NCBI RefSeq assembly: GCF_028687635.1
Contig: NZ_JAQTZS010000025.1
Location: 1 to 45,353 of the forward strand
From: Malikia sp.
GTDB lineage: Bacteria > Pseudomonadota > Gammaproteobacteria > Burkholderiales > Burkholderiaceae_C
Length of the DNA: 45,353 bases
Direction: 5' to 3'
Position numbers and translations under genes: made by a program. The notes below the pieces were generated by a model that saw only the letters and a list, made by a program, of their open reading frames with translations, was not told where the DNA came from and did not search any database. Shown piece by piece: positions 1-45,353 of this stretch (within the stretch, counting starts at the first letter, position 1; every line of letters starts with the position of its first letter).

Positions 1-44
1 GCTGACTTTCAGCGGGAGAAAGCTCAAATCATCTTCTGTCATCG

Positions 45-75
45 TTGCGTCCGCAGTTCTTGGTTGCGGACGCAA
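45..75. other. Perfect 11-bp inverted repeat (hairpin)
   Basis: Positions 45-55 (TTGCGTCCGCA) are the exact reverse complement of 65-75, with a 9-nt loop. No T-run follows on either strand, so this is not a textbook intrinsic terminator. It could be a terminator remnant of a gene left of the window, an operator, or part of a mobile-element end. Its function is not known. Confidence 0.5.
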
Positions 76-172
76 TCCTGTCAAACCTCGGCCACCGGCG
101 CCAGGGCGTAGTTGTTCACGCGCTTACCCGAAATCTGCATCAGAATTACTGGAAGGTCATTCTTCTGGTCTC

Positions 173-393
173 GAGGACAAGGTACGCACGGCAGCCGACC
201 TCGGCCGGATCTTGCGTGAGCAGCGCCCCGTGCCTGCGGCCTTCGCCAGATCGATCTGACGGGCATTGGCAACACGGGCAATCGGCTGATCGTCGACATC
301 GAGCACGGCAAGCGCACCGTGCAGTTGCAGAAGGTGCTGGACCTGCTGGGCATGGAACTGGTCGTGCGCCAGAAGACCGGGAGGCCACTGTGA
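173..393 (+). pseudogene. Decayed HipB-like (Y4mF-type) HTH antitoxin/regulator
   Basis: Two adjacent frames together resemble a HipB/Y4mF-type helix-turn-helix regulator. The first (about 173-259) reads VRTAADLGRILREQR and then drifts to a stop at 257-259. The second, shifted frame reads RQIDLTGIGNTGNRL and then DIEHGKRTVQLQKVLDLLG, ending at the TGA at 391-393. A single indel near 215-235 would rejoin them. No ATG, GTG or TTG was found in frame in the stretch I read just upstream, so the N terminus also looks lost. No hipA toxin gene follows: the next gene is yegD on the other strand, 4 nt away. I infer an inactivated orphan antitoxin from a former toxin-antitoxin pair. The match to the family rests on motif resemblance only. 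Confidence 0.6.
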
Positions 394-397
394 ACGC

Positions 398-1654
398 TCA
401 GCCCCGGCTGTAGGCCAGCCCCGAGGCCACGCCGCCGAACAGGTCGCCTTCGACCAGCGCCACGCCCGCGAACTCGGCCTGCAGCGCCTGCTGGAACGGC
501 CGCAGCGCCGACGAGCCACCGGTGAGGTAGATCGCGTCGAGGGCAGCGTCGTCCAGGCCGGCACGCTGCACGCAGTCGCGCGCGCAGGCCACGGTGCGCG
601 CCAGCAAGGCGGCCAGGTGATCGCGCAGGCCTGCCGTTTCCATGGACGAGCTCAGGTCGGGCTCGACATACGACAGGTCGACCCGGGTGCCGTGATCGAG
701 TTGCGAGCAGCGGATCTTGGCCTGCTCCAGCTCATGGGCAATGCGGTGGCCGTGGCGCTGGGACAGCACCGCCATCAGCCGCTGATGCAGGCGCGGGTCG
801 GCATAGTTGCTGCGCAGGGACTGGGCCTGGCTGATCGCGCGCGGCTGATAGAGCCAGTTGATCAGGTGCCAGCTGGACAGGTCGAAGAAGACGCGGCTGG
901 GCACCTCGCGCTGCTGCGGCCCCAGGTGGCGGTAGCCCAGCAGCGGCATCGCGTACTCCAGGCTGAGCTTGTGGTCGAAGTCGGTGCCGCCGATGTGCAC
1001 GCCGGTGGTGGCCAGGATATCGCGGCTGCGGTCGGCAGCAGTCATGCGATCCGGCCCCAGCCGCACCACGGTGAAGTCCGAGGTGCCGCCGCCAATGTCG
1101 ACCACCAGCACCAGGCTTTCACGCGCCAGACGGCGCTCGTAGTCGAGCGCGGCCGCAATCGGTTCGAGCTGGAACGATACCTGCTCGAAACCCACCGCCA
1201 GCGCGGCCTGCAGCAGGGACTGCTGGGCCGCGGCATCGCGCACGGGGTCGTCATCGACGAAATGCACCGGCCGGCCCATCACCACGCGCCGGGGCGCCGC
1301 GCCCAGGGCCTGGGTGGCGCGCTCGCGCAGCATGGCCAGGAATTGGGCGATGATGTCCTGGAAACTGACGCTCTGGCCGTTGACGACGGTCTTTTCCTGC
1401 AGCAGGGAGCTGCCCAGCAGGCTCTTGAGCGAGCGCATCAGCCGGCCCTCGGTGCCGGCCAGGTACTGGGCCACGGCATCACGACCGAAGTGGGTGCTGA
1501 GGTCTTCGGCGTTGTAGAACAAGGCGGTGGGCAGCGCCAGCGCCTCGCCCTCGAGCGGGATCAGGCGCGCCTTGCCCTGGGCGTCGGCCCAGGCCATGGC
1601 CGAATTGGAAGTGCCGAAGTCTATGCCCAGCGTACCGTCTAGCGTAGGAGTCAT
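398..1654 (-). CDS. yegD: Hsp70 family chaperone-like protein (YegD type)
   Basis: A 418-residue actin/Hsp70-fold ATPase. The N terminus carries the phosphate-1 motif LGIDFGTSNSAMAW, followed by the phosphate-2 motif VVDIGGGTSDFTVV and the adenosine motif IYLTGGSSALRPFQ near the C terminus. It lacks the substrate-binding and lid domains of DnaK, and its length is close to E. coli YegD (about 450 aa). I chose ATG 1654, directly before MTPTLDGTLGIDFG; the longer open frame upstream carries no Hsp70 sequence. The ribosome binding site is weak. It diverges from the hydrolase gene at 1830, leaving about 175 nt for two promoters. The client of this subfamily is not established. Confidence 0.88.
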   Translation of the reverse strand: MTPTLDGTLGIDFGTSNSAMAWADAQGKARLIPLEGEALALPTALFYNAEDLSTHFGRDAVAQYLAGTEGRLMRSLKSLLGSSLLQEKTVVNGQSVSFQDIIAQFLAMLRERATQALGAAPRRVVMGRPVHFVDDDPVRDAAAQQSLLQAALAVGFEQVSFQLEPIAAALDYERRLARESLVLVVDIGGGTSDFTVVRLGPDRMTAADRSRDILATTGVHIGGTDFDHKLSLEYAMPLLGYRHLGPQQREVPSRVFFDLSSWHLINWLYQPRAISQAQSLRSNYADPRLHQRLMAVLSQRHGHRIAHELEQAKIRCSQLDHGTRVDLSYVEPDLSSSMETAGLRDHLAALLARTVACARDCVQRAGLDDAALDAIYLTGGSSALRPFQQALQAEFAGVALVEGDLFGGVASGLAYSRG

Positions 1655-1829
1655 CAGGAAAAGTCGGGGTGCAGCTTTGCGGACGGGCGATTGTGCCAGC
1701 CTGGCCGCTGTGAAGACGAAAGCGTCCTGCCGCACAGACGGCCCCGCTTTTGCGGACATAAGGTCGCTCAGCCGTTCGCAGCACGCCTGTCGTGCTTGAT
1801 TGCGGCATCCACTCACTCAGGAGAAGCTC

Positions 1830-2975
1830 ATGAGCATGTCCGACACCCCGCCGCCCGACCCGGAACCCGACGACGAAGACCTTGCCGAGCAAGCGCATCC
1901 CGGCCACGGCATTCCGTCGCAGGACACCGATCCCGCGGCACAGTTTCCCTTGGACTCCCAGGAAGTGGAGCGCGAGGTCCATTCGGTGCTGATGGCGGGT
2001 GGCATGGCGGCCGGCATGGCCACGGGCGCCGCCATCGGCGTCGCGGTGGCCGGCCCGGTAGGGGTGGTGGTTGGGGCCACGCTGGGTGCCGTTGCCGGAG
2101 CACTGGGGGGTGCTGCCGCTGGCATCCTGGAGCACCCGAAGGATTCGAGCCGCACCGACCAAGCCCCCGCGGATAGCGTGCGCCTGCACATCGACGACAG
2201 CGGTGGCGGCGGCAGGCCGGTGGTGCTGATCCATGGCTGGCCGCTGTCGGCCCAGGCCTGGGCGCCGCAGGTGCCGGTGCTGCAAGCGGCCGGCTATCGC
2301 GTGGTGACCTATGACCGCAGGGGCTTCGGCCGCTCCGACAAACCGGACTCGGATTACAGCTACGACACGCTGGCCGACGACCTGCAGCGCGTCATGGACC
2401 AGTGCGGATTGCGGGACGTGACGCTGGTGGGCTTCTCGATGGGCGGCGGCGAAGTGGCGCGCTACATCGCCCGCCACGGCGAATCGCGCCTGCACAGCGT
2501 GGTGTTCGCCGCCGCCGTGCCGCCCTGCCTGATGCAGAGCGCCGACAACCCGGAAGGCCCGCTCACGCCCGAGCAGGCGCAACAGAACAGGCAGGCGCTC
2601 GAACGAGACCGCAACGCCTACTTCGACCAGTTCACCCGCGGCTTCTTCTCGGCCAATGGCCTGCTACAGGTCACCGAATCGCAGCGCGGCGACGCGATCG
2701 CCCTGTGCCACCAGTCGGCGCCGCATGCGGCGCTGGCCTGCATGGACTCGTTCAGCAGCACCGACTTCCGCGCGGACCTGAAGCAGGTGACCGTGCCCAC
2801 GCTGGTGATCCATGGCGATGCGGACGCGATCGTGCCGATCGAAGGCTCGGGCGAGCGCACCCACCGCGCCGTGCCCCACAGCCAGCTGGTGCGGGTGAAC
2901 GGCGCGCCACACGGGCTGAACCTGTCGCACTCGCAGGCTTTCAACGATGCGCTGCTGTCGTTCCTGCGTAAGTGA
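1830..2975 (+). CDS. Glycine-zipper N-domain fused to alpha/beta hydrolase (chloroperoxidase-like)
   Basis: A 381-residue protein in two parts. Residues 1-50 are acidic and proline-rich. Residues 55-100 form a Gly/Ala-rich hydrophobic glycine-zipper segment (GMAAGMATGAAIGVAVAG and onward) that could insert into a membrane. From about 116 on it is a complete alpha/beta hydrolase of the non-haem chloroperoxidase/arylesterase group: oxyanion motif HGWP at 135-138, nucleophile elbow GFSMG with Ser203, acid in HGDAD (Asp330 or Asp332), and catalytic His361 in GAPHG. Such enzymes are usually about 275 aa, so the first 115 residues are extra. ATG 1830 follows a good AGGAG site. The natural substrate cannot be read from sequence; esterase or perhydrolase activity is likely. 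Confidence 0.85.
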   Translation: MSMSDTPPPDPEPDDEDLAEQAHPGHGIPSQDTDPAAQFPLDSQEVEREVHSVLMAGGMAAGMATGAAIGVAVAGPVGVVVGATLGAVAGALGGAAAGILEHPKDSSRTDQAPADSVRLHIDDSGGGGRPVVLIHGWPLSAQAWAPQVPVLQAAGYRVVTYDRRGFGRSDKPDSDYSYDTLADDLQRVMDQCGLRDVTLVGFSMGGGEVARYIARHGESRLHSVVFAAAVPPCLMQSADNPEGPLTPEQAQQNRQALERDRNAYFDQFTRGFFSANGLLQVTESQRGDAIALCHQSAPHAALACMDSFSSTDFRADLKQVTVPTLVIHGDADAIVPIEGSGERTHRAVPHSQLVRVNGAPHGLNLSHSQAFNDALLSFLRK

Positions 2976-2978
2976 GCC

Positions 2979-2998
2979 GTCTTGACCACTGTCAAGAC
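2979..2998. terminator. 8-bp perfect hairpin after the hydrolase gene
   Basis: GTCTTGAC (2979-2986) pairs exactly with GTCAAGAC (2991-2998) across a 4-nt loop, starting 3 nt after the hydrolase stop codon. No U-tract follows, so it may stabilise the 3' end or act as a weak or Rho-assisted terminator. It lies 60 nt before the lipoprotein gene. Confidence 0.4.
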
Positions 2999-3058
2999 AA
3001 GGTTGGGCGGCACCGCTCCCGCGCCGTCATGTCGTGTTGATTCAACAAGGAGAACATC

Positions 3059-3538
3059 ATGCGTTCCTACACCATCACCGGGCTGATGACTGCCCTGATC
3101 ATTTCCGGCTGTGCCGTGACTCCGCCCCCCAAGGCCGAAGAGGGCTATTCCGCCCAGCCACCGGCAGGCAGTGCCCCCGCCACGGCCGCCATCCAGGCAG
3201 CTCCCATGCCAGCCCCCATGCTGGCTCCCGCGTCTGATGCGTTCAATCGCCAGCAGCAGGCGATGGAGGCGATGCACCAGAAGATGCTGGCCGCCAGGAC
3301 GCCGGCCGAACGCGCGGCGCTGATGAACGAGCACATGAAGCTGATGCAGTCGGGCATGGCCATGATGGAGCAGATGCGCGGCGCGGCTCCAGCGGCTGCC
3401 GGGGGGATGCCCGGCATGGGCGGCATGATGGGCAGGCACATGCAGATGGAGCGGCGCATGGCCATGATGGAACAGATGATGCAGATGATGCTGGATCGCC
3501 TGCCCGCCGATGCCAGACGCCCAAAGACCCCGAAATGA
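3059..3538 (+). CDS. Met-rich lipoprotein, unknown function
   Basis: A 159-residue predicted lipoprotein. The signal peptide ends in the lipobox ISGC with Cys18 as the lipidation site. After a Pro/Ala-rich linker (20-60), residues from about 63 are helical and unusually rich in methionine (runs such as MAMMEQM and MQMMLDRL, plus GMPGMGGMMGRHMQM). The start has a strong AAGGAGAA site. Met-rich periplasmic segments bind Cu(I) in several known proteins, so a metal-buffering role is possible, but I know of no family match and no copper genes are adjacent. The two MMEQM blocks suggest an internal duplication. Confidence 0.75.
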   Translation: MRSYTITGLMTALIISGCAVTPPPKAEEGYSAQPPAGSAPATAAIQAAPMPAPMLAPASDAFNRQQQAMEAMHQKMLAARTPAERAALMNEHMKLMQSGMAMMEQMRGAAPAAAGGMPGMGGMMGRHMQMERRMAMMEQMMQMMLDRLPADARRPKTPK

Positions 3539-3599
3539 GAAGCCGGCGGATTCAGACCCGAAGCAGCAGTCGGACTTGCGCCAGGGATGCTGCATTCAC

Positions 3600-4145
3600 C
3601 TAAGCCGCTGGGTATCTGCCTTTCAGTGACTTGAGCAGCGCGTGGAGTTCCTCGTGTCGTCCCGGGCCGATCACCTTGGACTCATGTTGCTCGAAGGCCT
3701 CGTACAAGGATTCCAGGCGCTCTGGCGACAGCACCCGTTCGGCCATGGGGAACAGCACCTCGTTTTCTTTGCCGATATGCGCCTGCAGCAGTTCCGTGTA
3801 GCCTCGGGCGGCATGGATGAAGGCGGCGGCGTCGAGCACTGGCTCGATCGCGGCAGACATCTCCGCCATCCAGCGGCGACCCTCCTCGTGCTCCTTGAGC
3901 AGCATGCCCAATGGAGCGGCCGCCTCCAGCACACCGGAGGCGGCCAGCGCAGGAAACAGCAGCCCTTCCTCCTTGCCATGATGGCACTTGTCTGCAAACT
4001 CCTTCAGGAAACCCACAAAAGCGGACAGGTCGGCCGCGTCCACCGGGCTGGCAGCTTCCAGCTTGCGGTTGATGCTGGCGAGAATTTTCAGTGCGAAAAG
4101 AATGGCTTCGTGTTCGTGAAGCAAGTCCTCGATGGCACGGCTCAT
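3600..4145 (-). CDS. Hemerythrin HHE domain protein
   Basis: A 181-residue four-helix hemerythrin-like protein. Histidine/glutamate ligand motifs occur in order: LLHEHEAI near residue 10, HHGKEEGLLFPAL near 55, LKEHEEGRRWM near 85, and HIGKENEVLFPMAERV near 125. These supply a non-haem di-iron site that binds O2, NO or acts in iron or redox sensing. The start ATG at 4145 has GGGAG upstream. It is transcribed divergently from the bacterioferritin gene, suggesting linked iron or oxidative-stress roles. No transmembrane segment or extra signalling domain is present. Confidence 0.88.
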   Translation of the reverse strand: MSRAIEDLLHEHEAILFALKILASINRKLEAASPVDAADLSAFVGFLKEFADKCHHGKEEGLLFPALAASGVLEAAAPLGMLLKEHEEGRRWMAEMSAAIEPVLDAAAFIHAARGYTELLQAHIGKENEVLFPMAERVLSPERLESLYEAFEQHESKVIGPGRHEELHALLKSLKGRYPAA

Positions 4146-4336
4146 GGAAATCTCCCTTTCCCTCGGGCTCGGAGCACCCGTTGCGTTGAACTGAACAAAA
4201 CCATTTCATCCTACAGGCCAATGAAGCCATCCGCACAGAACATCCTGCAAATGAATTGCCACGGATGACAAAATGGCATAAACCCCTGAGAATCCTCCAT
4301 CTCGGGAGCACATCTGCCACCGGAAAGGAAGCCGTC

Positions 4337-4792
4337 ATGGATGAATCGAAGACCCAAGCCGCGATCGAGGCCCTCAACCGCATCATGGAACTTGAACTCG
4401 CTGGCGTGGTGAAGTACACCCACTACTCCCTCATGGTGTTCGGCTACAACCGGATCCCGATCGTGTCCTGGCTGAAGGGCAATGCCGACGAGAGCCTGGC
4501 CCATGCCCACAAGGCCGGGGAGCTGGTCACGCTGCTGGGCGGCCATCCCTCGTTGAAGATCGGGCCCCTGCTGGAAACCGAGCAGCACGACATCGGCGAC
4601 ATCCTGCGCGAGAGCCTGGCGCACGAAAAGAACGCCCTGGCCGCCTACTACGACTTGCTGAAGATCGTCCAAGGCCAGTCGGTGCTGCTGGAAGAGTACG
4701 CCCGGGACATGATCGCCATCGAGGAAATGCATCAGGACGAAGTCAACAAGATGCTGCGGCGTCCTGGCGACACCACGGCATTCAAGGGCTGA
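4337..4792 (+). CDS. Bacterioferritin-like di-iron protein
   Basis: A 151-residue ferritin-like four-helix protein. Helix A has IMELELAGVVKYTHY with Glu18/Glu20, helix B has ADESLAHAHKAGE (Glu52, His56), helix C has ESLAHEKNALAAYY, and helix D has IAIEEMHQDE, the ExxH metal motif. This matches the bacterioferritin superfamily that stores and oxidises Fe(II). ATG 4337 follows AAAGGAAG; the longer open frame from 4256 is not needed. I do not see the haem-binding Met at the usual position 52 of classical Bfr, so it may be a ferritin-like subfamily rather than a haem-containing bacterioferritin. Divergent from the hemerythrin gene and convergent with fumC. Confidence 0.85.
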   Translation: MDESKTQAAIEALNRIMELELAGVVKYTHYSLMVFGYNRIPIVSWLKGNADESLAHAHKAGELVTLLGGHPSLKIGPLLETEQHDIGDILRESLAHEKNALAAYYDLLKIVQGQSVLLEEYARDMIAIEEMHQDEVNKMLRRPGDTTAFKG

Positions 4793-4816
4793 CGACCAGA
4801 TCGCCCGGTACGCCAC

Positions 4817-6229
4817 TCAGGGCTGGGCCATGCTGCCGTCGGCGGCGCCCAGCATGGCGGCTGGATCCAGCCAGCCGTCGAGTTGCGCCAGCGTGGCGTA
4901 ACCCAATGCCAGGGCGGCGGCGCGCAAGGTCGTGCCCTCGCGCTGGGCCAGCTTGGCGATCTCGGCCGCCTTGTCGTAGCCGATCCGGGGCACCAGCGCG
5001 GTCACCAGCATCAGGGACTTTTCCAGGTGTTCGGCGATGCGGTCACGGCGCGCCTCGATGCCGCGCACGCAATGGGCCTCGAAGCTGTTCATGCCGTCGG
5101 CGAGCAGGCGGATGCTTTGCAGCAGGTTGTGAGCGATCAGTGGCTTGTAGACATTGAGCTCGAAATTCCCGCTGGCGGCGCCGATTCCGATCGCCACGTC
5201 ATTGCCCATCACCTGACAGCACAGCATGGTGAGCGCCTCGCACTGGGTCGGGTTGACCTTGCCCGGCATGATGGAGCTGCCGGGCTCGTTTTCCGGGATG
5301 CTGAGCTCGCCCAGGCCACCGCGCGGGCCGCCAGCCAGCCAGCGGACATCGTTGGCGATCTTCATCAGCGCTGCGGCCAGTGTCTTGAGCACGCCATGCA
5401 CGGCCGCCAGCGCATCGTGCGCGGCGAGCGCGGCGAACTTGTTGTCGGCGCTGGTGAACGGGAGCTGGTGCAGGCGGGCCAGTTCGGCTGCCACCTGCTG
5501 GCCGAACTCGGGATGGGTATTGAGACCGGTGCCGACCGCGGTGCCGCCGATGGCCAGGGGATGGAGCCAGGCCAGCGAGCCGCCCAGCAGCGAGCGGGCC
5601 TGGCTGAGCTGCGCCACATAGCCCGAAAACTCCTGACCCAGCGTGATCGGGGTGGCATCCTGCAGGTGGGTGCGGCCCAGCTTGACGATGGCGGCGAATG
5701 CCTGCGCCTTCTGGTCCAGCGCCGCAGTCAGCCGGTCCAGGGCGGGCAGCAACCGCAGGCTCATCTCCAGCGCTGCGGCCAGATGCATGGCGGTCGGGAA
5801 GACATCGTTCGACGACTGCCCCAGGTTCACCTCGTCGTTGGGGTGCAGCAGGTGCTGGCTGCCGCGCGGTCCGAGCAGCAGTTCGGAGCCGCGATTGGCC
5901 AGCACCTCGTTCATGTTCATGTTGGTCTGGGTGCCGGAGCCGGTTTGCCAGACCGACAGGGGGAATTCACCATCGTGCCGTCCCGCCAGCACCTCCTCGG
6001 CGGCGGCGGCGATGGCTTGCGCCTTGTGCTGCGGCAGCAGCCCGAGCCTGCCATTGACCCTGGCACAGGCCAGCTTGACGGACGCCAGCGCCTGGATGAA
6101 GGACAGCGGCAGTCGTTCGGTGGAGATGGCGAAATGCTCCAGCGAGCGCTGGGTCTGGGCTCCCCACAGGCGCTGCGCATCCACCTCGACGGGGCCCATG
6201 GCATCCCGTTCCTCGCGCGTCGTGCTCAT
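4817..6229 (-). CDS. fumC: Fumarate hydratase class II
   Basis: A 470-residue class II fumarase, interconverting fumarate and malate in the TCA cycle without an iron-sulphur cluster. Diagnostic segments are [17 protein letters not shown], the substrate loop [16 protein letters not shown], and the superfamily signature [11 protein letters not shown] with the catalytic serine. Length is normal for FumC (about 465). ATG 6229 (MSTTREERD) is preferred over a GTG five codons upstream because an AAGGCAG site precedes it. An oxidant-stable fumarase sits well near wrbA, sodC and ferritin genes, though no shared operon is visible. Confidence 0.96.
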
Positions 6230-6278
6230 GATGGCTGCCTTCACGGTTTCGTTAGCCGCAATCTCGGGCCAAGGCTGG

Positions 6279-6878
6279 CTAGCCGAACAGCTTGCTGGCC
6301 GTCTCGGCGATCAGCTTGCCCTGGTAGCGGGCGCCATCGAGTTCGATCGCGCTCGGCTGACGTTGACCCTGCGCGCCGGCGATGGTCGAGGCGCCGTAGG
6401 GGCTGCAGCCGACGACCTCGTCCAGCGTCGACTGGCCCTGGAAGCTGTAGGGCAGGCCGACGATGACCATGCCGAAGTGCATCAGGTTGGTGATGATCGA
6501 GAACAGCGTGACCTCCTGGCCACCATGCTGGGTGGCGGTCGAGGTGAAGGCGCCGCCGACCTTGCCGTTCAGCGCGCCACGGGCCCACAGGCCGCCGGTC
6601 TGGTCGAGGAAGGCCGCCAGCTGCGAGGGCATGCGGCCATAGCGGGTCGGGGCGCCGACGATGATGGCGTCATAGCCTTCGAGTTCGGCGACGGTCGCGA
6701 CCGGGGCCGCCTGGTCGAGCTTGAAATGGGCCGACTTGGCGATCTCGGCCGGCACGGTTTCGGGCACGCGCTTGACATCCACCTGGGCACCGGCGGCGCG
6801 AGCGCCTTCGGCCACGGCCTGGGCCATGGTCTCGATATGACCGTAGGTCGAGTAATAGAGCACGAGGACTTTGGACAT
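6279..6878 (-). CDS. wrbA: NAD(P)H:quinone oxidoreductase WrbA
   Basis: A 199-residue flavodoxin-fold quinone reductase. The FMN phosphate loop is at the N terminus ([12 protein letters not shown]), followed by [12 protein letters not shown] and the [11 protein letters not shown] segment typical of WrbA, and the C-terminal GCSPYGAST. It reduces quinones by two electrons, avoiding semiquinone radicals. The start has a CAGGAGA site 6 nt upstream. Its stop is 49 nt upstream of the fumC start on the same strand, so the two may be cotranscribed. Confidence 0.95.
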
Positions 6879-6987
6879 GGGTCTCTCCTGAAGTTGAAAC
6901 AGGGAAGCAGGCGCCGGTAGAACCGGGCTGGCCACAGGCAGGATCGCGAGCGACCGCTTGCATGATGGGACAAGCGGCCGCTTCTGT

Positions 6988-7161
6988 CTATCGCTCCGGG
7001 AGCTGTGTTCTTCGGTGGCTCGGCACCGCTGGGTTCAGCTCACTTGGCCTTCGGCTTCTGGCCTTGTAGATGGCCGCTACGAAGAACGCCAGACCGGCGA
7101 CTATGCCGATCAGACCTGAAATGGAGGGCAAGCTCGCGGCTGTCACGCCAGCGTCACGCAT
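6988..7161 (-). CDS. Possible small single-TM protein (57 aa)
   Basis: A short minus-strand frame from ATG 7161 encodes one clear hydrophobic helix ([22 protein letters not shown]) followed by a basic, Pro/Ser-rich tail. This fits a small inner-membrane protein. No good ribosome binding site precedes the ATG, and the C-terminal part overlaps the 5' region of wrbA. It diverges from the Cys-rich small gene at 7213. Apart from this candidate I see nothing else in 6879-7212. Evidence for expression is weak. Confidence 0.35.
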
Positions 7162-7212
7162 AACGACGTAGACTGGGTCGTCTTTACCCGGCACCGCGCC
7201 ATGGAGTCTCAC

Positions 7213-7338
7213 ATGAACAAGCTCCTGCACTGCACCTGCTGCGACCGCGACCGCGTCCCCGAAGGCGGGGTACAGCTCGGACCCCAGCGCTGGTTCTGCG
7301 CCGCCTGCTGGCACGCCTTTTTCCGCAACCGCCACTAG
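7213..7338 (+). CDS. 41-aa Cys-rich (zinc-ribbon-like) small protein
   Basis: A 41-codon frame (ATG 7213, TAG 7336-7338) with four well-placed cysteines: CTCCDRDR near the N terminus and CAACWHAFF near the C terminus. The spacing resembles a small treble-clef or zinc-ribbon knuckle. GGAG lies 6 nt upstream of the ATG; an in-frame ATG at 7201 would add four residues but has no site. Codon choice is GC-rich at third positions, like neighbouring genes, which supports real coding. It lies 137 nt upstream of the thiolase start on the same strand. Function unknown. Confidence 0.55.
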   Translation: MNKLLHCTCCDRDRVPEGGVQLGPQRWFCAACWHAFFRNRH

Positions 7339-7475
7339 CTGGCCAGGGCAGCCACGGCATGGATATTTCCCCGGCCACGCGCCAGCATCTGTAAGTACCC
7401 GGCAATCCCTGGCGCCTAGCATGCATGTCACTCGGCGCATTCAGACGCCGGGCATTTCTTCAAACAGAGGCAGAC

Positions 7476-8660
7476 ATGAATCAGCGTGACGTGGTGGTAC
7501 TCAGTGCGGTGCGGTCGGCGGTTGGCACTTTTGGCGGCGCCCTGGCGGAAATCGAACCGGCGGAACTGGCCGGCAGCGTGATGAAGGCGGCGGTCGAGCG
7601 CTCCGGCGTCGACCCGCTGGCGATCAACTATGTGACGGTGGGCAACACCATCCCGACCGAGAGCCGCTTTGCCTACGTGGCGCGCGTCGCATCGATCCAG
7701 GCCGGCCTGCCGATGGATTCGGTCGCGATGTCGGTCAACCGGCTATGCTCGTCCGGGCTGCAGGGCATCGTGACGACGGCGCAGAACATCCTGCTGGGGG
7801 ATTGCGACTACGGCATCGGTGGCGGCGTCGAGGTGATGAGCCGCGGCGGCTACCTGTCGACGGCGATGCGCAACGGCGCCCGCATGGGCAACACCCAGCT
7901 GATCGACACCATGGTCGCCACGCTGACCGATCCGTTCGGCGTCGGCCACATGGGCATCACGGCCGAGAACCTGGTCAGCAAATGGGGCATCACGCGCGAG
8001 GAGCAGGATGCGCTGGCGGTCGAATCGCACCAGCGCGCCGCCACCGCGATCGCCGAGGGCCGTTTCAAGTCGCAGATCGTGCCGATCGTCCGCCAGACCC
8101 GCAAGGGCGACGTCGTCTTCGACACCGACGAGCATGTCAAGCCCGCCACCACGCTCGATTCACTGGCCAGGATGAAGCCGGCGTTCAAGAAGGACGGCTC
8201 GGTCACCGCCGGCAACGCCTCGGGCATCAACGACGGCGCCGCCTTCTTCGTGCTGGCCGATGCCGCGGTTGCCGCCGCGCACGGTCACCAGCCGATCGCC
8301 CGCCTGGCCTCCTACGCGGTGGCTGGCGTGCCGAACGACGTCATGGGTGAAGGCCCGATCCCGGCTACCCGTCTCGCGCTCAAGAAGGCCGGCCTGACGC
8401 TGGACCAGATCGACGTGATCGAGAGCAACGAGGCCTTCGCGGCGCAGGCGATCGCGGTGTCACGCGGGCTCGGTCTCGACCCGGCCCGGACCAACGTGAA
8501 CGGGGGCGCGATCGCGCTGGGCCACCCGATCGGCGCCTCGGGCGCGGTGATCGCGACCAAGGCGCTGTACGAGCTGCAGCGCACCGGCGGCCGCTACGCG
8601 CTGGTGACGATGTGCATCGGCGGCGGCCAGGGCATCGCCGCCGTGTTCGAGCGGCTCTGA
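7476..8660 (+). CDS. Acetyl-CoA C-acyltransferase (thiolase)
   Basis: A 394-residue type II thiolase, condensing or cleaving acyl-CoA/acetyl-CoA pairs. Nucleophilic Cys91 lies in NRLCSSGLQG, His350 in GGAIALGHPIGASGA, and acid/base Cys380 in CIGGGQG. The sequence resembles the BktB/PhaA class that supplies acetoacetyl-CoA or 3-ketovaleryl-CoA for polyhydroxyalkanoate synthesis, in keeping with a phasin gene 6 kb away, but a degradative role cannot be excluded. ATG 7476 follows AGAGGCAG. No phaB or phaC is adjacent. The gene is convergent with a thioesterase gene. Confidence 0.93.
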   Translation: MNQRDVVVLSAVRSAVGTFGGALAEIEPAELAGSVMKAAVERSGVDPLAINYVTVGNTIPTESRFAYVARVASIQAGLPMDSVAMSVNRLCSSGLQGIVTTAQNILLGDCDYGIGGGVEVMSRGGYLSTAMRNGARMGNTQLIDTMVATLTDPFGVGHMGITAENLVSKWGITREEQDALAVESHQRAATAIAEGRFKSQIVPIVRQTRKGDVVFDTDEHVKPATTLDSLARMKPAFKKDGSVTAGNASGINDGAAFFVLADAAVAAAHGHQPIARLASYAVAGVPNDVMGEGPIPATRLALKKAGLTLDQIDVIESNEAFAAQAIAVSRGLGLDPARTNVNGGAIALGHPIGASGAVIATKALYELQRTGGRYALVTMCIGGGQGIAAVFERL

Positions 8661-8692
8661 GCCCCTGCTCGAACCACCAGCCCGGCCATCCT

Positions 8693-9121
8693 TCAGAGGG
8701 CTTGCAACTGCCGCCAGAAGGTCTCGGGGATGGCGCTGGGCTTGCGACTGCCAGGATCGACGCAGACCAGGCCGATCTTGCCCAGCGCCACCTCGCGGCC
8801 GGACTGCGCTTCGCTGACACGGTAGACCAGGTCGAAACCCTTGGGGTTGAAATCGGCGGGCGCCATCTCGATGCGCAGCGTCTGGCCGTGGAAGCCCTCG
8901 GACTTGTACTGCACCGCCTGGTCGCCAACGAAGAAGACATGGCCCGCCACGTCCAGCACGCTGTAGCCCAGGCTGGCAAAGAAGCGTCCGCGGGCTTCTG
9001 CCACCAGGGACAGCAGCTGCACGTTGTCGAGGTGGCCGCCCTCGTTGATGTGGCTGGCGTAGATCTGAAGCTCGGTGACGAAGGGATAGCGCGCGGCGGG
9101 CTGGAACTGGAGGCGTGGCAT
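8693..9121 (-). CDS. Acyl-CoA thioesterase (hotdog fold)
   Basis: A 142-residue single-hotdog protein of the 4-hydroxybenzoyl-CoA thioesterase/YbgC type. It has the N-terminal strand pattern with ASHINEGGHLDNVQLLSLVAEAR, where the usual catalytic Asp region is INEGGHLDN, then the long helix and the strands HGQTLRIEM and GFDLVYRV. ATG 9121 (MPRLQFQP) is chosen because 13 extra residues upstream look non-homologous. It probably hydrolyses short or aromatic acyl-CoAs. Convergent with the thiolase gene, 32 nt apart. Confidence 0.82.
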   Translation of the reverse strand: MPRLQFQPAARYPFVTELQIYASHINEGGHLDNVQLLSLVAEARGRFFASLGYSVLDVAGHVFFVGDQAVQYKSEGFHGQTLRIEMAPADFNPKGFDLVYRVSEAQSGREVALGKIGLVCVDPGSRKPSAIPETFWRQLQAL

Positions 9122-9231
9122 GGCTACAAAGTGAGTCAATCGGAACCCGGACGGTATCACTTCCGGACGAGGTTCTGACCGGGCCGCTCCGAAGGAATAC
9201 CATCAGGCGATCCACTCCACGAGGCAATCTG

Positions 9232-10266
9232 ATGAAACTGTTCCCCACCCTGATCGCCGCCCTGCCCTTCGCGCTCGGCGCCACCGCACTGCAGGCCCAG
9301 ACGGTCACGCTCAAGGTCTCGCATTACCTCGGCTCCAACCACAACTTCCACAGCAAGGTGCTTGAGCCCTGGTGCGCCGAACTCGACAAGGACTCGGGCG
9401 GCAAGCTCAAGTGCCAGCTCTACCCGGCGCTGCAGCTCGGCGGCACCGTCGCGCAGCTGCCCGACCAGGTCAAGAACGGCGTGGCCGACATCGCCTGGGT
9501 CTCGCCGAGCTTCTCGACCGGCCGCTTCCCGCGCTCCGAGGCGCTTGAGCTGCCGTTCACGCTGCCGCGCAGCAGCCTGGGCGGCTCGCTCGCGATGTGG
9601 GAGTTCACCCAGAAGCACGCGCTGGAAGACTTCAAGGATTTCAAGGTGCTGTCGATCTGGAGCGGCTCCAGCGTGGTGATCAGCACAGCGAGCAAGCCCG
9701 TCCTCGTGCCCGAGGACCTCAAGGGCCTGAAGCTGCGCAGCCCCTCGCGCTACCCCTCCTTGTTCCTGCAGGCGCTCGGCGGCGTGCCGGTGACGATGTC
9801 GCCGGCGCAGATCACCGAGGGCATCTCCAAGGGCATCATCGACGGCGCCATGGCGCCTTGGGAAGTGCTGCCGGCGGTCAAGGTCGACGAGGTGACCAAG
9901 TACCACATCGAGGGTCCGGCCAAGCAGCCCGGCTTCACGCAGACGCCGTTCGCGCTGCTGATGAACAAGAAGAAGTACGAGAGCCTGTCGCCCGAGCTCA
10001 AGGCCGTGCTCGACAAGCGCAGCGGCCTGCCGCTGCTTGAGCGTACCGCCAAGGTCTGGGACGACGGCAACGAGGCCGCGCGCAAGGCCATGCTGGCGCG
10101 TGGCAACAAGATCCTGGTGATCAAGGACGCCGACTACAAGGCGATGCAGAAGACGGCCGCCTCGGTCGAGGCCGACTGGATCAAGCAGGCCACGGCCAAG
10201 GGCCTGGACGGCGCCAAGCTGGCCGCCGAGGTGCATGCGATCGGCAACAAGTACCTGAACAAGTAA
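9232..10266 (+). CDS. TRAP transporter solute-binding protein (DctP family), orphan
   Basis: A 344-residue periplasmic binding protein. Residues 1-22 form a Sec signal peptide cleaved after LQA. The mature part has the DctP pattern: TLKVSHYLGSNHNFH, CQLYPALQLGG, VADIAWVSPSF, and GLKLRSPSRYPSLFLQALGGVPV, which holds the arginine that usually contacts the substrate carboxylate. ATG 9232 follows GAGGCAAT. The membrane subunits DctQ and DctM are absent here, so it must work with a transporter encoded elsewhere. An SDR gene starts 39 nt downstream, suggesting one transcript. An organic acid ligand is likely but its identity cannot be deduced. Confidence 0.9.
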   Translation: MKLFPTLIAALPFALGATALQAQTVTLKVSHYLGSNHNFHSKVLEPWCAELDKDSGGKLKCQLYPALQLGGTVAQLPDQVKNGVADIAWVSPSFSTGRFPRSEALELPFTLPRSSLGGSLAMWEFTQKHALEDFKDFKVLSIWSGSSVVISTASKPVLVPEDLKGLKLRSPSRYPSLFLQALGGVPVTMSPAQITEGISKGIIDGAMAPWEVLPAVKVDEVTKYHIEGPAKQPGFTQTPFALLMNKKKYESLSPELKAVLDKRSGLPLLERTAKVWDDGNEAARKAMLARGNKILVIKDADYKAMQKTAASVEADWIKQATAKGLDGAKLAAEVHAIGNKYLNK

Positions 10267-10305
10267 GGACGTTACAGTGTCTGCTCCAACTCAGAGGAGC
10301 CAAAC

Positions 10306-11052
10306 ATGATCGTTTTCGTCACCGGCGCTTCCGCCGGTTTTGGTGCGGCCATCGCCCGCCGCTTTGTCCGGGAGGGCCATCGCGTGGTCGCGACCGCGCG
10401 CCGGCTGGACCGACTGCGGGCGCTGGCCGACGAGCTCGGCGACGCGCTGTTGCCGCTCGAACTCGACGTGCGCGACCGCGCCGCCGTCGCGGCCATCCCG
10501 GACGCGCTGCCGCCCGGCTTCGCCGAGATCGACCTGCTGGTCAACAACGCCGGCCTGGCGCTCGGGCTGGAGCCGGCGCAGCAGGCCAGCCTCGACGACT
10601 GGCAGGACATGATCGACACCAACTGCACCGGGCTGGTCCAGGTCACGCGCGCCTTGCTGCCCGGCATGGTGGCGCGCAACCGCGGCCATGTGATCAACAT
10701 CGGCTCGACCGCGGGCAACTGGCCCTACGCCGGGGGCAATGTCTACGGCGCGACCAAGGCCTTCGTGCGTCAGTTCAGCCTGAACCTGCGCACCGACCTG
10801 CACGGCACGGGCTTGCGCGTCAGCAATATCGAACCCGGCCTGTGCGGCGGCACCGAGTTCTCCAATGTGCGCTTCCATGGCGACGACGCGCGGGCGGCCG
10901 GCGTCTATGCCAACGTGCAGCCGCTCACAGCCGAGGACATCGCCGAATCGGTGCACTGGATCGCCACCCTGCCGGCCCATGTCAACGTCAACGAGATCGA
11001 GCTGATGCCGGTCGCCCAGTCCTTCGGCGGGCTGGCGGTGCATCGCGGCTGA
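10306..11052 (+). CDS. Short-chain dehydrogenase, YdfG-like
   Basis: A 248-residue classical SDR. The nucleotide-binding glycine motif is TGASAGFG at residues 6-13, followed by NNAG, the active-site serine in INIGSTAG, and YGATK with the catalytic Tyr/Lys. The sequence most resembles NADP-dependent 3-hydroxy acid (serine/allo-threonine) dehydrogenase YdfG, including NIEPGLCGGTEFS after the active site. The start has an AGAGGAG site. It lies just after dctP, so it may process what that transporter brings in. Convergent with sodC, 8 nt apart. Confidence 0.9.
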   Translation: MIVFVTGASAGFGAAIARRFVREGHRVVATARRLDRLRALADELGDALLPLELDVRDRAAVAAIPDALPPGFAEIDLLVNNAGLALGLEPAQQASLDDWQDMIDTNCTGLVQVTRALLPGMVARNRGHVINIGSTAGNWPYAGGNVYGATKAFVRQFSLNLRTDLHGTGLRVSNIEPGLCGGTEFSNVRFHGDDARAAGVYANVQPLTAEDIAESVHWIATLPAHVNVNEIELMPVAQSFGGLAVHRG

Positions 11053-11060
11053 ACGCCTGA

Positions 11061-11594
11061 TCAAGGCGTCTTGATGACCCCGCAGGCGATGCGACGACCG
11101 GAGTTGCCCGCCGGCTGGGAGCGGTAGTCGTCCGCGTCGGCATGCACGACCAGGCTGCGGCCGACGATGCCGAGCGGACCGATATCAGCCGTCAGTCCGG
11201 CCACCTCGGCCCGATAGCGAGCCCGGCCGTTCGCATCCGCCATCAGGTTGGGCAGATCCCCGGCATGCCGTTGGGCATGGTACTGCTGGTGGTGGCCGTG
11301 CATCATGCCGGCCGGGTTGAAATGCCCCCGGGCGCTGCTGGCATCGGGCGCCGAACAATCGCCACCTTCGTGCACATGAAAGCCATGCTCGCCCGGCGTC
11401 AGGCCGGACAGATCGGCCTCGACCAGCAGCTTGTCGCCCATGGGCGTGAAGCTGACCGTACCCCGAACCTGGCTGCCCGAGCTGGACTCGATCATGGCCT
11501 GGGCGGCGGGCTTGGCGCCCGGCAGGTGGGAGCAGCCGGCGAGCACGGCCAGCGCCATGAAACCGGCCGAGAACGCGAAATTCCTTGCTTTCAT
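11061..11594 (-). CDS. sodC: Cu/Zn superoxide dismutase, lipoprotein form
   Basis: A 177-residue periplasmic Cu,Zn-SOD. The signal peptide ends in lipobox LAGC with Cys21, so the enzyme should be lipid-anchored. Metal ligands are visible: GFHVHEGGDC (copper His pair and first disulfide Cys), GHFNPAGMMHG, HAGDLPN, a Zn-site Asp region, and VVHADADDY. The second disulfide Cys lies in GNSGRRIACGVI. It detoxifies superoxide outside the cytoplasm. The start has GGGAGTGGA upstream. Confidence 0.95.
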   Translation of the reverse strand: MKARNFAFSAGFMALAVLAGCSHLPGAKPAAQAMIESSSGSQVRGTVSFTPMGDKLLVEADLSGLTPGEHGFHVHEGGDCSAPDASSARGHFNPAGMMHGHHQQYHAQRHAGDLPNLMADANGRARYRAEVAGLTADIGPLGIVGRSLVVHADADDYRSQPAGNSGRRIACGVIKTP

Positions 11595-11634
11595 TTCTAT
11601 CCACTCCCTACGGATTGACTGGCAAGATCGCCTG

Positions 11635-11769
11635 ATGAATCACGTGCATCGTATTGGATACATGATGGAAGCGGCAGATGAAAAGCAGGCGGCGAACAAA
11701 AAATTTCCACTTGAGCGCATGTTTGCGGGCATGATCAAAACCCGCATCGGCATCCGCAAGCCCCCATGA
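11635..11769 (+). CDS. Possible 44-codon upstream ORF overlapping the ABC gene
   Basis: ATG 11635 opens a 44-codon frame whose TGA (11767-11769) overlaps the ABC transporter ATG (11766-11768) as ATGA, the classic arrangement for translational coupling. The peptide is Met- and basic-rich (MNHVHRIGYMMEAADEKQ and onward). It lacks a recognisable ribosome binding site and its base composition is less GC-rich than the genes around it. It could equally be plain 5' UTR. No homologue is recognised. Confidence 0.25.
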   Translation: MNHVHRIGYMMEAADEKQAANKKFPLERMFAGMIKTRIGIRKPP

Positions 11770-13481
11770 CATCCGCCAACCGCCCGCTCTGGCAGCGCTT
11801 CCTCGACATCGCCGCGCCCTACTGGCGTTCGGAGGAGAAGAAGCAGGCGTTCTGCCTGCTCGGGCTGCTCGTCCTGCTGCTGCTGAGCCAGACCGCCTTC
11901 GCGGTGCTGCTCAACGAGCAGACCGGCGAGTTCACCTCGGCGCTGGCGGCGCGCGATGGCGACCGTTTCTGGCACTCGATCCATATCTGCCTGGGCCTGC
12001 TGATCGGAGCCGTGCCGACCTACGCCTGCTTCTACTGGGTGCGCGACACGCTGGGCATCCGCTGGCGGCGCTGGCTGACCGGACGTTTCCTGCAGCGCTA
12101 TTTCAGCGACCGCCATTACTACGAGCTCAATGCGCAGGCCTCGGTCGACAATCCGGACCAGCGCATCGCCGAGGACATCAACACCTTCACCCAGCGCTCG
12201 CTGTTCTTCCTGATGATCCTGATCGGCTCGGCCATGCAGCTGGCGGCCTTCAGCAGCGTGCTCTGGGACATCTCGCGCACCCTGGTCTATTTCCTCGCGA
12301 TCTACGCCTGCGCCGGCACCTTCATCACGCTGCGCATCTTCGGCAAGCCACTGACCGGGCTCAATTTCCGCCAGATCAAGCGCGAGGCCGACCTGCGCTT
12401 CGGGCTGGTGCGGGTGCGCGAAAAGGCCGAGGCGATCGCGCTCTACCGCGGCGAGCAGCAGGAGCTGCAGCAGGTCAGGCACCGCTTCGCCACGGTCTAC
12501 GAGAACTACCTGCGCCTGATCAAGGGCCAGTTCTTCCTCAACCTGTTCCAGTACGGCTATTCCATGCTGACCATCGTGCTGCCCAGCGCCATCATCGCCG
12601 AGCGGGTGCTGGCCGGCGAGCTGGAGGTCGGCATGGCGGTGCGGGCCGCCGGCGCCTTCACCGCCGTGCTGAGCGCGATCTCGGTCATCGTCGACAACTT
12701 CGAGAGCCTGAGCCGCTTCGCGGCCGGCATCGAACGGCTGGACAGTTTCTCGCGCCAGCTCGACGGCGAGGGCGAGCCTGGCACGGCCCCCAGGCACGAG
12801 CCCAGCCGGATCGAATCGGTCGAGGGCGTCCCGGGTCTGGCGCTGGAGCGCGTGACGCTGCAGACACCCGGCGCCGAGCGCGTGCTGGTGCGCGAGCTGT
12901 CGCTGGCGGTCGAGCCGGGCCAGGGCCTGATGGTCGTCGGGGCCAGCGGCTGCGGCAAAAGCTCGCTGCTGCGCGCCATCGTCGGCCTCTGGGACAGCGG
13001 CAGCGGCAAGATCCTGCGTCCCCACCCGGAGGAGATCATGTTCCTGCCGCAGCAGCCCTACATGCTGCTGGGCTCGCTGCGCAACCAGCTGCTGTACCCG
13101 AACCGGGAGCGCCAGGTCGACGACCGGCAACTGCTCGACCTGCTCGAACGGGTCAACCTGTCCGACCTGGCCGAGCGCTCGGGTGGCCTGGACGCCGAGC
13201 TCGACTGGGAGAAGACCCTTTCCATGGGCGAACAGCAGCGGCTGGCATTCGCCCGCCTGCTGCTGACCCAGCCACGCTACGCCATCCTGGACGAGGCCAC
13301 CAGCGCCCTCGATCTGGCCAACGAACGCCAGCTCTACCAGCAACTGATGGACGGCCGGACCACGCTGATCAGCGTCGGGCACCGCTCGACCATACTGGCC
13401 TACCACAGCCAGGTGCTTGAACTACGCGGTGATGGGCAATGGCTGGCTCATGCCGCCGAGGGCTACCGGTTCCAGCCCTGA
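11766..13481 (+). CDS. ABC transporter, fused permease/ATPase (YddA/SbmA-BacA type)
   Basis: A 571-residue half-transporter. The N-terminal half holds the membrane domain of the SbmA/BacA-like family (conserved RRWLTGRFLQRYFSDRHYY and NPDQRIAEDI). The C-terminal half is a nucleotide-binding domain with Walker A GASGCGKSS, signature LSMGEQQRLAFAR, Walker B YAILDEATSALD, and switch His in GHRST. It probably works as a homodimer. Relatives include E. coli YddA and the peptide/vitamin B12 carrier family; whether it imports or exports, and what, cannot be deduced. It may be translationally coupled to the short ORF ending at its start. Confidence 0.9.
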   Translation: MTSANRPLWQRFLDIAAPYWRSEEKKQAFCLLGLLVLLLLSQTAFAVLLNEQTGEFTSALAARDGDRFWHSIHICLGLLIGAVPTYACFYWVRDTLGIRWRRWLTGRFLQRYFSDRHYYELNAQASVDNPDQRIAEDINTFTQRSLFFLMILIGSAMQLAAFSSVLWDISRTLVYFLAIYACAGTFITLRIFGKPLTGLNFRQIKREADLRFGLVRVREKAEAIALYRGEQQELQQVRHRFATVYENYLRLIKGQFFLNLFQYGYSMLTIVLPSAIIAERVLAGELEVGMAVRAAGAFTAVLSAISVIVDNFESLSRFAAGIERLDSFSRQLDGEGEPGTAPRHEPSRIESVEGVPGLALERVTLQTPGAERVLVRELSLAVEPGQGLMVVGASGCGKSSLLRAIVGLWDSGSGKILRPHPEEIMFLPQQPYMLLGSLRNQLLYPNRERQVDDRQLLDLLERVNLSDLAERSGGLDAELDWEKTLSMGEQQRLAFARLLLTQPRYAILDEATSALDLANERQLYQQLMDGRTTLISVGHRSTILAYHSQVLELRGDGQWLAHAAEGYRFQP

Positions 13482-13487
13482 GTGCGG

Positions 13488-13901
13488 CTAGGTGGCCACC
13501 TGTCTTGTCTGTTGCTGGGACAGGCAGCTCGCGAGCAGGGCGTCCATGTCGCCTGGCTCGACCGGCGAGAAACCCGTCATCTGGTACTGCTGGTAGTAAG
13601 GCATGGCTGAGAACATGAGGGACGAGCCGCAGTAGCGGCGCTGCGCCAGCGGGAAGCGCGCCAGCAGTTCAACGTCGAAATGACGCGGGTCGGACTGGAG
13701 CTTGCGCCACAGGATGTCGATCGCCGCCGACGGACCCTCGGCGTACTGCATGAAGCTGTGGTCGAAGTAAACCAGATGCCCGGTGATCCCCGCCGCCTGG
13801 TTGTACAGGCGCGCGCGCTCAACGAGCAGGACCATGTGCAGTGGCCCGATGCGGTTCACGATCCGCGATCGATACAGCAGGGCTTCTAGTGCTTGTGCCA
13901 C
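13488..13901 (-). CDS. BLUF-domain blue-light sensor protein
   Basis: A 137-residue stand-alone BLUF protein binding FAD. The key photocycle residues are present: Tyr10 (LLYRS), Asn34 (YNQAAGITG) and Gln52 (FMQYAEGP), with the same spacing as Tyr21, Asn45 and Gln63 of AppA. The beta-5 positions equal to Trp104 and Met106 of AppA are Ser93 and Leu95 here. There is no output domain, so it must act on a partner protein. Translation appears to start at GTG 13901; no ATG is available. Convergent with the ABC gene, and downstream of the phasin terminator on the same strand. Confidence 0.9.
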   Translation of the reverse strand: MAQALEALLYRSRIVNRIGPLHMVLLVERARLYNQAAGITGHLVYFDHSFMQYAEGPSAAIDILWRKLQSDPRHFDVELLARFPLAQRRYCGSSLMFSAMPYYQQYQMTGFSPVEPGDMDALLASCLSQQQTRQVAT

Positions 13902-13930
13902 GGAATGGAGCTGAATCGGCGAAGAACCTA

Positions 13931-13966
13931 AAAAAGCCCCGGAACCCGGGAGGGGCGACGGGGCTT
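13931..13966 (-). terminator. Intrinsic terminator of the phasin gene
   Basis: On the minus strand an 8-bp GC stem (AAGCCCCG, 13966-13959, with CGGGGCTT, 13941-13934) is followed by further U residues to 13931. It begins 22 nt after the phasin stop and so separates the phasin transcript from the BLUF gene. Confidence 0.75.
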
Positions 13967-13988
13967 GCTGGCGACTCGCGCCGGACGA

Positions 13989-14555
13989 TCAGGCAGCCTT
14001 CTTGGCTTTGACGTCGGTGACGGTGGCCGTGCTGGTGGCGGCGCTCAGCGCGCTGTTGGCCATGGTGTCGATGCTGGCGACGGCCTGCTCGGAAGCCTGC
14101 TTGACGGCTTTCTGGACCGACTCGAAGGCGTTGCCGGCGGTGGCGACAGCGGTCTGCAGGGCAGCGGCGGCCTGCTCGGTGCCCTTGGGGGCGTTCTTGA
14201 CGGCGCTCTCGACGAAGGCCGTGATCTGCTTCTGTGCCTCGGCGGCGCGGGCCTCGGCAGCCTTGGTGAACTGACCGCCGAAACCGGTGGCGATTTCATA
14301 CAGTTCGCGGCCATAGGCGCTGGCCTTCTCGGCGGCGGCCTTGAAGTCATTGCCTTGCAGGGCCAGCAGGCCTTGCACGTCCTTGACGCTCAGCAGCGCT
14401 TCGGTCTGGGCAGCGCTGTCGGCCAGACCGGCCTTGAGAGCCTTGAGGCTGAGTTCCGACAGGCGCTCGACGCCGGTGACGGCCTGGTTGGCCAGCTCGT
14501 AGAAAGCGGCGGTCTGGTCTTTCTGATTGGAAACGATTTGTTCGACGGTCAGCAT
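13989..14555 (-). CDS. phaP: Phasin family protein (PHA granule coat)
   Basis: A 188-residue phasin of the PF09361 type. It opens with MLTVEQIVSNQKDQ, then ELANQAVTGVERLSELSLKA, and is all-helical and Ala-rich, with a Lys/Ala C terminus (VKAKKAA). Phasins coat polyhydroxyalkanoate granules and control their number and size. ATG 14555 has a perfect AGGAGG site 7 nt upstream, as expected for a very abundant protein. Its promoter has two matching palindromes on either side (see separate entries), and it ends in a strong terminator. No PHA synthase is in the window. Confidence 0.93.
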   Translation of the reverse strand: MLTVEQIVSNQKDQTAAFYELANQAVTGVERLSELSLKALKAGLADSAAQTEALLSVKDVQGLLALQGNDFKAAAEKASAYGRELYEIATGFGGQFTKAAEARAAEAQKQITAFVESAVKNAPKGTEQAAAALQTAVATAGNAFESVQKAVKQASEQAVASIDTMANSALSAATSTATVTDVKAKKAA

Positions 14556-14626
14556 GGAATTCCTCCTGAATAGTTGCTTGGGGACTACGCTGCGGCGCCG
14601 GGTCCGGGAGCATTCCCGAACGCATA

Positions 14627-14637
14627 TTGCACTGCAA
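14627..14637 (-). promoter_or_regulatory. Operator 2 of the phasin promoter (TTGC-N3-GCAA)
   Basis: TTGCACTGCAA is an 11-bp dyad (4 bp arms, 3-nt centre). On the minus strand it reads TTGCAGTGCAA, at about +5 to +15 of the predicted transcript, and matches the core of operator 1 with one base difference. TGC/GCA dyads of this form are described for the PHA regulator PhaR in Paracoccus; assignment to PhaR here is inference. Confidence 0.6.
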
Positions 14638-14647
14638 CATGGATTCC

Positions 14648-14676
14648 ATTCTAGGAGCGGTTTCCGCCTCGCGCAA
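14648..14676 (-). promoter_or_regulatory. Sigma70-type promoter of the phasin gene
   Basis: On the minus strand a -35 TTGCGC (14676-14671) and a -10 TAGAAT (14653-14648, 5 of 6 to consensus) are separated by exactly 17 nt. The start would be near 14641, giving a leader of about 85 nt before the ATG. Confidence 0.6.
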
Positions 14677-14678
14677 GC

Positions 14679-14703
14679 TTTTTTGTTGCGCTGCAACAAA
14701 AAA
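14679..14703. promoter_or_regulatory. Operator 1 of the phasin promoter (25-bp palindrome)
   Basis: TTTTTTGTTGC (14679-14689) is the exact reverse complement of 14693-14703, with a 3-nt centre GCT. The core TTGC-N3-GCAA matches operator 2, 59 bp away. It ends 2 nt upstream of the phasin -35 box. It might also act as a weak terminator for the GGDEF gene, which ends at 14752, but the stem is AT-rich. Confidence 0.65.
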
Positions 14704-14751
14704 TTTCGATCCAGAAGATGCGGCAGCAAGTCGCCGCGCGGCCTGCAAGCC

Positions 14752-15999
14752 TCACGCCCGTAGCGCTTCGCGTCGCTCAGGCCCGCTCGGGCTGGCCACC
14801 GCGCAGGCGACCCGGTCGCGGCCGTCATCCTTGGCGAGACGGACCGCCTGGCTGGCGCCCGTGAACAGTTCGTCCTCATCCAGGCCATGGTCCGGGTAGA
14901 TCGCGAGGCCGATGCTGACAGTCAGCGCGAGCGCCTGCCGGCGCAGCGGCAGGGGTTCACTCAGGGTGCGGCGTATCTTGTCCGCCACCTTGAGGGCTTC
15001 GCGCTCGGAACCGACGTTGGGCAGCAGGACCATGAAGGTGTCGCCGCCGCAACGGCCTACCGTGTCGGACGCGCGCACGCAGGCCGCGATGCGGGCGGCG
15101 GCCTCCAGCAGCACGAGGTCACCGACGGCATGACCCCAGCGCTGGTTGAGGGACTGGAAGCGGTCGAGATCGACCTGCAGCAAGGCGACCCGGTCGCCGT
15201 GGCGCTCGGACTGGCGCAGCGCCTGCTGCAGCCGGTCCAGGCACAGGCTCCGGCCGGGCAGCCCGGTCAGCGCGTCGAAATGCGCCCGCTGGCGCGTGCG
15301 CCGGTCCGGTCGCAGGTCTGCCGCGAGCTCGCGCGCGACGCCGAGCAGACCGACCATGCGCGCGTTGGCATCGAACAGCGGCGCGATCCTGGCGGCATGC
15401 CAGCGCCAGTCACCCTCGGCGTGCCGGATCCGGTACTCGACTTCGTCCTGCGGGCTGCGGCTTGCCAACGCACGCTCGATCGCGCCCTGGCAGGCCGGCT
15501 GGTCCTGGGAATGGATCAGCCAGGCATGGTTCTGCCCGAGCAGGCCGCCCGGGTCGACACCCAGCGCCTGGCGCCAGTTGGCCGACAGTTGCTGGACACA
15601 GCCGTCGAGATCGAGCGCAAACACCAGTTCGCTGGCGCATTCCAGATGCCTACCCAGGCGCTGCTCGCTGGCGAACAGCGCCTGTTCGAGCCGTTCGCGC
15701 TCGCTGCGGGCCTGCTGCAGGGCGCTGGATGCCTGCTCGGTGACCCGCTGCAGCTCCTGGCGTGCCTCGGCCAGCCTCGCCTCGCCGAGGCGCCGGGCCT
15801 GGTCGGCACTGCGCTTGTAGCGCCAGAGCACGACCAGCCCCATCAACCACGTCAATCCAGTCGCCAGCGTGGTGGCCTGAGGCTCAAGCGAGCCGGCACA
15901 GACCGGCATCGGCAGTGCCGCCAGGACAATGGCCTGGAGCGGAACCGGCGGGAGGAAGGAGGCGGCCGGCTGGCGCGCCACCATGCGACTGGCACACAT
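14752..15999 (-). CDS. PAS-GGDEF protein with degenerate GGDTF active site
   Basis: A 415-residue membrane-anchored signalling protein if ATG 15999 is used; the start is uncertain because no good ribosome binding site is visible (15984 is an alternative). Two hydrophobic segments (about 20-35 and 45-60) precede a coiled coil (65-115), a PAS domain (about 116-228) and a GGDEF domain (about 240-400). The signature is GGDTF at residues 318-322 (bases 15034-15048) instead of GGDEF/GGEEF. The inhibitory-site motif RASD lies exactly five residues upstream (309-312). The domain may therefore bind c-di-GMP without making it, or be weakly active. It lies upstream of the phasin gene on the same strand. 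Confidence 0.82.
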   Translation of the reverse strand: MCASRMVARQPAASFLPPVPLQAIVLAALPMPVCAGSLEPQATTLATGLTWLMGLVVLWRYKRSADQARRLGEARLAEARQELQRVTEQASSALQQARSERERLEQALFASEQRLGRHLECASELVFALDLDGCVQQLSANWRQALGVDPGGLLGQNHAWLIHSQDQPACQGAIERALASRSPQDEVEYRIRHAEGDWRWHAARIAPLFDANARMVGLLGVARELAADLRPDRRTRQRAHFDALTGLPGRSLCLDRLQQALRQSERHGDRVALLQVDLDRFQSLNQRWGHAVGDLVLLEAAARIAACVRASDTVGRCGGDTFMVLLPNVGSEREALKVADKIRRTLSEPLPLRRQALALTVSIGLAIYPDHGLDEDELFTGASQAVRLAKDDGRDRVACAVASPSGPERREALRA

Positions 16000-16063
16000 G
16001 GCATCTGATGATAGGGAGGTATGCGGCTCTGCAGCATAGTAATTACCATTAGGATGGTCTACC

Positions 16064-16525
16064 ATGCCATTGAAGCCGCTCCGGAGCGCCACCATCATCA
16101 TGACTTGCGAAATCGTCTGGGAACACAAGGGGGTGTACAAGCGCCTGTCGGGCCATGTCTCGGCCGACGAGTTCGTGCGCTCGGTCGAAACCATACAGGC
16201 CGACCCGAGGTTCGACGACATCCGCTACGTGATCAACGATTTCAGCGCCGTCACGGGCCACGAACTGGACGAGGACATGCTGATCGAGCTCGCCGCGATC
16301 CAGTACGGCGCGCAGGCCAGCAACCCGCAGGTACGGGCGGTCTACGTCGGAACCGACCCGCGGCTGACGCAGCGGCTGGAGTCCATCCTGCTGGAGGGGC
16401 CGCAGCACCCGGTCTACCGGGTCACGCTGTTCGAGACCCTGCCGCAGGCGCGCGACTGGTTGCAGATCGAGCTCGCCAAGACCTGGCGCGCGGGCCTGAC
16501 CGACCGGCGCGGCCGCGCCGGCTGA
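16064..16525 (+). CDS. SpoIIAA/STAS-like hypothetical protein
   Basis: A 153-residue soluble protein beginning, after a short leader, with CEIVWEHKGVYKRLSGHVSADEF and then RFDDIRYVINDFSAV, a pattern of a common proteobacterial family with a STAS/SpoIIAA-like fold. Function is not established. ATG 16064 has AGGATGG upstream; ATG 16100 would fit the usual family start better and gives 141 aa. It diverges from the GGDEF gene, so the two may share a control region at 16000-16063. Confidence 0.75.
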   Translation: MPLKPLRSATIIMTCEIVWEHKGVYKRLSGHVSADEFVRSVETIQADPRFDDIRYVINDFSAVTGHELDEDMLIELAAIQYGAQASNPQVRAVYVGTDPRLTQRLESILLEGPQHPVYRVTLFETLPQARDWLQIELAKTWRAGLTDRRGRAG

Positions 16526-16573
16526 CTCCATGCGCGCAAGCCATGGAGGGGTCTGCGCGTAGACTAGCGCACC

Positions 16574-17194
16574 ATGAGCGCCATTGCCGTCATCGACTTC
16601 GAAACCAGCGGGCTGCTGCCCGAAGCCGGCGGGCGCGCGACCGAGGTCGCCATCGTGCTGACCGAGAACGGCCGGGTGGTCGCCCGCTACCAGAGCCTGA
16701 TGAATGCCGGGGTCCGGATCCCGTCCTTCATCACCGAGCTGACCGGCATCGACAACGCCATGCTGCGCGAGGCGCCACCCGCCGCGCAGGTGATGCTGGA
16801 AGCCGCCCGCTTCGTCGGCGACCGGCCGCTGGTGGCGCACAACGCCTCCTTCGACCGCAAGTTCTGGCAGTCCGAGCTCGCGCGCGTCGACCTCGAAGCG
16901 CCCCAACCCTTCGCCTGCACCGTGCTGCTGTCGCGCCGGCTCTACCCGGACGCACCAAACCACAAGCTCGGCACGCTGGCCGATTTCCATGCGCTGCCGC
17001 GCAACGGCCGCGCGCACCGGGCGCTGTCCGATGCCGAGGTCACGGCCGAGCTGCTGCTGCGCATCCAGCGCGATCTGCGCGAACGCCACGGCATCGCCGC
17101 GCCCGGACATGATTTCCTGCAGGCCTTGCAGCAATGCTCCAAGGCCACGCTGCCGCGCTTCTGGCAACGCCATGCCTGCTGCGCCACCGCCTGA
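16574..17194 (+). CDS. DnaQ-like 3'-5' exonuclease (DEDDh)
   Basis: A 206-residue exonuclease-superfamily protein. Exo I is VIDFETSG (Asp8, Glu10), Exo II is AHNASFDRKFW, and Exo III is HRALSDAEVT with the DEDDh His and Asp. It is shorter than DNA polymerase III epsilon and lacks the C-terminal alpha-binding tail, so it is more likely an accessory proofreading-type or RNase T/PolC-exo-like nuclease. DAHP synthase starts 14 nt downstream, suggesting cotranscription. Confidence 0.88.
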   Translation: MSAIAVIDFETSGLLPEAGGRATEVAIVLTENGRVVARYQSLMNAGVRIPSFITELTGIDNAMLREAPPAAQVMLEAARFVGDRPLVAHNASFDRKFWQSELARVDLEAPQPFACTVLLSRRLYPDAPNHKLGTLADFHALPRNGRAHRALSDAEVTAELLLRIQRDLRERHGIAAPGHDFLQALQQCSKATLPRFWQRHACCATA

Positions 17195-17208
17195 TTTTTT
17201 CCATCGCC

Positions 17209-18318
17209 ATGCATACCCCTAGCCCGATCCACACCCAGGACAAGACCCATACCGACGACCTGCGCATCCGCGCCGTGCGCCCGCTGCTGACGCCCGCGCT
17301 GCTGCAGGAATGGCTGCCGACGCCCGAGCCGGCGCAGGCGCTGGTCGAAGCCAGCCGGGCCGCCATCGCGCGCGTGCTGCACGGCCAGGACGACCGCCTG
17401 CTGGTGGTGGTCGGACCCTGCTCGATCCACGACCATGAGCAGGCGCTCGACTACGCGCGCCGGCTCAAGGAGCAGGCCGACGCCTTGCAGCAGGATCTGC
17501 TGATCGTGATGCGGGTCTATTTCGAGAAGCCGCGCACCACGGTGGGCTGGAAGGGCTACATCAACGACCCGCATCTGGATGGGACCTTCGCGATCAATGA
17601 AGGGCTGGAGCGCGCGCGCCAGCTGCTGCTCGATGTGCTGGAAATCGGCCTGCCGGTCGGCACCGAGTTCCTCGACCTGCTGTCGCCGCAGTTCATCAGC
17701 GATCTGGTGAGCTGGGGCGCGATCGGGGCGCGCACCACGGAAAGCCAGAGCCACCGCCAGCTCGCCAGCGGCCTGAGCTGCCCGATCGGCTTCAAGAACG
17801 GCACCGACGGCGGCGTCAAGGTGGCGGCCGACGCGATCGTCGCGGCGCAGTCCGAGCACGCCTTCATGGGCATGACCAAGATGGGGCTGGCGGCGATCTT
17901 CGAAACCCGCGGCAACCAGGACTGCCACCTGATCCTGCGCGGCGGCAAGCAGCCCAACTACTCGGCCGCCGACGTCGAGGCGGCCTGCGCCGTGCTGCGT
18001 GCTTCGGGTCTGCGCGAGCAGGTGATGATCGACTGCTCGCACGCCAACAGCAGCAAGCAGCACCGGCGCCAGCTCGAGGTCGGCGCCGACGTGGCCGCTC
18101 AGCTCGCGGGCGGCGAGCGCCGCATCACCGGCGTCATGATCGAGAGCCATCTGCACGAGGGCCGGCAGGACATCGTGCCGGGCCAGCCGCTGCAGCCCGG
18201 CGTGTCGGTGACCGACGCCTGCATCAGCTTCGAGCAGACCTTGCCGCTGTTGCAGCAGCTGGCGCAGGCGGTGCGGGAGCGGCGCGCGCTGCGGGCAGCG
18301 GAGTCCGACCCGGACTGA
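17209..18318 (+). CDS. aroG: 3-deoxy-7-phosphoheptulonate synthase (DAHP synthase, class I)
   Basis: A 369-residue enzyme that condenses PEP and erythrose 4-phosphate in the first step of aromatic amino acid synthesis. Typical segments are VVVGPCSIHDHEQALDYA, MRVYFEKPRTTVGWKG, GARTTESQSHRQLASGLS, GFKNGTDG and MIDCSHANSSKQ. Length and sequence fit the AroG/AroF/AroH type I-alpha group, which is feedback-controlled by one aromatic amino acid; which one cannot be read here. ATG 17209 gives a normal N terminus although its ribosome site is poor, which fits coupling to the preceding exonuclease gene. Confidence 0.94.
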   Translation: MHTPSPIHTQDKTHTDDLRIRAVRPLLTPALLQEWLPTPEPAQALVEASRAAIARVLHGQDDRLLVVVGPCSIHDHEQALDYARRLKEQADALQQDLLIVMRVYFEKPRTTVGWKGYINDPHLDGTFAINEGLERARQLLLDVLEIGLPVGTEFLDLLSPQFISDLVSWGAIGARTTESQSHRQLASGLSCPIGFKNGTDGGVKVAADAIVAAQSEHAFMGMTKMGLAAIFETRGNQDCHLILRGGKQPNYSAADVEAACAVLRASGLREQVMIDCSHANSSKQHRRQLEVGADVAAQLAGGERRITGVMIESHLHEGRQDIVPGQPLQPGVSVTDACISFEQTLPLLQQLAQAVRERRALRAAESDPD

Positions 18319-18391
18319 GCTTGCCACGGGCCGGTCGCTGCGCGACAATGGCCGGATACCCCTCACCCTTTATCAGACAGGAACAGCCCGC

Positions 18392-18772
18392 ATGAAAACC
18401 GCAATGGATCTGGTCGCCGCCGCCAAGGCGCAGGTCGCCGAAATCCCCGTCACTGACGCCGAAGCCGCGATCCGCGATGCCGATGTGCTGCTCGACGTGC
18501 GCGAGGCCGAGGAGTTCGCCGCCGGCCACCTGCCCGGCGCCATCCACGCCTCGCGCGGCCTGCTGGAGTTCAAGCTCAGCGGCTCGGCGCAGCTGGCCAG
18601 CCGCGACCTGAGCTTCGTGATCTACTGCAAGACCAGCGGACGTGCCGCGCTGGCCGCCGTCGCGATGCGGGAGATGGGTTATCTGAACGTGAAGTCGATC
18701 GCCGGCGGCTTCGACGCCTGGGCCGCGGCAGGCAAGCCGGTGCACAAGCCCGAGCTGCCGGCGTTTGAGTGA
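18392..18772 (+). CDS. Rhodanese-like sulfurtransferase
   Basis: A 126-residue single rhodanese domain: VLLDVREAEEFAAGHLPGAIHASRG, then the active-site loop YCKTSGRAAL with the catalytic cysteine, then MGYLNVKSIAGGFDAW. It probably transfers sulfane sulphur to thiols or cyanide, or serves as a sulphur carrier. It starts 73 nt after aroG; a separate promoter is possible. There is no signal peptide, so it is cytoplasmic. Confidence 0.92.
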   Translation: MKTAMDLVAAAKAQVAEIPVTDAEAAIRDADVLLDVREAEEFAAGHLPGAIHASRGLLEFKLSGSAQLASRDLSFVIYCKTSGRAALAAVAMREMGYLNVKSIAGGFDAWAAAGKPVHKPELPAFE

Positions 18773-18799
18773 GCAGGAGCAGCCAGGCGGCGGAGCTTG

Positions 18800-18961
18800 T
18801 CAGCCCGAGAGGGTTTCTGAATTTTCCTTGATGGTTGCGCCAATTGTCTGCACGGTTTCGTTTTCCGTGACTTCGCCAATGGCTTCCACCGCGGCCCCCA
18901 CAGCCTCGACAACGATGGCCGGAACACTCAAACCCACTTTTTCGAGAAGTTCGCTGAACAT
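18800..18961 (-). CDS. 53-aa small hydrophobic/acidic protein
   Basis: ATG 18961 (AGGAA upstream, 9 nt spacing) opens a 53-codon frame. Residues 8-30 are hydrophobic and Ala/Val-rich (GLSVPAIVVEAVGAAVEAIG); the rest is acidic with a TENETVQTIG segment. The pattern suggests an amphipathic helix or small membrane-associated peptide. The upstream region 18962-19060 is clearly AT-richer than the surrounding DNA, as in a promoter or foreign segment. No family recognised. Confidence 0.5.
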   Translation of the reverse strand: MFSELLEKVGLSVPAIVVEAVGAAVEAIGEVTENETVQTIGATIKENSETLSG

Positions 18962-19111
18962 AATGGATTCCTGATTGATTGGATGAGTTTCAGTCTTCCG
19001 CGTTGAATTCCATGATGGATTAATTGCGCAGACTAAGATTTTATTTCGATCAAGAATACCATGGTCTGGGGGGAGCTGGTGCGCGAAGGACAACGCGCAG
19101 CTCCCCGCGAG

Positions 19112-20002
19112 TCAGAACGGCTTGACCAGGCTCAGACGGAACAGGTTGCCCTTGGGCTCGGGGCCGCTGCCAGCCTCGACGCTGAACTCACGGTAGGCAG
19201 CGCCCTTGAGGAACAGGCCCGCCGAGGCGACCGGGTACACCAGCTCGGCGCCCAGCGCATGGCGCTCGGCCTTGCCCGGAGCGGCGGCACTGCCCTTGTC
19301 ATTGCTCAGCTGCCACTGGCTGTAGCCCACCACGCCCAGCGAGTAGGCGCCGTAGTTCTTGCCCACGCCCCACTCCAGCGACAACTGATCGCCCGGACGC
19401 ACACCATTGTCCTTCTTGCCGTTGTACTCGTAGCGGAACAGGGCCGAACCGGAAATGGACTTCTGCTGGTCGAAGTAGTAGGTCACGCCACCGGTCAGCA
19501 TGGTGGACTTGTAGCCCTTGCCAGCAGCCGCGGGTCCATCGGTGCTGGCATTGTCCAGCCACAGGCCGGCGGCGGCCACGGCATCCCATTGAGTACCATG
19601 CCAGCCCAGCACCAGCGGTCCGACGTACACGTCGCCCACGCCGCTGTCGCTGGCGTCCAGGCCGGCAGCCTTGATGTCGAGCGAGGTCTTGATGACGGGA
19701 ATGATGGTCTCGAAGCCGTAGTCGGCGCCTAACAGCTTGGTGTCGGTGATGTGGACAAAGCGGTTGGCCAGCGCCGTGACGGTACCGGTGTTGCTACCCG
19801 GCATGTCGCTGTCGCTGCCGGGCGCGCGGAAACTCTGGATGTCGTAGTTGACCAGATAGCCCAGGTAGTAATTGCCCGCCGGCGGCACGCTGGAGCCCTG
19901 CAGGCCCTCGACGCCGGTGACGTAATGGCCTTCGGCCTGCGCGGCTCCGCCCGCCAGCGTGGCTGCCAGGGCCAGGACGCCGGTCATTGTGTTGAATTTC
20001 AT
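19112..20002 (-). CDS. MetA/SphA-type outer-membrane protein of aromatic degradation
   Basis: A 296-residue exported protein. The signal peptide (residues 1-23, cleaved after AQA) precedes alternating beta strands with many aromatic residues (GNYYLGYLVNYD, WDAVAAAGLWL, YKSTMLTGGVTYYF) and a C-terminal phenylalanine (LVKPF), as in beta-barrel porins. It matches the Phenol_MetA_deg family (PF13557) found beside phenol and cresol genes, thought to move aromatic substrates across the outer membrane. Start has AGAGGAGAC. It is the last gene of the pch operon, 43 nt after pchF. Confidence 0.85.
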   Translation of the reverse strand: MKFNTMTGVLALAATLAGGAAQAEGHYVTGVEGLQGSSVPPAGNYYLGYLVNYDIQSFRAPGSDSDMPGSNTGTVTALANRFVHITDTKLLGADYGFETIIPVIKTSLDIKAAGLDASDSGVGDVYVGPLVLGWHGTQWDAVAAAGLWLDNASTDGPAAAGKGYKSTMLTGGVTYYFDQQKSISGSALFRYEYNGKKDNGVRPGDQLSLEWGVGKNYGAYSLGVVGYSQWQLSNDKGSAAAPGKAERHALGAELVYPVASAGLFLKGAAYREFSVEAGSGPEPKGNLFRLSLVKPF

Positions 20003-20045
20003 ATGTCTCCTCTGCACCCCTTGCGGGGTGATCCTCAATCCCGCG

Positions 20046-21596
20046 TCAGATGTTGATGCCGCTCTTGCCCGGTGACAGGATGCCGTTCGGGTCCAGCGCG
20101 CGCTTGATCTTGCGTTCGACCGAACGCTTGACCGGGCCGTAGCTCTGCGCCACACGTTCCTGGAAGGCGGTGTTGACACGGTAGACGGCGTAGCCTTCCT
20201 TCTCGAACTCGTCGAGCAGTTCGTTGAAGCAGGCGTTGGCGCGCTTCGTTTCCTCCTCGCTGGTGCGGTCGTACAGCACGTCGATCACGTGGTGCATGTC
20301 GCGCCAGCCGACGATGAACTCGCCGACATAGTCCAGGCCATGCTTGTTCAGGATCTGCTTGGCCAGCGCGTACTGCTTGTCGCACTCGCTGCCACGGGCC
20401 TGGCTGACCGGGGCGAACCACATCGAGCCACCGCCGCCACGCCAGTTGTAGAGGCCGAACTCCTGCAGGTTGGGCACGCCCGACATCAGCTGCGCGCGGT
20501 ACTTGAAAGGCTGGGTGTCGCCAGCTTCTTCCTGCGTGACGATGCGGCCCTTGCCGGCGCGCTTGATGGTCTCGGTGACGATCTTCCAGTTGACCTCGAC
20601 CTGCTCCGGCGAACCGTACAGCGCGCAGTACACGTTCCAGGCACCCAGGTGCTTGTCCTTGCGGATCTGCGCCAGCACGGAGTCCGGCGTGGCGCCCGGC
20701 TCGGTGATGTAGTCGGAGCGGCGCACGCCGCAGGTGGCGGCTTCCCACAGCGTGCCGGCGATCACCACCGCGTTCGGGATGATGTTGGCGATGCGCAGCG
20801 GGCGCAGCATCTCGACGATCTCGTTGATGTCGGCTTCGTTGTCGAACTTGATCTCGAACGGCTTGAACACCGGCGGCTTGGGCATCAGCCAGAAGCCCAT
20901 CTTGGTGCAGATGCCGTAGTTGGACTGGGTGAACATGCCGTCCAGGGTCGGGCCGTAGCCCCACTTGAAGACCTGCCAGGCCTTGTCGCCCTTGACGCCG
21001 CCCATGCCGGTGCGCAACACGTCGCCGTTGGCCAGCACCAGCTCCATGCCGCACTGCATCAGGAAATGCTCGCCGTAGGGGGTGTAACCGACGCCGCGGT
21101 CCATCGTGTTGCCGACCGGGCCGGCGATCGCCGACGGCGCCGAGAACGACAGCATCAGCGGCAGCTTGTTGTCCTCGATGTAGTCGTAGAGCTGCTGGTA
21201 GGTCACGCCGGGCTCGACCAGAGCGGTGCACAGCTCGGGATCGATGTGGATGATCTTGTTCATCTTCTTCAGATCGAGCACGATCTGGCCGCGCTCGACC
21301 GGCGCGGCCGAGCCGTAGCCGAAGTTGCGGCCGGTCGAGATGGTCCAGACCGGGATCTTGTACTCGTTGCAGATCTTGACCACGGCCTGCACCTGCTCGA
21401 CGCTGGTGGCGGTGACGACGGCCGACGGCTGGTGGCGCGCATCGGGCACCGACATCATGACCTTGGTGTAGGGCCGCAGATGCTCGGCCGAGGTCAGCAC
21501 TTGATCGGCACCCAGGGCCGCGCTGAACTTCTTGATCGCCGCGTCGAAACGGGCTTCGGAAACGCCCTTGGGCAGGGCCTGGTATTTGCTTGTCAT
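20046..21596 (-). CDS. pchF: 4-cresol dehydrogenase (hydroxylating), flavoprotein subunit
   Basis: A 516-residue FAD enzyme of the vanillyl-alcohol oxidase/PCMH family (PF01565 plus PF02913). The FAD-binding part has WTISTGRNFGYGSA (Tyr94) and SAIAGPVGNTMDRGVGYT. Residue Tyr383 in EFGLYNWRGGGG corresponds to Tyr384 of Pseudomonas PchF, the residue that binds FAD covalently. The C-terminal part has DMHHVIDVLYDR and YRVNTAFQERVAQ. It oxidises 4-cresol to a quinone methide, hydrates it and then yields 4-hydroxybenzaldehyde, passing electrons to PchC. Eugenol hydroxylase is a close alternative, but the gene order supports cresol. ATG 21596 follows AGGAGC. Confidence 0.93.
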   Translation of the reverse strand: MTSKYQALPKGVSEARFDAAIKKFSAALGADQVLTSAEHLRPYTKVMMSVPDARHQPSAVVTATSVEQVQAVVKICNEYKIPVWTISTGRNFGYGSAAPVERGQIVLDLKKMNKIIHIDPELCTALVEPGVTYQQLYDYIEDNKLPLMLSFSAPSAIAGPVGNTMDRGVGYTPYGEHFLMQCGMELVLANGDVLRTGMGGVKGDKAWQVFKWGYGPTLDGMFTQSNYGICTKMGFWLMPKPPVFKPFEIKFDNEADINEIVEMLRPLRIANIIPNAVVIAGTLWEAATCGVRRSDYITEPGATPDSVLAQIRKDKHLGAWNVYCALYGSPEQVEVNWKIVTETIKRAGKGRIVTQEEAGDTQPFKYRAQLMSGVPNLQEFGLYNWRGGGGSMWFAPVSQARGSECDKQYALAKQILNKHGLDYVGEFIVGWRDMHHVIDVLYDRTSEEETKRANACFNELLDEFEKEGYAVYRVNTAFQERVAQSYGPVKRSVERKIKRALDPNGILSPGKSGINI

Positions 21597-21612
21597 GGAA
21601 TCTTGCTCCTGT

Positions 21613-22131
21613 TCAGATCACGCAGCGCAGTGCGACATAGGCGCTGCCGTTCTCGTGCACGCGGCCGGCGGTGACCGCGGCGTCGGCACCGGCCACCAGG
21701 GCCTGGCCCAGCGCGCCGGCCCGTTGCTGGCCGGCGCTGCCAGCGCCGATGCGGTGGTGCTCGACCGACAGCACGCGGCCACCGGCCGAACGCACCAGGT
21801 CCAGCACCAGGACGGCGGCGGCATCGTCGAGCAGTCCGACCAGCAGGGTCGGGGTGTCGTCGTTCAGCAGCCTGTCGAGCTGCTGGTAGGTCGCCGCCTC
21901 CAGGCCTTGCAGCGGCGGGTTGACCAGGGCGCCAGCGGGCTTGGCGGCGGCGTTGCGCACGCCGGCCAGGAAGGCCGCGTCGAGCGCGCCACCGCTGACC
22001 AGCGGGGTCACGCGGGCGGCGGCGTCAGCGAGCGGTGTCGCCGCGCTGGCGCTTGCCTGCGCCCAGGGCATGGCGGCCAGCAGGCCGGCGGCGGCCAGGC
22101 CTTTCAGGACAAAACGTCGGTCGGTGCTCAT
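21613..22131 (-). CDS. pchX: PchX-like exported protein, unknown function
   Basis: A 172-residue protein with a Tat-like signal (DRRFVLKG followed by a hydrophobic stretch, cleaved near AQA). The mature part is Ala/Leu-rich, with LDRLLNDDTPTLLVGLLDDAAAVLVLDLVRS and a C-terminal strand set ending VALRCVI. It lies between the cytochrome and flavoprotein genes exactly where pchX sits in the known pchACXF clusters of Pseudomonas. Its role is unknown; a chaperone or maturation factor for the exported flavocytochrome is a reasonable guess. ATG 22131 follows AGGAGA. Spacing of 11-16 nt to both neighbours shows an operon. Confidence 0.7.
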   Translation of the reverse strand: MSTDRRFVLKGLAAAGLLAAMPWAQASASAATPLADAAARVTPLVSGGALDAAFLAGVRNAAAKPAGALVNPPLQGLEAATYQQLDRLLNDDTPTLLVGLLDDAAAVLVLDLVRSAGGRVLSVEHHRIGAGSAGQQRAGALGQALVAGADAAVTAGRVHENGSAYVALRCVI

Positions 22132-22142
22132 GGCGGCTCTCC

Positions 22143-22442
22143 TCAAGGGTTCTTGACCGGCGTGCTGGCCAGATAGTCGGCCAGCTGCTGCAGCGTCGCG
22201 TCGTCGATGTCGGTCACGCGGAAGGCGGGCATGGCACGGTTGCCGTTGCGCGCGATGCTGACATAGGTGATCGCGGGCAGACCGCGGCCCGTGATGACGG
22301 GGCCGGTGCCCACCTCATGGCACTTGGCACAGATCTTCTGGTAGTACTGCTGGCCCGCGTTGACGGGCTGTGCCGCCACCGGCTGGACCGAGGCCAGCGC
22401 CAGTGCGGCCAGGCCCCAGGTTGAAGTCATCTTGCTTATCAA
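22143..22442 (-). CDS. pchC: 4-cresol dehydrogenase, cytochrome c subunit
   Basis: A small secreted c-type cytochrome. The mature protein has one haem motif, CAKCH, and an axial methionine in NRAMPAF, with the C-terminal helix DATLQQLADYLAST. It accepts electrons from the PchF flavin. I prefer TTG 22442 (99 aa): GGAG lies 6 nt upstream and the extra residues give the signal peptide a lysine at its N terminus. ATG 22430 (95 aa) has no positive charge and no good site. The mature chain is the same either way. Confidence 0.88.
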   Translation of the reverse strand: MISKMTSTWGLAALALASVQPVAAQPVNAGQQYYQKICAKCHEVGTGPVITGRGLPAITYVSIARNGNRAMPAFRVTDIDDATLQQLADYLASTPVKNP

Positions 22443-22483
22443 TTGCTGCTCCTCTGTGATGTGTTGGCTCGGAATCGACCGGA

Positions 22484-23944
22484 TCAGAACGGATAGTGAC
22501 GCGGCTGGTTCTGGATCGTGATCCAGCGCAGCTCGGTGAAGGAATCGATGCCGGCCTGGCCGCCGAACTTGCCGTAGCCAGACGACTTGACGCCGCCAAA
22601 CGGCATCTGGGCCTCGTCGTGCACGGTCGGGCCGTTGAGATGGCAGATGCCGGACTCGATGCGACCGGCGACCTGCCAGGCGCGCGAGACATCGCGGCCG
22701 AACACGGCGGCGGCCAGTCCGAACTCGTTGTCGTTGGCGCAGGCCACGGCCTCCTCGACGCCATTGACGCGCACGATGGCCTTGACCGGGGCGAACGACT
22801 CCTCGCGGTAGATCTCCATCGCGGGCGTGACATGGTCGAGCAGGGTGGCCGGCATCAGGGTGCTGTCGGCCTTGCCGCCGCACAGCAGCTTGGCCCCCTT
22901 GCCCAGCGCGTCGTCGATCAAGGCGTTGCAGCGCTCGACCGTCGCCATATCGACCACCGAACCCAGCACCACCGGGCCCAGGCGCGGGTCGCCCAGCGGC
23001 AGGCTTTGCGCGCGCGCCGTCAGCTTGGCGACGAACTCGTCGGCCACGGCCTGATCGACGATCAGGCGCTCGGTCGACATGCAGATCTGGCCCGAGTTGG
23101 CGAAGGCGCCAAAGGTCGCGGCGGCGACCGCCGCGTCGATGTCGGCGTCGTCGAGCACCACGAACGGCGCCTTGCCACCGAGTTCGAGCACGGCCGGCTT
23201 GAGGTACTTGGCGCAGGTCTGGGCGATCAGCTTGCCGACCTTGGTCGAGCCGGTGAAGTTGACCCGGCGCAGCGCCGGATGCGCCACGATGGCTTCGACC
23301 ACCGCGCCGGCATCGGCCGGGGCGTTGGTGACGAAGTTGACCACGCCGGGCGGCAGGCCGGCTTCCTGCAGCGCCTCGATGATCAGGCCGTGGGTGGCCG
23401 GGCAGAGCTCGGAGCCCTTGAGGATCACGGTGTTGCCGCAGGCCAGCGGGGTCGAGATGGCGCGCACGCCGAGGATCACCGGCGCGTTCCAGGGCGCGAT
23501 GCCCAGCACCACGCCAGCGGGCTGGCGCACCGCCATCGCGACGTTGCCCGGCACATTGGACGGAATCACCTGACCGCTGATCTGGGTCGTGAGGGAAGCG
23601 GCTTCGAGCAGCATGTCGGCCGCCAGATGGACGTTGAAGCCGGCCCAGATGCCGGAGGCGCCGGTCTCGGCGGCCATCGCGGCGGCGAACGCCTCGCCCT
23701 TGGCTTCGAGCGCCTGCGCGGCCTTCATCAGCAGCACGCGACGCTCGCCCGGCCCCATGGCGGCCCAGGCCGGGAAGGCCTTGGCCGCCGCGTCAACGGC
23801 CGCCTGGGCGTCGGCCACCGTGGCGGCGGGGGCTCGGGTCGCCACGCTGTGGTCGAGCGGGTTGCGGCGCTCGAAGGTGGCGCCATTCGATGCGGCGCGG
23901 GCTTGGCCGCCGATCAGCATCTGGATCTCGTTCATTTCTGTCAT
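22484..23944 (-). CDS. pchA: 4-hydroxybenzaldehyde dehydrogenase (aldehyde dehydrogenase)
   Basis: A 486-residue NAD(P)-dependent aldehyde dehydrogenase. Key features are APWNAPVILGVRA (cofactor site), NFTGSTKVGK, catalytic Glu in LELGGKAP, catalytic Cys in NSGQICMSTER, and EESFAPVK. It is closest in feel to salicylaldehyde/4-hydroxybenzaldehyde dehydrogenases. As first gene of the operon it oxidises the product of PchFC to 4-hydroxybenzoate. ATG 23944 or ATG 23935 could be the start; neither has a strong site. The promoter region 23945-24090 is shared with the AraC-type gene. Confidence 0.92.
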   Translation of the reverse strand: MTEMNEIQMLIGGQARAASNGATFERRNPLDHSVATRAPAATVADAQAAVDAAAKAFPAWAAMGPGERRVLLMKAAQALEAKGEAFAAAMAAETGASGIWAGFNVHLAADMLLEAASLTTQISGQVIPSNVPGNVAMAVRQPAGVVLGIAPWNAPVILGVRAISTPLACGNTVILKGSELCPATHGLIIEALQEAGLPPGVVNFVTNAPADAGAVVEAIVAHPALRRVNFTGSTKVGKLIAQTCAKYLKPAVLELGGKAPFVVLDDADIDAAVAAATFGAFANSGQICMSTERLIVDQAVADEFVAKLTARAQSLPLGDPRLGPVVLGSVVDMATVERCNALIDDALGKGAKLLCGGKADSTLMPATLLDHVTPAMEIYREESFAPVKAIVRVNGVEEAVACANDNEFGLAAAVFGRDVSRAWQVAGRIESGICHLNGPTVHDEAQMPFGGVKSSGYGKFGGQAGIDSFTELRWITIQNQPRHYPF

Positions 23945-24005
23945 CCCGAAAAATCTGAAGATGGCCGAATGGTAGGCAGCCGGGGGGGGCAGGGCTTTTC
24001 CCGGA

Positions 24006-24037
24006 GTGCACAAACCACTTGACTGACAGCGCACGAA
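24006..24037. promoter_or_regulatory. Candidate AraC-type direct repeat in the pchA/regulator intergenic region
   Basis: GTGCACAAA (24006-24014) and GCGCACGAA (24029-24037) match at 7 of 9 bases and start 23 bp apart, about two helical turns. AraC-family proteins usually bind such direct half-sites. Suggestive only. Confidence 0.3.
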
Positions 24038-24090
24038 GACTAGGGAATCCCCGTCTTGGCATGGCGCCAGGAGGGATTGATAATCGAATC

Positions 24091-25062
24091 ATGCTGAACG
24101 GTCAAATGTTCTCCACCGATGAACTCCCCGAGGGCGAGCAGGCCGGGGCGTGGTGCGACTGGATGTCCAAGATGTTCTTCGGGCTCGAATCCGATCTGTA
24201 CGGCGCCGCGCGTTTCGACGGACAGCTCAGCAGTGCGCGCGCCGGCGAGGTGTTCATGACCAAGCTGGAAGCCAACCGGCACCGGGTCATCCGCAGTCCC
24301 CTGCTGGCGCGGACGAGCGAAGCCAGCTATGTCAAGATCGTCGCGCCCTGGCAGGGCATCGCGGCGGTCGAGCAGCATGGCCGCCAGGCCTGGGTCAAGC
24401 CGGGCGGCTGGGCCATCTATGACACCACCGGCAGCTACGAGGTCGCCAACCCCGAGCGTTCGCAGCACCTGATCGTCATGCTGCCCAAGGAGCAGCTGGC
24501 CGAGCGCGGCCTGCGCCTGGATTCACTGATGGGCCGCCATGTGGGTGGCGTCAGCGGCATCGCGCGCGTGACACTCGAGGCCATGCGCAGCACCTACCAG
24601 GAGCTGCCCAGCATGACGCCGGAAGCCGCGCGCGGCGCTGGCGACCTGATCCTCGAAATGGTGCGCCTGTCGCTGCAGGAGCTGGCCGGGCGGGGCAACG
24701 CGACCACCCAGCTGGAGGCGTTCAAGGACCGCATCCGCGACTACATCGGCCTGCATCTGCGCGACCCGTCCTTGTCGATCGACCGGATCGCCCAGGTGCT
24801 CAACTGCAGCAAGCGCCACCTGCACAAGGCCTTCGCCGACGAGGAGGTCACGCTGGCGCACTACATCCTGCAGCGCCGGCTGCAGGCCTGCATGCGCGAC
24901 CTGCGCAATCCCCGGTACCAGCCGCGCACGATCACCGACATCGCGTTCTCCTGGGGCTTCAACAACGGGGCGCATTTCAGCCGCGTGTTCCGCGAGCACG
25001 CCGGCCTGTCGCCGAGCGATTTCCGCGCCGCCTCGCTGGCGGCGGGCCTGCTGCCGCGATGA
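24091..25062 (+). CDS. AraC-family regulator, likely activator of the pch operon
   Basis: A 323-residue regulator. The N-terminal half matches the AraC-binding-like domain (PF14525; YVKIVAPWQGIAAVEQHGR and KPGGWAIYDTTGSYEV). The C-terminal half (about 220-320) is a double helix-turn-helix with SIDRIAQVLNCSKRHLHKAF and ITDIAFSWGFNNGAHFSRVF. Relatives such as FeaR and NphR respond to aromatic amines or phenols. It diverges from pchA by about 146 nt, the usual layout for a local activator. Start is uncertain: ATG 24091 is 16 nt from AGGAGG, and ATG 24061 is an in-frame alternative. Confidence 0.88.
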   Translation: MLNGQMFSTDELPEGEQAGAWCDWMSKMFFGLESDLYGAARFDGQLSSARAGEVFMTKLEANRHRVIRSPLLARTSEASYVKIVAPWQGIAAVEQHGRQAWVKPGGWAIYDTTGSYEVANPERSQHLIVMLPKEQLAERGLRLDSLMGRHVGGVSGIARVTLEAMRSTYQELPSMTPEAARGAGDLILEMVRLSLQELAGRGNATTQLEAFKDRIRDYIGLHLRDPSLSIDRIAQVLNCSKRHLHKAFADEEVTLAHYILQRRLQACMRDLRNPRYQPRTITDIAFSWGFNNGAHFSRVFREHAGLSPSDFRAASLAAGLLPR

Positions 25063-25069
25063 AGGTCGG

Positions 25070-26122
25070 CTAGCGCGCCATGCTGCCCCGGCAGACCGAC
25101 AGCGCCAGCCGGTGCAGCGCCTGCCAGGGATCGGCCGGCCAATCGGCATCCTTCAGCCCCTTGACGATGCCATCCACCTTGTGCGCGTCCTGCAGCCACT
25201 GCGCGAGCTGGGCCGGGTTCAGGCGTGGCAGCACGCGCTCGAAACGCTTTTCCTTGGCGCCCCAGACCCGCTGCTCGCGCAAGGCCAGCGGCAGCGGCTT
25301 GCCCTCGGCGACCGCGCGCTTGACACGATTCAGCGCGCGGATGTCGTCGGCCAGCGCCCAGTGCACCAGCACGGCGGCCTCGCCCTCGGCCTGCAGGCCG
25401 TCGAGCATGCGCTGCACCCGCGCGGGCTGGCCGTCGAGCACGGCCTCGGCCAACTTGAACGGGTCGTAGCGCGCGACGTTGAGCACCGCGCTCTCGACCT
25501 GCTCGAAGCTGAGCTCGCCCTGCGGATGGAGCAAGGCCAGTTTCTGGATCTCCTGGTGCGCGGCCAGCAGGTTGCCCTCGACCCGATCGGCCATGAAGGT
25601 CAGGGTGCGCTGGCCCGGCTCGCCCGAGGCGACGCGCTGACCCTGCTGCTGCAGGCGCTGCGCGATCCAGCCCGGCAGCTGGGCGCGCTCGACCGGATCG
25701 ATCCGCACCGTCACGCCATGGGTGTCGAGCGCGCCGAACCAGGCGCTCTTCTGGGTCGCGGCATCGAGGCGCGGCAGCAGCACCAGCGTGAGCGTGCTGT
25801 CGTTGCCGGCCGCCCCGGCGGCGATCTGCTGCAGCGCGGCCGCCCCCTCCTTGCCCGGCTTGCCCGAGGGGATGCGGATCTCGATCAGCTGCTTGTCGGC
25901 GAACAGGCTCAGGGCTCCGCCGGCGGCCATCACCGCGCTCCAGTCGAAATGCGCGCCGGCGACGATGAAGACGCTGCGCTCGCTGTGACCCTGCGCGCGC
26001 GCGGTGGCTCGAATCGCGTCGGCCGCCTCCTGCTGCAGCAGCGGATCGTCACCGTGCAGGGTGTAGAGGGTTTTCAGCCCGCGCTGCAGCAGCGCGGGCA
26101 ATTGGAGGGCGGGGACTTGCAT
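25070..26122 (-). CDS. holA: DNA polymerase III subunit delta
   Basis: A 350-residue clamp-loader subunit that opens the beta sliding clamp. It begins with the N-terminal LYTLHGDDPLLQQEAADAIR, continues through VRIDPVERAQLPGWIAQRL and DRVEGNLLAAHQEIQKLALL, and ends with the helical collar. It lacks an ATP-binding P-loop, as expected for delta. In most Burkholderiales it follows leuS and lptE directly; here it sits about 2.9 kb beyond lptE and must use its own promoter. Confidence 0.93.
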   Translation of the reverse strand: MQVPALQLPALLQRGLKTLYTLHGDDPLLQQEAADAIRATARAQGHSERSVFIVAGAHFDWSAVMAAGGALSLFADKQLIEIRIPSGKPGKEGAAALQQIAAGAAGNDSTLTLVLLPRLDAATQKSAWFGALDTHGVTVRIDPVERAQLPGWIAQRLQQQGQRVASGEPGQRTLTFMADRVEGNLLAAHQEIQKLALLHPQGELSFEQVESAVLNVARYDPFKLAEAVLDGQPARVQRMLDGLQAEGEAAVLVHWALADDIRALNRVKRAVAEGKPLPLALREQRVWGAKEKRFERVLPRLNPAQLAQWLQDAHKVDGIVKGLKDADWPADPWQALHRLALSVCRGSMAR

Positions 26123-26165
26123 CGCGTTTGATTGTAGAGTGACCCATCACCGCGAGGAGAATGTC

Positions 26166-27113
26166 ATGGACCCCCGCCCCACCGTCAGCCTGATCGGCGC
26201 GCCGACCGACATCGGCGCCAGCCTGCGCGGCGCCTCGATGGGGCCGGAGGCGCTGCGGGTCGCCGGCCTGGCGGCGGCGCTCGAACAGCGCGGACTGCTG
26301 GTGCTTGAGCAGGGCAACCTGGACGGGCCGGCCAACCCCGACCAGCCGCCGCAAGACGGCTACCGCCATCTGGCCCAGGTAATAGCCTGGAACCGGCGCG
26401 TGCACGAGGCCGTGCTGGCCGAGCTGCGGCGGGACCGCTTGCCGCTGCTGCTGGGCGGCGACCACAGCCTGGCGATCGGCTCGATCAGCGCGGTCGCGCG
26501 CCATTGCCGCGAGCGCGGCCGGCGCCTGCGCGTGCTCTGGCTCGACGCCCATGCCGACTGCAACACCCGTGAGCTGACGCCGAGTGGCAATCTGCACGGC
26601 ATGCCAGTAGCCTGCCTGTGCGGCCTCGGACCGCCCGGATTGACCCGGCTGGGGGGTGAAGGACCCGCGCTGCAGCCCGGGCAGCTGCGCCAGCTCGGCA
26701 TCCGTAGTGTCGACCCGGGCGAGAAGCGCCTGGTGCATGAGCAGGGCCTGGAGGTCTACGACATGCGCTACATCGACGAACATGGCATGCGCCACGCGAT
26801 GGAGCAGGCGCTGCTCGGTGTCGACGCGGACACCCATCTGCATGTCAGCCTGGATATCGACTTCCTGGACCCGGAGATCGCGCCCGGCGTCGGCACCCCG
26901 GTGGCGGGCGGCCCGAACTACCGCGAGGCCCAGCTCTGCATGGAGATGATCGCCGACAGCGGCCGGCTGTCCAGCCTGGACCTGATGGAGCTCAACCCGG
27001 CGCTCGACGAGCGCAACCGCAGCGCGCGGCTGGCGGTCGACCTGATCGAGAGCCTGTTCGGCAAGAGCACGCTGATGCGGCCGCGCACGCGGGTCAGATC
27101 CGTCGGGAACTGA
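26166..27113 (+). CDS. Arginase
   Basis: A 315-residue manganese enzyme converting arginine to ornithine and urea. Metal-binding motifs are LLLGGDHSLAIGS, LWLDAHADCNT and SLDIDFLDPEIAPG, all intact; HGMPVACLCG is typical of arginase rather than agmatinase. ATG 26166 follows AGGAGAA. It lies between holA and lptE with the MocR-type regulator convergent to it (18 nt apart). No ornithine or urea genes are adjacent. Confidence 0.92.
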   Translation: MDPRPTVSLIGAPTDIGASLRGASMGPEALRVAGLAAALEQRGLLVLEQGNLDGPANPDQPPQDGYRHLAQVIAWNRRVHEAVLAELRRDRLPLLLGGDHSLAIGSISAVARHCRERGRRLRVLWLDAHADCNTRELTPSGNLHGMPVACLCGLGPPGLTRLGGEGPALQPGQLRQLGIRSVDPGEKRLVHEQGLEVYDMRYIDEHGMRHAMEQALLGVDADTHLHVSLDIDFLDPEIAPGVGTPVAGGPNYREAQLCMEMIADSGRLSSLDLMELNPALDERNRSARLAVDLIESLFGKSTLMRPRTRVRSVGN

Positions 27114-27131
27114 GCGCCCGCTCCGTCCCAC

Positions 27132-28607
27132 TCATGGCGCATCGCCCTGGCGCCTGGCCAGTTCTCCGATCCGCGCCAGTGCCCGCCGTTCCATATCGGT
27201 CCAGGCGCCGGCAAAGCTCAGTCGCAGACAGTGGCGGAAGCGGTCGGTCGCGGTGAACAGCGCGCCCGGCCCGAAGGTGATGCCTTCGGCCACGCAGCGC
27301 TGGAACAGGGCCATCGAATCCAGCTGTCCGGGCAGCTCCACCCACAGGGTGTAGCCTGCCGACGGATCGCTGACCCGGGTGCCACGAGGAAAACTGTCGC
27401 TGATCAGACACCGCGCCTGTTGCAGCCGGTCTTTCATGATTGCGCCCAGACGGCGCATGCGGGCCTCGTAGCCAGCCTGTGACAGCAGGTCGGCCAGCGC
27501 CTGCTCCAGCACCACATTGGTCGGGCCGCCCTGGACCCGTTTCAGCATGCTCACGCTGTCCTTCCAGCGCCCGGCCTCGACCCAGCCGAGGCGCAGCCCG
27601 GGCGCCACGGTCTTGGAAAACGAGCCGCAGACCATCACGCCGCCCTCCTGGTCGAACGCCTTGGCAGCCTTGCGCCGCTCGTCCGCGGCCAGCAGGTCGT
27701 TGAAGACCACGTCCTCGATCAGGGGAATCTGCCGGCTGGCCAGCATCTGCACCAGGGCGCGCTTGTCCGCGTGCTTCATGACCGCTCCGAGTGGATTGGA
27801 CAGGGTCGGCACCGACAGCACGACCTTCACCGGCTGCGTATCGAGTGCCAATTGCAAGGCCGGCAAGGACAGGCCCTGCTTCGGATGCGTCGGCACTTCC
27901 AGCACACGCAGGTTCAGGGATTCCAGCAAATCCAGGAAGCCGAAATGGGTCGGCGATTCCAGCGCCACCACGTCGCCGGGCTTGGTCACGGCCCGCAGAC
28001 AAAGCCCGACCGCATGAATGCAACTCGACGTGATGATGAGGTCATCGGCCAGCAGCTGGCAGCCCAGGTGCAGGGCACGCCGGGCCACGGCCTCGCGCAA
28101 GGCCAGCGTGCCCGGCGAGTCGCTGTATTCGATCAGACTGTGGCGATGGATGCGGGTGGCCCGCGCCAGCGCGACACGGACGCGATCGTCATCGAAGAAC
28201 AGGGGGTCTTTCGGACAGGCACCACCAAAGCTGACCACCGGGTAGCCCGCCCCGAAGCTCACCTCCTGGCACTGGGGCTGGAACACCGCGATGGTTTCGG
28301 TGCGGCTCTTGCGCTGCAGCACCAGACTGTGCCTGGGTGGGCGACTGACCGCGGGCAAGGCTGGCCGGCGGCTGCGCGGGGCCACGAAATAACCCGCTTT
28401 CGGCCGGGCTAGCACCAGGTGGCGCTCCTCGAGCCAATGGAAGGCTTGCACCGCCGTGGAAACCGAAACCCCGTTCTGCGACGCCAAGTCGCGCAGCGAT
28501 GGCAGACGCTGCCCGACCCGGAATACCTGGGCGTCGATCATCTGCCCGATCCTCTGCCCGATCTGGGCATACAGAGGTGTCTTGACCGATGACGACGTGT
28601 TGCTCAT
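27132..28607 (-). CDS. PLP-dependent aminotransferase-like regulator (MocR/GntR family)
   Basis: A 491-residue fusion of a GntR winged helix (residues about 10-75; RVGQRLPSLRDLASQNGVSVSTAVQAFHWLEE) and a fold-type I aminotransferase domain (about 115-485). The PLP lysine is Lys332 in GSFSKTVAPGLRLGW, with DSPGTLALREAVARR and VPTLSNPLGAVM. Family members sense PLP or amino-containing effectors and regulate nearby genes. Possible targets are the convergent arginase or the divergent DUF2917 gene; neither is proven. ATG 28607 fits the GntR start. Confidence 0.9.
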   Translation of the reverse strand: MSNTSSSVKTPLYAQIGQRIGQMIDAQVFRVGQRLPSLRDLASQNGVSVSTAVQAFHWLEERHLVLARPKAGYFVAPRSRRPALPAVSRPPRHSLVLQRKSRTETIAVFQPQCQEVSFGAGYPVVSFGGACPKDPLFFDDDRVRVALARATRIHRHSLIEYSDSPGTLALREAVARRALHLGCQLLADDLIITSSCIHAVGLCLRAVTKPGDVVALESPTHFGFLDLLESLNLRVLEVPTHPKQGLSLPALQLALDTQPVKVVLSVPTLSNPLGAVMKHADKRALVQMLASRQIPLIEDVVFNDLLAADERRKAAKAFDQEGGVMVCGSFSKTVAPGLRLGWVEAGRWKDSVSMLKRVQGGPTNVVLEQALADLLSQAGYEARMRRLGAIMKDRLQQARCLISDSFPRGTRVSDPSAGYTLWVELPGQLDSMALFQRCVAEGITFGPGALFTATDRFRHCLRLSFAGAWTDMERRALARIGELARRQGDAP

Positions 28608-28790
28608 GCGGGCTATTGTGCCGAATCCGGGCCCTGAAACGGCAAGGTGGAACAGTACAGATCGACGCCGGCTCGAACCACACAGATCGGCGCCCCATCG
28701 GGGCTGACAGGCTGCGAATCGGGCCGCGTTGTGGCTTTCCGCCGGGGTGCAGCCAGAGGACAGTGGAGCCATGCCGGAAGGAACCCGCTC

Positions 28791-29093
28791 ATGACCTCTT
28801 CACCATCCCCGTTCGAACTGTGGCCCGGACAGGCCAGAACCCTGGATACCGCCTCAGGCCTGCGTCTGCAGGTCTGGAGCGGTCGACTCTGGGTCACTGC
28901 CGCGGGCGATCCGAACGACTATTTCGTGTCGGCTGGCCAGGGCCTGACACTGGGCCAAGGCCAGCTGGTGGTCGAAGCCGACGCCGGACCGGCTCGCTAC
29001 TCGCTCAGCCGCCCGGCTGGGGCACTGTCGAGCCTGATCGCCGCCAGCCGACGCATCAGCTGGCGCACGGTAGCGGACTGCATGTCACGGTAG
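28791..29093 (+). CDS. DUF2917 domain protein
   Basis: A 100-residue protein with the DUF2917 pattern: ARTLDTASGLRLQVWSGRLWVTAAGDPNDYFVSAGQGL then LVVEADAGPARY, a small beta-roll typical of Burkholderiales. Function is unknown. ATG 28791 has GGAAGGAAC upstream. The domain ends near residue 70; the last 30 residues are encoded antisense to the end of lptE (97 bp overlap, 28997-29093) and look like simple read-through. Confidence 0.7.
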   Translation: MTSSPSPFELWPGQARTLDTASGLRLQVWSGRLWVTAAGDPNDYFVSAGQGLTLGQGQLVVEADAGPARYSLSRPAGALSSLIAASRRISWRTVADCMSR

Positions 29094-29605
29094 AGCAGTT
29101 CTTCCTCGACCTGCTTGCCAAGCACCAGCGACTCGTCGTAGCTGAGCTCGCGTTCCTGCAGCAGCTCGACGTCGTCGATCAGGTCACGGCCCTGGCCGCT
29201 GCGGACACGGAACTTGAAGCGCACGCGCAGCTGCAGCTCGCGCACCTGGCCGGTCGCGGTGACGCCGACCACGGCGCGCTCGCGCTGCTCGCTCAGGACC
29301 GTCAGCTCGACATCGGCCGGCGGCAGCGACTGGTTCGGCCGTGCCGGCTCGACGATGCGCACGCCACTGGCGATGAGCTGGGCGCGCAACTCGCGCCCGA
29401 TCTCGCTGCGTTCCGACAGGTTGGTGCGCAGGCTGGCAAAGGGCAGCTGCAGCGCGCCGCGCAGGCGAAAGCCGCAGCCGGCCAGGCCCAGCGCCAGTCC
29501 GCCGGCAGCGGCGGCACGCAGCCAGGCGCGGCGCTCGACCGGCAAGGGCGCGGGATGAGCCGCCAGCAGCGGCCCGGATGACGGAGGCGAGGTCGAGCGG
29601 CGCAC
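28997..29605 (-). CDS. lptE: LPS-assembly lipoprotein LptE
   Basis: A 202-residue outer-membrane lipoprotein that plugs the LptD barrel during LPS export. The signal peptide ends in lipobox LAGC (Cys44), followed directly by GFRLRGALQLPFASL, which is typical of LptE. The C terminus has ELSYDESLVLGKQVEEELLYRDMQSATVRQLMRRL, the conserved helix. GTG 29605 starts 5 nt after the leuS stop. The roughly 22 residues before the signal region are unusual and an internal start is possible. The 3' end overlaps the DUF2917 gene. Confidence 0.9.
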   Translation of the reverse strand: MRRSTSPPSSGPLLAAHPAPLPVERRAWLRAAAAGGLALGLAGCGFRLRGALQLPFASLRTNLSERSEIGRELRAQLIASGVRIVEPARPNQSLPPADVELTVLSEQRERAVVGVTATGQVRELQLRVRFKFRVRSGQGRDLIDDVELLQERELSYDESLVLGKQVEEELLYRDMQSATVRQLMRRLAAIRLDSAPAGRLSE

Positions 29606-29610
29606 GGGCT

Positions 29611-32430
29611 TTACAGCACCACGTTGACCAGACGGCCCGGCACCACGATCACCTTCTTCGGTGTCGCGCCTTCGGCCTGCTTGCGGACCGGCTCGCTGGC
29701 GACGGCAGCCGCCTCGATCGCGGCCTTGTCGGCGCTGGCCGGCACCAGGATGGAGCCGCGCAGCTTGCCGTTGATCTGCAGCATCAGCTCGATCTCGTCC
29801 TGCACCAGCGCGAGCGGATCAACCCGGGGCCAGGGCGCGTCGAGCAGCTCGCCGAGCTCGCTGGCGTAGCCGAGCCCGCTCCAGAGCTGGTGCGTGATGT
29901 GCGGCGTCGCCGGGTACAGGCAGCGCAGCAGGATGCCGAAGCCTTCGATCAGCGCGACCTGGCCGCCGGCCGTGGCGTCGGCATCGAAGCCTTCGAGCGC
30001 ATTGAGCATCTTCATCGCGCCCGAGACCACGGTGTTGTACTGCATGCGCTGGTAGTCGTAGTCCACCTGCTTGAGCACGGTGTGCAGCTCGCGGCGCAGC
30101 GCCTTGGCTTCCTTGCCAAAGGCCACATCGTTGAGCTGGCCGGCCTGCGCCGCGCTCTCGGTCGCCTGGGCCCAGTCGGTGCGCGACAGCTTGTAGCCGA
30201 AGTTCCAGACCCGGCGCAGGAAGCGGTAGCTGCCCTCGACGGCGGCATCGTTCCACTCCAGCGTCGCCTCGGGCGGCGCGGTGAACATGGTGTAGAGGCG
30301 CGCGGTGTCGGCGCCGTATTTCTCGATCAGGTCCTGCGGATCGACGCCGTTGTTCTTGGACTTGGACATGGTGCCCACGCCCTCGTAGTCGATCGCGGTG
30401 CCGACCGGCAGCAGGCCGTCGGCGCTGTCGACCGCGTTCTTGAGCTGGGCGCCGACGATCTTGCCGCCCTCGTCGAGCAGATGCTCGACGTCATGCGGCC
30501 AGAAATATTCCTTGGCACCCTTCTCGGTGCGGCGGGAATAGATGTGGTTCAGCACCATGCCCTGGGTCAGCAGCTTCTTGAACGGCTCGTCGACCTTGAC
30601 CAGGCCCAGGTCGCGCATGACCTTGGTCCAGAAGCGCGCGTAGAGCAGGTGCAGGATCGCGTGCTCGATGCCGCCGATGTACTGGTCCATCGGCATCCAG
30701 TAGTCGGCGCCCTCGGCCACCATCGCGTCGGCGTTCTTCGGATCGCAGTAGCGCATGAAATACCAGGACGAATCCACGAAGGTGTCCATGGTGTCGGTCT
30801 CGCGCCGCGCCGCCGCGCCGCAGATCGGGCAGGTCACGCCGGCGTGGAAGCCCTCGTGCTTGACCAGCGGGTTGCCGCTGCCGTCCGGCACGCAGTCCTC
30901 GGGCAACACGACCGGCAGGTCCTGCTCGGGCAGCGGCACCGAGCCGTGCTGGGCACAGTGGATGATCGGGATCGGCGTGCCCCAGTAGCGCTGGCGGCTG
31001 ATGCCCCAGTCGCGCAGGCGGAAGGTGGTCTTCTTCTCGCCCAGGCCCTTGGCGGCCAGCAGCGCGGCGACCTGGTCGACCGCAGCCTGGTAGGGCAGGC
31101 CGTCGAGCGCGCCGGAATTCACGCACACCAGCGCGCCAGTCTTGTCGGCGTACCAGTCCTGCCAGCGGGTGTCATCGAACGCCTTGGAGCCAGACGGGGC
31201 CGAAGCGGCCAGACCGCCGCGCTCCTCAGTCACAAGCTCCGATTCGTCGCGCGGCGGCCTGACCACTCCATCCCCTGCGCCCTGGCTCGACGCCGCCGGA
31301 GCCACCCCCACCACCTGCTTGATCTCGATGTCGTATTTCAGCGCGAACGCGAAGTCGCGCTCGTCATGCGCCGGCACGCCCATCACGGCGCCGTCGCCAT
31401 AGCTCATCAGCACATAGTTGCCGACCCAGACCGGCACCTGTTCGCCGGTCAGCGGATGGGTCACGAGCAGGCCGGTCGGCATGCCCTTCTTCTCCTGGGT
31501 CGCGAGTTCGGCCTCGGTCGTGCCGCCCTGCTTGCATTCCTCCAGGAAGGCCGCCAGCGCCGGATTCGTCTCCGCCGCGTGCAGCGCCAGCGGGTGCTCG
31601 GCCGCCACGGCGCAGAAGGTCACGCCCATGATGGTGTCGGCGCGCGTGGTGAACACGTAGAGGTGGCCGTCCTGGATCGGGTTGCCGTCATGGCCACGGA
31701 TCTGGTGCGGGAAGGCGAAGCGCACGCCGCTGCTCTTGCCGATCCAGTTCTCCTGCATCAGGCGCACCTTGTCGGGCCAGCCGTCGAGCGTCGCCCGCTC
31801 GTTGCCGAGCTGCACATGCTGCAGCAGCTCCTCGGCATAGGAGGTGATGTTGAGGTAGTAGCCCGGGATCTCGCGCTTCTCGACCGGCGCGCCGGTGCGC
31901 CAGCCGCGACCGTCGATCACCTGCTCGTTGGCCAGCACGGTCTGGTCCACCGGGTCCCAGTTCACGACCTGGGTCTTGCGGTAGGCGATGCCCTTTTCGA
32001 GCATCTTGAGGAACAGCCACTGGTTCCACTTGTAGTACTCGGGCTGGCAGGTCGCGATCTCGCGCGACCAGTCGACCGCCAGTCCCATCGCCTGCATCTG
32101 CTGCTTCATGTAGGCGATGTTCGAGTAGGTCCACTGCGCCGGCGGCACCTTGTTCTTGAGCGCCGCGTTCTCGGCCGGCAGGCCGAAGGCGTCCCAGCCC
32201 ATCGGCATCAGGACGTTGTAGCCCTGCATGCGCAGCTGGCGCGTCAGCATGTCGTTGATCGTGTAGTTGCGCACATGGCCCATGTGCAGCTTGCCGCTCG
32301 GGTACGGCAGCATCGAGCAGGCGTAGTACTTGGGCTTGCTGCCGTCCTCGCTCACGCGGTAGGCGTCGGACGCCGTCCAGTGGGCATGCGCGGCGCGTTC
32401 GATCTCTTGGTGCTGGTATTTGTCTTGCAT
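29611..32430 (-). CDS. leuS: Leucyl-tRNA synthetase with an insertion in the editing domain
   Basis: A 939-residue class I synthetase. The HIGH-type motif is [15 protein letters not shown] (residues 43-57), the CP1 editing domain spans about 220-430, and the KMSKS loop is [12 protein letters not shown]. Editing residues ([21 protein letters not shown]) are present. Typical LeuRS is about 870-880 aa; the excess is largely an in-frame insertion at about residues 376-415 between IEIKQVV and [10 protein letters not shown], rich in Gly, Ala, Ser and charged residues (see the repeat entry). The reading frame is intact, so the enzyme is probably functional. Confidence 0.96.
31186..31305. repeat. Palindromic element inserted in frame in leuS
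   Basis: About 120 bp (40 codons) interrupt the conserved CP1 domain of leuS. Inside it, GGCCAGACCGCCGCGC (31207-31222) and GCGCGGCGGCCTGACC (31249-31264) form an inverted repeat, 14 of 16 bases complementary, with a 26-nt loop. The length keeps the frame open. This looks like a small palindromic interspersed repeat that can settle within genes; no second copy was seen in this window. Confidence 0.6.
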
Positions 32431-32445
32431 GGCGGTATTGGCAAC

Positions 32446-32469
32446 AAAAACCGGGCATCTGTCGCCCGG
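32446..32469 (-). terminator. Intrinsic terminator after the MASE3 hybrid kinase gene
   Basis: On the minus strand CCGGGC (32469-32464) pairs with GCCCGG (32456-32451) over a 7-nt loop and is followed by TTTTTG. It lies between the kinase stop (32485) and the leuS start (32430), so leuS needs its own promoter. Confidence 0.75.
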
Positions 32470-32484
32470 CCAATGGATGGCATT

Positions 32485-35400
32485 TTAGGCCGTTGTCTTC
32501 ACGACGCGACCGGGCAGCCAGCGCAGCATGACGGCACGCAAGGCCTCATAGAGGAGCGGCTTGGTCAGGAAGTCGTCCATGCCCGCCGCGATGGCTTGCT
32601 GACGGTCGGCCTCATAGGCATCGGCGGTCAAGGCGATGATGGGCAGTCGCGCGCGTTGCCCGCTGCCTTCCCATTCGCGGATGGCCCGGGTGGCCGAGCG
32701 GCCATCCATCACCGGCATCTGGATGTCCATGATGACCAGGTCGAAGGCCTGGCTGCCCCGCACCGCCGCGACGCCTTGCTGCCCGTCCTCGGCGACCGCG
32801 ACTTCCAGCCCCATCTTGCGCAGCATGGACTGGATGATGATGCGGTTGGTGGCGTTGTCCTCGACGACCAGGATGCGGCCCGTCAGCCGCTCGGCCTTGG
32901 CCTCGTCGCCAGGGGCGACGCCGGTCCGGGCGAGCTGGCGATGCTCCTCGACGGCGGCCACCGTGTCGAGACAGACCTGGAACCAGAAGCAGGAACCTTG
33001 GCCGGGTACGCTCTCCACCCCGACCGTACCGCCCATCAAGTTGGCGAGGCTGCGGACGATCGACAGGCCCAGGCCGGTGCCGCCGTACTTGCGGGTCATC
33101 GAACTGTCGGCCTGGGTGAAGGCCTTGAACAGGGAGGGCAGTCGGTCGGCGGAGATGCCGATGCCCGTGTCCGTGACCGCGAACCTGAGCAGGGCCTTGC
33201 CATCCGGCGCGGCCTGTTCGCTGGCTTCGATGAGGACCGAGCCTTGCTCGGTGAACTTGATGGCATTGGTGATCAGGTTGGATGCCATCTGGTGCAGCCG
33301 ATGCGGATCGCCACGATAGTGATTCGCCTTTCCCAACCCGCGGAATTCGATCCTCAGCCCCTTGCTGCGCGCCGAGGTGGCGAAAAGCGACTTGAGCTCG
33401 CCCAGCATCCGGGCCGGATCAAAGACGGTCGACTCCAGCACCAGCTTGCCCGAATCGACCTTGGCCATGTCGAGGATGTCGTTCAGCAGGGTCAGCAGCG
33501 TCTGGCCGGAATTCAGGATGGTGCGCGCGTAATCGATGCGCTCGGCATCCGGCAGCTCGGGCGGCAACAGCAGCTGCGCCATGCCGAGGATGCCATTCAT
33601 CGGCGTGCGGATCTCGTGCGACATGGTGGCCAGGAACTGGCTCTTGGCGAGGTTGGCCGCCTCGGCGGCCTCCTTGGCGACCACCAGCACCGACTCCAGG
33701 CGCTTGCGCTCCGTGATGTCGCGGCTGGAGGCATACAGATGGAGATGGCCGTCGAGCAGGATGCCCTTGGCGCTGATCTCCACATCGAACAGCGAGCCAT
33801 CCTTGCGGCGATGGCGGGTTTCGAAGACAGCCGGCTGCTCCATCAGGCGACGGATCCCGGCCACGATCTGGTCCCTGGACAGACGGGTACCCCAGTCGGA
33901 CAGGTTCAGGCCACGGATCTCTTGCTGCTGGTAGCCCAGCATGCGCGCGAAGGACGGGCTGCATTCCACGAGATTGCCCGCCTCGTCGAGGATATGGATG
34001 CCGTCGATGGCCGTTTCCAGCAACACCTCCATGCGAGCCAGGGCATTCTTTTGCGGGGTGATGTCCACCAGCGTGGCCAGATGCAGGTCGCGTCCTGGCA
34101 GGGCAGCCGATTCACCGAGCACCGTCTTGAAACTGCCGTCCTTGCAACGGATGCGTACCTCGATCGGCTCGAACGGCGTGCCGTCGCGATTGGAAATCTC
34201 GCGCCGAGCCTGCCACTCCTCGATCACCTGCTGGCGGTAGTCCGGATCAGGATAGACCTTGGACCGGAAACCCTCCAGGGTCAGCAGCTCGTTCGCGGTG
34301 TAGCCAAAGATCTTGACGAAAGCCTGGTTCACGGAGGCAATCTGGTGCGAGGTGCTGATGAGCATCGGTACCGGCGAGGTATCGATGATCGCACGCAACC
34401 TGTCCTCGCTTTCGCGCAAGGTCCGCTCGGTCTGCACCCGCCTGGTGATGTCCTGCACGGTGCCCACGCCCTCGAGCGCCACGCCGTCAGCGCCGCGCCG
34501 GATCTCGGCGCGTTCCCTGACCCAGCGTATTTCGCCCGCCACGACAATGCGGTGCTCGATGTCGTACTCGGCACCCGCCACGGCAGCCTGCCACGCTTCG
34601 GATAAGCGGAGCCGGTCTTCCTCAAGGACGTAGGACGTGAACAGCCCCAGGCTAACCGGCGTACCCTGCGGGACAGCGAACAGGCGGTAGGTCTCGTCCG
34701 ACCAGGCGAGCTGCTGGTTCGGGATGTCCAGGTACCAGCTACCGATATGGGCCACGCCCTGCGCCTGATTGAGCTGCCGGCTGGTCTGGAGCAGCCGCAG
34801 ATTCGTGTCGTGCAGCTTCTGCTCTTCCTCCTTCAAGCGGGCGAAGAGCTGCTCAGCGGGCTGTCGCACGCCGGTCACGACGATCGCCAGATAGACGAAC
34901 ACGGCGGAGAACAGGCGGAAGTAATGCCCGATCTCGTTCGAGAAATCGTGGAAATCGACATACTGGGTGAAGCAGAATTCCGTGATCGCCGCCGACCACA
35001 GGGACCCCACGAGCAGCCAGAAAACCTTGTTCGTGAAGTGATCCCGATGGCGCCACAGCAAGGCCATCCCGACCAGCGTCAGGCCGATGATCGCGTATTC
35101 CATGACGATCTTGAAGGGCGTCAAGCCCACGCCGTCCTCGAAGGTGGGCGGCAGCCAACCCTTGAGCACGGCGATCACGCCGAGGCCGCCGACCAGACCG
35201 AAGGCCAGGGCCGAGCGCAGGAAATCCACCCGACGGCGGATGAGCAGTGGCGCGAGCACGACGGCCACCGCCTCGATCAGACGTGCGATCAGCCAGAACT
35301 GGGTCGGATGGCTGGACGTGACACCCGGCAGCAGGGTCATGCCCTTGAAGGTCAGGGCATGGAAGATATCGACGACCCCGATCGCTCCATAGGCCGATCC

Positions 35401-35643
35401 CAGCAAGGCGAGGTAGCCGCTGGACAGGTGCCGGCGAGTGGTCCAGACCAGCGAGAAAATCGAGAAATTCACCATGATGGCGGTAATCTCGGCCATCGTG
35501 TGAAACAGCAGGTAATGCTCGCTGCGCGCCAGCACCATGATCACCAGCGCCAGCCCCAGAAACACCCACAAGCCGAACGGCTCGTGGGGCTTGCTCTCGT
35601 CTAGCGGACTGACATGGCCTTGCCTGATGCCAAACATGCTCAT
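32485..35643 (-). CDS. Hybrid histidine kinase: MASE3, three PAS, HisKA, HATPase, REC
   Basis: A 1052-residue membrane sensor. Residues about 25-260 form seven or so hydrophobic segments with the MASE3 pattern (HYLLFHTMAEI, DIFHALTFKGM, FWLIARLIEAV). Three PAS modules follow at about 300-400, 415-530 and 540-645. The kinase core has the H-box [15 protein letters not shown] (His676), the N-box NAIKFT, and the G-boxes DTGIGI and GGTGLGLSI. The receiver domain carries Asp973 in VIMDIQMPVMDG. No DNA-binding output and no partner regulator is adjacent. Ligand unknown. It starts 38 nt after dapB and may be read from the bamE-dapB promoter. ATG 35643 or 35637 is the start. Confidence 0.92.
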   Translation of the reverse strand: MSMFGIRQGHVSPLDESKPHEPFGLWVFLGLALVIMVLARSEHYLLFHTMAEITAIMVNFSIFSLVWTTRRHLSSGYLALLGSAYGAIGVVDIFHALTFKGMTLLPGVTSSHPTQFWLIARLIEAVAVVLAPLLIRRRVDFLRSALAFGLVGGLGVIAVLKGWLPPTFEDGVGLTPFKIVMEYAIIGLTLVGMALLWRHRDHFTNKVFWLLVGSLWSAAITEFCFTQYVDFHDFSNEIGHYFRLFSAVFVYLAIVVTGVRQPAEQLFARLKEEEQKLHDTNLRLLQTSRQLNQAQGVAHIGSWYLDIPNQQLAWSDETYRLFAVPQGTPVSLGLFTSYVLEEDRLRLSEAWQAAVAGAEYDIEHRIVVAGEIRWVRERAEIRRGADGVALEGVGTVQDITRRVQTERTLRESEDRLRAIIDTSPVPMLISTSHQIASVNQAFVKIFGYTANELLTLEGFRSKVYPDPDYRQQVIEEWQARREISNRDGTPFEPIEVRIRCKDGSFKTVLGESAALPGRDLHLATLVDITPQKNALARMEVLLETAIDGIHILDEAGNLVECSPSFARMLGYQQQEIRGLNLSDWGTRLSRDQIVAGIRRLMEQPAVFETRHRRKDGSLFDVEISAKGILLDGHLHLYASSRDITERKRLESVLVVAKEAAEAANLAKSQFLATMSHEIRTPMNGILGMAQLLLPPELPDAERIDYARTILNSGQTLLTLLNDILDMAKVDSGKLVLESTVFDPARMLGELKSLFATSARSKGLRIEFRGLGKANHYRGDPHRLHQMASNLITNAIKFTEQGSVLIEASEQAAPDGKALLRFAVTDTGIGISADRLPSLFKAFTQADSSMTRKYGGTGLGLSIVRSLANLMGGTVGVESVPGQGSCFWFQVCLDTVAAVEEHRQLARTGVAPGDEAKAERLTGRILVVEDNATNRIIIQSMLRKMGLEVAVAEDGQQGVAAVRGSQAFDLVIMDIQMPVMDGRSATRAIREWEGSGQRARLPIIALTADAYEADRQQAIAAGMDDFLTKPLLYEALRAVMLRWLPGRVVKTTA

Positions 35644-35681
35644 GCGGTGCTCTGCAGCCTGGTGAACTGCCCGGGCTTGGC

Positions 35682-36491
35682 TCAGCGCAGGCTGAGCACG
35701 TCGAACATGTCGTAGAGGCCGGTCGGCTCGTCGGCCAGGAAGCGCGCGGCGCGCAGGCTGCCCTGGGCGTAGGTGGCGCGGCTGCTGGACTTGTGCGTGA
35801 TCTCGATGCGGTCGCCGATGCCGGCGAACAGCACGGTGTGGTCGCCGACGATGTCGCCGCCGCGCACGGTCGCGAAACCGATGCTCGACGGGTCGCGCTC
35901 GCCGGTGTGGCCGTAGCGCTCGTAGACCGCGCAGTCCTTGAGGTCGCGTCCGAGCGCGTCGGCGATCACCTCGCCCATCTTGAGCGCGGTGCCGCTGGGC
36001 GCGTCGACCTTGTGGCGGTGATGCGCCTCGATGATCTCGATGTCGTAGCCCGTGCTCAGCGCCTTGGCGGCCATTTCGAGCAGCTTCAGGGTCACGTTGA
36101 CGCCGACGCTCATGTTGGGCGCCATCACGATCGAGATGTGCTTGGCCGCCTCGGCGATCTCGGCCTTCTGCTCGTCGGAAAAGCCCGTGGTGCCGATGAT
36201 CAGCTTGACGCCATGCCGGACGCAGGCGCGCAGATGCTCCATCGTGCCCTCGGGGCGGGTGAAGTCGATCAGGTACTGGCTGCCAGCCATCGCGTCGAGC
36301 TCGGACGCGATCGCCACGCCGCTGGCCTGGCCCATGAAGCCGCTGGCGTCCAGGCCCAGCGCGGGGCTGCCGGCCCGGTCGAGCGCGGCGCTCAGGACAC
36401 AGTCGTCGGCATTCTGGACGGCTTCGATCAGCATGCGGCCCATGCGGCCGCTGGCGCCTGCGATGCAGACGCGGTGAAGGGAGTTGCTCAT
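35682..36491 (-). CDS. dapB: 4-hydroxy-tetrahydrodipicolinate reductase
   Basis: A 269-residue enzyme of lysine and diaminopimelate synthesis. The NAD(P) site GASGRMG is at residues 14-20, and the signature [16 protein letters not shown] includes the catalytic histidine and lysine; IGTTGFS and [10 protein letters not shown] are also conserved. It starts 6 nt after bamE, so the two are cotranscribed, as in other Burkholderiales. Confidence 0.97.
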
Positions 36492-36497
36492 GGCGGA

Positions 36498-37070
36498 TTA
36501 ACGGGATTCGAGAGGCGGATAGCTCGCCGCGGGCGCGGCGGCAGGGGCGGGTTGCTCGGACTCGGCCGGCTGGCGGTTCTTGTCGGCGAAGGCCTTGAGC
36601 TCGGCCTCGGTCGCCTGCAACGGCGGCACCTTGTCGCCCTTGCGGCGCACATCGAGCGACGAGACGAACTCCTGCTCGGACGGCAGCGCGTCGGCCTGCA
36701 CGCGCTCGAGCAGATCCTGGCGGAAGAACACGGTCACCTTGCGCTGCTGCGGCGGCTGGCCCTGGCGACGGAAGGTGAACACATAGTCCCAACGGTCGGC
36801 GTGGAAGGCGCTGGCCAGCAGCGACGTGCCCAGGATGCTGCGCACCTGCTCGCGCGGCATGCCGGGCGACAGGGCCTGGACCTGCTCGCGGGTCACCACG
36901 TTGCCCTGCAGCACATCGCTCTTGTAGGGCGTCAGCACGCCACCGAGCGAACCGACCGCGGCACCGACCTTGTCCGCGCTGGAGCAGCCGGAGAGAGCCA
37001 GCAGGGCCGAAACGGCGACCACGGTGGCCCCCAGTGCGCGGGCGCGCATAGTGCGAGGTTTGAACATCAT
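36498..37070 (-). CDS. bamE: Outer-membrane assembly lipoprotein BamE
   Basis: A 190-residue lipoprotein of the BAM complex. The signal peptide ends in lipobox LSGC (Cys29). The SmpA/OmlA fold includes [31 protein letters not shown] and [11 protein letters not shown]. The C-terminal tail (about 150-190) is Pro/Ala-rich. Two start ATGs lie side by side (37070 and 37067). It is divergent from fur, the classic betaproteobacterial and gammaproteobacterial arrangement. Confidence 0.95.
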
Positions 37071-37222
37071 GTCTCTGCGGTCAATGGGTGAACCCTGCGC
37101 GGCCGGGGGCGCATGGCGATATGATCCGAGGCATTGTAGCCCTTGGGGCGAGGCCCAAGCCGGTGCCGGCTCGGACCCCGCCGGGCCCGGGCCCGCGAGG
37201 GATCACAGCGAGCCAGCCACCC

Positions 37223-37660
37223 ATGTCCAACATCGAAGAACTCAAGAGCACCGGACTCAAAGCCACCCTGCCGCGCCTCAAGATCCTGGAGGTGTTCCAG
37301 AACAGCCGCCAGCGCCACATGACGGCCGAGGATGTGTTCCGCGTGCTGCTCGAGGCCCGCTCCGACATCGGCCTGGCCACCGTCTACCGGGTGCTGATGC
37401 AGTTCGAGCAGGCCGGCCTGCTGACGCGCAGCAGCTTCGAGTCGGGCAAGGCGGTCTACGAGCTCAACGAAGGCCAGCACCACGACCATCTGGTCTGCCT
37501 CGACTGCGGTCGGGTCGAGGAGTTCTACGACCCCGAGATCGAACGGCGCCAGCATCAGATCGCGCGGGAGCGCGGCTTCAAGCTGCAGGAACACGCCTTG
37601 TCGCTGTACGCCAGCTGCGACAAGCCCGACTGCGAACACCGCGCCCGCGCCCGCCGCTGA
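37223..37660 (+). CDS. fur: Ferric uptake regulator
   Basis: A 145-residue Fur repressor. The winged helix ([37 protein letters not shown]) is followed by the metal region [13 protein letters not shown] with Cys92 and Cys95, and a second cysteine pair CDKPDC (Cys132, Cys137) for structural zinc. ATG 37223 gives the normal N terminus; the open frame upstream is not homologous. Candidate iron-linked targets in this window are the hemerythrin and bacterioferritin genes, although I found no clear Fur box in front of them. Confidence 0.97.
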
Positions 37661-37676
37661 CGGGCGCGCGCAAGCT

Positions 37677-38630
37677 TCAGCGCATCCCGCGCTCCATCGC
37701 CTCGCGCTGGCGCTGCGCGAACTCGGCGTAGGTGTCGATGCCGCGCAGCTGCAGGATGGTGTTGCGCACGGCGGCCTCGACCAGCACCGCGATGTTGCGC
37801 CCGGCCACGACCTGGATCACGGCCTTGCGCACCGGCACCCCCAACACGTCCTGGTAGAGCGGCTCGGAAGGCATGCGCTCGTAGTCGCGTTCCATCGTCT
37901 CCTTGCGCACCAAGTGCACGATCAGCTTGAGCCGCATCTTGCGCCGCACCGCGGTCTCGCCGAAGATCTGCTTGATGTCGAGCAGACCGATGCCGCGCAC
38001 CTCCAGCAGGTTCTGCAGCAGCTCGGGGCAGCGACCCTCGATCGTGTTCTGGTTGATGCGGTAGAGGTCGACCGCGTCGTCGGCGACCAGCCCGTTGCCG
38101 CGCGAGATCAGCTCAAGGCCCAGCTCGCTCTTGCCCAGGCCGGACTCGCCGGTGATCAGCACGCCGATGCTCAGGATGTCCATGAAGACGCCGTGCAGCG
38201 TCGCGCGCTCGGCGAAATGGCGGGCCAGATAGGCGCGCAACACGTCGATCACATGGGCCGATGAACCGCCGGTCGAGAACAGCGGAATATGCGCGCGCTC
38301 GCACATCGAGACCAGCGCGTCGGGCGCCGGCTGGCCGTCGGCCACCACCAGCACCGGCGGCTCGAGCGTGACGATGCGCGAGACCCGGCGCCGGCAGTCG
38401 TCCTGGCCCGAGTGGACCAGATAGCGCACCTCGCGCTCGCCCAGCACCTGGATGCGGTAGGGATGGATGTAATTGAGGTGGCCGACCAGATCGGCGCTCG
38501 AGCGCGCCTGCTGGATCGCCAGCTCGTCGAAGCGGCGCTCGGAAGCGCTCAGCCCGGCCAGCCACTGCCAGCCCAGGCTTTCGCGGTGGTCCTCGAACAG
38601 CGCGTCGGCGCTGATGACCTTGGGTTTCAT
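37677..38630 (-). CDS. hprK: HPr kinase/phosphorylase
   Basis: A 317-residue bifunctional enzyme. Catalytic His146 lies in [10 protein letters not shown], the Walker A motif GESGLGKS is at 161-168, and the family signature [16 protein letters not shown] follows. It phosphorylates HPr on serine and reverses this with inorganic phosphate. In proteobacteria it belongs with PtsN in the PTS-Ntr regulatory branch. It begins 10 nt after ptsN, in one operon. Confidence 0.96.
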
Positions 38631-38640
38631 CGCGCGAGGC

Positions 38641-39111
38641 TCAGGCGGCGCTGTGGACCGACTGCCAGCTGGCGATCAGCTGGTGCAAGGCGGCCGCGTC
38701 GGCGCTGGCCTTCATGCGGTCGCGCAGCACGCCGTCGCTGAGCAGCTCGGCGATCTCGGACAGGATCTCCAGGTGCTTCTGGGTCGAGGCCTCGGGCACC
38801 AGCAGGAAGATCAGCAGGTTGACGGGTTGTTCGTCGGGCGCGTCGAAGCCGATCGGGTGCGCCAGCTGGAACACCGCGGCCAGCGGCTGCTTGAGGCCCT
38901 TGATGCGGCCATGCGGAATGGCCACGCCATGGCCCAGGCCGGTCGAACCCAGCCGTTCGCGGGCAAACAGGCTGTCGGTGACCAGGGCACGATTGAGACC
39001 GTGCAGCGTTTCGAACAGCAGGCCCGCTTCCTCGAAAGCGCGCTTCTTGCTGGTGGCGTCGACGGCCACCAGAACTTGGTCAGCAGGCAATATGACAGAG
39101 AGTCGATTCAT
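38641..39111 (-). CDS. ptsN: PTS IIA-like nitrogen regulatory protein
   Basis: A 156-residue EIIA-Ntr protein. The phosphorylated histidine is His67 in [13 protein letters not shown], with preceding [19 protein letters not shown]. It links carbon, nitrogen and potassium control through its phosphorylation state. A terminator lies between it and hpf upstream, so ptsN-hprK may have a promoter in 39112-39174. Confidence 0.96.
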
Positions 39112-39174
39112 GTGACAGCCTCGGGGGGGAAGCGGAAATTATGCCTAACCACATCAAGCAGACGCGGAAAAACG

Positions 39175-39206
39175 AAAAAAGCCGCTTGATGCGTCAAGCG
39201 GCTTTT
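39175..39206 (-). terminator. Strong intrinsic terminator after hpf
   Basis: A perfect 13-bp stem, AAAAGCCGCTTGA (39177-39189) with its complement at 39194-39206, and a 4-nt loop. On the minus strand it is followed by a U-run (complement of 39175-39180). It lies 36 nt after the hpf stop; the A/T ends make it bidirectional in form. Confidence 0.85.
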
Positions 39207-39241
39207 CGCGCTATGGGCATTGTGCCACAGCGGGCCGGAAC

Positions 39242-39574
39242 TCACTGCGGGGCGCGCTTGGCACTCTCGTGATGATGCTCCTGCAGCTTGTCCTTGTGGC
39301 GCAGCACCTGGCGATCGAGCTTGTCGGCGAGTTCATCGACGGCGGCATAGAGATCGGCGTGCGTGCTCTCGGCGTGGATGTCCTTGCCCTTGATGTGGAT
39401 GTTGCATTCGGCCTTCTGGCGCAGATCCTTCTCGGTGAGCTTGTCCACCGACAGCAGGACCTTGATGTCGACGACCTGATCGAAATGCCGCTTGATGCGG
39501 TCGAGTTTTTCGGTGACATAGCTGCGCAGCGCAGGCGTGACTTCGAGGTGATGACCGCTGATCGTCAGGTTCAT
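39242..39574 (-). CDS. hpf: Ribosome hibernation promoting factor
   Basis: A 110-residue short HPF/YfiA-type protein: [20 protein letters not shown], then [12 protein letters not shown] and [18 protein letters not shown]. It binds the 30S subunit and promotes 100S ribosome dimers in stationary phase. It is the short form, with no C-terminal dimerisation domain. ATG 39574 has AGGAG upstream. The rpoN gene that usually precedes hpf in this group is not present. Confidence 0.95.
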
Positions 39575-39976
39575 ACAGGGGACTCCTATGCTCGGATTGA
39601 CCATGCCGCCGTCCTGGGACAGCGGTGGAAATCGCGATTTCCGACTCCACTATGCCGGCTTGTGCCGGGGCTGGCAAGCGGATTGAGCGTTTTTTCGATC
39701 GCCATTTTCATGACCGTTGATCCAGGTCGCCATCCCTGCGCGGCGAGTCGGCAAGGCCCGAAAAAGCGCCGACTCCGATGCCATAATCCGGGTTGAACTC
39801 AATACCGGAAAACCCCATGGAAAGCAGCCCCAGTCGCCTGCTTTCAGTGCTGGCGCGGCGCTCCTGAATCCGGCAAGGGCCGGCCGGGGGACCGGGCTGG
39901 CGGCTGAAAGCATCCCTCTCACCGCCCTGGCGAACGCCGTTTCGCCCCGCCCCCCATCCGCCCCGGGAGTCCGCCC
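39575..39976 (+). promoter_or_regulatory. Structured leader region upstream of corA
   Basis: About 400 nt between hpf and corA have no long gene. Visible structures are an 8-bp hairpin GAGTCGGC/GCCGACTC (39745-39752 and 39768-39775), then a long-range 8-bp pair GCTTTCAG (39840-39847) with CTGAAAGC (39904-39911) enclosing a GC-rich core that includes CCGGC/GCCGG (39870-39874, 39879-39883). A 16-codon ORF (39818-39868) ends inside it. This fits a regulated 5' leader, perhaps magnesium-responsive as for other corA/mgt genes. I cannot assign a named riboswitch class. Confidence 0.4.
39818..39868 (+). CDS. Possible 16-aa leader peptide of corA
   Basis: ATG 39818 opens MESSPSRLLSVLARRS and stops at TGA 39866-39868, with the 5' arm of the long-range corA leader pair lying within it. 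Salmonella corA also has a short leader ORF (corL). The ribosome binding site here is weak (CGGAAAAC), so this is tentative. Confidence 0.25.
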
Positions 39977-40963
39977 ATGCTCAACGTCTTCACCTTGGCC
40001 AACGGCCGTCTGTTCCAGGAAGAAATCGACTCCCTGGAGGAACTGGCCCGCTTCAAGCCGATCTGGGTCGATCTCGAATCGCCCACGCCCGAGGAGCGGC
40101 GCTGGGTGCGCCAGCATTTCGGGCTGTCGATCCCCGAGGACGCGATGGACGAGGACATCGAGGAGTCGGCGCGCTTCTTCGAGGAAGACAACGGCGAGCT
40201 GCATATCCGCTCGGACTTCCTGATCGATGACGAGGAAAAACCGCGCTCGGTGCGGGTAGCCTTCATCCTGAACCAGCAGAACCCCGAACTCAACAGCCAT
40301 GGCGTGCTGTTCTCGATCCACGACGAGGATGTGCCGGTGTTCCGCCTGCTGCGCCTGCGCGCGCGCCGCATGCCAGGCCTGATCACCGACGCCAAGGACG
40401 TGCTGCTGAGCCTGTTCGACACCGACGCCGAATACTGCGCCGACACGGTCGAGGGCATCTACGACGAGCTCGACGAGGTCAGCCGCCAGGTGCTGGCCGG
40501 TGACGTGACGGACAACAAGGCCGGCGAGGTGCTGGCGGCGATCGCGCGCCACCAGGACATGGCGGGCCGCATCCGGCGCAACGTGATGGATACCCGGCGC
40601 GCGGTCAGCTTCATGATGCGCACCCGCATGCTCGGCGCCGAACAGTTCGAGGACGCGCGCCAGATCCTGCGCGACCTCGACTCGCTCGACAGCCACACCG
40701 CCTTCCTGTTCGACAAGATCAACTTCCTGATGGACGCCACGGTCGGCTTCATCAACATCAACCAGAACAAGATCATCAAGATCTTCTCGGTCGCCAGCGT
40801 CGCGCTGCTGCCACCGACGCTGATCGCCAGCATCTACGGCATGAACTTCCAGTACATGCCCGAGCTGACCCAGAGCTGGGGCTACCCGGCCGCGCTGTGC
40901 CTGATGGTCGCGTCGGCGGTCGGCCCGATGCTCTACTTCCGCAAGCGCGGCTGGCTCAAGTGA
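39977..40963 (+). CDS. corA: Magnesium/cobalt transporter CorA
   Basis: A 328-residue pentameric Mg2+ channel. The cytoplasmic funnel (residues 1-265) is acidic, with DEDIEESARFFEEDNG. Two transmembrane helices sit at the C terminus, and the pore signature YGMNF lies at the end of the first, followed by the short loop MPELTQSWGYP. It ends in the basic tail KRGWLK. ATG 39977 has GGGAG 8 nt upstream. It carries the long leader described above and is divergent from hpf. Confidence 0.96.
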   Translation: MLNVFTLANGRLFQEEIDSLEELARFKPIWVDLESPTPEERRWVRQHFGLSIPEDAMDEDIEESARFFEEDNGELHIRSDFLIDDEEKPRSVRVAFILNQQNPELNSHGVLFSIHDEDVPVFRLLRLRARRMPGLITDAKDVLLSLFDTDAEYCADTVEGIYDELDEVSRQVLAGDVTDNKAGEVLAAIARHQDMAGRIRRNVMDTRRAVSFMMRTRMLGAEQFEDARQILRDLDSLDSHTAFLFDKINFLMDATVGFININQNKIIKIFSVASVALLPPTLIASIYGMNFQYMPELTQSWGYPAALCLMVASAVGPMLYFRKRGWLK

Positions 40964-41005
40964 GCGTGGCGGCTGGCCAGCCGCGTGCCCGTGCTGCCCG
41001 CTGGC

Positions 41006-41761
41006 TCACAGCAGCCTGAGCGCGACCTCCAGCATGCGGCCGCTGTAGTGGCGCGCGACCTGCTGCAGGAAGGCCGGGAAGTCGACATGGGCCTGGTCGT
41101 CGGCGCGGTCCGAGATGGTGCGCACGGCGCAGAAGGGCACTGAATAATCGTGGCAGACCTGCGCCACCGCGCCGCTCTCCATGTCGACCGCCAGCGCCTC
41201 GCGCAGTTCGGCGCGCAGCGCGCGGCTCTCGGCCTCGGTGGCGACGAAGCGGTCGCCGGTGACGATCTTGCCGCTGTGCACGCGCGGCGCCTGCAGGCCG
41301 AAGGCCGCGCGGGTGGCGGCGTCGAGCCGCCCGGGCAGCCAGGCGATGGCCTCCTCGGCCGCCTGCCACATCAGCCGCAGCAGGGCCGGATCGGCCGGAA
41401 AGCGCGACAGGCCGTAGCCCGGCAGCTCGTGGCGCGCAAACAGCGGCGAGGCATCCATGTCGTGCTGCAGGTAGCGGCTGCCGACCACGATGTCGCCGAC
41501 CGCCACGCCGTCCCCGATGCCGCCCGCCACGCCGGTGAAGATCACCTGTTGCGGCCTGAAACGCTCCAGCAGCACCGCGGTGGTGGTGGCCGCCGCCACC
41601 TTGCCGATGCCCGACAGCACCGCGATCACCTCGTGGCCGTGCAGGCGGCCGCGCCAGAACTGGCGGCCGGCCACGGCAGTCTGGTGCTCGTCGGGCATGA
41701 GGGCCAGCAGCTCGGCCAGTTCCTCGTGCAGCGCGCTGATGATCGCGATTCTTTGTCCCAT
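41006..41761 (-). CDS. mtnN: 5'-methylthioadenosine/S-adenosylhomocysteine nucleosidase
   Basis: A 251-residue nucleosidase: N-terminal RIAIISALHEELAELLAL with the active-site glutamate, GVAGGIGDGVAVGDIVVG, and the substrate region VDMESGAVAQV, with the catalytic Asp in RTISDRAD. It cleaves methylthioadenosine and S-adenosylhomocysteine, recycling SAM by-products, and is somewhat longer than the E. coli enzyme (232 aa). ATG 41761 is 7 nt after the stop of the acyl-CoA ligase gene, so the two form an operon. Confidence 0.93.
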   Translation of the reverse strand: MGQRIAIISALHEELAELLALMPDEHQTAVAGRQFWRGRLHGHEVIAVLSGIGKVAAATTTAVLLERFRPQQVIFTGVAGGIGDGVAVGDIVVGSRYLQHDMDASPLFARHELPGYGLSRFPADPALLRLMWQAAEEAIAWLPGRLDAATRAAFGLQAPRVHSGKIVTGDRFVATEAESRALRAELREALAVDMESGAVAQVCHDYSVPFCAVRTISDRADDQAHVDFPAFLQQVARHYSGRMLEVALRLL

Positions 41762-41768
41762 GGCGCGA

Positions 41769-43487
41769 TTATTGCCCCTGGCTGGTCCTCGACCGCTCCA
41801 GCTCGGCATCGCGCAGCGCGCGGCGCAGCACCTTGCCGAGCGGGTTCCTCGGCAGCGCGTCGCGGAACTCGATCCGGCGCGGCCGCTTGTAGCCGGTCAG
41901 GCGCGTGCGGCAGTGGTCGCGGATCTGGTGCTCGTCGAGCCGAGGATCGCGCCTGATGACGAACAGCCCGACCAGCTCGCCCGAACGCGGATCGGGCAGG
42001 CCGACGGCGGCGCAATCGAGCACGCCGGGCAGCTCGGCCACGACCGACTCGACCTCGCTCGGGTAGACCTTGAAGCCGCTGACCAGGATCAGGTCCTTCT
42101 TGCGGTCGACCAGGCGGAAACCACCTCCCTCGTCCATGATGCCGATGTCGCCGGTGCGCAGCCAGCCGCCCGGCAGCATGACCCGTGCCGTCTCGTCCGG
42201 GCGTTGCCAGTAGCCCGCCATGACCTGGGGCCCGCGGACCGCGATCTCGCCGGGCTGGCCGGGCGCCACCTCGGCGCCGGCCTCGTCGATGCACATCATC
42301 TGCGTGCCCGGCAGCGGCAGCCCGATCGAACCGTCGAAAGCGCCGCCGACCACCGGGTTGCAGCTGACCGTGGGGCTGGCCTCGGACAGGCCATAGCCCT
42401 CGCAGATCGGGCAGCCGGTGCGCTCCAGCCAGCGGCGCGCCACCTCGGCCTGTACCGTCATGCCACCACCGACCGAGACCAGCAGCTGACTCCAGTCGAC
42501 CTGGCCGAAATCCGGGTGGTCAAGCAGCGCCCGGAACAGCGTGTCGACGCCCGGGAAGATGTGGATGCGCTGCCTGGCCAGCGTCCGGATCATCGAGCGC
42601 AGATCGCGCGGGTCCGGAATCAGCACGAAGCGGCCACCATCGTGCAGGCACAGCAGCATGCAGACCGTGAAGGCGAAGATATGGTGCAGCGGCAGCGCAC
42701 AGACGTAGCAGACCGGCTCGCCGGGCGGCAACCGGCGCAGCGCCGGAGCGTTCCAGGCGCCGGACTGCAGCACGTTGGCGATCAGGTTGCGGTGCAGCAG
42801 CAGCGCCCCCTTGGGCACGCCGGTGGTGCCGCCGGTGTACTGCAGCAACGCGGGGTCATCGGGGCCGAGCTCGGGTTGGTTCAGCGGCAGGCGGCGGCCC
42901 CGCGCCAGCGCGTCCTGGAAACGCAGCGCCCGCGGCAGCTGGTAGGGCGGTACCCGCTGGCGCACATGGCGCAGCATGAAGTCGACCAGCGCCCCCTTGA
43001 ACGGACCCAGCATGTCGCCGACGGCGCACAGCAAGACATGCCGCACCCCGGTGCGCGCCAGGCAGGCCTGCAGCGTGGCGGCAAAGTTCTCGAGCACGAC
43101 GATGGCGCTGGCGCCCGAATCGCGCAGCTGCTGTTCGAGCTCGCGCGGCGTGTAGAGCGGGTTGACATTGACCAGCACGCAGCCGGCGCGCAGGATGGCG
43201 GCCACCGCGACCGGGTATTGGGGCAGATTGGGCAACATGACCGCGATGCGCTCGCCGCGCCGCAGGCCCAGGCCCTGCAGGCAGGCCGCCAATGCGCGCG
43301 AGTGGCGGTCGAGTTCGGCATAACTGAAATCGCAGCCCATGAAGCTGCAGGCGGTGCGGTCCGCATGGCGAGCAAAGCTGTGCTCCAGCAGCTCGACCAG
43401 GGAGCGGTACTGGCCGGGGTCGATGTCGGCCGGCATGCCGGGCGGGTAATGGGCCAGCCAAGGGCGGTCGGCGGCAGTGATGACCAT
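41769..43487 (-). CDS. AMP-dependent acyl-CoA ligase (FadD-like)
   Basis: A 572-residue adenylate-forming enzyme. The P-loop is QYTGGTTGVPKGALL, the A5 motif GYGLSEASP, the A7 motif GWLRTGDIG, the hinge DRKKDLILVSGFKVYP, and the catalytic lysine lies in NPLGKVLRR. The overall pattern resembles long-chain fatty-acid--CoA ligase FadD; medium-chain or aromatic acids are not excluded. ATG 43487 follows CCGGAG. It is transcribed with mtnN and divergent from the hybrid kinase gene. Confidence 0.9.
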   Translation of the reverse strand: MVITAADRPWLAHYPPGMPADIDPGQYRSLVELLEHSFARHADRTACSFMGCDFSYAELDRHSRALAACLQGLGLRRGERIAVMLPNLPQYPVAVAAILRAGCVLVNVNPLYTPRELEQQLRDSGASAIVVLENFAATLQACLARTGVRHVLLCAVGDMLGPFKGALVDFMLRHVRQRVPPYQLPRALRFQDALARGRRLPLNQPELGPDDPALLQYTGGTTGVPKGALLLHRNLIANVLQSGAWNAPALRRLPPGEPVCYVCALPLHHIFAFTVCMLLCLHDGGRFVLIPDPRDLRSMIRTLARQRIHIFPGVDTLFRALLDHPDFGQVDWSQLLVSVGGGMTVQAEVARRWLERTGCPICEGYGLSEASPTVSCNPVVGGAFDGSIGLPLPGTQMMCIDEAGAEVAPGQPGEIAVRGPQVMAGYWQRPDETARVMLPGGWLRTGDIGIMDEGGGFRLVDRKKDLILVSGFKVYPSEVESVVAELPGVLDCAAVGLPDPRSGELVGLFVIRRDPRLDEHQIRDHCRTRLTGYKRPRRIEFRDALPRNPLGKVLRRALRDAELERSRTSQGQ

Positions 43488-43624
43488 GTCGTCTCCGGTA
43501 TCTCGTACAGGCTTGAGCGAGTCCCGCCTGGCCCGGCAGGCCGGACGCTGGCGCAGCCCATTATCGCCACGGGCCAGCACGCGGGCTACCGGTTTTTTCC
43601 GACGGAATTTGCTAGATTCGCACC

Positions 43625-45040
<1,416 letters not shown>

Positions 45041-45192
45041 ATGGCGCACCGTCGGGCCGGATCGTGCCGCATCCCTCCCGCCGTTGTCGTGACACAACAA
45101 TGATGGAAACGAGGCAATCCACATTCCACCCTACGCATAGACTGGGCTCATTCATCATGTGCTGGAAACCCCCAGCAATTCTCAATTTGCGC

Positions 45193-45353
45193 TCAAGGAG
45201 GAGCAGGCGGAGGCTGTGGCCCCTCGGTCAGGCCCAGGATCATGAACTCGATCATGGCTGCCAAGCTGGGAAAGTGGCAGTAGGTGGTGAGTGCGCGCAT
45301 GTCGTCAAACAGGCGCCGGCGGCAGGCGATGAGTTCGCGCAGATGCGTAAAGC
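45193..45353 (-). CDS. Probable transposase, C-terminal end (cut by window edge)
   Basis: The minus strand reads an open frame from the window edge to TGA 45195-45193: FTHLRELIACRRRLFDDMRA, then LTTYCHFPSLAAMIEFM and a Pro-rich tail. This resembles the C-terminal helices of DDE transposases whose ends read LIAxRxRLFDDLRALT in Betaproteobacteria; the exact IS family is not certain. The preceding stretch 45041-45192 holds a small hairpin (TGCTGG/CCAGCA, 45160-45165 and 45172-45177) that could be near the element end. Confidence 0.55.
   Translation of the reverse strand, partial: FTHLRELIACRRRLFDDMRALTTYCHFPSLAAMIEFMILGLTEGPQPPPAPP

Follow-up and report, generated by a model that had tools for sequence, protein, structure and literature searches.

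The leuS gene of Malikia sp., which codes for leucyl-tRNA synthetase (LeuRS), contains an extra segment within the part encoding the CP1 editing domain, and this segment includes an inverted repeat. The question raised by the locus is whether the segment is an ordinary loop of the protein or a copy of a repeat that has entered the gene. An earlier note on this DNA, made from the sequence alone, took it for a palindromic element comparable to those of Rickettsia (RPE). The window analyzed here is the whole stretch of 45,353 nucleotides (contig NZ_JAQTZS010000025.1). The features of the locus, in positions of the window, are as follows:

29611..32430, minus strand: leuS, leucyl-tRNA synthetase, 939 aa, intact reading frame (ORF, TIGR00396, 6q89)
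31186..31305, minus strand: extra segment of the CP1 editing domain, between IKQVV and AFDDTRW, ~36-38 residues beyond short-loop relatives
31207..31264, minus strand: palindromic hairpin element, 77.9 bits with model R1 and 68.5 bits with model R2
31249..31270, minus strand: 5' arm as read on the coding strand; the DNA fold has 22 bp including G.T pairs, with 4 bp more at 31272-31275
31201..31222, minus strand: 3' arm on the coding strand, with 4 bp more at 31196-31199
31223..31248, minus strand: conserved 26-nt core GACGAATCGGAGCTTGTGACTGAGGA, encoding DESELVTEE together with the next base, with tandem G.A steps and tip pair C-G

Extra Segment in the LeuRS Protein

The leuS product matches the bacterial LeuRS model TIGR00396 with 1011 bits, the match being split into two stretches. 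Residues 1-377 and 414-938 of the query meet at residue 373 of the 6q89 chain (N. gonorrhoeae LeuRS); therefore, 36 residues, 378-413, are inserted. This bears out the in-frame extra segment of the earlier note, where it had been put at about 40 residues. The motif MSKSK and one further LeuRS motif are retained in the protein. The loop, counted from KY to the G..K.T.RLRDW motif, has 97 residues here and 59 residues in 60 of 117 loci, a set in which 17 loci were left unmeasured by the expression and some loci overlap. Among the 113 rows of the LeuRS tree set, the short loop was found in 88. The AlphaFold2 model of this LeuRS is poor (mean pLDDT 54.9, pTM 0.41; 27 close sequences in the alignment), and in it the insert is a low-confidence segment, 379-414 (blocks of 26-27), as are many other segments. 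By default, the insert is most likely a tolerated surface loop without an adaptive role.

A plain alternative is an ordinary, lineage-specific, low-complexity loop of LeuRS in which the inverted repeat arose by chance from GC-rich codons. Such a loop would be in line with the leuS loop being highly variable across the bacterial family and with the 10 of 113 rows that have long loops without any element of the hairpin family. The folding of the DNA also bears on this point.

Hairpin in leuS

The inverted repeat given in the earlier note, 31207-31222 and 31249-31264, is present exactly there with 14 of 16 positions matching, and both mismatches can form G.T pairs on the coding strand. Longer and weaker arms were found by a repeat tool (31196-31222 and 31249-31275, 27 nt, 78%). 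In DNA folding of the 58-nt element, the coding strand gave z = -2.56 (3 of 200 shuffles as good) and the other strand z = -1.43 (13 of 200). The whole 120-nt stretch reached just z = -1.22 (24 of 200), as an ordinary loop might. The single leuS copy folds only moderately better than its shuffles and is therefore weak evidence taken alone; the hairpin is held to be beyond chance because of the family-wide covariation of the arms and the scan for the core motif.

Conserved Core and Paired Arms

BLASTn of the segment against its own genome, the check proposed in the earlier note, returned the query itself and nothing else at E <= 0.001. As a check this was misleading. The single-copy reading was overturned by a covariance model, with which 8 copies were found in the same genome. 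BLAST misses further copies because the arms differ between sites and little beyond the ~26-nt core is conserved. At a loose threshold, the best other match in this genome among the 40 matches listed had an E-value of 0.14 over 19 bases. This place (L003) and L149 have no such hairpin by eye, and L150 to L153 are probably chance matches.

Across 399 genomes of the bacterial family, BLAST found a match in 13. The hits have in common a core of 26-27 nt, GACGAATCGGAGCTTGTGACTGAGGA(G), and their arms differ between copies yet are complementary within each copy. One hit (L147) is located outside leuS, within a uvrA gene. Alignment A1 consists of 15 copies without internal gaps; L148, a leuS copy, was excluded for its poorly paired arms. 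In A1, 91.2% of the cells of the hairpin are paired, both sides have changed in 18 of 20 pairs, and covariation is 0.662. Shuffled alignments gave 0.187, none of 500 reaching the observed value, and slid controls did not exceed 0.147. Alignment A3, with 111 rows of which 95 are distinct, retains L148 and includes four rows that are the reverse strand of included copies. It is 92.8% paired with a covariation of 0.756 versus 0.185 shuffled, figures biased in that direction since its rows were found by the model. The stem has 16 pairs in A1 and in A3, and the arms around the tip are ~14 to 36 bp long, depending on the site.

A scan with the core motif only was made over 1.52 Mb of fetched DNA, enriched for the element. 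It gave 226 contexts, 119 of them with pairing at 12 or more of the 14 arm positions, a level reached by ~2.5% of randomly re-paired arms. The tip pair, which is free in the expression, was C-G in 95, G-C in 21, and T-A in 3 of these 119 matches; among the 98 poorly paired matches (9 or fewer paired), it was Watson-Crick in just 20. Because the expression itself demands the inner G.A letters, conservation of the inner tandem G.A/A.G was counted in the alignments, where it is kept in 14 of 15 copies of A1 and in 89 of the 91 distinct rows of A3 with letters there. The outer G.A step is more variable (G.A with A.G in 63 of 95). The commonest tip is 5'-GACGATTT...ATGAGGA-3' with a small apical stem, and the variant GACGAATC...ACTGAGGA was found in leuS of the genus of Malikia.

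The same core in other genes and genomes, the dispersed copies with paired arms, and the strong covariation of the arms all argue against an ordinary loop with a chance repeat, and we regard that explanation as barely credible.

As a separate observation, a core variant, AATCAGAGCC, was found at three sites of genome G100, namely murD, murF, and one more (L260, L262). It was not seen among the G282 and G205 copies compared, a pattern that would fit an exchange of sequence among the copies of one genome.

Distribution and Copy Number

Model R1 (E <= 0.001; 13 candidates scored per genome) detected the element in 45 of the 399 family genomes, belonging to 23 of 141 genera. Model R2, with up to 150 candidates scored in each of ten carrier genomes, gave 115 copies in total, from 7 to 21 per genome. 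Beyond the family, R2 matched 3 of 300 genomes of the order, two of them within the same family and one weak, and 1 of 274 genomes of the class, which is the own genome; both searches used strict filters, with 17-19 candidates scored per genome. In 80 named leuS loci (638 kb), R2 found 7 copies, all inside the leuS loop. The exact core pattern was not found in viral contigs.

The earlier note had held that conservation of the segment in all close relatives, together with lack of other genomic copies, would make it an ordinary lineage-specific loop. Of four species of the same genus, G001, G003, and G004 have the leuS element and G002 is without it, and the 8 copies detected by the covariance model run counter to the second point, so that neither part of this argument holds.

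Among copies with a neighbor within 400 bp (n = 29), the arrangement was '-+' in 26, '++' in 2, '--' in 1, and '+-' in none. Such close pairs in inverted orientation are what is found in REP dimers.

Two side observations concern the surroundings of the copies. At the paired copies L236-L241 and L272-L274, located between ORFs in G107 and G285, two recurring types of outer flank were seen by eye, one with AGCGAGCCCAG followed by an A-rich part and the other CTCCGGAGAG-like, as if each pair were two subclasses joined. Additionally, several contigs end at the hairpin or within ~70 bases of it (C78 and C141 of G001; C45, C49, C64, C87, and C88 of G205; C93 of G004; C32 of G002). Hairpins may break draft assemblies, and copies may be undercounted for this reason.

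Copies Inside Genes

In-frame copies were found in leuS, uvrA, murD, murF, an hrpA-type gene, an ntrC-like gene, a formate-dehydrogenase-type gene, and the tail of gyrA. In the own genome, one copy is in frame in leuS and two in a giant uvrA ORF of 2145 aa with two UvrA-type stretches. The five other copies of this genome were left out of the in-gene counts: for the copies in L186, L187, and L256, the surrounding open frames gave neither a Pfam (1e-5) nor an NCBIfam (1e-30) match, and the L257 copy precedes a DbpA-like helicase domain at a place where the start codon is uncertain. Genomes G282 and G100 have copies in leuS, murD, murF, uvrA, and a gene for an ntrC-like regulator, and G282 also in the gyrA tail. 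The carrier genes of G107 are uvrA, an hrpA-type helicase gene, and a formate-dehydrogenase-alpha-type gene. The assignment of the last one (L242) as nuoG was rejected, as the best match of this partial frame is to formate dehydrogenase alpha, with 429 bits, short of the cut-off. Several copies are located in uvrA of G003, G001, and G133.

Large uvrA ORFs were seen at L185:729-7166, L192:2696-9445, and L190:2845-9864, coding for 2145, 2249, and 2340 aa. In every one of these ORFs, a single frame holds two UvrA-type stretches, and several elements lie inside.

All 23 in-gene copies tested, from 24 listed copies with L155 skipped, use one reading phase per orientation. The encoded peptide is DES..TEE-like in copies oriented with the gene and SS..SS.SS-like in those against it. 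Fourteen further-scored leuS copies, three of them already among the 23, agree on the phase, as does L099, which was read by hand. In the core of the own leuS, stops occur in the other two forward frames. The reverse strand is open in all three frames, but a single one of them is used. Turning the core over about the axis of the hairpin would keep the reading phase.

A hairpin with a conserved internal motif and covarying arms could also be a structured RNA acting in the mRNA, through stability, translational pausing, or protein binding. Against this, one and the same gene can have the element in either orientation, and most of the other G107 copies are located between ORFs in convergent and same-direction arrangements, according to ORF prediction. 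Moreover, none of the 11 Rfam matches at E <= 1 obtained from 15 loci reached the gathering score of its family, and all were to microRNA families. A role as structured RNA is accordingly considered very unlikely.

Location within genes is best explained by tolerance: in-frame copies sit in linkers and loops of core proteins that accept them.

Changes at Orthologous Sites

Arm pairs were compared at 18 orthologous sites, and 97 of the 528 pairs differ, in 33 comparisons that share species, with orthology taken from long flanking matches and, for leuS, from kinship. Both sides have changed with pairing kept in 65 of the 97, and one side has changed with pairing kept in 22. Pairing was broken by a one-sided change in 7, and 3 changed on both sides without pairing.

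The orientation of the core itself can differ between species at one site. In leuS, it is inverted in G000 and G003 relative to G001 and G004, and this inversion among species of one genus also speaks against an ordinary loop of the protein. Between G100 and G282, the core is inverted at murD, murF, and uvrA (3 of 5 shared sites). Between G282 and its closer relative G205, it is inverted at none of 6 shared sites, a count that sets aside a second, opposite G205 copy at leuS and apparently also one at murD (across two contig ends).

The leuS loop has been altered repeatedly. On the LeuRS tree of 113 rows, from which L066 is absent (the motif was not found there), the short-loop state changes 16 times, and at least 13 of these changes are forced by starred branches (quick method). 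All these comparisons are across species, with one genome per species. Sister rows that differ in loop state are L105/L106, L082/L088, L076/L094, L081/L078, and, less surely, G000/G002. Between the filled loop of G001 and the empty loop of G002, the net difference is 54 nt, and the edges are marked by GGCC and GACC; by the tree, loss in G002 is the likelier direction. L082 and L088 differ by one 60-nt block, with GCA at the edges and a separate 6 nt in the opposite direction. Comparison of L105 with L106 gave no clean edge.

Other repeats were observed in the same loop. A second palindrome type with long arms and the core GGCACGGGNNATACCCTNACGCC was found in leuS of L070, L041, and L036, L041 (G012) having two copies in opposite orientation. 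This type is rare, being present at 6 places in 4 of 299 genomes of the family with one mismatch allowed. A third type, in leuS of G033 (L037), encodes HSELVEG, a peptide that we take to be known from widespread bacterial repeats.

The kept tip and the patchy occurrence bear on the possibility that the element is a DNA site owned by the host, recognized by a nucleoid, replication, or repair protein and kept for its function. The tip is conserved across different genes and in both orientations, copy number is low (7-21), and the polarity of pairs is fixed, all of which would be expected of such a site. Its presence in 23 of 141 genera and the single sites that are filled or empty between sister rows are not, and a host-owned site is judged unlikely.

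We consider it likely that the leuS insert belongs to a dispersed family of short palindromic elements, REP-like and non-autonomous, whose copies lie both between genes and in frame within them.

Comparison with Known Repeats

The Rickettsia elements are in-frame palindromes located in unrelated protein genes and tolerated by the protein, as is the case here (Ogata et al., 2000, 2002, as presented in PMC6649704). The likeness to RPE drawn in the earlier note is largely right, in that the element is in frame, coding, and has other genomic copies. The correspondence is drawn as one of kind, not of descent: the hairpin is in frame in a conserved gene and occurs in several genes per genome (G282, G100). 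According to the account in PMC6649704, the Rickettsia elements lose repeat identity over time. The arms of the leuS-type hairpin, unlike these, change together, a distinction drawn from the description given there.

REPs are likewise short palindromes, often in inverted pairs, that also occur within ORFs, and the carriers of intragenic REPs listed in PMC3733652 include uvrA, uvrB, tRNA synthetase, and RNA helicase genes. Intragenic REPs in uvrA and tRNA synthetases being already described, this kind of element is therefore known. In the portion of PMC3733652 used here, GTAG and CGTC REPs are described as having an unpaired tag at one end and stems of 5-13 or 8-9 bp; in the CGTC type, the tag is outside a stem of 8-9 bp, with a loop of 4-5 and a tail CCA. 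The family analyzed here differs from that description in having longer, site-variable stems and an internal conserved part and in lacking a common outer tag. In the 30-nt flanks of 61 copies, GTAG was found in 7 left and 3 right flanks, which is about chance. CGTC was found in 5 left and 10 right flanks, next to a stem of 16 pairs. What is distinct in this family is the lack of a common GTAG or CGTC tag, the long, site-specific, co-changing arms, and the internal conserved tip.

REPs moved by a REP-associated tyrosine transposase (RAYT) would share with this family the small palindromes, the inverted orientation of close pairs (26 of 29), and the location both between and inside genes, as in the REPs of PMC3733652, and a Y1 gene (PF01797) was found in 9 of 12 carriers tested. 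Besides the chance-level GTAG and the longer stems, the distribution of the transposase argues the other way: Y1_Tnp is absent from the carriers G282, G100, and G205, which have 11, 8, and 13 copies, and present in 4 of 4 tested genomes without an R1 match (G007, G008, G014, and G022). Movement by RAYT is consequently thought quite unlikely, and in G282, G100, and G205 a Y1 transposase is not the recognizer of the tip, unless it has since been lost.

The ~90 bp BRE of Betaproteobacteria, including Comamonadaceae, has some copies wholly within coding sequence; it was found by >70% identity, often in tandem, in Bordetella and Delftia (PMC3110155). BRE and the hairpin family were compared by the description in that source alone, and the two may overlap. 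In nematomorph mitochondria, inverted repeats in coding sequences show concerted evolution of their arms, for which template switching was proposed; these palindromes are mitochondrial, have repeats of up to 284 bp, and are without a common core in the description available (PMC6649704). Template switching at imperfect inverted repeats is reported from E. coli and yeast in the parts consulted of PMC7202029 and PMC3820800.

The inverted cores also have a parallel in plastids. Small hairpin-loop inversions, in which the loop between inverted arms flips in place, occur in chloroplast DNA, and they resemble the inverted cores found here in the turnover of a loop in place. To our knowledge, they do not form a dispersed repeat family. 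The earlier note knew of no named family for the element, and no prior description of this hairpin family turned up among open-licence papers. New relative to that note are the co-changing arms, the two core orientations per site, the recurrent change of the leuS loop, and the other carrier genes.

Proposed Mechanism

As far as sequence comparison goes, it establishes dispersal, in-frame location, arm covariation, inverted cores, and recurrent change of the leuS loop. The family is most likely a selfish, mobile repeat of the REP/RPE kind, almost confined to one bacterial family. Hairpin-templated strand switching during replication would keep the arms of each copy matched, and the same strand switching could turn the core over in place, as the comparison of orthologous sites suggests. 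Template switching leaves the strong conservation of the tip unexplained; therefore, a recognizer is likely. A recombinase or a host DNA-binding factor may recognize the tip as single-stranded or cruciform DNA, and the tip would be kept for this reason; a conserved function of the DNA could be an alternative cause. Short direct repeats at the edges of the hairpin would allow the element to be lost by deletion between them.

A more speculative version, which we regard as doubtful, is that the element is inherited as a ~26-nt tip that folds back on arrival and copies the adjacent target as its arms, strand switching later matching the arms and turning the tip over. Comparison of L082 with L088 shows that the empty site already contains the outer part of the right arm, GCACCCGCCGA, whose inverted copy closely resembles the left arm (10 of 12, by eye). 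In the other clear filled and empty pair, G001 versus G002, the inner arm is without such a target-derived pattern, and this version had been rated somewhat less doubtful before it was marked down because one of the two clear pairs is unsupportive. We know of no described element that spreads as a tip building its arms from the target.

Conclusions

On the preferred reading, a dispersed and probably mobile palindromic repeat, the leuS insert belongs to a family that is largely missed by similarity searches and has entered essential genes without breaking them. Co-changed arms at orthologous sites, together with inverted cores, offer a record, left by nature, of how hairpins template mutation in bacteria. 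The leuS loop offers a site for following gain, loss, and inversion between close strains, and an extra loop in a conserved enzyme of this clade may stem from repeat DNA and not from adaptation.
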